In this document: one piece after another, positions 1 through 38,486 of the stretch | Position numbering within the stretch: the first letter of the stretch is position 1 | Layout: every line of letters begins with the position of its first letter | Assembly (NCBI GenBank): GCA_022705045.1 | Contig: JAKJFE010000014.1 | Location: 1-38,486, forward strand | Source of the DNA: Pseudomonadota bacterium | GTDB lineage: Bacteria; Pseudomonadota; Gammaproteobacteria; Xanthomonadales; Ahniellaceae | Direction of reading: 5' to 3' | DNA length: 38,486 bases | Position numbers and translations under genes: made by a program | The notes under the pieces: generated by a model | The model's input: the letters and a program-made list of their open reading frames with translations, nothing else | Told to the model about the DNA's origin: nothing | The model's database searches: none

Positions 1-2
1 GA

Positions 3-566
3 ACATGGCTCCCGCCGTTGAATGGCATCATTGGACGAATTCGGATTTCTGACGGAACGGCAGACACGGCGTGGAACCCTCCCTATCGCCCCAGAATTTC
101 GACCCTCGTTGTCGATGCGAATCAGGAGTGGATCTACGTCGGTGGCGGCGATTCGACGTTCAATGGACTGTCACGGATCTCTGTATCAACAGGACTCGTC
201 GATCCGGATTGGAAACCGCTTGCGGCACTGCCGACTGACAACGTCTGGATCAACACCATCGCCATCGATGACGGCGGCAATATCTATGTCGGAGGGAGAT
301 TCCGTGGCGCCTCTTGCGATCCAGGCCACGTTGTCGACGCGTTGAGACTGATCGGCGGCAATGTCATCGACCCGACTTGGCATCTGAGCACCGACATCGA
401 ATATTTTGGCATTCTGTCGATACTTGATGCCGACGATGGAAGAGTTGTCGTCGGCGGCAACTTCCAGACCATCAACGGCGTCTTCAGCCCCGGCTTCGCC
501 ATCGTCGACAGTACGACCGACGTGATCTTCATGGATCAGATCGGCGACACGATGTGCATTCCTTGA
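3..566 (+). CDS. Delta-60 repeat (beta-propeller-like) protein, 3' part only
   Basis: The reading frame is open to the left edge of the window, so this is the C-terminal part of a longer protein; the TTG at 18 is only the first possible start inside the window and is unlikely to be the real one. About 187 residues are visible. They contain repeated units of the type W-x-P followed by hydrophobic-Y/V-V-G-G-x-F (WIYVGGG, NIYVGGRF, RVVVGGNF), each about 50-60 residues apart. That is the hallmark of delta-60 repeats (DUF5122), which form extracellular propeller-like domains. Such proteins in this order are usually secreted, but the signal peptide would lie outside the window. The end (DVIFMDQIGDTMCIP) has no anchor or sorting motif that I recognise. 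Ligand and role are unknown. Confidence 0.72.
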   Translation, partial: TWLPPLNGIIGRIRISDGTADTAWNPPYRPRISTLVVDANQEWIYVGGGDSTFNGLSRISVSTGLVDPDWKPLAALPTDNVWINTIAIDDGGNIYVGGRFRGASCDPGHVVDALRLIGGNVIDPTWHLSTDIEYFGILSILDADDGRVVVGGNFQTINGVFSPGFAIVDSTTDVIFMDQIGDTMCIP

Positions 567-603
567 CCTGCATACAGCTATACGAAAAGAACTGGAGACA
601 GCC

Positions 604-1155
604 ATGACCGAACAACGTTTCCGCGCCTACACGACGCACGACCTCGACGCGGTGATGGAGCGCATGGCGCGGCAGTTGTCGATGCGGCTGGACGCGCATC
701 CGGTGGTGCTGGTCGGCGTGCTGCGCCGGGGCGCGCCGCTGGCGGCGATGCTGCATGAGCAACTGGCGAAGCTGCGCCCGGAACTGTCGATCGAGCGCAC
801 CGACCTGAAGGTCAAACGCTACGGCGACGACCTGACCCTGCTGCATCCGGACACCGCGTTGACCGAAACGCCGCAACAGGCCGAGGTGAAGTTCACCGGC
901 AAGCGCGTCGTGGTGGTCGATGATGTGTTGTACCAAGGCCATTCGGTATTCCGCGTGCTCGAATGGGTACGCCGCCACGAGCCGCTGTCGGCGCATGTTG
1001 CCGTGCTCGTCGACCGCAAGATCAATGCGCTGCCGGTGTACGCCGACGTCGCCGGACTCACCCTGCAGATCGCACCCGGCGACGTCATCGAGTGCAACGT
1101 GCCGCCCTACGAACCCGAGTTCGCCGTCGACATCTGGCGCCCGCACGCGGACTGA
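604..1155 (+). CDS. Phosphoribosyltransferase, PyrR-like
   Basis: A 183-residue soluble protein of the type I phosphoribosyltransferase fold (PF00156). The PRPP-binding motif is clear at about residues 100-113 (RVVVVDDVLYQGHS: two Asp after a hydrophobic strand, then a small-residue loop). An N-terminal strand-loop VVLVGVLRRGAPLA resembles the pyrophosphate loop of PyrR and hypoxanthine PRTases, and the later VLVDRK...LPVYADVAG resembles the end of the PyrR fold. Length matches PyrR (about 180). PyrR binds UMP/PRPP and regulates pyrimidine genes or has uracil PRTase activity; no pyrimidine genes are next to it, so the substrate (uracil, hypoxanthine or other) cannot be settled here. The start follows a GGAGAC ribosome-binding site at 593-598. 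Four bases separate its stop from the next gene. Confidence 0.8.
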   Translation: MTEQRFRAYTTHDLDAVMERMARQLSMRLDAHPVVLVGVLRRGAPLAAMLHEQLAKLRPELSIERTDLKVKRYGDDLTLLHPDTALTETPQQAEVKFTGKRVVVVDDVLYQGHSVFRVLEWVRRHEPLSAHVAVLVDRKINALPVYADVAGLTLQIAPGDVIECNVPPYEPEFAVDIWRPHAD

Positions 1156-1159
1156 GTCG

Positions 1160-2302
1160 ATGAACCCGATCGTCTACGCCATCCCGGTGTTCTTCGCGCT
1201 GATGCTGATCGAGTTCGGCGTCGCGCACGCGCGCGGCCGGCGCGCCTATCGCATCAACGACACGCTCGGGTCGTTGTCGGCCGGCGTCACTTCACAGATC
1301 ACCGAGATCGCGACCAAACTCGTCGTCATCGGCATCTACGCGTTCTGCTTCGAGCATCTGCGCGTGACCACGCTGCCGGTCGATGCCTGGTGGACTTGGC
1401 TGCTCGGCCTGCTGCTCTACGACTTCCTGTACTACTGGCATCACCGCATGGGCCATGAAGTCGGCATCCTGTGGGCGTCGCACGTGGTGCACCACTCGTC
1501 CGAGGAATTCAATCTCTCGACCGCATTGCGCCAGACCAGCACGCGTTTCCTGCTCGGCTGGATCTTCTACCTGCCGATGGCCGTGCTCGGCTTCCCGATG
1601 ATCGTGTTCATCGTCGTCGGGCTGATCGACCTGCTCTACCAGTACTGGATCCATACCGAGCAGGTCGGGAAGCTCGGCTGGTTCGATCGCGTGTTCGCAA
1701 GCCCGTCGAACCATCGCGTGCACCACGCCGTGAACGACAAATACCTCGACAGGAACTACGGCGGCATCCTGATTCTCTGGGACCGGATGTTCGGTACTTT
1801 CATCGACGAGGACGACAACGAACCCTGCGTCTATGGCACACGCAGCCGGCTCGGCACCTTCTCGCCGTGGTGGGCGAATCTGGAAGTGTTCTCCGCGCTC
1901 GCGAAGGACGCCTGGCACACGCGCTCGTGGATGGACAAGCTGCGTGTATTCCTGAAGCCGCCGGGCTGGCGTCCGGCCGACGTCGCCGCGCGTTTTCCGA
2001 AACCCGACTTCGATCTTGAAGCCGCGAAGCGCAAGTACGACCCGCCGCTGACGCGTTTCGAATCGATCTACCTGCTCGTGCAGTTCGTGATCGTGCTCGC
2101 AGCCGGCACGCACTGCCTCGCCGTCGCCGAGCAGTGGCCTTGGCCGGCGGTGCTCGCGTATGGCACGTGGGTCGCATTCTCCACGTGGTCGCTATGTCGT
2201 CTGGCAGATCATGGCCGACAGGCCTGGGCCTTAGAATTCCTGCGATTGGGGTCGCTGCTGGCGCTCGTGCCGTTTCTCTGGCGTGTCGCTGCCGCGGGCT
2301 GA
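1160..2302 (+). CDS. Sterol desaturase / fatty acid hydroxylase family membrane protein
   Basis: A 380-residue integral membrane di-iron enzyme of the fatty acid hydroxylase superfamily (PF04116). The three histidine clusters are present in order: HHRMGHE (from about H94), HVVHH (108-112) and HRVHH (185-189). Hydrophobic segments flank them (about 2-22, 45-62, 70-92, 130-160), and a further membrane region lies near the C-terminus (about 305-378). The extra C-terminal membrane part and length resemble the alkylglycerol monooxygenase-like branch rather than short sterol desaturases; the lipid substrate is inferred, not known. The chosen ATG lies 4 nt after the upstream stop; a long in-frame extension upstream overlaps the phosphoribosyltransferase and is rejected. 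The two genes are probably co-transcribed. Confidence 0.87.
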   Translation: MNPIVYAIPVFFALMLIEFGVAHARGRRAYRINDTLGSLSAGVTSQITEIATKLVVIGIYAFCFEHLRVTTLPVDAWWTWLLGLLLYDFLYYWHHRMGHEVGILWASHVVHHSSEEFNLSTALRQTSTRFLLGWIFYLPMAVLGFPMIVFIVVGLIDLLYQYWIHTEQVGKLGWFDRVFASPSNHRVHHAVNDKYLDRNYGGILILWDRMFGTFIDEDDNEPCVYGTRSRLGTFSPWWANLEVFSALAKDAWHTRSWMDKLRVFLKPPGWRPADVAARFPKPDFDLEAAKRKYDPPLTRFESIYLLVQFVIVLAAGTHCLAVAEQWPWPAVLAYGTWVAFSTWSLCRLADHGRQAWALEFLRLGSLLALVPFLWRVAAAG

Positions 2303-2318
2303 AGCCACGGGGACGACG

Positions 2319-2882
2319 ATGGACACAACCGCACATCCGCAACTGACCCGACTGCTGCGCGCCTGGAGCGGCGGCGAAGCCGGTGCCGCCGATCAGGTGC
2401 TGGCGCTGGTCTACGACCGCCTGCGCCAGATCGCCGCGCAACGCGTGCGCATGGCGTATCCGCGCGAGCAGATGGCGCCGACCGAACTCGCCAACGAAGT
2501 CATCGCCAACCTGCTCGAGGCCGATGTCAGCTGGCAGGACCGCGCGCATTTCTTCAAGACCGTCGCGGTGGCGATGCGCAATTTCCTGCACGATGTCGCG
2601 CGTCGCGATGCCGCGCTGAAACATGGCGGCGGCCAGATCCACGTCACCCTGTCGGCCGCCGAACTCGAGCCCGGCGACGCCCTCAGCGGCGAAGTCGAAT
2701 CGCTGCACGAGACACTGGCCGAACTGCGCACGCTGGATCCGCGCAAGGCCGATGTGGTCGAACTGCATTTCCTGGTCGGACTCGGCCTCGAGGAAGTGGC
2801 GCAGACGCTGGACGTGTCGCTCGCCACGGTGAACCGCGACCTGCGCTTCGCGCGTGCCTGGATGAAGGAACGCCTGGCCTGA
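2319..2882 (+). CDS. ECF-type RNA polymerase sigma factor (kinase-linked)
   Basis: A 187-residue sigma-70-like protein of the ECF class (TIGR02999-like). Region 2 is in the first half (LVYDRLRQIAAQR ... PTELANEVIANLLE ... FFKTVAVAMRNFLHDVAR) and region 4 in the second (LDPRKADVVELHFLVGLGLEEVAQTLDVSLATVNRDLRFARAWM, a clear helix-turn-helix). Sigma factors of this family are commonly encoded next to membrane Ser/Thr kinases; in Xanthomonas citri the EcfK-PknS pair works this way. Here the stop codon overlaps the kinase start by one base (TGATG), so the two are translationally coupled and the kinase probably sets sigma activity. No anti-sigma factor is adjacent. The start at 2319 follows GGGGACG; an earlier in-frame ATG (2283) lies inside the preceding gene. 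Target promoters are not known. Confidence 0.9.
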   Translation: MDTTAHPQLTRLLRAWSGGEAGAADQVLALVYDRLRQIAAQRVRMAYPREQMAPTELANEVIANLLEADVSWQDRAHFFKTVAVAMRNFLHDVARRDAALKHGGGQIHVTLSAAELEPGDALSGEVESLHETLAELRTLDPRKADVVELHFLVGLGLEEVAQTLDVSLATVNRDLRFARAWMKERLA

Positions 2883-5626
2883 TGGGCTCGCGTTTCCAGC
2901 AACTGGAAGACCTGTTCAACCAGGCCGTGTCGATGCCGGCCACGACGCGCGCCGAATGGCTGGCCACGCTCGACCTTGAACCCGGATTGCGCGACGAACT
3001 GCAAGCACTGCTCGCCGCCGATGCGGCGCCGCAGGCCCTGACCGACCGATTCGATGACGCGTTGAACAACGGCCAGGCCGTTGGCCACGCCGGGGTGCGC
3101 CTTGGGCAATGGCGGCTGCTGCGCGAGATCGGTGCCGGCGGTGCAGGTGTGGTCTGGCTGGCCGAACGCGCCGACGCGCAGTACGAGCAGCAGGCCGCGA
3201 TCAAGATCAACCGCGCCATTGCTGCCAGCGATGCCGCCGCGCAGCTGCGCCACGAACGCCAGATCCTCGCCACGCTCGAACATCCGGTCATCGCGCGTCT
3301 GCTCGATGGCGGCGAAACCGACGATGGCCATCCGTATCTGGTCATGGAATATGTGCGCGGCGAACCGCTGACCACGGCCTGTCGCGAGCGTGGACTCGAC
3401 CTGCGCGACCGTGCGCGACTGGTGGCGCAGATCGCGCGCGGCGTGCATTACGCGCATCAACGCCTGGTCATCCATCGCGACATCAAGCCCGGCAACATCC
3501 TGCTGCGCGACGACGGCCGCCCTGTCCTGCTCGACTTCGGCATCGCCAAACTCTTCGCGCCGGGCGAACGTTACGCCGCCGCCACGCAACCCTGGTTCAC
3601 GCCCGCCTATGCGAGCCCGGAACAGAAGCGCAACCAGCCGATCAGCACCGCGACCGATGTCTATGCGCTCGGCCTGGTGTTGTGCGAACTGCTGAGCGGA
3701 CGCGAACCGAAGATCGCCGACGACGGCAGCGTGACCGCGCCGAGTCAGCGCAGCGACGATGCTCAGACGTCCCGACTGCGCGGCGATCTCGACGCCATCG
3801 TCGCGCGCGCCTGTGCGCCCGAGCCGCAACGCCGATACGCCTCGGCCGAAGCCTTCGCCGAAGATCTCGAACGCTGGCTGCGCGGCCGCCCGATCAAGGC
3901 GCGGCCGGACACGCCGCTGTATCGCATCGGCAAGTTCGTGCGTCGGCATCCGTTCGGCGTGGCGTTCGGCACCGCCGCCGTGGTGCTGATCCTCGGCACC
4001 GCCGCCTGGCTGCGCATCGAACGCGACCGCGCCTGGCGCGCCGAGTCGAAGGCGCGGGAAGAGGCGGCTGCGGCTGCGGCTGTCACCGACTTCCTCGTGG
4101 ACCTGTTCCGCGAAGCCGAACCCGGCGCCGGCAAATCGCGCACCTTGACGCCGGTGGACCTGATCGATCGCGCTCGCGGCAACCTCGCCGGTCGCGACGA
4201 AGTGGCCAAACCCACGCGCGCCCGCATCAACGGCGTGCTCGGTCAGATCTACAGCTATCTGGGCGAACCCGAACGCGCCACCGAAACGCTGCGCAACGCC
4301 ATCGAGGAAGCCGACGACAGCCGCCTCGATCCGATCACGCGCATCGAACTGCGCAGCGCCCTCGCCTCGGTGCTCGACGATCGCGCGAATTACACCGGCG
4401 CCGAAACCCGCCACCGCGAGACATTGGCCATCGCCGAAGCCGCCGGCTTGCAGGCCGAGGCGATCAAGGCACGTGCGCGCATCGGCTTCGAGCTGGCCAA
4501 ACAGCGTCGCCACGACGATGCCGAAGCACTGCTGCGGCGCGCGCTGGCGGAAAGCACGGCACTGCACGGCGCCGATCATCCGGACACCGCACGTATCCGC
4601 GTCATGCTCGCCGAGGACCTGATGTTCGGCGACGCCACCGCTGAAGCACTCGCCGAAGCCGAGCGCGGCGTGAAGGTGTTGCGCAAGGCGATGTCGCCGG
4701 ACGATCAGGAGTTTCTCGGATACCTGACGACCTATGCGGCGGGACTGCGCGTCGCCGGCAACGTGCCGGAATCGATCCGCGTGCTGGAGGAGATCATCGC
4801 CCAGCGCGAGTCGCTGCTCGACCACAACAGCTTCCTGCTCGCGAACGCCTACAGTTCGCTCGGCTCGGCACTGTACGAACAGGGGCGCACGCTCGAGGCC
4901 ACCGAGCAGTTCGTCGCTGCGCTCGACATCGGCCGCGCCACACTTGATCCGAACGACCCGAGTTTCGCGATCGATCTCAACAATGTCGGTTCGCTGTACG
5001 AGGAACAGGGCGACTACGCACGCGCCGAGCCGTTCCTGCGCGAAGCGCTTGCGATCTATCGCGACCATGCCGAGGTCGAGCCCTATCAACTCGCCAACCT
5101 GACGCAGAACACCGGCCGCCTGCTGATGCTCTCGGGCCAGTCCGAGGAAGCGAAGCGGTTGCTGTCGACGCCGATCCCCGATCTGCCCGGCGCCGACTGG
5201 GACCTGCTGCGTGCGCGTCGCCAGTTGCATCTCGGCGAATGGGAACGTCGTTACGGCTCGGCCACCGCGGCGCTGGCGTATCTCGATGGCGTGAACATCG
5301 ACTGGCTCGGCGGCCGCGACAGCCCGCGGCTCGGCGCGCTGCTGCGTTGGCGCGGTCTGGTCGAACTGCAACTCGGGCACATCGACAGCGCCCGCGATCT
5401 GCTCCAGCAGGCCGGCGAGCACTGGGCGCGCACGCGCAATCCCGGATACGTCGGCATCGGTGATGTCGAACTCGATCTGGCCGAACTCGAGGTCGCGTCC
5501 GGTCAGGTCGCGGCGGCACGCGAACACGCTCAACGTGCGACGCGTATCCTCGATCCGGTGCTGGCGAAGAACGCACCGCAACGCGTGCGACTGGCGCGAC
5601 TGCAGCGGCAGTTCAACGCCGGCTGA
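2882..5626 (+). CDS. Membrane serine/threonine protein kinase with C-terminal TPR repeats
   Basis: A 914-residue protein. After about 75 residues that resemble the short helical N-terminus of sigma-linked kinases comes a Hanks-type kinase domain (about 78-340): glycine loop GAGGAGVVW from residue 84, catalytic Lys108 (AAIKIN), HRDIKPGN with Asp200, and DFG with Asp218. All key residues are present, so it should be active. One membrane segment follows (about 357-377), then a long region (about 400-910) of helical TPR-type repeats (for example LNNVGSLYEEQGDYARAEPFLREAL), predicted to lie in the periplasm. It overlaps the sigma gene by one base. By analogy with EcfK/PknS-type pairs it would sense an envelope signal through the TPR region and phosphorylate or otherwise activate the sigma factor; this is inference. 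Confidence 0.92.
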   Translation: MGSRFQQLEDLFNQAVSMPATTRAEWLATLDLEPGLRDELQALLAADAAPQALTDRFDDALNNGQAVGHAGVRLGQWRLLREIGAGGAGVVWLAERADAQYEQQAAIKINRAIAASDAAAQLRHERQILATLEHPVIARLLDGGETDDGHPYLVMEYVRGEPLTTACRERGLDLRDRARLVAQIARGVHYAHQRLVIHRDIKPGNILLRDDGRPVLLDFGIAKLFAPGERYAAATQPWFTPAYASPEQKRNQPISTATDVYALGLVLCELLSGREPKIADDGSVTAPSQRSDDAQTSRLRGDLDAIVARACAPEPQRRYASAEAFAEDLERWLRGRPIKARPDTPLYRIGKFVRRHPFGVAFGTAAVVLILGTAAWLRIERDRAWRAESKAREEAAAAAAVTDFLVDLFREAEPGAGKSRTLTPVDLIDRARGNLAGRDEVAKPTRARINGVLGQIYSYLGEPERATETLRNAIEEADDSRLDPITRIELRSALASVLDDRANYTGAETRHRETLAIAEAAGLQAEAIKARARIGFELAKQRRHDDAEALLRRALAESTALHGADHPDTARIRVMLAEDLMFGDATAEALAEAERGVKVLRKAMSPDDQEFLGYLTTYAAGLRVAGNVPESIRVLEEIIAQRESLLDHNSFLLANAYSSLGSALYEQGRTLEATEQFVAALDIGRATLDPNDPSFAIDLNNVGSLYEEQGDYARAEPFLREALAIYRDHAEVEPYQLANLTQNTGRLLMLSGQSEEAKRLLSTPIPDLPGADWDLLRARRQLHLGEWERRYGSATAALAYLDGVNIDWLGGRDSPRLGALLRWRGLVELQLGHIDSARDLLQQAGEHWARTRNPGYVGIGDVELDLAELEVASGQVAAAREHAQRATRILDPVLAKNAPQRVRLARLQRQFNAG

Positions 5627-5711
5627 ACCGGACGGCGCCGACTGATACGTCGGCCGATCGCATCTCGTCTTCCCCGACAAGGCCGCGATGTGGCGGCCAC
5701 GGAAAGACATC

Positions 5712-7337
5712 ATGCACGTTCGTTCATTACGCTTCGTACTCGCTTCCGCCCTGCTCGCTCCGGGCGCTCAGGCCGCCGTCCTCACCGTCGGTCCCGGCGC
5801 CGACTGCACCACGAGCTCGCTCGGCGCAGCGATCTTCGCGACGAGCCAGGTGGGCGGTGCCGACGAGATCCGCGTCAGCGCCGGTACGACCTACACCGAT
5901 CAGAAACTGACGATCAGCAACCAGTCGTTGACGATCAGCGGCGGCTGGAGCAGTTGCGCCGCGAACGCCACACCGATCGGCCGCACCCTGGTCTCGGGCA
6001 ACGGCGTCGACTCGGTGCTGACCGCGCGCGAATCCAGTGGCAGCCGCTACACGCTCGCGCTTGATCGCCTCGACATCAGCAACGGTGGCGGCGGCAGTGA
6101 CGGCGTCGGCGGCGGCATCGACATTTCCGGCAACTGGTCGGTAACGCTGCGGCGTATGGACGTGCGCAACAACGCGACCGAATTCGATGGCGGCGGCATC
6201 GCCATCGAAGGACCAGGCACCCTCAATCCTGCCGGCATCGAATTAGGCGAGGACGTGGTGCTGCGCCACAACCAGGCGCGTAACGGCAACGGCGGCGGCA
6301 TTTATGGCCGCTACGCGGTGGTCCAGATCCGCGCCGACCGCGTCCGCATCCACGATAACAACGCCTATCGTGGCGGCGGTATCGCCGCGACCAGCGCCAA
6401 CGTCTACGTCGGTGCCTACGGCGACGAGATTCCCTACACCGGCGCGACCGGCCTGATCGTCGAACAGAACCGCGCGACCGACGGCGGCGGCATCGCCATG
6501 CTCGGCAGCGGCTGGCTGTTCGACGCGCACGAACTGACCGTGCGCAACAACCGCGCGAACCGCTACGGCGGCGGCATCTACGGCATCAACGGCCAACTGC
6601 AGCTCGGTCGCGACTATCCGAACTACTGGCGCGTCCAATGCGCGCCCGGCGATTTCTGCTCGCGCGTCGAAGGCAATGTCGCCGGCCTCGATTGCCCGAC
6701 GCCGGGTGTCAACGCCGGGCTCGGCGGCGGCCTCTACCTCGACAAGGTCAATGCCTACGTGTCGCAGACTCTGGTCAGCGACAACTGCGCCCGCGACGCC
6801 GCCGCATTCTTTTCGTGGGGTCCATCGACGCGCATCGAAAGCACCGTGTTCGCACGCAACCTGATCGAGGAGAGCCTGTACACGGACATCGTCGCGGCCG
6901 GCTCGCGTGTGGGCGATCCCGAACAGACCGTCATCGTCCGCGGCACCAGCTTCTTCGACAACCGCGGCCGCACCGTCGAGGGCGGCATCGTGCCGACCTC
7001 GTTGTTCTCCGCCAGCAGCAACGCCACCACCCGTTTCATCGGCGTGGCCGCGGACAGCCCGCTGTATCTGAACGGCACTGGCCACGCCTGCCTGGTGACG
7101 AATGCCGGCGCCAGCGCGTACCGGAATCCGGGCAGCAACGACTTCCGTCCGGCAGCGAATTCGCTGCTGGTCGACGCCTGCCCCGAAGCAACGTTTGCGC
7201 CGACGTACAGCGGTATCGACCTGCAGCCGCGCTGCAGCGATGACCCGAACTACAACCGTGGCGGCACCTGCGACATCGGCGCCGCCGAAGCACCGCTCGA
7301 CCCCTTCTTCGCCGGATTCGGAAACGACTTCGAATAA
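5712..7337 (+). CDS. Secreted right-handed parallel beta-helix protein A
   Basis: A 541-residue exported protein. Residues 1-22 are a Sec signal peptide ending AQA, and the mature protein begins AVLTVGPGADC. The body has many short repeats with N-G-G-G-I and NN/DN turns (for example DGGGIAIEG, GGGIYGRYA, GGGIAMLG, GGGIYGING), typical of pectate-lyase-like beta-helices (PbH1, choice-of-anchor Q type). Paired cysteines occur near both ends. The last residues are DPFFAGFGNDFE. It is a clear paralogue of the gene at 18997-20667: the same mature start, the same late segment with a conserved CDIGA(A/Y)E, and a matching tail. The start at 5712 follows GGAAAG; the ATG at 5688 would put extra charged residues before the signal. 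Binding partner or enzymatic activity is unknown; no catalytic site was recognised. It may depend on the sigma factor encoded just upstream. Confidence 0.85.
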   Translation: MHVRSLRFVLASALLAPGAQAAVLTVGPGADCTTSSLGAAIFATSQVGGADEIRVSAGTTYTDQKLTISNQSLTISGGWSSCAANATPIGRTLVSGNGVDSVLTARESSGSRYTLALDRLDISNGGGGSDGVGGGIDISGNWSVTLRRMDVRNNATEFDGGGIAIEGPGTLNPAGIELGEDVVLRHNQARNGNGGGIYGRYAVVQIRADRVRIHDNNAYRGGGIAATSANVYVGAYGDEIPYTGATGLIVEQNRATDGGGIAMLGSGWLFDAHELTVRNNRANRYGGGIYGINGQLQLGRDYPNYWRVQCAPGDFCSRVEGNVAGLDCPTPGVNAGLGGGLYLDKVNAYVSQTLVSDNCARDAAAFFSWGPSTRIESTVFARNLIEESLYTDIVAAGSRVGDPEQTVIVRGTSFFDNRGRTVEGGIVPTSLFSASSNATTRFIGVAADSPLYLNGTGHACLVTNAGASAYRNPGSNDFRPAANSLLVDACPEATFAPTYSGIDLQPRCSDDPNYNRGGTCDIGAAEAPLDPFFAGFGNDFE

Positions 7338-7349
7338 CGGCTACCGGTC

Positions 7350-7427
7350 TTCCCGCGGCGGAGCTCGGCCGGCGCGCGCGTGGCGCGACGGTTACCCCCT
7401 GTCTCCGCGCTCCGTCGCGGGAACCTT
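7350..7427. repeat. Structured palindromic element, copy 1 (after beta-helix A)
   Basis: A 78-bp element starting 12 bases after the stop of beta-helix A. Its ends are an imperfect inverted repeat: TTCCCGCGGCGGAGC (7350-7364) pairs with GCTCCGTCGCGGGAA (7409-7423), with one position that is G-U in RNA. Inside is a second hairpin, CCGGCGCGC (7369-7377) with GCGCGACGG (7383-7391), around a GCGTG loop. A CCCCC...TGTCTCC linker separates the inner hairpin from the right outer arm, and ACCTT follows. A second copy lies after the paralogous gene at 20672-20755. It may act as a terminator or 3'-end stabiliser between the convergent genes, or be a dispersed REP-like element. Confidence 0.8.
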
Positions 7428-7454
7428 GTTCGAATCGGCGCGGGCGCGTCGCGA

Positions 7455-9842
7455 TCAGCCGCGCAACGCTGCGCTCGCCGGCACCCGAAAGGCGCGCCAC
7501 GCCGGCCAGGCACTGGATGCGAATGCCGCCAGCAGCAAGACCACGACCACCATCAAGGCAGCGCTGCCACGCCAGGGCGCGGCACCTTCCAGCGCCGCAT
7601 CCACCAGTCGCATCGCCGCATAGGCCACAGCCATGCCCAGGACCAGGCCGGCCGCGGTCGTCCGTCCGCCTTCGCCCAGCACCCCCAGGAACAACCGCAG
7701 CGGTGTCGCACCGACCGCAGCACGCACGGCGTATTCGCGCCGTCGCTGGACGACCAGGAACATCAGCACCACGAACAGGCTGAAGGTCGCCAGCGCCATC
7801 GCCAGTACGGCGAAGCGCGTGAATACGAGTTCCGCCAGACGCAATCCGGACAGCCCTTCGGCAGCGCGTGCCGCGAGTGATTCCGGCCAATACAGGGGCG
7901 CCCACGGATCGATTTCCGCAGCCAGCCGCTGCACCGCCGCGACATCGACTCCACGATCAGCCTGACCGCGCAGCAACAACGTGAACATCGTCGGCGCGGC
8001 GGACTGCTGCCACAGCGGCACCAGCACGGTCGCGGGCGGCGAGCGCGCGACGCCTTGGAAGTGCGCGTCCTCGATCACCCCCACGATGGTGCGGCTCACG
8101 CCGGCCGCGTCGTCCGCGAGGCGCAGGCTGCGCCCGATCACGGCATCGTCGTCGAACAGACGTTGCGCCAGCTGCACGCTGACGACCGCCACCGGCGCGC
8201 TGTCCGTGCGATCCAGCGTGTCGTCGATGAATCGCCCGTGCCGCAGCCGCAGGCCCAGCGTTTCGGCATAACGACCGTCGACGGCGCGCAGGTCGGCGGC
8301 GCTGTTCACGACGCCCTGCGTCGATGCGGCGCTCGCATCGATCTGGCGCGTATAGCGCTGGAACGGCGGGGTGTCGGCCAGCGCCAGCGCGGACACGCCC
8401 TGCTCCGGGCCGACGCGATCGCGCAGACGCGCGATGAAGTTCTGGCGCGCGACGAGATCGGGGTAACGGTCGGCCGGCAACGCGAAACCCAGCGACACGG
8501 TGTCGTCCACCACCAGCCCGAGCGAGCGCGAGCGCACCTCAGCCAGGCCGGTGCCGACGCATAGCGCGATGACACCAACGACACCGGCGGCCACCATCTG
8601 CAAGCCCGCGAGCAGGCGCCCTTGTCGCAGGGCCGAACGGCCGACGCCACCGCGCCCACCCTCGCGCATCGCCAGCACCATGCCGGACCGTGTCCCGGCG
8701 AGCTGCCGCCATTGCGATGCCGTCAGCAGCACGGCCACGGCCGACACCACTACCGGCAGCCACGGCAGCGAGCCGTTGCCGTACACGAACTGCCCTTCCA
8801 GCTCGCGCGGAATCCAGTCGTTGGAAATGAATCCGACCAGATGCCGGAACATCGCCGCACCGAGCAACCAGCCGGCGCTGACGGCGACGAGGCTCAACAG
8901 GGCGTTGGCCACCAGTGTCTCGAAGAGCAGTCGGCGCCGCGTCGCGCCGAGTGCCATCACCGTCGCGACGCGCGACTGGTCCGCGAGCGCGCGCACCTGC
9001 ATCAGGGTCGCGACGTTGCCGAGCGCGACGACCAGCATCAGCAATGCGGCGGCGACAAAGACGAAGACGGTCGGACGCATCGAGCCCATCACCGCATCGA
9101 TGACGCGGTCGATGCCGAACGCGAATCCTTCGGGGTACAGCGCGTGATCGCCGGCGCGCGCCAGACGATGACTCAATGTTGCCAGACGGGTCCGCGCGGC
9201 CTCGATGTCGTCGCCCTCTGCCAGCAGCGCGTTCAGAACGTAGCGGCGCTCCGGGCGTGCGCTTGTCTCCGGCGCTTCGCCATGCGCGGCCCACAGGTCG
9301 GCCCCCATGAACTGGAAGCGCGGCGGCATCACGCCGATGACCGGACGCGCCACGCGGTCCACTTCCAGCTTCGCGCCGATCACGTCCGAGCGACCGGCGA
9401 ATTCCTGCTGCCAGAGATCGTGCGAAATGACGATGCCATCGTCGTCCGCAGCAGCAACGAAGCGTCCGAGCAGGGGCGACGTTGCCGTGACCGTGACGGC
9501 ATTCGGCGTGGTTTCGGTCAAGGTCACGCGACGCGGCAGTCCTGCGCGACCCGCGATCGCGACCGGCCGCGAGGACGACGCGCTGACCGCAGCGAAGCCG
9601 GCTTCATCGCGCAGGGTCCGATACTCGGCCGCCGTGACGGTGTAGGCCGGTTGCGCGACATCGCGCGCGCTCCGGCTGAGCACGGTCAGTCGCGCGGTGT
9701 CGTAGGGCCAGGGCGCGACGAAGAAGTTGTGCGCAATCGCGATGGCCGCGAGCAATGCGGCGGCGGTGACCGCCAGCGTGAGGACGATGGCGAGGTTCGC
9801 GCCGGGATGGCGGCGCAGTGTGTGCATGACGGAAGACAGCAT
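7455..9842 (-). CDS. Orphan MacB/FtsX-family ABC permease (ADOP type)
   Basis: A 795-residue inner membrane protein built as two MacB/FtsX units. Each has a membrane segment followed by an extracytoplasmic MacB_PCD-like domain and three more membrane segments: residues about 12-38, periplasmic to about 235, membrane about 240-265, 290-320 and 340-365; then about 405-430, a second periplasmic part, and membrane about 675-700, 725-750 and 765-790. This duplicated layout is that of the 'acidobacterial duplicated orphan permease' family (TIGR03434). These normally come without their own ATPase, and none is encoded nearby. Start ATG 9842 has GGAG six bases upstream. It lies 127 bp downstream of the TonB receptor, with a terminator between, so it is probably transcribed separately or at low level by read-through. 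Substrate unknown. Confidence 0.85.
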   Translation of the reverse strand: MLSSVMHTLRRHPGANLAIVLTLAVTAAALLAAIAIAHNFFVAPWPYDTARLTVLSRSARDVAQPAYTVTAAEYRTLRDEAGFAAVSASSSRPVAIAGRAGLPRRVTLTETTPNAVTVTATSPLLGRFVAAADDDGIVISHDLWQQEFAGRSDVIGAKLEVDRVARPVIGVMPPRFQFMGADLWAAHGEAPETSARPERRYVLNALLAEGDDIEAARTRLATLSHRLARAGDHALYPEGFAFGIDRVIDAVMGSMRPTVFVFVAAALLMLVVALGNVATLMQVRALADQSRVATVMALGATRRRLLFETLVANALLSLVAVSAGWLLGAAMFRHLVGFISNDWIPRELEGQFVYGNGSLPWLPVVVSAVAVLLTASQWRQLAGTRSGMVLAMREGGRGGVGRSALRQGRLLAGLQMVAAGVVGVIALCVGTGLAEVRSRSLGLVVDDTVSLGFALPADRYPDLVARQNFIARLRDRVGPEQGVSALALADTPPFQRYTRQIDASAASTQGVVNSAADLRAVDGRYAETLGLRLRHGRFIDDTLDRTDSAPVAVVSVQLAQRLFDDDAVIGRSLRLADDAAGVSRTIVGVIEDAHFQGVARSPPATVLVPLWQQSAAPTMFTLLLRGQADRGVDVAAVQRLAAEIDPWAPLYWPESLAARAAEGLSGLRLAELVFTRFAVLAMALATFSLFVVLMFLVVQRRREYAVRAAVGATPLRLFLGVLGEGGRTTAAGLVLGMAVAYAAMRLVDAALEGAAPWRGSAALMVVVVLLLAAFASSAWPAWRAFRVPASAALRG

Positions 9843-9881
9843 CTGGATCTCCGATGACGCGGGACATTCGACGGCCGAAGC

Positions 9882-9911
9882 AAAACGGGGCCCGGCGCAA
9901 TGCCGGACCCC
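9882..9911 (-). terminator. Rho-independent terminator after the TonB receptor
   Basis: Read on the minus strand, GGGGTCCGGC, loop ATTGC, GCCGGGCCCC (9911 to 9887) form a ten-base-pair stem with one G-U type pair, followed by GTTTTGCTT. It lies 59-88 bases after the stop of the TonB-dependent receptor and 40 bases before the permease start, separating the two genes. Confidence 0.8.
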
Positions 9912-9969
9912 GCAGCGATGAGCTTCAGGGGCACAGCCCGCATCGCCCGGGCTGGCCTGTCTGCAACGA

Positions 9970-12840
9970 TCAGAAGTCGTAGTTCACGCTGAAGCGCACG
10001 TAGCGCGGCGTCGTGAATGCGGTCGGCAGGCCGTATTCCGCGGCCGGCACGCCCGGCGCGTCTTCACCGGTTTCGCTGACTTCGGTGACGGTGTGGTCGT
10101 TGAACACGTTGAACACATCAGCCTTGAGCGCGAGCTTGCCGTCCAGTGCCGCCGGGCGGTACTCGATGTTCAGGTCGAGCGTCTTCTGCCACGGCGTGCG
10201 GCCGATGGTGCCGCGCGGCACCAGGTGACCGTCGCAGTAGAAGTACGAGTTGTCGTAACCGGCACCGCCGTTGTTCTGGTCGGGGTAGTAGCCGATGCAG
10301 TTCTTCGGACGACCGGACTGCACGAGCAGGTTCGCACCCATCTGCCATTCGTCGTTGAGCTTGTAGGCGCCGAACAGCTTCAGCGAGTGGCGACGATCGT
10401 TCGGCAGGTCGCCGTAGGCGCCTTCCATCAGCTCCGGATAGTCGAAGTCCTGCGTCACGCCGGCATCGTCCTGGCCGATGTCCGACTTCACGTAACCTTC
10501 GGTGTTGCCGTAGCTGTGCGCGATCGTCCACGAACCCTGCAGGAACCAGCGATCGTCGAACGCACGCTCGAAGAAGAACTCGAGGGCGTTGTACTTGCGC
10601 TTGATCGGGTCGTAGCCGAGTTCTTCGGCGCTCAGGTGCACTTCCTCGAGCGTGCCGTCGGAGTCGACGTCCATCATCGAGGTGAAGTCGTTGCCCGGGT
10701 TGAACAGCAGGCAGCTCGGGACGAGTTCGCCGTCGTATTCATAACCATTGTCTTCGGCCCAGGCTTCGATCGGACGGTGGTCGCAGAAGTCGTCGATGGC
10801 GCGCTTCAGGTCGCGATGGATGGCGCGCACGCCGCCCGACCAATTGCCGAACAGCTGGCGCTGGTAGCCGATGATGAACTCTTCCTGGAACATCGGATCG
10901 AGATTCTGGTCGGCCACCGACAACGGGTTCGGCACCACGCCGTTCGAGGTCGTCAGACGATCGCCGATCTGGTAACCGAGGGTCGGCGTGCCGGTGACCG
11001 GATCGATCGCGGTGAAGGTGTAGTACTCGCGATACGCCGTCTCCGAACCGCCCGCGCGCACATTGGTGTTGGCCGCGACCGGCAGGTAATAACGACCGGC
11101 ATTGCCGAACAGCTTGGAGTTGCCGTCACCGTTGATGTCCCACGAGAAGCCGAGGCGCGGTGCGAGCTGGTTCGAGAGCTTGGTGAAGCTGACGCCGAGC
11201 GGGTTCTTGTTGTCGAAGGTCTCGTTGCGCAGGCCGCCGTAGATCATCAGGTTGTCGGTCGCCTGCCAGCTGTCTTCCACGTAGAAAGCAGTCTGGATGA
11301 CGTCGACGTCGCCGCCGTTCTGGTAGATGCGCTTGCGCACCACCTGGGTCACACCTTCCGGAACGACTTCGCCGTACAGCACGGTCTCGCCCGGCACCAC
11401 GTCGTAGTAGGCCCAGTAGACGTCGCCGCTGTAGGTGGCACCGCCGATGGTGTTCCAGTCCTCGCGGTCATAACCGAAGCGCAGCTGGTGGTCGCCGACC
11501 ACCCATTCGCCGTCGACACGGAAGGCCTGGCGCTCGTCACCGCCGTCCGGGCGTTCTTCGGTGGTGTCGGACCAGCAACCGGCCACCGGGCTCGCGGTGT
11601 CGCGGAAATCAAACACCAGCGGGCAGCTGTTGTCGGCGATCGATTCGCGCTTGTATTCGCCGGTGCCATACAGCACCGACAGCGTGAAGTTGTCGGTCAG
11701 GTAGCCGGTGTACTTGGCGATGAAGTTGGTGCCGCCCTCTTCGTAACGCGTGGTGCCGATGTCGGTGCCGCGGTCGTTGTTGTCGTCGAGGAAGGACACC
11801 ATCGTGTCGTCCCTGCGCTCGTCCGAGAAACCGGTCACTTCCAGCAGGTGGTTGTCGCTGATGTTCCAGTCGATCTTGGCCAGCCACAACGGGTCGCTGC
11901 CGTCGTTCGTGTAGTAACGGCCGTTGAGGACGTTGCCCGCGGTTTCGGCTTCACGCTCGTTCTGCTGCGCCAGCGCGAAGAAGAACAGACGATCCTCGAT
12001 GATCGGGCCGCTGGCATAGGCGGCGTAGCTGACCGAGTCGGCGCTCTCGTTGCCGTTGCGGTTGTAGACGTCGCCATCGGCGTAACGCACGTCCGGGTTG
12101 TCCTCGGACAGTGCATCCGGCGACCAGTACGCGTTCGCGCCGAAATGCCAGTCGTTGCCGCCGCGCTTGGTGATGATGTTGATGACGCCGCCGGTGGAGC
12201 GGCCGAACTCGGCGCCATAGCCGCCGGTCTTCACCTGCGTTTCCGCGATCGCCTCGAACGGCAGCTGCGAATAAGCCACGCCCTTGTAGATGTTGGTGAC
12301 GTTGAAGCCGTTGATGTAATACGCGTTCTCCGCGACCGACGACCCGCCGAACGAGGCCAGGTTGCCGAACGCGGTGTCGCCGCGCGTGGTGCCCGGCGCC
12401 AGCAGCGCAACGCCGGTGACGTTGCGCGCGACCGGCACGGCATCGAACTGCGCTTCGGTGAAGATCGAGGTCGACTCGACCGAGGACAGGTCGATCGGAT
12501 TGACCATGTCGCCGGTCACTTCGACCACGTCGAGCGCGGCCGCATCGGACGCGAACGAGACCGCGGTGCCGGTGCCGACGTTGACGCTGACTTCGCGCGA
12601 CTGGCCGTCATGGCTCACGCGGTAGCGGCCGGTCGGCAGCGCACCCGCACGGAAGTTGCCATCGGCATCGACCGCGACTTCGCGCTTGAGGCCGGTGGCC
12701 AGGTTCTCGACGACGACGGCGCCGCCGGAGGCTTGGCCAAAGATGTAGCCGCTGGTGTTCGACTGCGCATGGACGCCGTGCGCGGCCAGGGCCACCGCAA
12801 GCGCGAGCGCACTGCGCCTGAAGGTGTTCAATCTCGACAT
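9970..12840 (-). CDS. TonB-dependent receptor with N-terminal carboxypeptidase-like domain (Oar-like)
   Basis: A 956-residue outer membrane protein. Signal peptide 1-26 (ending HAQ) is followed by a carboxypeptidase-regulatory-like beta-sandwich (about 30-100: GGAVVVENLATGLKREV ... GRYRVSHDG), then a plug domain (about 107-225, with YYINGFNV and the typical GYGAEFGRSTGGVINIITKRG) and a 22-strand barrel ending RFSVNYDF, whose terminal Phe is the usual barrel-assembly signal. This order is that of Oar-type receptors, which import or export bulky substrates using TonB; the substrate is unknown. No TonB/ExbBD genes are nearby. Start ATG 12840 has AGGAG seven bases upstream; the longer frame to 12924 lacks a signal peptide at its start and is rejected. 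Confidence 0.92.
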   Translation of the reverse strand: MSRLNTFRRSALALAVALAAHGVHAQSNTSGYIFGQASGGAVVVENLATGLKREVAVDADGNFRAGALPTGRYRVSHDGQSREVSVNVGTGTAVSFASDAAALDVVEVTGDMVNPIDLSSVESTSIFTEAQFDAVPVARNVTGVALLAPGTTRGDTAFGNLASFGGSSVAENAYYINGFNVTNIYKGVAYSQLPFEAIAETQVKTGGYGAEFGRSTGGVINIITKRGGNDWHFGANAYWSPDALSEDNPDVRYADGDVYNRNGNESADSVSYAAYASGPIIEDRLFFFALAQQNEREAETAGNVLNGRYYTNDGSDPLWLAKIDWNISDNHLLEVTGFSDERRDDTMVSFLDDNNDRGTDIGTTRYEEGGTNFIAKYTGYLTDNFTLSVLYGTGEYKRESIADNSCPLVFDFRDTASPVAGCWSDTTEERPDGGDERQAFRVDGEWVVGDHQLRFGYDREDWNTIGGATYSGDVYWAYYDVVPGETVLYGEVVPEGVTQVVRKRIYQNGGDVDVIQTAFYVEDSWQATDNLMIYGGLRNETFDNKNPLGVSFTKLSNQLAPRLGFSWDINGDGNSKLFGNAGRYYLPVAANTNVRAGGSETAYREYYTFTAIDPVTGTPTLGYQIGDRLTTSNGVVPNPLSVADQNLDPMFQEEFIIGYQRQLFGNWSGGVRAIHRDLKRAIDDFCDHRPIEAWAEDNGYEYDGELVPSCLLFNPGNDFTSMMDVDSDGTLEEVHLSAEELGYDPIKRKYNALEFFFERAFDDRWFLQGSWTIAHSYGNTEGYVKSDIGQDDAGVTQDFDYPELMEGAYGDLPNDRRHSLKLFGAYKLNDEWQMGANLLVQSGRPKNCIGYYPDQNNGGAGYDNSYFYCDGHLVPRGTIGRTPWQKTLDLNIEYRPAALDGKLALKADVFNVFNDHTVTEVSETGEDAPGVPAAEYGLPTAFTTPRYVRFSVNYDF

Positions 12841-13244
12841 GTTGTTGCACTCCTGAATCGGGGAACGTGTCCGATGGGTGTATTCGGCAGGACACGCACA
12901 AGCCGACGTGACGACCAACGCCACGACACCGAATTCGAGGCTAGGCAGCGTTCGTTAGGGTTGCGATCACATCGCCGCGGCCGTGACACGATCGGGAACC
13001 AGCGGCTTCGGGAGCGGAACGACCGGAGTGATGCTCGACGGTCATCGACAGCGGCCCGAGGCCGGTTGCGCCGCCGCCAGGCCTCGACGCGGCGAACGAC
13101 GGCGCAACCGCGACCCGGCGGAGGTTTCCAGACTCGGGACCGGATCGTGTGTGCAGCATCGTGGGTGTCGCTGCTGAACGCATGCGCGCGGTCGCGAACG
13201 GTCGCAACGGCGGTGCGAGTGGCGAAATCGCCGGATCGAATCGA
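12841..13244. other. Intergenic region upstream of the TonB receptor, no gene seen
   Basis: These 404 bases lie between the DUF1501 stop and the TonB receptor start, both on the minus strand. They should hold the receptor promoter and the end of the DUF1501 transcript. No frame shows convincing protein features; the long plus-strand frame through it is the antisense shadow of the receptor. I could not assign a -35/-10 pair or a clear terminator with confidence. Confidence 0.6.
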
Positions 13245-14666
13245 TCAGCCCGGCAGCATGAAGCCGAGATCGCGCGAGGCGAAACGGCCGAGGCGCGGGA
13301 ACATCGTGTCGATGTCGTTTTCGCCAAGACCGAACCAGCGCGCCAGGGTCGCGCCGTACTGGTCGATGCTGATGCCCGGAATCATGTTGCCGTCGCCAGC
13401 GAAGGCATTCGTGGCCGGGTCGAGCAGCGGCAGATCGCCGTAGACATGGCGACCGCGCACCGCGCCGCCCATGACGAACAAGTGGTTCGCCCAGGCATGG
13501 TCGGAACCGTCGCCATTGCTGGTCAGCGAGCGTCCGAACTCGCTGGCGGTGAAGGTCGTCACGCGATCACGCAGGCCCAGCTGCTGCGTGGCTTGGTCGA
13601 ACGACGCCAGTGCCTGCGACAGCGCGCGCAGCAGCTGCGGCTGCAGCATGCTTTGCGCATCGTGCGTGTCGAACGCGCCGAGTGCACAGAAGAACACCTG
13701 GCGGCGATGTCCGATCACGTCGCGCCGTTCGATCAGCTGCGCGACGCGGCGCAACTGTTGTCCGAGGTCGTAGGCCATGCGATCGGCGAAGGTTGCGTCG
13801 TCGCCCGGCAGCGGCGGGAACACGCCTTCGAAGGACGAGGCCGCGGCGACTTTGTCGGCCAGCGTCGCATAGGCGTCGACCGCGCTGCCAAGCGTGCGGC
13901 GATAGTGCTCGACGATCGGATGGCTGCGCGACTGCCCGAGCAGATCGAGCAAGCTGAGGTTCGCTCCGGCAGCACGATCGACATCGAGCGCGCGAATGTC
14001 GGAGGTCGACACGGACAGCGGCTGCACCTGTTGTCCGACCGGAAACAGGTGCGACCCCGTCATCGACATCGCTGCCGGCAGGAGCGCGCTCGATTGCGTC
14101 GATGCGACGAGATCGGCGAGACGCCCGCCCCAGCCGCTGGGAGCAGCGGTCTCCAGACCGGTACGCACTTCCAGTCCCTCCCAGAACGCCTGCTGGTCGT
14201 TGTGAGAGAACAATTGCGGCGGCAGCGGCACGGTGCGTTCGTCGTACTGCGTGCGTGTCACCGGTTCCAGCAACGCGCCGATGCGCCCGACCAGGGCCAA
14301 CTGGCCGGATTCGAACAAGCTCGCCATTTCGCCCATCTGCGGATGCAGGCCGAGTGCGAACGGTGCACCGCTGAGCGGCGCGATCGGCAGCAACTGCTCG
14401 CGCGGAATCGTCAGTCCGGCGCGATGCTGGGCGTAACTCGCATAGGCATTGGGGTCACGTGCGACCACCAGGTTGTGGCCATCGTTGCCGCCAAGCAGGA
14501 AGACGCAGACCAGGGCCTTGTAGTCGCTGCCGCGTGGCGCCGCGGCCAGCGTTGGCCACAGACCGAGCAGACCGGGATCGGCGAACAGGCCGGCGCCGCC
14601 GGCGGTGGCGGCGAGCGCGCGCTTCAGGAAACGACGACGGTTATCGGAATCGATGCGATGACTCAT
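13245..14666 (-). CDS. DUF1501 family exported protein (Tat signal)
   Basis: A 473-residue protein. It begins with a twin-arginine signal (NRRRFLKRALAATAGGAGL, residues about 9-27), so it is probably exported folded. The mature part is typical DUF1501, a family with an alkaline-phosphatase/sulfatase-like fold: VFLLGGNDGHNLVVARD near residue 60, HPQMGEMASLFESGQLALVGRIG, and a late TASEFGRSLTSNGDGSDHAWANHLFVMGGAVRG segment with conserved acidic and His residues that is diagnostic for the family. Its activity is not established in general. Start 14666 is preceded by GAGGAC; the long upstream extension to 14987 is out-of-frame DUF1800 sequence. It starts 10 bases after the DUF1800 stop, the standard arrangement for this pair. 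Confidence 0.92.
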   Translation of the reverse strand: MSHRIDSDNRRRFLKRALAATAGGAGLFADPGLLGLWPTLAAAPRGSDYKALVCVFLLGGNDGHNLVVARDPNAYASYAQHRAGLTIPREQLLPIAPLSGAPFALGLHPQMGEMASLFESGQLALVGRIGALLEPVTRTQYDERTVPLPPQLFSHNDQQAFWEGLEVRTGLETAAPSGWGGRLADLVASTQSSALLPAAMSMTGSHLFPVGQQVQPLSVSTSDIRALDVDRAAGANLSLLDLLGQSRSHPIVEHYRRTLGSAVDAYATLADKVAAASSFEGVFPPLPGDDATFADRMAYDLGQQLRRVAQLIERRDVIGHRRQVFFCALGAFDTHDAQSMLQPQLLRALSQALASFDQATQQLGLRDRVTTFTASEFGRSLTSNGDGSDHAWANHLFVMGGAVRGRHVYGDLPLLDPATNAFAGDGNMIPGISIDQYGATLARWFGLGENDIDTMFPRLGRFASRDLGFMLPG

Positions 14667-14676
14667 GGCGATGTCC

Positions 14677-16362
14677 TCAGCGCTGCACGGCGAAATCGGG
14701 CGACACATGGGCGAGATAGAGCGCGTTCTGGACCCGCAGCAGGCGTTCGTCCGGTGCAATCGCCGCGATGCGCGCCCGCAGGGCCTGGCGCAATCCGGGC
14801 GACATCGCGCCCTGCAGCACGACCAGATCGACGGCATCGATGAAGGCATCGACCTGCGCCGCGCTCGCGTTCGCCGGCATGCGCGCCATCCAGTAAGACA
14901 GATCGATGCGACGCACCCGCGGATCATCGTCGTAGGGTCCGCCGACATAGGCCCAGAAAATCTGGTTGACACCGTCATTGGTGACATTGATCAGCCAGGT
15001 GTCGGTGAGCACCTGCATTTCCGGGGCGACCATCGCGGCGGCGGCCACGACGCCGGGCGGCACGTGGTCCGGCGCGTAGAAGTTGAACACCGACGGCGAC
15101 ATCAATGCCGACTGCCCGAGCACCTCGAGGATGTTGTAGTCCTCGAGGATCATCTGCGGCGTGTCCCAGACGGCGTGATGTGCGCGCCACAGGTGCACGC
15201 GCCGTAGCAGCGGTTCGCGCAGCTTGCCGAAGCGATCGGGCTGCGTGCGCTGGCCGTTGCGGGCCTCGTCGTCCAGCAGGATCGCGCGTACGACCGCCGC
15301 GAGATTGCCACGCACGCCTTGGCCATCGTTCTCGAAGACCGCCGCGACGCGATCGACATAGGCCGGCGACGGGTTGCTGGTGACCAATTTCCGGATCAGA
15401 TGCTTCGAAATGAAAGGCGGCACATTCGGGTGCTGGAAGATCACGTCGAGCGCGTCTTCCAGATCGACGCGCGCGGTGCGCCCTGCCGGCAGCACGACGC
15501 CATCGAGCAGGCGCTTCGACGCCACGTCGTGATAGGTCTCGGTCGGCACCATCGGCAGCGTCGACGTGCAGGGGGCGGTGTCTTCGAAATCTTGCCCGGC
15601 ACAGGCCCAGCCGGTGAAGACCTGGGCGAAGCCGCGCACGACCTGTTCGTCGTAGGTCGGCACGGGCACGCCGTTCGCGAGTTGCAGCGTGCCATCTCGG
15701 TTCAATTTCACCAGACCGATCGAGAACAGCTGCAACACTTCGCGTGCGTAGTTCTCGTCGGCGCGGATGTTGAGCACCGGATCGGATTTTCGGTTGCGGT
15801 ACATGCTCAGGTAGCGGCCCATGGCCGGGCTCAGCGTCACCTGTTCCAGCAGCTCGCGATAGTTGCCGAACGCATTCGTGATCAGCAGGTCGTAGTAGCC
15901 GCCGAGGGTGAGGCCATCGTCGGCGAGGCCGCCGCCGCGCTCCGACGCCACCATGATCTCGCTTAGCGCGAAGGCGACGCGCAGGCGCAACTGGTCGTCG
16001 CCGCGAAGTGCGCGGTCGAACCAGGCTTCAGTGAAGAAGCCGAAGCCGATCGGCGACTCGGGCGTACCGCTGCTGCCGTTGCGGGCTCGCATGTAGGCGA
16101 GTAGCGAACTCGGCGGCAAGGCCATCTGCGCGGCGATCCATGCCTCGCCGCCGCCATTCGTCACCGCGTCGATCTCCTCGGGCGTCGGCCCGAATGTGCC
16201 CTGCGCGAGCAGGCGCGCGGCGTCGACCTGCAGCGGCGGCAAACCGATCTGTTCGAAGCTGTCGCCGAACACGACCTCGGCCTGCAGCGGCATCGCCCAT
16301 GTCATGCACAGGCCCAACAACCCGCGCAGTCCCGCACTGAAACCCGACCATCGCATCCACAT
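14677..16362 (-). CDS. DUF1800 family exported protein
   Basis: A 561-residue exported protein of the DUF1800 family, the usual partner of DUF1501. Signal peptide residues 1-27 (ending LQA) are followed at once by EVVFGDSFEQIG, then the family start AARLLAQGTFGPTPEEID. Other family marks are RVAFALSEIMV, NYARELLQLFSIGL-like NYAREVLQLFSIGLV, EQVVRGFAQVFTGWACA, and FISKHLIRKLVTSNPSPAYVDRVA. The role is unknown; DUF1800/DUF1501 pairs are common in Xanthomonadales, Planctomycetes and Bacteroidetes. Start 16362 (ATG-TGG-ATG) follows GGGGAA; 16356 is an alternative. The FGDSFE just after the cleavage site is like the C-terminal tails of the beta-helix proteins in this window, but at the opposite end. 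It lies 127 bp downstream of the histidine kinase on the same strand. Confidence 0.92.
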   Translation of the reverse strand: MWMRWSGFSAGLRGLLGLCMTWAMPLQAEVVFGDSFEQIGLPPLQVDAARLLAQGTFGPTPEEIDAVTNGGGEAWIAAQMALPPSSLLAYMRARNGSSGTPESPIGFGFFTEAWFDRALRGDDQLRLRVAFALSEIMVASERGGGLADDGLTLGGYYDLLITNAFGNYRELLEQVTLSPAMGRYLSMYRNRKSDPVLNIRADENYAREVLQLFSIGLVKLNRDGTLQLANGVPVPTYDEQVVRGFAQVFTGWACAGQDFEDTAPCTSTLPMVPTETYHDVASKRLLDGVVLPAGRTARVDLEDALDVIFQHPNVPPFISKHLIRKLVTSNPSPAYVDRVAAVFENDGQGVRGNLAAVVRAILLDDEARNGQRTQPDRFGKLREPLLRRVHLWRAHHAVWDTPQMILEDYNILEVLGQSALMSPSVFNFYAPDHVPPGVVAAAAMVAPEMQVLTDTWLINVTNDGVNQIFWAYVGGPYDDDPRVRRIDLSYWMARMPANASAAQVDAFIDAVDLVVLQGAMSPGLRQALRARIAAIAPDERLLRVQNALYLAHVSPDFAVQR

Positions 16363-16489
16363 CGCACTTTTCCCCGTCGCCAATACGCCACGGGAACCAT
16401 GCCCGCCGTCAGGCGGATGCACACCGGCGCGGGAACGAACGGCGCGTTGTCCGGAACCAGCGGCGGGCGCACGATGCCGCGCGCCCGCA

Positions 16490-17578
16490 TCAGTCGCGAA
16501 TGCGGATCTCGACGCGATAGGCGCGTTCGCCGATGCGGCCACTGCTGAAAGTGACGCGGGCGCCGTAGCGCAGTTCGAACCGCGTGCGGCTGCTCTCTTC
16601 GCCATAACCGGTGCCGGGACTGGAGCACAACGGTTCGCTGGCGATGCTCTCGATACGCAGCACGGTGGCGCCGGCGTCACGGCGCGCCTCGACGCGCAGG
16701 CTGCCGCCGTCGCGATACGGCGCGACCGCATGGCGCACCGCATTCTCGACCAGCGGTTGCAGCGCCAGTACCGGCACATCGATGTCACGCGTCGCGGCGT
16801 CCATCGCGACCACGGCGTCGAGCCGGTCGCCAAGACGGGTACGCTCGATGTCGAGATAACGTTCGACCATCGCCATTTCCTGGGCGAGGTCCTGCATCGT
16901 GGTGTGGCGCGCATCGAGCATGTCGCGCAGGAAACCGCCGATCTGGATCGCGAAGTGCTGCTCCTTCGACGCCTCCGGCAACATCGCGACCAGCGCATTC
17001 ATCGCGTTCAGCGTGAAATGCGGCGACAACGAGTTCTGGATCGCGAGCATGCGCGCACGTGCGGCTTCGGCCTCGGTACGCAGGCGTCGCGATTCGCCGT
17101 CGCGCCATTGCGCGATCGCGACGAAACCGAGGTAGATCAGAACTTCCAGCATCAGCGTCCATGGGAACGTGCGCAGCCAGAACACCTCGAAGCTGCCGCC
17201 GAGGACACGGAACAGTTCGGCCGGCATGCACATCGACAGCAGCCATGGCCGCAACGTGCAGACCGTGGCGCCCGCCATGTAACCGATCACGACATGGAGG
17301 ACAGTGCCGCGAATCCGATGGCGACCGTCCAGCGACCACCACAGCGATGTGCGCAAGGCCAGCAGCAGCAGCAGTCCCCACATCGCCAGTTCGGAGACGA
17401 CCAGCCACAGGTGCACCGGCAATCGCACCGGCTGCTGATGAAACAGCATGACGAGCAGCAACTCCGCGACGGACAGCGCGAAGATCAGCGTCAGCAGGCT
17501 GGGAATCCAGTGGCGCGCGCGTGCCTCCGGCAAGGACGCGACGGCATCCATCGGAGAAACCGCCGCCGCGACGTTCAC
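16490..17578 (-). CDS. Membrane sensor histidine kinase, LytS/His_kinase (PF06580) type
   Basis: A 362-residue inner membrane kinase. Four to five hydrophobic segments fill residues about 22-165 (HWIPSLLTLIFALSVAELLLV, LWLVVSELAMWGLLLLL, and others), then a helical linker leads to the His box LSPHFTLNAMNAL with phospho-acceptor His187. The N box VLALQPLVENAVRHAV and a GTGYGEESSRTRFELRYG segment complete a LytS-type HATPase domain. The start is a GTG at 17578 that overlaps the response-regulator stop (GTGA, 4 nt), so the two are translationally coupled; no good SD is visible, which fits coupling. The glycine box is somewhat degenerate but usable. The signal is unknown. It may share a transcript with DUF1800/DUF1501 downstream. 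Confidence 0.9.
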   Translation of the reverse strand: MNVAAAVSPMDAVASLPEARARHWIPSLLTLIFALSVAELLLVMLFHQQPVRLPVHLWLVVSELAMWGLLLLLALRTSLWWSLDGRHRIRGTVLHVVIGYMAGATVCTLRPWLLSMCMPAELFRVLGGSFEVFWLRTFPWTLMLEVLIYLGFVAIAQWRDGESRRLRTEAEAARARMLAIQNSLSPHFTLNAMNALVAMLPEASKEQHFAIQIGGFLRDMLDARHTTMQDLAQEMAMVERYLDIERTRLGDRLDAVVAMDAATRDIDVPVLALQPLVENAVRHAVAPYRDGGSLRVEARRDAGATVLRIESIASEPLCSSPGTGYGEESSRTRFELRYGARVTFSSGRIGERAYRVEIRIRD

Positions 17579-18426
17579 ACCGCGGCGCCGAGTGTCGCCA
17601 GCACGCGCGCACGACAGCGGCGACTGACGGAAATCTCGGTGCCGCCGTTCATGACGACGCTGACATTGCCCTTGAACAGTTCCTGGACTTCGCGGATGCG
17701 GTCGGTATTCACCGCCGCCGAGCGGTTCACCTGCAGGAACAGGCCCGGCGTGGTGTTGGCGAGCACCGCGGAAAAACTGTCCGCGGCGCGCAAGACCTTG
17801 TGGCCGAGATGCAGCAGGCTGTATTTCGCATCGGCCTCGATCCATTCGATCTGCGCCTCGCGCACCAGCGACATGCGGCCATCGTGGCGGACCAGGAAGC
17901 GGCCGCGCCCGCCGGTCAGCTCGCCCGGGGTCGCTGCCGCCTCTGCGCGCAAGGGCGAAGGCTGAACCAGCAGATCGCGCATGCGTTGGGCCAGCGACAG
18001 GGCCTGCAGGCTGCTCATGCGCTCGGCGGCGCGATGCAGCGCCAACTCCAGTCGCTCGCGCGCAAAGGGTTTGACCAGGAAATCGACGGCATTGATCGCG
18101 AACGCATCAGCCGCGCGTTCCAGACTCGCGGTCGTGAACACGCACAACACGCCGCGCGCGGTGGCGTGTGCGCCGATGCTGAGGCCGTCCGGCCCCGGCA
18201 GGCTGACGTCGAGCAGGGCGACATCGATGCCGCCGCGATCGATCCGCTCGATCGCGCTGTGGCCGTCACCGCAGACGGCAGCGACCTCGCAGCCGGCGAG
18301 CGCAGCGACCAGCCGTTCCAGCCGCTGCCGCGCCAATGGCTCGTCCTCGACAATCAACACGCGCAGCGAAGGTGCTGCGACCGGCATCGGAAAACGCTCG
18401 GGGGAAACTTGCGCTGCCAGCATCAT
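17575..18426 (-). CDS. LytTR-family response regulator
   Basis: A 283-residue DNA-binding response regulator. The receiver domain (about 15-130) has LRVLIVEDEP with the acidic pair, phospho-acceptor Asp73 in ALLDVSLPG, and Lys in FLVKPF. A linker leads to a LytTR domain (about 175-280: FLVRHDGRMSLVREAQIEWIEADAKYSLLH ... FLQVNRSAAVNTDRIREVQ). It works with the overlapping histidine kinase. Start 18426 (ATG-ATG) has AAGGA five bases upstream; ATG 18432 would overlap that SD, and ATG 18387 would trim the disordered N-terminus. A pair of GCGACAC direct repeats with two-turn spacing lies upstream and may be its own binding site. Its promoter region is shared with the divergent Cys-rich gene. Confidence 0.9.
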   Translation of the reverse strand: MMLAAQVSPERFPMPVAAPSLRVLIVEDEPLARQRLERLVAALAGCEVAAVCGDGHSAIERIDRGGIDVALLDVSLPGPDGLSIGAHATARGVLCVFTTASLERAADAFAINAVDFLVKPFARERLELALHRAAERMSSLQALSLAQRMRDLLVQPSPLRAEAAATPGELTGGRGRFLVRHDGRMSLVREAQIEWIEADAKYSLLHLGHKVLRAADSFSAVLANTTPGLFLQVNRSAAVNTDRIREVQELFKGNVSVVMNGGTEISVSRRCRARVLATLGAAV

Positions 18427-18474
18427 CTGCATCCTTTCAGGCCATTCGATACATGCTCCGGACCGGGGTCCGCA

Positions 18475-18504
18475 GCGACACGTGCCGTTCGGCATGTGCG
18501 ACAC
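18475..18504. promoter_or_regulatory. Candidate LytTR binding site: GCGACAC direct repeats
   Basis: GCGACAC occurs at 18475-18481 and again at 18498-18504, a 23-base period, with a CGTGCCG/CGGCATG near-palindrome between. LytTR regulators typically bind two direct repeats about two helical turns apart. The site lies 49-78 bases upstream of the response-regulator start and about 170 bases upstream of the divergent Cys-rich gene, so it could control either or both. No promoter hexamers are certain here. Confidence 0.35.
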
Positions 18505-18670
18505 CCAACCATCGGCACAGACCGCGACGCGATGCCGCCATCGCGATCACACCGTTCGTGACCAACGCGGCGCCGCTCGTATTCGTGTCATCACCTCCCG
18601 GCGCCGCGGGCTGGATCGAATGGCGCGACGAGGCCAGCGTGTCAGCCTTCGACCACTCCCCGCGCCGACC

Positions 18671-19000
18671 ATGAGCTTTCCGAATGCAACTGTCCGAATT
18701 GCCCTGCTGACCGCATTCGCGCTGGCCGCAACGACGCCGGCACAGGCGGACCCGCCGCGCCGTTACGTGCCGGCGAAACGCGTCCTAGCCGCAGCGGAAG
18801 CGAAGCCCAAGACCGACGACGCCGCGCGCTGCACCGGTGAGGCGCACTTCTGCGCGGTCCATTCGCGGCCGTTCTGCAACAGCCAGCCGGGTTGCGCGTT
18901 TTCCGATGCGCTGAACCTGTGCACCGGGGCGGCACTGAAGTGCGCCTTGGCCGACAGCGAGGCGTTCTGCACGAAGATCAGTGGCTGCACATGGAGATGA
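18671..19000 (+). CDS. Small secreted protein with two four-cysteine repeats
   Basis: A 109-residue protein I do not recognise. Residues 1-27 form a Sec signal peptide ending AQA. After a basic, Pro/Lys-rich linker the C-terminal half consists of two tandem repeats, each with four Cys: C-T-G-x-A-x2-C-A-x(6,7)-F-C-x4-G-C. The first starts CTGEAHFCAV and the second CTGAALKCAL; the protein ends four residues later with CTWR. The eight Cys suggest two small disulfide-bonded modules in the periplasm or outside. The stop overlaps the beta-helix B start by four bases (ATGA), so the two products are made together, hinting at a joint function such as partner, chaperone or ligand. It is divergent from the LytTR two-component genes. 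Confidence 0.75.
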   Translation: MSFPNATVRIALLTAFALAATTPAQADPPRRYVPAKRVLAAAEAKPKTDDAARCTGEAHFCAVHSRPFCNSQPGCAFSDALNLCTGAALKCALADSEAFCTKISGCTWR

Positions 19001-20667
19001 CGAACCGTCGATTCGACCTCCCGCGACGGCTGCGCGCCGCCATCTGTCTCGCCGGCATTGGCTTGTCGTTCGGCGCCGACGCGGCGCTGATCACGGTCGG
19101 GCCGGGCGCCGGCTGCAGCACGAACAGCTTGTCGCTGGCGCTGAGCGTCGCGGCGCTGAACGGGACCGACTTCGACGAAATCCGGGTGATGGAAGGCACC
19201 TACACCGGCGTGGCGCTGAGCACGAGCGCCATCAGCTATTCGCTGACCGGCGGCTACAACCACTGTCAGCTTGGTGCACAGGCCCTCGGACGCACGAATC
19301 TGGTCGGCAATTTCCGCGACTCGGTGCTCACGATCATCGGCGCGACCAACGCCTATCACAACGTCACGCTGTCGCATCTGAACATCAGCAACGGTGGCGC
19401 CAGCACGAACACGCCCTTGTACGGCGCCGGCATCCGCGCGCGCGACCTGCGCCTGGTCCTGGACGAGACCGCCGTACTGAACAACACCTGCGGCACCCAG
19501 GGCGACGGTGGTGGCATTCGCCTGGAGCGGTCTTCGAACGGCGTGTCCGGCATCCTCGAACTGCAGCGCAACGTGCGCGTGTTCGGCAACACCGCCCGCA
19601 ATGGCGGCGGCATCTCGGTGGAAAACGCGTCGCTCCGCATTCGTCCGGACGGCACCGAGATCTTCGACAACACCGCGCGCAGCAACGGCGGCGGCCTCCA
19701 TCTCGACAACGCCGACGTTACTGTCGGGAGCTTCGGCGAGCCGGAGGTCTCCAACACCGCCAGCGGACTGGTCGTTCGTGACAACCGCGTCACCGACAAC
19801 ACCGGCGCTGGCGGCGGGCTGTATGCCACGGGCGGTCTGGTCGATCTGCATGACACCGCATTCGTGGGCAATCGTGCACCCACCGGCGCCGGGATCTACA
19901 TGGCATCCGGTCAGCTTCAGGTCGGACGCGACAGCCCCGGGCTCAACGTCGGCTGTCCAGCCTCGTCGCCCTGCATGCGCTTCGAGAACAACTGGACGGG
20001 CAACGATTGTCCAGGCGCGCTCAGCGACCACAGCGGCGGGGCGATCGCGCTGTCCGGTGTCCGCGCCTTCATCCACCAGGCGAAGTTCAGCGGCAATTGC
20101 GGCGCCGGCGGTGCCGTGCTCTGGGCCTCAGGGGCTGCCGTTCCAGCACCGGCCATCGACATCGAAGGCATGCTCGCGCACGACAACTTCAATGCAGGCG
20201 CGTGGCAATCATCGATTTCGGTGTCCCCCGGCCACGACCTGCGCATCCGCTACAGCACGCTGGTGCGGAGCTGGACGCGCCCCACCGGCAGCGCGAACTG
20301 GCAATTGCTCTCGTCGTTAAGCGAAATCCCGCCGACACCCGGGAGTTACATCCGGACGTCGATCGTCGATGTCGCCCAAGCTCCGCCCTGGGGAAACGCA
20401 TCGGCGGGGTGCGGCTTGCTCTTGAACGGCGACAATCTCACGTTTCGCGATCCCATCAGCGGCGACTACCGCCTTGCGGCCACCGCCAACGGTGCCATCG
20501 ATCGCTGCAGCGTGGCCGTTGCACCGATCGACTACAGCGACCTCGAACGCAAGCCGCGTTGCGAAGATTCGCCGGCCCATGCCGACGGCGGCGGTCGCTG
20601 CGATATCGGCGCCTACGAGTACGACAGCGATCCGTTCGGATACGGCTTCCGCAGCAGCTTCGAATAG
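18997..20667 (+). CDS. Secreted right-handed parallel beta-helix protein B (paralogue of A)
   Basis: A 556-residue exported protein, paralogous to the one at 5712-7337. Signal peptide about 1-30 (ending ADA), mature start ALITVGPGAGC; then beta-helix coils with NGGGI and NNGGGL-type turns (NGGGISVEN, NGGGLHLDN, GAGGGLYATG). Shared with A are the DSVLT and L-x-ISNGG segment, the QVGRD...C...F/V-E-N/G-N segment, a late PRCxD...CDIGA(Y/A)E, and the tail DPFGYGFRSSFE. The start is at 18997, overlapping the upstream stop (ATGA); ATG 18991 is two codons earlier and equally possible. No catalytic residues were recognised. A structured palindromic element follows five bases after the stop. It is convergent with the M4 protease gene. 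Confidence 0.85.
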   Translation: MTNRRFDLPRRLRAAICLAGIGLSFGADAALITVGPGAGCSTNSLSLALSVAALNGTDFDEIRVMEGTYTGVALSTSAISYSLTGGYNHCQLGAQALGRTNLVGNFRDSVLTIIGATNAYHNVTLSHLNISNGGASTNTPLYGAGIRARDLRLVLDETAVLNNTCGTQGDGGGIRLERSSNGVSGILELQRNVRVFGNTARNGGGISVENASLRIRPDGTEIFDNTARSNGGGLHLDNADVTVGSFGEPEVSNTASGLVVRDNRVTDNTGAGGGLYATGGLVDLHDTAFVGNRAPTGAGIYMASGQLQVGRDSPGLNVGCPASSPCMRFENNWTGNDCPGALSDHSGGAIALSGVRAFIHQAKFSGNCGAGGAVLWASGAAVPAPAIDIEGMLAHDNFNAGAWQSSISVSPGHDLRIRYSTLVRSWTRPTGSANWQLLSSLSEIPPTPGSYIRTSIVDVAQAPPWGNASAGCGLLLNGDNLTFRDPISGDYRLAATANGAIDRCSVAVAPIDYSDLERKPRCEDSPAHADGGGRCDIGAYEYDSDPFGYGFRSSFE

Positions 20668-20671
20668 CCCA

Positions 20672-20755
20672 TTCCCGCGGCGGACCCGGGACCGTGTTGC
20701 GTGGCACGGTCCCGGCATCCCCCCAAGTGTCTCCAGGGTCTGTCGCGGGAACCTT
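20672..20755. repeat. Structured palindromic element, copy 2 (after beta-helix B)
   Basis: An 84-bp relative of the element at 7350-7427. The outer arms start TTCCCGCGGCGGACCC and end with GGGTCTGTCGCGGGAA, followed by ACCTT. The inner hairpin, CCGGGACCGTG (20686-20696) with CACGGTCCCGG (20705-20715), is perfect but has a different sequence from that of copy 1, while a GCGTGG loop part is kept. The same C-run and TGTCTCC linker lie before the right arm. Keeping the fold while the inner stem sequence changes suggests that the structure matters. Confidence 0.8.
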
Positions 20756-20762
20756 CCAAAAC

Positions 20763-20786
20763 AAAGGCCCGCCGAAGCGGGCCTTT
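20763..20786. terminator. Rho-independent terminator between convergent beta-helix B and M4 genes
   Basis: A perfect ten-base-pair stem, AAAGGCCCGC, loop CGAA, GCGGGCCTTT. On the minus strand it is followed by GTTTT, so it serves mainly the M4 protease transcript, whose stop is 28 bases away. It may also stop plus-strand transcripts from the beta-helix operon. Confidence 0.88.
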
Positions 20787-20814
20787 GCGTGTTCGCGGAA
20801 CGGGCGACGTGCGA

Positions 20815-22398
20815 TCAGTTGACGTTGATTGCCGACCACGCCGCAGCGACGGCGTTGTACTGGGTCGAGCCGGCGCCGTAGATCGCCGTGGCGGCCTGCA
20901 GGGTGGCAGTACGTGCACCCGGATAGGTCGTGCTCGAGGTCATGTAGTCGCGGATCGCGCGGTACCAGATCGCGGCAGCGGCCGTGCGGCCGATGCCGGT
21001 CACCGAACCGTTGCCGGTGGCGTTCTTGGTATCGCCCGGTGCGCAGGTCTTGGTCAGCGAAGTGGTGCCTTCGGCCAGCATGTAGAAGAAGTGGTTGGCC
21101 GGGCCCGAGGAGTAGTGCGGGTCCACGCCACCCAGGCCGCCGGCCGGATAGCAGTCGTAGGACGCATTGCCGTCCAGGTTCGGGTCATACATGTAGCGCA
21201 GCGGGCTGGACGACAGTTCCTCGCCGATCTTGTAGTCGCCCGGATCGCTCGGGTTGTTCGCGTAGTACTCGACCATCGTGCCCATGATGTCCGAGTTGGC
21301 TTCATTGAGGCCGCCGGAGTCGTTGGAGTAGGCGAGATTGGCTTCGGCCTGATTCACGCCGTGGCTCATTTCGTGGCCCGCGACATCGAGCGACACCAGC
21401 GGCGCGTATCCGCTGCCACCGTCGCCGTAGTACATGGCATTGGCATACCACGCCGCGTTGATCCAGGCGTTGCCGACGTGCACGTAGCTCTTCACGCCGT
21501 TGCCGTCGTTGAAGATGCCGTTCCGGCCATGGTTGTTCTTGTAGTAGTCCCACGTCGTCGCCACGCCGTAGTGCGCATCGGCGGCCACGGTGGCGCGATC
21601 CGACGTCGCGTTGTTGCCCCAGGTGTTGTCGGCGTCCGTGAACAAGGTCGCGCCGCGGGCCGCCGTCGAATACGTGCGGTTCAGGGCGTCATAGGTGGCG
21701 CCGCCGCCGCGGGTGGTGTCGGTCAGGTTGAACGTACCGCTCGACGATGCCGTGTTGAGGACGACATCGCCGTACAGCAGGGTACGACCCGTGCCGACCG
21801 CGCCGGTACCACCGCCGCCGCCGGAACCCGGCTTCGCGGTATGCACCATGTCCCACTGGTCAAGAATGGCGCCGGACTTGGCATCGACGAAGTAGTGCAT
21901 TTCGGTCGGGGTCTGATCGGCCTTTTCGCCCATCATCACGACTTCGAAGGCCAGCTTCGGCGCGGTGTTGCGCGCAAAGACGACCTGGCTGGCGCTCGGC
22001 ATGCCCTTGAAGCCGGTACCGAAGGCCGCACCGGCGGCGATGATCGCGTCGTCGGCGCTGATGTTCGCCGCCATCGACGGACGTGCCTTGCTGTTCATCG
22101 TCTGGCTGATCAGGAGCAGCTTGCCGTTGCGCGAATGCACGACGAAGTCGCCGCCGATGACCGGCAGACCCTTGTAGCTGCGGTTGAAGCGCGCGTGCTC
22201 GGTGCCATCCACATCGGTCGACACGGTACGCAGCGAGAACTGGTCGTCGGACGCGGCGAAGAACTTGCCGGCGTTGGCCGAAATCAGTTGGCGGGCGTTG
22301 TTTTCTGCGGACAGGTCTTCGACGCGTGCAGCGCTGGCAGCGCCGGCAACAAGGGCGGTGGCGATGGCGGCAACGATCAGCTGGGTCTGGAACTTCAT
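20815..22398 (-). CDS. Secreted M4 (thermolysin/pseudolysin-family) metalloprotease
   Basis: A 527-residue preproenzyme. Signal peptide 1-23 (ASA) is followed by an FTP/PepSY-type propeptide (about 25-200, including YKGLPVIGGDFVVHSRNGKL and MHYFVDAKSGAILDQWD). A glycine-rich linker (GSGGGGGTG) leads into the M4 catalytic domain. The zinc motif HEMSH is at 342-346 (His342, Glu343, His346), with the third ligand in GGLNEANSD and a likely catalytic His in SSGPANHFFYM. The order and size match pseudolysin/vibriolysin zymogens. The protein ends soon after the C-terminal helices (AAAWSAINVN), with no PPC or other extra domain. Start 22398 begins a good signal peptide; the frame to 22491 adds an unlikely Arg-rich lead. 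It is expected to be secreted and self-processed. Confidence 0.94.
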   Translation of the reverse strand: MKFQTQLIVAAIATALVAGAASAARVEDLSAENNARQLISANAGKFFAASDDQFSLRTVSTDVDGTEHARFNRSYKGLPVIGGDFVVHSRNGKLLLISQTMNSKARPSMAANISADDAIIAAGAAFGTGFKGMPSASQVVFARNTAPKLAFEVVMMGEKADQTPTEMHYFVDAKSGAILDQWDMVHTAKPGSGGGGGTGAVGTGRTLLYGDVVLNTASSSGTFNLTDTTRGGGATYDALNRTYSTAARGATLFTDADNTWGNNATSDRATVAADAHYGVATTWDYYKNNHGRNGIFNDGNGVKSYVHVGNAWINAAWYANAMYYGDGGSGYAPLVSLDVAGHEMSHGVNQAEANLAYSNDSGGLNEANSDIMGTMVEYYANNPSDPGDYKIGEELSSSPLRYMYDPNLDGNASYDCYPAGGLGGVDPHYSSGPANHFFYMLAEGTTSLTKTCAPGDTKNATGNGSVTGIGRTAAAAIWYRAIRDYMTSSTTYPGARTATLQAATAIYGAGSTQYNAVAAAWSAINVN

Positions 22399-22730
22399 GG
22401 TCTCGATGGCTCCGGCGTGGATTGGGTCAGGTTCGGCAGATCTGGGCGCAGCCGGGCCGAGGCGACAGGGTCGTCGGGTTCGGATGCGCAATCGACATCG
22501 CGGCGCGGCGCGCCGTGGCCCTGGACCTGGATCGATCTGTTCCCCCCTGGGAGCGCACGTTGGCGCACGAACGAGATCTGAGGCGCGGCGAAACTAATCG
22601 TCACATCCCTGCGCAGTCTTGCCGCAGCGCCGCAAATTCACCTGTTTTTGACAATCTGTTTCGCTAGGCCATCAGTCATCTTCACAGTATGTCGAACATC
22701 AATATACTGATGACACAGGAGTAAGCCGTG
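22399..22730. other. Divergent intergenic region between the M4 protease and padR
   Basis: These 332 bases hold the padR promoter/operator at the right end (separate entry) and should hold the M4 promoter further left. A consensus TTGACA is at 22648-22653 on the plus strand, but I see no good -10 at the right distance. A T-rich, lower-GC stretch (22637-22710) marks the likely promoter zone. No gene was recognised in either strand. Confidence 0.6.
22681..22709 (+). promoter_or_regulatory. padR promoter overlapped by an inverted-repeat operator
   Basis: TTCACA (22681-22686) and TATACT (22703-22708) are each five of six matches to the sigma-70 consensus, with a 16-base spacer. A perfect inverted repeat, CAGTAT (22685-22690) and ATACTG (22704-22709), overlaps both hexamers. 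PadR repressors often bind such AT-rich dyads in their own promoters, so autorepression is likely. A shorter ATGT-CGA-ACAT dyad is nested at 22689-22699. SD AGGAG follows at 22717-22721. Confidence 0.65.
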
Positions 22731-23096
22731 ATGACTGATACCGAAGTCTTCCTCAAGAAATTCCAGAAAGAACTGGCCTCCGGCACCGTGGCCCTGGTGC
22801 TGCTGACCGTGTTGTCCCGGGCTTCGCAGCCGCTGTACGGCTACCAGATCGCCAAACAGCTCGAAGGCTCGAGCGAGGGCGTGATCGCCGGCAAGCAGAG
22901 CGCGCTGTATCCGGTACTGCGCAACCTCGAGGGCGCCGGCCTGGCCGAAAGCGAGATCGAACCATCGATCTCCGGGCCACCACGGCGCTACTACCGCATC
23001 ACCGACCTCGGCCGCGACGTGCAGCGTCAATGGGCCGAGTCCTGGCAAGCCACTCGAGATTTCGTCGATCAAACCCTCGCGGAGAAACACGCATGA
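22731..23096 (+). CDS. PadR-family transcriptional repressor
   Basis: A 121-residue winged-helix protein. The PadR pattern is clear: SGTVALVLLTVLSRASQPLYGYQIAKQLE (helices 1-2), then GKQSALYPVLRNLEGAGLAESEIE (recognition helix) and SGPPRRYYRITDLGR (wing), with a short C-terminal dimer helix. Length fits PadR subfamily 2 (about 110). SD AGGAG lies 9 bases before ATG 22731 and 6 before a GTG at 22728, either of which could be used. The stop overlaps the next start (ATGA). PadR genes paired with a HAAS-domain membrane protein are common; the pair often governs envelope stress or its own operon. The inducer is unknown. Confidence 0.9.
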   Translation: MTDTEVFLKKFQKELASGTVALVLLTVLSRASQPLYGYQIAKQLEGSSEGVIAGKQSALYPVLRNLEGAGLAESEIEPSISGPPRRYYRITDLGRDVQRQWAESWQATRDFVDQTLAEKHA

Positions 23097-24016
23097 ACAC
23101 CGCCACCCTGCCCAACACGATCGACGCCTACCTGGACGCGCTACGTGCGGCGCTGTCCGGCGCCGACCCGGCCCTCGTGCAGGACGCGTTGTACGACGCC
23201 GAGGAATTCCTGCGTTCCGAACTGGCCGAACAGGCCGGAAAATCCGAAGCGGAGGTGATCGCCAAGGTCGCGTCGAGTTACGGCGCACCGGACGAGGTCG
23301 CATCGATCTACCGTGATACCGAATACAAGGTGCGCCGCGCCATCGAGCCGCCGAAGACGACGCCGCGACGCTCCCTGTTCGGCCGCTTCTTCGGGGTCGC
23401 CGCCGATCCGCGCACCTATGGCGCGATCTTCTACCTGCTGCTGTCGCTCGCCACAGGCATCATCTATTTCGCCTTCGTCACGACCGGGCTAAGCCTGAGC
23501 GCAGGCCTCGCAGTGCTGATCATCGGCATCCCGTTCTTCCTGCTGTTCCTGGGGCTGACGCGGGTGTTGTCCCTGGTCGAAGGCCGCATCGTGGAAACCA
23601 TGCTGGGCACGCGCATGCCGCGCCGTCCACTGTATTCGGACCGCACGGTCGGCTGGATGGATCGCATCAAGGAGATGTTGAGCGACGCGCGCACCTGGTC
23701 GACGATCCTTTACCTGTTCCTGATGATGCCGCTCGGCATCGTCTACTTCACGCTGACCGTCACCGGCTTCGCGCTGTCGTTAGGCTTCATTGCCGCGCCG
23801 CTGCTGTTCATCGCTGGCGAACTGGGCTGGTTGGGCGTCCATGTGCAAACCGGCGAGATCGAATTCGGCCTGCTCAACCTGCCGCCGGTGATCGGCGTGC
23901 CGCTGATCTTCGTCATCGGCGTGATCCTGCTGTTCTCGATGATGCATCTGGTCCGCGGCATCGGCCATGTCCATGGCGCCATCGCCAAGTCGCTGCTCGT
24001 GCGCAGCGGTTCCTGA
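23093..24016 (+). CDS. HAAS-domain membrane protein with sensor-like region (PadR partner)
   Basis: A 307-residue inner membrane protein. The N-terminal about 85 residues are a HAAS-type (DUF1700-like) helical domain: LDALRAALSGADPALVQDALYDAEEFLRSEL ... KVASSYGAPDEVASIYRDTEY. Two similar membrane units follow, each starting with (A)DxRTW/Y...I-x-YL and containing IIYFAF or IVYFTLTVTG, as in the 'putative sensor' domain (PF13796). Membrane segments lie at about 105-130, 137-160, 205-230, 235-255 and 270-295. The duplication (PRTYGAIFYLLLSLATGIIYF against ARTWSTILYLFLMMPLGIVYF) is visible. It overlaps padR by four bases. It may pass a membrane signal to PadR or be its regulated target; this is inference. 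Confidence 0.82.
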   Translation: MNTATLPNTIDAYLDALRAALSGADPALVQDALYDAEEFLRSELAEQAGKSEAEVIAKVASSYGAPDEVASIYRDTEYKVRRAIEPPKTTPRRSLFGRFFGVAADPRTYGAIFYLLLSLATGIIYFAFVTTGLSLSAGLAVLIIGIPFFLLFLGLTRVLSLVEGRIVETMLGTRMPRRPLYSDRTVGWMDRIKEMLSDARTWSTILYLFLMMPLGIVYFTLTVTGFALSLGFIAAPLLFIAGELGWLGVHVQTGEIEFGLLNLPPVIGVPLIFVIGVILLFSMMHLVRGIGHVHGAIAKSLLVRSGS

Positions 24017-24027
24017 TCGCAAGCAAT

Positions 24028-24052
24028 GGTGCCGCGCAACAGGCGCGGCACC
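24028..24052 (+). terminator. Strong hairpin after the padR operon
   Basis: GGTGCCGCGC, loop AACAG, GCGCGGCACC form a perfect ten-base-pair stem 11 bases after the operon's last stop. No T-run follows, so it is either a weak intrinsic terminator or an mRNA 3'-end stabiliser. Confidence 0.55.
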
Positions 24053-24073
24053 GCGAGCGGCTAGACTGGGCGG

Positions 24074-24970
24074 ATGCCTGTCTCCGCCCATCACCGTCGC
24101 AACAACTACGGCCGCGCCATTCTCGCCATGGTCGCGGCCGTCGGCCTGTTCTCGTTCATGGACGCCGGCATGAAATGGTTGGCGCCGCACTACCCGCCGA
24201 TGCAGGTCGCCGCGCTGCGTGGCCTCGCGTCGGCGCCGCTGGTGTTCCTGTGGGCGATCGTGACCGCACCGCCGGTGTCGCTGGTGCGCATCCGCTGGTC
24301 GATGCATCTGCTGCGCGGCGTGTTGTCGATCTTCATGCTGGCGACCTTCGCCTACGCGCTGAAGCGACTGCCGATGGCGGATGCCTACACGCTGTTCTTC
24401 GTCGCACCGCTGCTGATCACCGCGCTGTCGGCACCGCTGCTCGGGGAAAAAGTCGGCGCGATGCGCTGGATCGCGATCGGTGTCGGATTGATCGGCGTGA
24501 TCGTCGCGATGCGTCCGACCGGCGAAGGCTGGATGAGTCTCGGCAGCCTCGCCGCGATCGGCTCGGCGCTCGGGTATTCCTTGTCGGCGATCACCGTGCG
24601 CACGCTCGGCAAGACCGACAGCACGCAAAGCATGGTGTTGTGGATGACGGTCATGGTCGGCCTCGGCGCCGGCGCGCTGGCCTGGCCGGAGTGGAAGCCG
24701 ATCGCGAACGAACACTGGCCGGCCATTGCCGTGGTCGGTGTCGCCGGCGCGATCGCGCAGTACGCGGTCACCATCGCCTTCAAGCTCGGCGAAGCCTCGG
24801 CCATCGCACCCTTCGAATACACCGCGCTGGCCTGGGGCGTACTGCTCGATTGGCTGCTCTGGCAGACGCTGCCGGACCGCTACGTGTTCATCGGCGCCGG
24901 CATCATCGTCGCCAGCGGCATCTATCTGATCCGCCACGAGCGCGTGCACGCCGAGGCGGAACATCCCTGA
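24074..24970 (+). CDS. EamA/DMT-family transporter
   Basis: A 298-residue inner membrane carrier with ten predicted membrane helices in two five-helix EamA repeats (about 14-140 and 160-285). Family marks are the short helix MADAYTLFFVAPLLITALSAPLLGE ending repeat 1, with the conserved Glu before the next helix, and its counterpart APFEYTALAWGVLLDWLLW in repeat 2. Members export metabolites such as amino acids, S-adenosylmethionine or drugs; the substrate is not predictable here. The frame starts ATG 24074, and no strong SD is seen (GGGCGG 24067-24072 at most). A hairpin separates it from the padR operon. The C-terminus ends in a short charged tail (HERVHAEAEHP). Confidence 0.88.
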   Translation: MPVSAHHRRNNYGRAILAMVAAVGLFSFMDAGMKWLAPHYPPMQVAALRGLASAPLVFLWAIVTAPPVSLVRIRWSMHLLRGVLSIFMLATFAYALKRLPMADAYTLFFVAPLLITALSAPLLGEKVGAMRWIAIGVGLIGVIVAMRPTGEGWMSLGSLAAIGSALGYSLSAITVRTLGKTDSTQSMVLWMTVMVGLGAGALAWPEWKPIANEHWPAIAVVGVAGAIAQYAVTIAFKLGEASAIAPFEYTALAWGVLLDWLLWQTLPDRYVFIGAGIIVASGIYLIRHERVHAEAEHP

Positions 24971-25052
24971 TCGGCGACGGCTCGTCCCGGCGCTGTCGGG
25001 CAAGGCATTACACGCACCTATGATGCGCGATTCCGATTCGATGGAGTTCGCC

Positions 25053-27077
25053 ATGCTGGTTCGTACACTCGCCGCCACCACCCTCGCCTTGGCCATTGGC
25101 CCGGTGTTCGCGCAAACCAATGTCGCCGGACTCGACGCGAAGAACTTCGACACGGCCACGGCGGCTTGCAGCGATTTCTATCAGCACGCGAACGGGAACT
25201 GGCTCAAGAACAATCCGGTGCCGGCGGCGTATTCGAGCTGGGGCACGTTCAATGAACTCGACGAGCGCAACAACGCCAAGCTGCGCGAGATCGCGCGCGA
25301 AGCGATGGCGGTGCGCACGATTGCCGCCGGTTCGCCGCAGGTGCTGGTCGGATCGTTCTACGCCGCGGCGCTCGATGAAGCGACGATCGAGCAGCTCGAC
25401 GCCAGCCCGATCGCTGCCGATCTGAAGGCCATCGAGCGCTTGCGCAAGCGCGAGGACGTCGCCGCCCTGGTGCGCGACTGGCACGCGCGCGGCACCCCGG
25501 TGCTGTTCGGACTCGGCGTGCGCCAGGACTTGAAGGACACCAGCCGCATCATCGCCTACGCGACCCAGGGCGGCCTCGGCCTGCCGAACCGCGACTACTA
25601 CACGCGCACCGATGCCGACTCGGTGAAACTGCGCGACCAGTACCGCGCGCACATCGCGCGCATGCTCGAACTGTCCGGCATCAAGGCGAAGAAAGCGCGC
25701 AAGCAGGCCGATGCCGTGCTCGCGCTGGAAACGCGTCTCGCCGAAGCGGCACTGCCGCGCGAGGAGTTGCGCGATCCGAACAAGAGTTACAACGTCGTCA
25801 CGCTTGAGGCCGCGAATGCGGTCACGCCGGCGTTTGACTGGCGCGCGTTCTTCACGGGCATCGGCGTGAACGACGCGAAGGACTTCTCGCTGTCGCACCC
25901 GAAGTACTTCGCGGCCATGCAGCGTGAACTCGCCGAGACCCCGGTCAAGGACTGGCAGGCCTATCTGCGCTGGCATCTGGTGAATGGCGCGGCCGCGAAT
26001 CTGTCGAAACGCTTCGTCGACGCCGACTTCGCCTTCACCGGCACCACCCTGCGCGGCCAGAAAGCGCTGAAGCCGCGCGACGAACGCACGGTTGACCAGA
26101 TGAACACCCTGCTTGGCGATCCGCTCGGGCAACTGTTCGTGGCCAAGCATTTCCCGCCGGAAGCCAAGGCGCGCATGATGGTGATGATCGGCAACCTGAA
26201 GACGGCGCTGCGCGCGCGTCTGGAGCAGTTGCCGTGGATGGGCGAGGCGACGCGCGCCCAAGCCATCGAGAAGTGGTCGACGTTCACGCCGAAGATCGGC
26301 TACACCGATGTCTGGAAGGACTACAGCGGCGTGGCCCTGGCGCGCGATGCGCACTTCGCCAACGTGCGCACGCTGCAGCGGCATCTGACGAAACTCAACC
26401 TCGCCAAGATCGGCAAGCCGGTCGACCGCCGCGAATGGGGCATGCCGCCGCAGCAGGTGAATGCCTACTACAACGCCACCTGGAACGAGATCGTGTTCCC
26501 GGCCGGCATCCTGCAGCCGCCGTTCTTCGACATGAATGCCGACGATGCGCTGAACTACGGCGCCATCGGCGCCGTGATTGGCCATGAACTGCTGCACGGC
26601 TTCGACGACTCCGGTTCGCGTTTCGACGCGCAAGGCCGACTCAACATGTGGTGGACGGCGGAAGACCGCAAGGAGTTCGAGGCGCGCGCCGACAAGCTGG
26701 TGGCACAGGCCGGCGAGTTCGAAGCGCTGCCGGGGCTGAAGCTCAACGGCCGCGTCTCGCTTGGCGAAAACATCGGCGACCTCGGCGGCGTGACCATGGC
26801 CTACGGCGCACTCGAACTGGCGCTCAAGGACAAGCCGCACACCAGGATCGACGGCCTCACGCCCGAGCAGCGCTTCTTCCACGGCTGGGCGCAGATCTGG
26901 CGCCGCACCTACACCGAGGAAGCGCTGAAGATCCAGGTCAACGTCGGACCGCATTCACCCGGCAAGTTCCGCGTCAACGGCCCCTACGCCAACCTCGATG
27001 CCTTTGCCGAAGCCTTCGGCTGCAAGGCCGGTGATGCGATGGTGCGTCCGGACGCGACGCGGGTGCAGATCTGGTGA
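25053..27077 (+). CDS. M13 (neprilysin/PepO-family) zinc metallopeptidase
   Basis: A 674-residue exported peptidase. Signal peptide 1-21 (VFA/QT) leads to the usual M13 start CSDFYQHANGNWLKNNPVPA. The substrate-binding NAYYNATWNEIVFPAGILQPPFF precedes the zinc motif HELLH (511-515; many family members have HEITH or HELTH), then GFDDSG, the third ligand in ENIGDLGG (Glu572) and late RRTYTEEALKIQVNVGPHSPGKFRVNGPYANLDAFAEAFGC, ending RVQIW. All active-site elements are kept, so it should cleave peptides in the periplasm. ATG 25053 has GGAG six bases upstream and starts the signal peptide; ATGs at 25020 and 25041 are less likely. Confidence 0.95.
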   Translation: MLVRTLAATTLALAIGPVFAQTNVAGLDAKNFDTATAACSDFYQHANGNWLKNNPVPAAYSSWGTFNELDERNNAKLREIAREAMAVRTIAAGSPQVLVGSFYAAALDEATIEQLDASPIAADLKAIERLRKREDVAALVRDWHARGTPVLFGLGVRQDLKDTSRIIAYATQGGLGLPNRDYYTRTDADSVKLRDQYRAHIARMLELSGIKAKKARKQADAVLALETRLAEAALPREELRDPNKSYNVVTLEAANAVTPAFDWRAFFTGIGVNDAKDFSLSHPKYFAAMQRELAETPVKDWQAYLRWHLVNGAAANLSKRFVDADFAFTGTTLRGQKALKPRDERTVDQMNTLLGDPLGQLFVAKHFPPEAKARMMVMIGNLKTALRARLEQLPWMGEATRAQAIEKWSTFTPKIGYTDVWKDYSGVALARDAHFANVRTLQRHLTKLNLAKIGKPVDRREWGMPPQQVNAYYNATWNEIVFPAGILQPPFFDMNADDALNYGAIGAVIGHELLHGFDDSGSRFDAQGRLNMWWTAEDRKEFEARADKLVAQAGEFEALPGLKLNGRVSLGENIGDLGGVTMAYGALELALKDKPHTRIDGLTPEQRFFHGWAQIWRRTYTEEALKIQVNVGPHSPGKFRVNGPYANLDAFAEAFGCKAGDAMVRPDATRVQIW

Positions 27078-27090
27078 AGATCGCCTTCAC

Positions 27091-27114
27091 AACCTCCGCC
27101 TCGCGGCGGAGGTT
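27091..27114 (+). terminator. Hairpin after the M13 peptidase gene
   Basis: AACCTCCGCC, loop TCGC, GGCGGAGGTT make a perfect ten-base-pair stem 13 bases after the stop. There is no T-run after it, so termination may be partial and the BI-1 gene 46 bases on could be read through. Confidence 0.55.
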
Positions 27115-27159
27115 GGATCTCGCCTAAGATCGACGTACTTTTCGACACGGAGTTTCGTC

Positions 27160-27831
27160 ATGACCGACCCACGCGCCATTCCGCAGTCCGCCGGCCTTGA
27201 TTTGTCGATCAACAAGACGCTGCGCTCGGCCTTCATCCTGCTCGCCATCGTGCTGGCCTGTGCGGCCGGCGGCACCTTCGTCGGCCTCGGCATCGAACTG
27301 CCGCGCTTCAAGATGATGTGGCTGGTCTTCATGGTGGTGTTCATGGGCGGACCGTTCCTGATCCGTTCGATCCGCAACCTGCAGACCGCGATCCTCGTGA
27401 CGTGCGCCTGGGCGGCACTCGTGGGCCTGATGATGAGCCCAATGATCGGCCGCTTCCTCAGCTTCGCCGGCGGCCCGACGATCCTGTTCAACGCGCTCGC
27501 GACCACGGCGGTCGCCTTCGTTGCGCTGTCGGGTTATGCCATCGTCTCGCGCCGCGACTTCAGCTTCATGGGCGGCTTCCTGTTCGTCGGCTTCATCGTC
27601 GCCCTGGTTGCCATCATCGCGAACATCTTCCTGCAGATCCCGGTGCTGTCTCTGGCGATTTCGAGCGTGGTCGTGCTGCTCTGCGCCGGCTCGATGCTCT
27701 ACAACGTCAGCCGCCTCGTGCACGACGGCAACGCCGATCCGCTGATGATCGTGGTCGAACTGTTCGCCGACATCGCGGTGATGTTCTCGCACCTGCTGAA
27801 CCTGTTCGGGATCATGGGTAGCGACGACTGA
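27160..27831 (+). CDS. Bax inhibitor-1 / YccA-family membrane protein
   Basis: A 223-residue inner membrane protein with seven hydrophobic segments (about 24-46, 51-66, 75-90, 105-130, 137-160, 165-185, 195-218). Family features are the start LSINKTLRSAFILLAIVL, GPTILFNALATTAVAFVALSGYAIVSRRDFSFMGGFLFVG in the middle and the C-terminal LYNVSRLVHDGNADPLMIVVELFADIAVMFSHLLNLFG with its conserved Asp. YccA-type members protect FtsH substrates from degradation or act as calcium leak channels; the role here is not shown. Start ATG 27160 follows ACGGAG at 27147-27152. The next gene is convergent, across a REP-like palindrome. Confidence 0.9.
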   Translation: MTDPRAIPQSAGLDLSINKTLRSAFILLAIVLACAAGGTFVGLGIELPRFKMMWLVFMVVFMGGPFLIRSIRNLQTAILVTCAWAALVGLMMSPMIGRFLSFAGGPTILFNALATTAVAFVALSGYAIVSRRDFSFMGGFLFVGFIVALVAIIANIFLQIPVLSLAISSVVVLLCAGSMLYNVSRLVHDGNADPLMIVVELFADIAVMFSHLLNLFGIMGSDD

Positions 27832-27842
27832 GTTGTGAGTGC

Positions 27843-27874
27843 TCTTGTGGGAGCGGGCTCTGTCCCGCGACAAA
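27843..27874. repeat. REP-like palindrome
   Basis: TGTGGGAGCGGG, spacer, CCCGCGACA: an imperfect palindrome with a GCGGG/CCCGC core stem. It closely resembles the REP units (GTGGGAGCGGGC...) known from Pseudomonas and some Xanthomonadales. It sits between convergent genes, 12 bases after the BI-1 stop, the usual place for such elements. No REP-associated transposase (RAYT) gene is in the window. Confidence 0.75.
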
Positions 27875-27877
27875 CAC

Positions 27878-28885
27878 TCAATGCGCCCGCAACGTGAACC
27901 GCTCGCGGTAGTCGGCCGGGGTCAGGTGGGTCTCGCGCTTGAACAGCTTGCGGAAACTGGCGGTGTCGGAATATCCGCAGCGTTCGACGATCTCGTCGAA
28001 ACTGAGTCGACTGGTTTCGAGCAGCGCCTTCGCGCGTTCGACACGCAGCCGCTGCAGATGCGCCAGCGGTCCTTCGCCGAATTGGGTCTGGCAATGACGC
28101 AGCAAGGTGCGCTCGCTGGTCCCGACATGCGTCGCGATTTCGTTCACCGTCAGCGAACGGTGCATCTCGTGCGACAGGAATTTCTCGATCTTCTCGGTCA
28201 GTGTCGAGCGCGGTTTCTCGATCAGCGCCGCTGACACATACGGCGCCTGGCTCTGCCGCTCGGGATCGACCAGCAACAACTTCGCGGTGTGCTGTGCAAG
28301 CGCGGCATCGGTGGTGCGCGCGATCTGGCGCAGCACGAAATCGAGCACCGCCGACGCACCGCCTGCGGTCGCCACCTCGCCGGATTCGACCACGAGTTCA
28401 TCGGCCTGCAGGTCGACCAGCGGAAAGGCCTGGCGGAAGGCCGCGGCCAGCCACCAGCTCGTCGTCGCGGGACGCCCATCGAGCAAGCCGCTCATCGCCA
28501 GCAGGAAAGTGCCGGTGCAGCTGGCGGCGATGCGCACGCCACGCAAATGCATGGCCCGGATCAACTCGATCTCGGCCGTCAGTGCCGCTGTCGTCTGCAG
28601 CAGTTCGCCGGCGCTGCCGTGCATCACGCCGGGGATCAGCAACACGTCCGGATCGCGTTCCGGCGGCACGATGCCGGACAGGGTCATGCCGCTCGAGGTC
28701 ATCACCGAACCGGCACCGCGGGCATGGACCAGTTCGGTGCGGAAGGCCGGGGCCGCCGCACCGAAACGCAGTTGCGCGAGCTTGTCGGCCACGCGCAACG
28801 CGTCGCTCGGTGCGGCGATGCTCGACATCATCACGCCGTCGAAGACGAGGATGCCGAGCCGGAGCGCGGTCGGGCGCTCAGCCAT
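27878..28885 (-). CDS. GATase1 (DJ-1/PfpI-like) AraC-family transcriptional regulator
   Basis: A 335-residue regulator. Residues about 8-195 form a DJ-1/PfpI-like domain: LRLGILVFDGVMMSSIAAPSDALRVA at the start and RGVRIAASCTGTFLLAMSGLLDGRPATTSWWLA around a nucleophile-position Cys. The C-terminal about 110 residues are an AraC double helix-turn-helix (LTVNEIATHVGTSERTLLRHCQ ... LSFDEIVERCGYSDTASFRKLFKRETHLTPADYRERF). This is the GlxA/FtrA/ArgR-type architecture, whose members respond to arginine, choline derivatives or other small molecules. The start ATG 28885 overlaps the stop of the upstream secreted protein by 8 bases (ATGGCTGA), so they are coupled. The inducer is unknown. Confidence 0.92.
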   Translation of the reverse strand: MAERPTALRLGILVFDGVMMSSIAAPSDALRVADKLAQLRFGAAAPAFRTELVHARGAGSVMTSSGMTLSGIVPPERDPDVLLIPGVMHGSAGELLQTTAALTAEIELIRAMHLRGVRIAASCTGTFLLAMSGLLDGRPATTSWWLAAAFRQAFPLVDLQADELVVESGEVATAGGASAVLDFVLRQIARTTDAALAQHTAKLLLVDPERQSQAPYVSAALIEKPRSTLTEKIEKFLSHEMHRSLTVNEIATHVGTSERTLLRHCQTQFGEGPLAHLQRLRVERAKALLETSRLSFDEIVERCGYSDTASFRKLFKRETHLTPADYRERFTLRAH

Positions 28886-29297
28886 CGATGCGCACCGCGC
28901 CGTGTTCGCGCGCCAGCGTCTGGATGAGCTTGGCCGGCAGGTGCAGACCACCGCTGACGGACGAATCGCAGGCCAGCAGCGGGATGCGGTCCGGATGACC
29001 GGGCGGCAGCGGCGTCACCGAAGGTGCAACCAGTTCGACCTGGCCGACCGCGTCGGTCGTGACCAGCCACAGGCCCGGTGCGACCGGGGCGTCATCACGG
29101 CAACGCACGTCCTGGCGAACCAGCGCGCCGGCCGCGGCCGGGTGCAGCAGCCACGCGTTCTGCGACTGCGTGAACACGGCGGTGTATTGGGTATCGGCAA
29201 TGAAGGCCGGCTCGTCGGCCGGCACCGTCGCGGCGACCTGCATTGCCGCAACGAAAGCAGCCAGACCGAAGGCACGAACGACGGAAGAAACACGCAT
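28878..29297 (-). CDS. Unknown secreted protein coupled to the AraC-type regulator
   Basis: A 139-residue protein of no family I recognise. Residues 1-31 form a signal peptide (MRVSSVVRAFGLAAFVAAMQVAATVPA). The mature part is mostly beta-like and hydrophobic, with two Cys (VRCRDD, LLACDSS), which may form one disulfide, and a central LVTTDAVGQVELVAPS. GGAG six bases before ATG 29297 supports this start; a GTG at 29309 is less likely. Its stop overlaps the regulator start by 8 bases, so it is the first gene of a two-gene operon. A periplasmic role linked to whatever the regulator senses is possible but not shown. Confidence 0.68.
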   Translation of the reverse strand: MRVSSVVRAFGLAAFVAAMQVAATVPADEPAFIADTQYTAVFTQSQNAWLLHPAAAGALVRQDVRCRDDAPVAPGLWLVTTDAVGQVELVAPSVTPLPPGHPDRIPLLACDSSVSGGLHLPAKLIQTLAREHGAVRIDG

Positions 29298-29366
29298 GAC
29301 ACGCTCCACAGGGCGGACGGGATGTCCGCATGCCGTCAGCTTGCCGTCTCGTCCGCGCCCGGAAGA

Positions 29367-29403
29367 GTGGCGGAAACGACTTTATCAGAGCGAATTCCGC
29401 CAC
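29367..29403. promoter_or_regulatory. Inverted repeat upstream of the AraC-type operon
   Basis: GTGGCGGAA (29367-29375) and TTCCGCCAC (29395-29403) are perfect inverted arms around a 19-base AT-richer spacer that contains TTTATC (GATAAA on the minus strand, a possible -10). It lies 70-106 bases upstream of the secreted-protein start. This could be the operator for the AraC-family regulator; no other promoter candidate in the 246-base gap is as clear. Confidence 0.4.
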
Positions 29404-29543
29404 GACCACCGGATGGGCGCCAGACGGGTCTGTCGGCGGAAATCGCGCGGCTACTGGCCGACGATCACCAAGATGTCGTGCATGCGGATCTACTGCAGGG
29501 CCGGGCAGACCGCGGCCCTGCTGGACTGTTATCGCAGCCTGAT

Positions 29544-31730
29544 TCAGCCCGGCTGAAATTCGCCGCTGACGAATTCGCCATCGAAGCTGAAGCGGATTTC
29601 GCGCTGCGGCGATGGCGCCGTGCCCGGCGGCGGGTTCAGCACCACGGCAGGGTCGTACTGGCGGATGTTGGCCTTGAATTCGCTCGGCCCGCTGTCGAGC
29701 ACGGTGTGGCCGGGCCGCGTGGTCTGGATGTACTCCAGATCGACATCCGACACGAGCTGGTCAAGCATCGGCAACAGCTGTGCGGCCAGCGGTGCCAGCA
29801 AAGGATCGTTCGCGGCCGTGTTCGCGAGCAGATTGCGGAAGCTGGCCGAGGACACCGCCGGCGTCGTGAACTCGACGACCGACCCCCCGCCCGGTCGCGC
29901 CGAACTGCCGACGAGCGTGGCGTGGATGTCGCCGGAGAGCAGCACCGTGCCGGCCGGCAGCCGCGCCAAGGTCGCCTGCTTGCCCTGCGGAAAGCCGTCC
30001 CACTGGTCGACATTGAGCAGGAAGCGCTGGTTGAACGGCGGCGGCACGCCCAAGGCCGGCGGTGTCAGGTCGAGCACCAGCGGACGCATCGACACCGAGG
30101 TCGCCAGCACCTTCCACTTCGCGGTCGAGGCCGCCATCTGCGCACCAAGCCAGTTCAGCTGCGTGTCGCCAAACGCGTTCTGGGTCTGCAGGCCGCGCGT
30201 CGTCGCCAGCCAGGCCGCGTAGATCTGGAAGGTCTGTTCGACCACGAAGTAGCGCGAACCGACCGAACCGAACAACGAGGTCTTGCCGAGCGTGTACCAG
30301 GCGATGCCGGTATCGAGCGTCGCGATCAGCGCATCCGGAATCAGCGGCACGCGCTGTGCCGCCGGCACCGCCGCGTTGTACTGCTGCAGCAGTGAATTCA
30401 GGATCGTCGTGGCGACGAAGCCGCGCGAAGCATTCTGGGCACGCAAGGCCGCCTGGCCGAGATCGACACCTTCGTTGATGTAGGCCTGGGTCAACGTCGC
30501 CTGCAGCACCTGCTTGTAGACCGCGTATTGCGGCTGGTCGATGTCGAGGTAGGGCGAGAACCGCGCGCGCACCGCTTCGTACGGGATGTTCTGCGCGGCG
30601 AAGAACTGCGTCAGCGCCGCTCGATCCATCACGACGCCACCCGGGAACGCGTCTTCCGGGATCAGGTGATCGGGGCGATACGAACGGTAGTCGCTGAGGA
30701 ACAGTTCGAGATCGCGACCGAAACGCAGCTTGCGGTACAGCACGGTGCGCGGATACAGGTTGGCGCGATCGACGCCGAGGGCGCCCTGGGCGCCGCCGAG
30801 ATCGGTATCGACCGGCATGAACTCGAAATAGGCCTGTTCAGCGTTGCGGCGACGCTCTTCGTCGAGTTCCTCGAACAGGCCGTCGCGATAGGTGCCCATC
30901 GCCTTCCACGAGTCGTCGGAGAACTCGTGGTCGTCCCAGATCGCCACGACCGGGAAGCGCTGGTAGAGCTGGCGCATCAGGCTGTCGTTGCGGTAGACGC
31001 GATGCAGTTGCCGGTAGTTGTCGAGGCTCTTCGCGGCCTGGTAGGTGGAACCGGCGGAACCCAGGGTGATGGCGCCGTCGCGATCGTCGAAGGTGATGCC
31101 GCGCGCTGCCGCCCCGCCCTGGAAACTCGGGTCGCCGGTGGTTTCGTAGATCGAGTCGCCGAGGTGCAGCACGAAGTCGAGGTCTTCATTCAACAATGGC
31201 ATCAGCGTCGTGAAGTAGCGGCCGATGTAGTCGTTGCAGCTGATCGATGCGAATTTGACCGGCGTCGCATCGGTCGCGGCGCGTGCGGTCTTGGTGCGGC
31301 CGGTGGCGGAGGCGAGGAAGTCGCCATTGCGCCCCAAAAGGAAGCGATAGAAGTAGCGCGTGCCCGCGGTCAGACCGGTGACGCGCACCTTGAGGCAGCC
31401 GTCGGCGGCGGCGCGTGCGGTGAAGTCGTGGTTGACGAGCAGTTGCGCGAAGCCGTCGGTGGTCGAGACCTGCAGGCGCAGTACGACGTCGGCGTGTTGG
31501 CCGCTTTCGGAGAAACGTGTCCACAACACCACCGCATCGGGGCGTGGATCACCCGAGGCCACACCCTGCGGGAACAGCGCCTCGCTCGGCACGACGGCAC
31601 CGCTGCCCTGCGGCGTCCCCGGATCAGGACTGTTGGAATCGCTGTCGCAGCCGCTGAGTCCGAGCGCGCTGGCGCTGGCCGCAACCGTCAGGATGCGCAG
31701 GATCTCGCGGCGGGTGGTGGTCGTGTTCAT
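29544..31730 (-). CDS. PhoD-family alkaline phosphatase/phosphodiesterase, Tat lipoprotein
   Basis: A 728-residue exported metallo-phosphoesterase. The N-terminus has twin Arg (TTTTRREILRILTV) followed by a lipobox LSGC, so it is probably a Tat-exported lipoprotein. A PhoD_N Ig-like domain (about 50-145: FPQGVASGDPRPDAVVLWTRF ... TRYFYRFLLG) precedes the catalytic domain: FASISCNDYIG, VLHLGDSIYE, WDDHEFSDDSWK and late LLSGDIHATLVG. PhoD enzymes use Fe/Ca and cleave phosphodiesters and monoesters. The protein is clearly longer than Bacillus PhoD (about 550-580), with an extra helical segment of about 150 residues after SDYRSYRPDHLIP. No Pho box was identified. Start 31730 has AGGGAGA five bases upstream. 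Confidence 0.92.
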   Translation of the reverse strand: MNTTTTRREILRILTVAASASALGLSGCDSDSNSPDPGTPQGSGAVVPSEALFPQGVASGDPRPDAVVLWTRFSESGQHADVVLRLQVSTTDGFAQLLVNHDFTARAAADGCLKVRVTGLTAGTRYFYRFLLGRNGDFLASATGRTKTARAATDATPVKFASISCNDYIGRYFTTLMPLLNEDLDFVLHLGDSIYETTGDPSFQGGAAARGITFDDRDGAITLGSAGSTYQAAKSLDNYRQLHRVYRNDSLMRQLYQRFPVVAIWDDHEFSDDSWKAMGTYRDGLFEELDEERRRNAEQAYFEFMPVDTDLGGAQGALGVDRANLYPRTVLYRKLRFGRDLELFLSDYRSYRPDHLIPEDAFPGGVVMDRAALTQFFAAQNIPYEAVRARFSPYLDIDQPQYAVYKQVLQATLTQAYINEGVDLGQAALRAQNASRGFVATTILNSLLQQYNAAVPAAQRVPLIPDALIATLDTGIAWYTLGKTSLFGSVGSRYFVVEQTFQIYAAWLATTRGLQTQNAFGDTQLNWLGAQMAASTAKWKVLATSVSMRPLVLDLTPPALGVPPPFNQRFLLNVDQWDGFPQGKQATLARLPAGTVLLSGDIHATLVGSSARPGGGSVVEFTTPAVSSASFRNLLANTAANDPLLAPLAAQLLPMLDQLVSDVDLEYIQTTRPGHTVLDSGPSEFKANIRQYDPAVVLNPPPGTAPSPQREIRFSFDGEFVSGEFQPG

Positions 31731-31860
31731 CGGTTCTCCCTGGTCCGTTGGCAGCGGCGGACGACCCGCCGGGCTTGCGTCGGGATTCTGCACGCCCCAT
31801 GTTGCAGATCCCGACGCGTCTTATAAACGCAATGTCCCGCTTTGTCGTGTTGCGCTGCCC

Positions 31861-32619
31861 ATGTGCCTGATCGCCTTCGCCTTGAACCAGCATCCGCGCT
31901 ATCGCCTCGTGCTCGCTGCGAACCGCGACGAGTTCCACGCGCGTCCGAGTGCCGCTGCGGATTTCCACGACGACGCGCCGGATCTGTTCGGCGGCCGCGA
32001 CCTGCAGGCTGGCGGCAGTTGGCTGCTGGCCGCCCGCAACGGCCAGATCGCGGCGGTGACGAACGTCCGCACCGGCCAGCCGGAATCGGGCCTGCGCTCG
32101 CGCGGCGAGCTGGTGCGGCGTGCTGCCGCAGCCGATCCGCTGCACGCCGACATGCAGTCCTTGCAGGACGAGGCTGCGCACTACGGTCGCTTCAACCTGC
32201 TGGCCTACGACGGCGCACGGCTCTGGTATGCCGGCAACCATCCCGAAGCACGCCTGCGCGCCGTCGACGACGGCGTGCACACGCTGTCGAACGCGGCGCT
32301 CGATACACCGTGGCCGAAGACGCAGCGACTGCATGCCGTCATGTCGGCATGGCTCGCGGACGAGGCCACGGACATCGCACCACTGTTCGCCGCACTCGCC
32401 GATCCGCGCACCGCCGCCGACACCGATCTGCCGCGGACTGGCGTGCCGATGGACTGGGAACGCCGCCTGTCCGCCGCCTTCATCGTCGGCGCCGACTACG
32501 GCACGCGCGCCAGCACCGTCGTGCTGGTCGCCGATGACCATGTGCGCTTCGTCGAACGTCGCTTCGGCCCGCACGGCGGCGCACTCGGCGACACCGACCG
32601 CATCATCGAACGCGCATGA
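31861..32619 (+). CDS. NRDE/TANGO2-family protein
   Basis: A 252-residue cytoplasmic protein of the NRDE (Ntn-hydrolase-like, PF05742) family. It starts MCLIAFALNQHPRYRLVLAANRDEFHARPS; the NRDE motif and the Cys at position 2, a potential N-terminal nucleophile after Met removal, are both present. GGRDLQAGGSWLL, AAVTNVR and FNLLAYDG follow, as in TANGO2 and bacterial homologues. TANGO2/HRG-9 proteins are linked to heme handling and lipid metabolism in eukaryotes; the bacterial role is unsettled. The stop overlaps the next gene (ATGA). The divergent PhoD gene starts 130 bases upstream. Confidence 0.93.
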   Translation: MCLIAFALNQHPRYRLVLAANRDEFHARPSAAADFHDDAPDLFGGRDLQAGGSWLLAARNGQIAAVTNVRTGQPESGLRSRGELVRRAAAADPLHADMQSLQDEAAHYGRFNLLAYDGARLWYAGNHPEARLRAVDDGVHTLSNAALDTPWPKTQRLHAVMSAWLADEATDIAPLFAALADPRTAADTDLPRTGVPMDWERRLSAAFIVGADYGTRASTVVLVADDHVRFVERRFGPHGGALGDTDRIIERA

Positions 32620-33140
32620 ACCTGCGCGTGCGCAGTTTTCCGCCGCTGGTGGGCCTGCAGCCGCAGGTGTTGATCCTCGGTTCGATGCCGGGCATCGCGT
32701 CGTTGAATGCGAACCGCTACTACGCGCATCCGCGCAACCAGTTCTGGCCGATGCTCGGCGCCTTGCTCGGTTTCGATCCGCAGGCCGACTACGCCCTGCG
32801 CGTGCAGGCGCTGCATCACGCCGGCATTGCGGTCTGGGACGTACTCGCCGAATGCGAACGCAACGGCAGCCTCGACAGCGCCATCGACCGCGACAGCGAA
32901 CAGCCGAACGACATCCCGAGCCTGCTCGCCGCACATCCGTCGATCCGCACCCTCCTGCTCAACGGCCAGAAGGCCGCGGCGAGCTTCCGCAGGCATCACC
33001 ACGGACTCGATCTCGATACCGCGATCCTGCCCTCGACCAGCCCCGCCCACGCCAGCATGGGCGCTACGGAGAAGTTCGCGCATTGGCACCGCGCATTGCG
33101 CGCGGCCCTCGCCCAGCGCGGCGATCCCGTCCGTCCCTGA
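32616..33140 (+). CDS. Hypoxanthine (deoxyinosine)-DNA glycosylase, UDG superfamily
   Basis: A 174-residue DNA repair enzyme of the uracil-DNA glycosylase superfamily, family 6 (TIGR04274). Motif 1 is LILGSMPGIASLNANRYYAHPRNQFWPML; the Asn of HPRNQFW is the residue known to be needed in this family. Motif 2 is the late LPSTSPAHASMGATEKFAHW. Length (about 160-175) is normal. It removes hypoxanthine formed by adenine deamination. It overlaps the NRDE gene by four bases; that pairing is probably transcriptional convenience, as no shared pathway is known. Confidence 0.93.
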   Translation: MNLRVRSFPPLVGLQPQVLILGSMPGIASLNANRYYAHPRNQFWPMLGALLGFDPQADYALRVQALHHAGIAVWDVLAECERNGSLDSAIDRDSEQPNDIPSLLAAHPSIRTLLLNGQKAAASFRRHHHGLDLDTAILPSTSPAHASMGATEKFAHWHRALRAALAQRGDPVRP

Positions 33141-33148
33141 TCGGCAGT

Positions 33149-33176
33149 GGGCTCGAGTGCCTGCGAGCTCGAGCCC
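33149..33176 (+). terminator. Hairpin after the DNA glycosylase gene
   Basis: GGGCTCGAG and CTCGAGCCC form a perfect nine-base-pair stem with a 10-base loop, 9 bases after the stop. No T-run follows, so it may be a partial terminator before the GGDEF gene. Confidence 0.5.
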
Positions 33177-33273
33177 GCGGGGCCGGCACACGTTGTGACC
33201 GTCGAACACTGCGCGAACGCAGCGCAGATCAGGCAAGATTTGTTCCTGTGACCACGAACAGAGCAGGAATGCC

Positions 33274-35460
33274 ATGACGCCGAATCAACCTGCCCTGACG
33301 GCAAGCACCAGGTGGCTGAATGCCTGGGCCTGCGCCGCGTTGGCGGTCTGTGTGCTTGCGGCTCCCTCGGTCCTTTGCGCGAGCACCGCCCCGGCACCAT
33401 CGAATGACGTGGTCGACGAGGCCGTGACGCAACTGGACGCCGATCGCGCCACTGCGCTGGCGCAGCTGCGTGCGTTGTGGGCTGATCCCGCGCAACCCTT
33501 GCGCGGCAAGGCTGCGGTGGCGTTGTCGTCTGCGCTCGGCAAGGGTGAAGGCCGCGATACGTTGCCCGCCCTGGTGACCGAGATGCTCGACAGCGGCGTG
33601 CTCACGCCGACCGAACGTGCCCTGGTGTTTTCCAATCGCCTCAGCGCGCTGAGCGAGCAACGACAGTGGCCGGAAGACGACGCGGCACTTCGCGCCGAAG
33701 CGGAAGCATTTTCCAATGCAGCCCCGGCCGGAGACGGCCGCGCCGCCCCCCTGGACGCCATCGGCGCTGGTCTGCTGTCGCGTGGCAAGTTCCCGGAGGC
33801 CGAGCAGTGGTTTCGCAAGGCCCTGAGCGTGTACGAGGGATCGGGGCCGACCAGGCGCCGCTCCGACTATCTCAGGAACCTCGGCGTCGCCTTGGCCCAG
33901 GAAGGCAAGCTCGACCAATCGCTGGAGGCCATGCTCGACTCCCAATCGATGCGCGAAGCACTCGGACTTCCGGACTCGCATCTGCTGCTCGGCAATCTTG
34001 CCGGCTTGCATCTGTACATGGAGCGTTGGGACCGGGCACTCGCGCTCGCCGAGCGTGCCATTGCCGCCAGCCCGCCGGATTCGGCGTCGCGGACGAAATA
34101 CATCAACAACGCAGGTTCGGCATTGTTCGGACTGGGGCGGATCGACGAGGCACGTGTACGCTTCGAAGAGTCGCTCGCCTTGGCCGAACGTCTCGGTGCA
34201 CCCAGTCTTTCGCCGCTGAACAATCTGGCGTTCGCGCTGCTCAAGCAGGGCGACACGCGTGAAGCGATGCGCCGTTTCGAGCAGATCGAGGCGATTGCGA
34301 CCCAGAACCACGACCTGGCGCTGCTCGGTGTCGCGAAAAAGAACCTCGGCGAATCCTGGATCGCACTCGGTGATCGCCGTCGCGCCGACACCTTCCTGCA
34401 GGCCGCGCGAGACATCTACAAGGAAAGCGACAACCGGCCGAAGGCAGTTGAACTGTATCCGGTGCTGATCGACAACCTCGAGGCACTCGGTCGTCATGCC
34501 GAGGCCTTGCAGCGAATGCGCGAGTTCAAGGCGCTGAACGACGAAATGAACAGCGTCGCCTCGAACGAACGGATCGCCGGGCTCGAAGCCAACGCAGAGT
34601 TGAGGCACAAGGAGTCGGAACTGGCGATCCAGAAGGCCGGGCTTGCGGCCCAGCAGGCCGATATCGAACGACTGCAGGCGCAGGAGGTCAGCGAGCGTCT
34701 GAAGCGACAACTGCTGATCGGCGCGATCGTCGCGCTGGCGTTGATCCTGATGCTGCTGGCACGCCACGTCCGTCTGCGGGCGCGCGCCCACAACGAGCTG
34801 CTTCGCAAGAACGGGGAGATTGATGCGCATCTTCGCGACCTCGAGCGACTGAACGACGTCGTGCGCAAGCAGAGCGAAGAAGATGCGCTGACGGGCCTGT
34901 ACAACCGTCGTCATCTGCAGGCGCTACTCAGCCACCGCAGCGCGCATCCCGACATGGGCTACCCGTTGCTCGCGATCGTCGCCGACCTCGATCACTTCAA
35001 GCGCATCAATGACGCCTTCGGCCACCCGGTCGGCGACAAGGCGCTGCAGCATGTCGCAGGCGTGTTGCGTCGATGCCAGCGCGATGGCGACGAGTTGATT
35101 CGCTGGGGCGGCGAAGAGTTCATCTGGCTGTGCCGCGGCGCGTCGGAAGCGCAGGCACCTGCGCTATGTGCGCGCCTGCAGCAGGCACTGGCCGACCATC
35201 CACTCGAGATCGATGGTCACACCATCACACTCACCGTCTCTTTGGGATTCGCCCCAGCCTCGCTGTGGCCAGGGCGCGAGCCAGACGTCGACCTGGCGAT
35301 CCGACTCGCCGACCAAGCGGCCTACTGCGCCAAGGCGGCTGGCCGAAACACCTGGACCGGCTACAGCGCCGGCATCGAGCCGCCCGCCGATGTCGATCTT
35401 GCGCGTTGCACCGCAGAGACGATGGAGCAGCAAGGCTGGGTGCGGCGCGTCGCGGCCTGA
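33274..35460 (+). CDS. Membrane diguanylate cyclase with periplasmic TPR sensor
   Basis: A 728-residue protein. A signal/anchor helix (about 17-36) leads to a periplasmic region of TPR-like repeats (about 45-470; for example AIGAGLLSRGKFPEAEQWFRKAL), then a heptad-rich helix (LQAQEVSERLKRQL), a membrane helix (about 480-499), a short coiled coil and a GGDEF domain (about 540-705). The active-site motif is GGEEF (612-616), with DHFKRINDAFGH for metal/GTP binding. The inhibitory I-site RxxD (RDGD) lies nine residues before it, so the enzyme should make c-di-GMP and be feedback inhibited. No EAL domain is present. SD AGGA is five bases before ATG 33274. The signal is unknown; the gene is convergent with nrdJb, with 7 bases between stops. 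Confidence 0.92.
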   Translation: MTPNQPALTASTRWLNAWACAALAVCVLAAPSVLCASTAPAPSNDVVDEAVTQLDADRATALAQLRALWADPAQPLRGKAAVALSSALGKGEGRDTLPALVTEMLDSGVLTPTERALVFSNRLSALSEQRQWPEDDAALRAEAEAFSNAAPAGDGRAAPLDAIGAGLLSRGKFPEAEQWFRKALSVYEGSGPTRRRSDYLRNLGVALAQEGKLDQSLEAMLDSQSMREALGLPDSHLLLGNLAGLHLYMERWDRALALAERAIAASPPDSASRTKYINNAGSALFGLGRIDEARVRFEESLALAERLGAPSLSPLNNLAFALLKQGDTREAMRRFEQIEAIATQNHDLALLGVAKKNLGESWIALGDRRRADTFLQAARDIYKESDNRPKAVELYPVLIDNLEALGRHAEALQRMREFKALNDEMNSVASNERIAGLEANAELRHKESELAIQKAGLAAQQADIERLQAQEVSERLKRQLLIGAIVALALILMLLARHVRLRARAHNELLRKNGEIDAHLRDLERLNDVVRKQSEEDALTGLYNRRHLQALLSHRSAHPDMGYPLLAIVADLDHFKRINDAFGHPVGDKALQHVAGVLRRCQRDGDELIRWGGEEFIWLCRGASEAQAPALCARLQQALADHPLEIDGHTITLTVSLGFAPASLWPGREPDVDLAIRLADQAAYCAKAAGRNTWTGYSAGIEPPADVDLARCTAETMEQQGWVRRVAA

Positions 35461-35467
35461 AGGCCGA

Positions 35468-36220
35468 TCAGCCACATTTCGAGTAGCCGCAATTCAGGCA
35501 GGTGGCGCAGCCGTCCATGATGATGGTGGCCTTGGTGTTGCACTTGTTGCACATGGTCGCGCTGGGCGGGAACTGCTCGGCGACGCTGTCCGGGACAACC
35601 GGCGACGAGGCCGCTACGTCAGTGTTTTTTTTTGAGCGCGATTCGTACTGCGCGCGCTTCTCGGCAATGAGCTTGCGCGCTTCCGCGCTCATTTCCGGAT
35701 CGTGGATCAGGCCGATCGACTTCAGGTGTTCTTCGACCACGGTGCCGATCTCGGCGACGATCGACGGCATGTAGATGCCGCCGGCCTTGAAGTAGCCGCC
35801 ACGCGGATCGAACACGGCCTTCATTTCCTCAACCAGGAAGGTGACGTCGCCGCCCTTGCGGAAGACCGCGCTCATGATGCGGGTCAGCGCCACGATCCAC
35901 TGGAAGTGGTCCATGTTCTTCGAGTTGATGAACACCTCGAACGGACGGCGCAGCTCGTGTTCGGTGCCCTGGTTCAGCACGATGTCGTTGATCGTCACGT
36001 ACAGCGCGTGCTCGAACAGCGGCGACTTGACCTTGTAGGTCGAGCCGATCAGCACGTCCGGGCGCTCGACCTGCTCGGTCATCTGGATAACTTCGGCGGT
36101 CTTCGGCAGGGCGATGGCTTCGGCGGGCGAACTCATCGCGACCTCGGGCACGGCCCGGGCCTTGTCTTCCGGCCGCACCACGTTGTAGCCCTTGATCTTC
36201 TTGCCGATCTTGATCGCCAT
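35468..36220 (-). CDS. nrdJb: Class II (B12-dependent) ribonucleotide reductase, C-terminal subunit NrdJb
   Basis: A 250-residue protein corresponding to the separate C-terminal part of NrdJ known as NrdJb in Pseudomonas aeruginosa. It has the TSCPD-type domain (about 60-175: LYVTINDIVLNQGTEHELRRPFEVFINSKNMDHFQWIVALTRIMSAVFR) and a cysteine-rich tail, with Cys at 224, 227, 238, 241, 244 and 249, which includes the redox pair that re-reduces the active site. Between them is a stretch of nine A (35625-35633, residues Ser196-Asn199) in a GC-rich gene. Start 36220 follows GGAAACAGC; ATG 36232 is an alternative. It acts with NrdJa, encoded upstream beyond the H1-like gene. Confidence 0.9.
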   Translation of the reverse strand: MAIKIGKKIKGYNVVRPEDKARAVPEVAMSSPAEAIALPKTAEVIQMTEQVERPDVLIGSTYKVKSPLFEHALYVTINDIVLNQGTEHELRRPFEVFINSKNMDHFQWIVALTRIMSAVFRKGGDVTFLVEEMKAVFDPRGGYFKAGGIYMPSIVAEIGTVVEEHLKSIGLIHDPEMSAEARKLIAEKRAQYESRSKKNTDVAASSPVVPDSVAEQFPPSATMCNKCNTKATIIMDGCATCLNCGYSKCG

Positions 36221-36327
36221 TGCTGTTTCCATCCCGGTCTGGCGCGTCGTCGCGCCGCATTGTTGTGGATTCGCGCCGAAGCGCCGACGCTGCGCGATAT
36301 GGATCGCGCAACGTCATTGGAAAGAGG

Positions 36328-36353
36328 CTCCTGCGCACGGTCATGCGCAGGAG
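36328..36353 (-). terminator. Hairpin between the H1-like gene and nrdJb
   Basis: CTCCTGCGCA and TGCGCAGGAG form a perfect ten-base-pair stem with loop CGGTCA. On the minus strand CCTCTTTCC follows, a weak pyrimidine run, so it may end some H1-like transcripts. The other bases in this 282-base gap (36233-36514) show no gene. Confidence 0.5.
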
Positions 36354-36514
36354 GATGTCCGGGCCGGCACTGCGCAGGCGCAGCGACCGGTGGACGCGCC
36401 TCAAACACACGCTGACCCGGCGTGTGCGAGACCTCGGCCCGTCAATTGCGGAACGCCTAGATTGCAGCGCCCGCTGGACCGCCAAAACGCAGGGCGAACA
36501 AGTCGCCCGTGCGA

Positions 36515-36961
36515 TTACTTCTTCTTCGCGGCCTTCTTGGCAGCTTTCTTCGGAGCGGCCTTCTTCGCTGCCGGCTTCGCAGCCTTCTTCGGAGCGGCCT
36601 TCTTCACGACTTTCTTCGCTGCCGGCTTGGCGGCCTTCTTCGGAGCGGCTTTCTTTGCAGCCTTCTTCGGAGCGGCCTTCTTCGGAGCTGCCTTCTTGGC
36701 GGCCTTCTTCGGTGCAGCCTTCTTCGCTGCCGGCTTGGCTGCCTTCTTGGCGGCCTTCTTCGGAGCGGCGGCCTTCTTGGCCTTGGCCACGACCTTCTTC
36801 ACCGCCTTCTTCGCAGCGCCGGCCTTCTTGGCCACGGCCTTCTTCGCCTTGGCAACGGCCTTCTTCGCGCCGGCCATTGCATCACCGGCCTTGTCGGCCA
36901 CGGCGGCTTTCACTTCGGCCACTGCTTCGGCCACGTTGGACATCATCGAATCATTACTCAT
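36515..36961 (-). CDS. Histone H1-like Lys/Ala/Pro-rich DNA-binding protein
   Basis: A 148-residue low-complexity protein. A 35-residue acidic-to-neutral lead (MSNDSMMSNVAEAVAEVKAAVADKAG) is followed by about 110 residues of AAKKA, APKKA and KPAAKK units, like the tails of eukaryotic H1 and bacterial AlgP/HctB-type proteins. It should be highly basic, disordered and bind DNA without sequence preference, affecting nucleoid compaction or transcription. The tail DNA is itself repetitive, so copy number may vary between strains. SD GGAGG lies 8 bases before ATG 36961. It sits between the two parts of the ribonucleotide reductase on the same strand, with hairpins on both sides. Confidence 0.88.
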   Translation of the reverse strand: MSNDSMMSNVAEAVAEVKAAVADKAGDAMAGAKKAVAKAKKAVAKKAGAAKKAVKKVVAKAKKAAAPKKAAKKAAKPAAKKAAPKKAAKKAAPKKAAPKKAAKKAAPKKAAKPAAKKVVKKAAPKKAAKPAAKKAAPKKAAKKAAKKK

Positions 36962-37057
36962 GGGACGAACCCTCCAGCTGCTTCAGTTGATTTTGTTGTG
37001 GTCAGTGGTCGGCATCCGGGCCCGCCACCGCAACCGCCGGTTGCCCGGACGGCCGAA

Positions 37058-37083
37058 GGCCGATCGTGTCGCCACGATCGGCC
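37058..37083 (-). terminator. Hairpin after nrdJa
   Basis: GGCCGATCGTG, loop, CACGATCGGCC make a perfect eleven-base-pair stem with a TCGC loop (plus strand), 94 bases after the nrdJa stop. On the minus strand only TTCGG follows, so it is a weak terminator at best; it may instead stabilise the nrdJa 3' end. The H1-like promoter should lie between here and 36970. Confidence 0.55.
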
Positions 37084-37176
37084 AAACGCGCCTTCCATGG
37101 CCCGTTGCATCGTCGACGCTTCCGCCGACTCACACCTTGATCTAACGCAACATCCGCAAGGATTCGGACGCGTCGA

Positions 37177-38485
37177 TCAGAATTTTCCGTAGTAACCCTC
37201 TTTCAGTGCATCGAAGAGATTGGCGGCAGTGTGGATCTCGCCGTCGTATTCGATCTCGTCGTTGCCCTTCACCTCGACCACCGAACCATCTTCGAGTTCG
37301 AAGCGATACGTGGTGTTCTCCAGATCCTGTTCCTTGACGAGCACGCCCTGGAACGCGGCGGGATTGAAGCGGAAAGTCGTGCATCCCTTCAAGCCCTTTT
37401 CGTACGCGTAGCGATAGATGTCCTTGAAGTCTTCGTAGGCGTAGTCGGTCGGCACGTTCGCGGTCTTGCTGATCGACGAATCAACCCACAGCTGCGACGC
37501 GGCCTGGATGTCGACGTGCGCCTTCGGCGTGATGTCGTCGGCGGCGACGAAATAGTCCGGCAGCTTTGCATCCGCCTCGCTCGCGTACGGCATCGCCTTC
37601 GCATTCACCAGGGTGCGGTAGGCGAGCAATTCGTAGGAATAGACCTCGACCTTTTCCTTCGACTTCTTGCCTTCGCGGATGACGTTGCGGCTGTAGTGGT
37701 GCGCGAAGCTCGGCTCGATGCCGTTGCTGGCATTGTTCGCCAGCGACAGCGAAATCGTGCCGGTCGGCGCGATCGAACTGTGGTGCGTGAAACGCGCGCC
37801 GGTTTCGGCCAGTTTGCCCACCAGTTCCGGCGCCACCGAAGCAACGCGCTGCATGTAGCGCGAGTACTTCGCGTGCAGCACGCGGCCCTTGAGCACGTCG
37901 CCGATCTTGACGCCGTCGCGGATCATTTCCGGGCGCTTGCGCAGCATTTCGCCAGTGACGACGAAGTCCTGGTCCATGATCGGTGCCGGGCCTTTTTCTT
38001 CGGCCAGCGACAAGGCGACTTCCCAGCCGGCGACGGCCATTTCGCGCGACACGTCCTCGGTGAACTTGCAGGACTCGTTCGAACCGTAGGCCATGCGCAG
38101 CATGGTCAGGGTCGAACCGAGACCGAGGAAACCCATGCCGTGGCGGCGCTTGCTCAGGATCTCGTGGCGCTGCTGTTCCAGCGGCAGACCGTTGATCTCG
38201 ACCACGTTGTCGAGCATGCGCGTGAACACGCGCACGACTTCGCGGTATTCGTCCCAGTCGAAGCGCGCCTTCGCGGTGAACGGGTCGCGCACGAACTTGG
38301 TCAGGTTCACCGAGCCGAGCAGGCAGGAGCCGTAGGGCGGCAGCGGCTGTTCGCCGCAGGGGTTGGTGGCGCGAATGGTTTCGCACCACCAATTGTTGTT
38401 CATCTCGTTGACGCGGTCGATCAGGATGAATCCGGGCTCGGCGAAGTCGTACGTCGAGACCATGATCATGTCCCACAGGTGCCGC
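37177..38485 (-). CDS. nrdJa: Class II (B12-dependent) ribonucleotide reductase, catalytic subunit NrdJa, C-terminal part
   Basis: The frame runs off the right edge of the window (RHLWDM precedes the first internal Met at 38469), so about 435 C-terminal residues are visible and the 5' part is missing. The sequence is typical Nrd[22 protein letters not shown] with the active-site Cys/Glu region (N-x-C-x-E), then [56 protein letters not shown] (the PTGTIS phosphate-binding loop) and a C-terminus [13 protein letters not shown] without the Cys-rich tail, which is on NrdJb instead. The enzyme makes deoxyribonucleotides using adenosylcobalamin with or without oxygen. The organism therefore needs vitamin B12; no cobalamin genes or riboswitch are seen in the window, though the promoter lies outside. 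Confidence 0.95.
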
Positions 38486-38486
38486 G

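Follow-up and report, generated by a model that had tools for sequence, protein, structure and literature searches.

A nine-adenine run with stops in both other frames

The gene nrdJb carries nine consecutive adenines in a stretch that codes for lysines, and a stop codon awaits a few codons later in each of the two other reading frames. This locus raises the question of whether the arrangement is a by-product of codon use or a site at which one gene is made to yield two proteins. We addressed the question in a stretch of 38,486 nucleotides (the window), which lies within contig 69 of a 3.35-Mb draft assembly that is 86% complete, and in the nrdJb genes of related bacteria.

A Pfam TSCPD domain was found in the nrdJb product, and the C-terminal part of NCBIfam PRK08665.1 (B12-dependent ribonucleotide reductase, RNR) matches it with a score below the model cut-off. 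The gene is coded apart from nrdJa, which lies upstream in the window, and its product joins a TSCPD-type domain to a Cys-rich tail, the combination by which NrdJb is recognized. Between nrdJa and nrdJb lies a Lys/Ala-rich open reading frame of 148 aa (36515-36961, minus strand) that resembles histone H1 by eye and has no match in Pfam or NCBIfam. A convergent gene on the plus strand (33274-35460), with a GGDEF domain apparent by eye, ends 7 bases from the nrdJb stop.

Downstream of the run, the -1 frame reads CAC TGA and the +1 frame reads ACA CTG ACG TAG. A preliminary description of this DNA had reported the run and both stops, at positions that the sequence confirms (Table 1), and had proposed that slipping in either direction ends the protein near residue 200. 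Translation in silico bears this out, with messages of A7, A8, A10 and A11 giving products of 203-206 aa; an A9 message gives 254 aa and an A12 message 255 aa. The Cys-rich tail had been placed at residues 224-249, which fits a start at Met5, while in the 254-aa numbering used here the cysteines of the tail span residues 228-253.

The window contains this one A9 run against a chance mean of 0.01. Two A9/T9 runs occur in the whole 3.35-Mb assembly, the second being the T tract that belongs to a hairpin resembling an intrinsic terminator, so the nrdJb run is the sole one found inside a gene. An error in run length, raised as a concern in the preliminary description, is ruled out because the identical run recurs in many independent genomes.

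Table 1. Coordinates of nrdJb, its putative slippage tract and associated features in the window
Feature	Position	Strand	Basis
nrdJb, split class II (B12-dependent) RNR subunit b, 254 aa (250 aa from Met5)	35468..36232	-	ORF, Pfam, NCBIfam, orthologues
nrdJa, catalytic subunit, visible to window edge only	37177..38469	-	NCBIfam NrdJ_Z, Pfam RNR barrel
Putative A9 slippage tract, TCA AAA AAA AAC, residues 200-203 of 254	35625..35633	-	sequence
TGA, -1 frame (via one added A or a -1 ribosome shift)	35619..35621	-	sequence
TAG, +1 frame (via one A lost or two A added)	35614..35616	-	sequence
Confident folded core, residues 61-174, common to both predicted products	35711..36052	-	AlphaFold2 model, invariant columns
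Variable linker, residues 204-227, disordered in part (204-218)	35552..35623	-	alignment, AlphaFold2 model
Cys-rich tail, residues 228-254, absent from predicted short product	35471..35551	-	alignment
Run loci in dnaX of family f8: L297, L298, L306-L308, L312-L314, L317, L321-L324			

Conservation of the run within the order

Our sample combined 61 relatives, 50 of them with nrdJb, and the 80 loci that matched best in the GTDB contig collection. Removal of duplicates (L001, identical to L002; L028, identical to L112; and four more) left 125 unique nrdJb loci of the order Lysobacterales/Xanthomonadales, and the partial matches G090 and G306 were left out. Locus L112 was excluded from synonymous resampling, synonymous-difference windows, codon rarity and the third-A count, and L256 was read by eye, in the tree comparison only.

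The linker bears a run of at least nine A's (A9 or A10) in 87 of the 125 loci, A8 in three and a shorter run in 35. The share with the run is biased upward because the 80 loci of the GTDB collection are those most similar to the protein from the window. In the fairer sample of relatives' genomes, the run is present in 26 of the 50 that have nrdJb (49 counted plus L256), across seven families, and is therefore dispensable. Where a run of eight or more is present, its length is nine in 83, ten in four and eight in three of the 90 loci. Elsewhere in nrdJb, outside the linker, 113 of the 125 loci have no A run longer than five.

Codon choice at the site departs from that of the remainder of the gene. 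Lysines upstream of the linker are coded by AAA in 18% and by AAG in 82% of cases (1729 codons), whereas the Lys-Lys pair of the linker is AAA AAA in 93 of the 102 loci that have such a pair. Free use of AAG by orthologues, which the preliminary description had named as the observation to look for, is thus not seen. Synonymous resampling would create the run in only 0.78 of 86 loci, a set chosen for having it. The residues flanking the Lys-Lys pair vary, as does the phase of the run: among the 87 run loci, which use all three phases, 72 have A9 in phase 2 and 10 have A9 in phase 1. In families f7 and f9 the site reads [C/G]AA AAA AAA ACN, and both stops are mostly present again by way of other codons.

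Conservation of both stops

Of the 87 run loci, 83 have a -1 stop no more than 7 nt from the run and 82 have a +1 stop no more than 17 nt from it; of the 35 loci that lack the run, 3 have the former and 1 has the latter. The exceptions are four run loci without a near -1 stop, among them L112, which reads into a stop as assembled, and five without a near +1 stop. Upon synonymous resampling of 86 run loci, 3.1 are expected to have the -1 stop (83 observed), 18.7 the +1 stop (81 observed) and 0.76 both (78 observed); hence the flanking stops, whose retention the preliminary description had suggested examining, are kept. For the residues they encode, the codons that create them are some of the least used; the codon after the run is mostly NNT and is often followed by GTA or ATA. 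Codon rarity and synonymous resampling replaced windows of synonymous differences between pairs of loci, which were uninformative in that they ignore the codon preferences particular to each residue and the linker is hard to align.

For an out-of-sample search, 398 genomes of the order were scanned with a pattern in which only the run and the -1 TGA are specified. This pattern occurs in 139 of the 398 genomes, and the same pattern reversed occurs in 11. We fetched 40 of the 139 positive genomes, picked for genus variety. The matching locus is nrdJb in 34 of these 40, 30 of them new to the dataset, and in every one of the 34 a +1 stop follows no more than 17 nt away. Both the length of the run and the two stops are conserved beyond codon constraint, and where the run is missing the stops are nearly always missing as well.

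Protein architecture at the putative slip site

An AlphaFold2 model of NrdJb shows block pLDDT values of 77-92 across residues 61-180, and most columns that are invariant among 45 aligned relatives fall within residues 57-174. In the model, the slip site coincides with the end of a helix and the start of the linker, followed by disorder and then by a confidently modeled tail. Six cysteines of this tail (C228, C231, C242, C245, C248 and C253) are invariant in the 45 relatives. Foldseek gave no match of the model to the PDB at E ≤ 0.001, and a sequence search of the PDB gave no relative at E ≤ 0.1. A role for Cys-rich tails of this kind is described in the portions of PMC5704485 and PMC4520616 available to us, and the former links the Cys-rich domain of another class II enzyme to terminal reduction and to oligomerisation. 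The last 11 codons of nrdJb (Thr244-Gly254; 35471-35503, minus strand) are rather rare ones, whether or not the locus has the run.

Transcriptional or ribosomal slippage

The preliminary description had read the site as a classical -1 heptamer. Such a heptamer is present in frame, and X-XXY-YYZ sequences (A-AAA-AAC/AAG or A-AAA-AAA) accompany the run. Programmed -1 ribosomal frameshifting at A AAA AAC, as in Escherichia coli dnaX, would end at the TGA and give a nearly identical short product; the conserved -1 stop is consistent with it, and ribosome sliding on AAA-coded runs has been published (PMC4363877, from the part of that source available). As the best reading of the site, nevertheless, the heptamer does not stand, since two selected features are left unexplained. 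One is the +1 stop (81 of 86 loci, and 34 of 34 out of sample), which favors RNA polymerase because a ribosome slipping by -1 does not reach the +1 frame. The other is the ninth A. An in-frame -1 ribosomal heptamer does not require it, yet in 73 of 76 loci an A closes the codon that precedes AAA AAA AA[CG], where 2.9 such loci are expected.

Selection for ribosomal stimulators is not seen either. Shine-Dalgarno (SD)-like words occur upstream of the run in 32 of the 86 run loci, compared to 10% of windows, but this enrichment is explained by the encoded amino acids, which lead to an expectation of 32.7. For a folded stimulator downstream, examined as pseudoknot-free folds in 43 of the 86 run loci, the mean z is -0.42 compared to -0.17 in control windows, with z below -2 in five run loci and two control windows.

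Polymerase slippage is thus favored by the selected ninth A and +1 stop, by a run length that stays tight while the phase shifts and by the lack of selected stimulators. Judged from these sequences, slippage by RNA polymerase, of the type known from Thermus dnaX, very likely fits better than -1 ribosomal frameshifting, and we consider the latter an unlikely explanation of the cassette. In whatever phase the run lies, the A-rich heptamer also permits ribosomes to slip by -1, which may add to the effect.

By-product, phase variation and terminator readings

If the motif had no programmed function, it might be a by-product of a Lys-Lys-Asn/Lys constraint together with codon bias, the stops serving as insurance against errors. 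Its position within a Lys-bearing, weakly conserved linker would suit this view, which nonetheless conflicts with the excess of AAA AAA over the AAA usage of the gene, with the variable residues around the Lys-Lys pair, with the shifting phase, and with the synonymous-resampling and third-A counts. Moreover, pure insurance would prefer an AAG that interrupts the run. A by-product therefore appears very improbable.

Alternatively, the run could be a contingency locus at which DNA replication slippage toggles the tail between cells. Two sister genomes differ at the same site, G007 (L112) having A9 and G009 (L015) having A10. As assembled, G007 codes for the short form of NrdJb and reads into a stop, and slippage would therefore be needed to make its tail, unless the draft genome contains an assembly error here. 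Phase variation of this kind is even harder to credit, since L112 is the single locus of the order set that is out of frame at the run, possibly by such an error, and since the length is nine in 83 of 90 loci. The run must have changed at least 21 times on a tree of 143 nrdJb cores, and it is either ancient and often lost or was gained several times. Along supported branches the run and the stops mostly change together; the independent pairs that differ number five, too few for significance.

Finally, a terminator formed by the plus-strand T9 for the convergent gene, whose end lies 165 nt short of the T tract, deserves almost no credence, as the run and stops track the nrdJb frame order-wide and a terminator-like hairpin, sought at the T tract, was not found.

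A proposed slippage cassette and its possible role

We propose, with a probability of roughly 0.8, that nrdJb carries a programmed slippage cassette, mainly transcriptional, whose predicted products are full-length and tail-less NrdJb. The comparative pattern suggests that two proteins very probably come from nrdJb by design, only one of them having the segment that recharges the enzyme. The cassette would be sited where the folded core passes into the flexible linker, with stops in both other frames a few codons on. As RNA polymerase crosses the run, the RNA:DNA hybrid of about nine pairs would realign, so that A's are added or lost. Messages with A9 or A12 would code for full NrdJb, and those with other run lengths would meet a stop at the next codons, giving a product of about 204-206 residues that keeps the core. 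This short form would lack the Cys-rich tail that carries electrons to the active site. The single gene would then supply two forms of NrdJb, much as Thermus dnaX supplies tau and gamma.

From the conserved features we infer slippage, its mainly transcriptional nature, and a short protein that would be stable, bind NrdJa and be useful to the cell. Our preferred guess is that short NrdJb takes up places in the NrdJa-NrdJb complex but brings no redox tail to them, and in this way sets redox load or assembly. A bolder, rather doubtful idea makes tail-less NrdJb a dedicated regulatory subunit and the A9 run a nucleotide sensor that links dNTP synthesis to its own transcription. By analogy with the reiterative transcription that occurs at pyrimidine genes, ATP supply or polymerase speed might, speculatively, govern the frequency of slipping and hence the share of reductase that is redox-competent.

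If the slippage cassette operates as proposed, the case would be order-wide and would concern an enzyme central to DNA synthesis, and the predicted second form of NrdJb would escape studies that use the cloned full-length enzyme. Truncating cases of slippage are described as hard to judge from sequence comparison in the available part of Baranov et al. 2005 (PMC1088944), and the double stop would provide the comparative signal previously missing for them. A run with both stops, in any phase, also makes a simple signature by which to search for further cases. In the literature searched, which most subscription papers lie outside, we found no report of slippage in ribonucleotide reductase, in nrdJ or in this order, nor of a second NrdJb protein, and the accessible portions of the slippage papers PMC3711429, PMC5009743 and PMC1088944 do not name nrdJb.

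Comparison with dnaX and other systems

Among chromosomal genes, the standard example of slippage that yields an additional, shorter protein is Thermus dnaX. There, bacterial RNA polymerase slips at nine A's with stops near in both frames, and the two products arise at a ratio of 1:1 (PMC5009743 and PMC1088944, in the parts available). Thermus thermophilus dnaX (tau/gamma) and nrdJb are alike in having A9 in the sense strand and near stops in both frames; in dnaX the zero frame is known to give the full-length protein and the short product to retain the N-terminal part, as predicted for nrdJb (excerpts of PMC1088944, PMC5009743 and PMC3711429). They differ in that nrdJb is an RNR gene, belongs to another phylum and holds the arrangement order-wide, with slippage here deduced from sequence.

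E. coli dnaX likewise has an A-rich slippery site, a near stop and a truncated second product, which for nrdJb is a prediction, and its stimulators are an SD-like element and a stem-loop. Its frameshifting proceeds in one direction and with two stimulators (PMC3711429, available part), whereas nrdJb is stopped in both frames and its potential stimulators are not selected.

NrdJa/NrdJb of Pseudomonas aeruginosa belong to the same family and have the Cys-rich tail (PMC4520616, as far as its available text goes), and that portion of the paper, on the split class II RNR of this species, makes no mention of two NrdJb forms. Outside the order but within the class, nrdJb has a run of at least nine A's in only 1 of 122 sampled loci (L238, an AT-rich outlier). 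The A10 of L238 was rejected as a cassette; the locus has 37% GC, its stops lie at 12 and 23 nt, and the run is probably due to chance.

The dnaX gene reappears within the order itself. Two of the six fetched pattern loci that are not nrdJb are dnaX of family f8, a sister family (L257 was named by NCBIfam). A comparable run was not found in dnaX of 20 order genomes outside f8 from the relatives sample, and no nrdJb was found in the seven f8 relatives sampled. Within f8, 13 of 29 dnaX loci have at least nine A's just past the conserved core, at the junction of core and linker. These loci resemble nrdJb in bearing near stops after either a TCA A9 [C/G] cassette or a run placed in a different phase; in some of them the letters are identical and stops of both frames lie close by. 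Single cases among them weigh less because f8 genomes are AT-richer. Nonetheless, the likeness to dnaX that the preliminary description had drawn holds, and extends to a sister family whose dnaX bears the same cassette.
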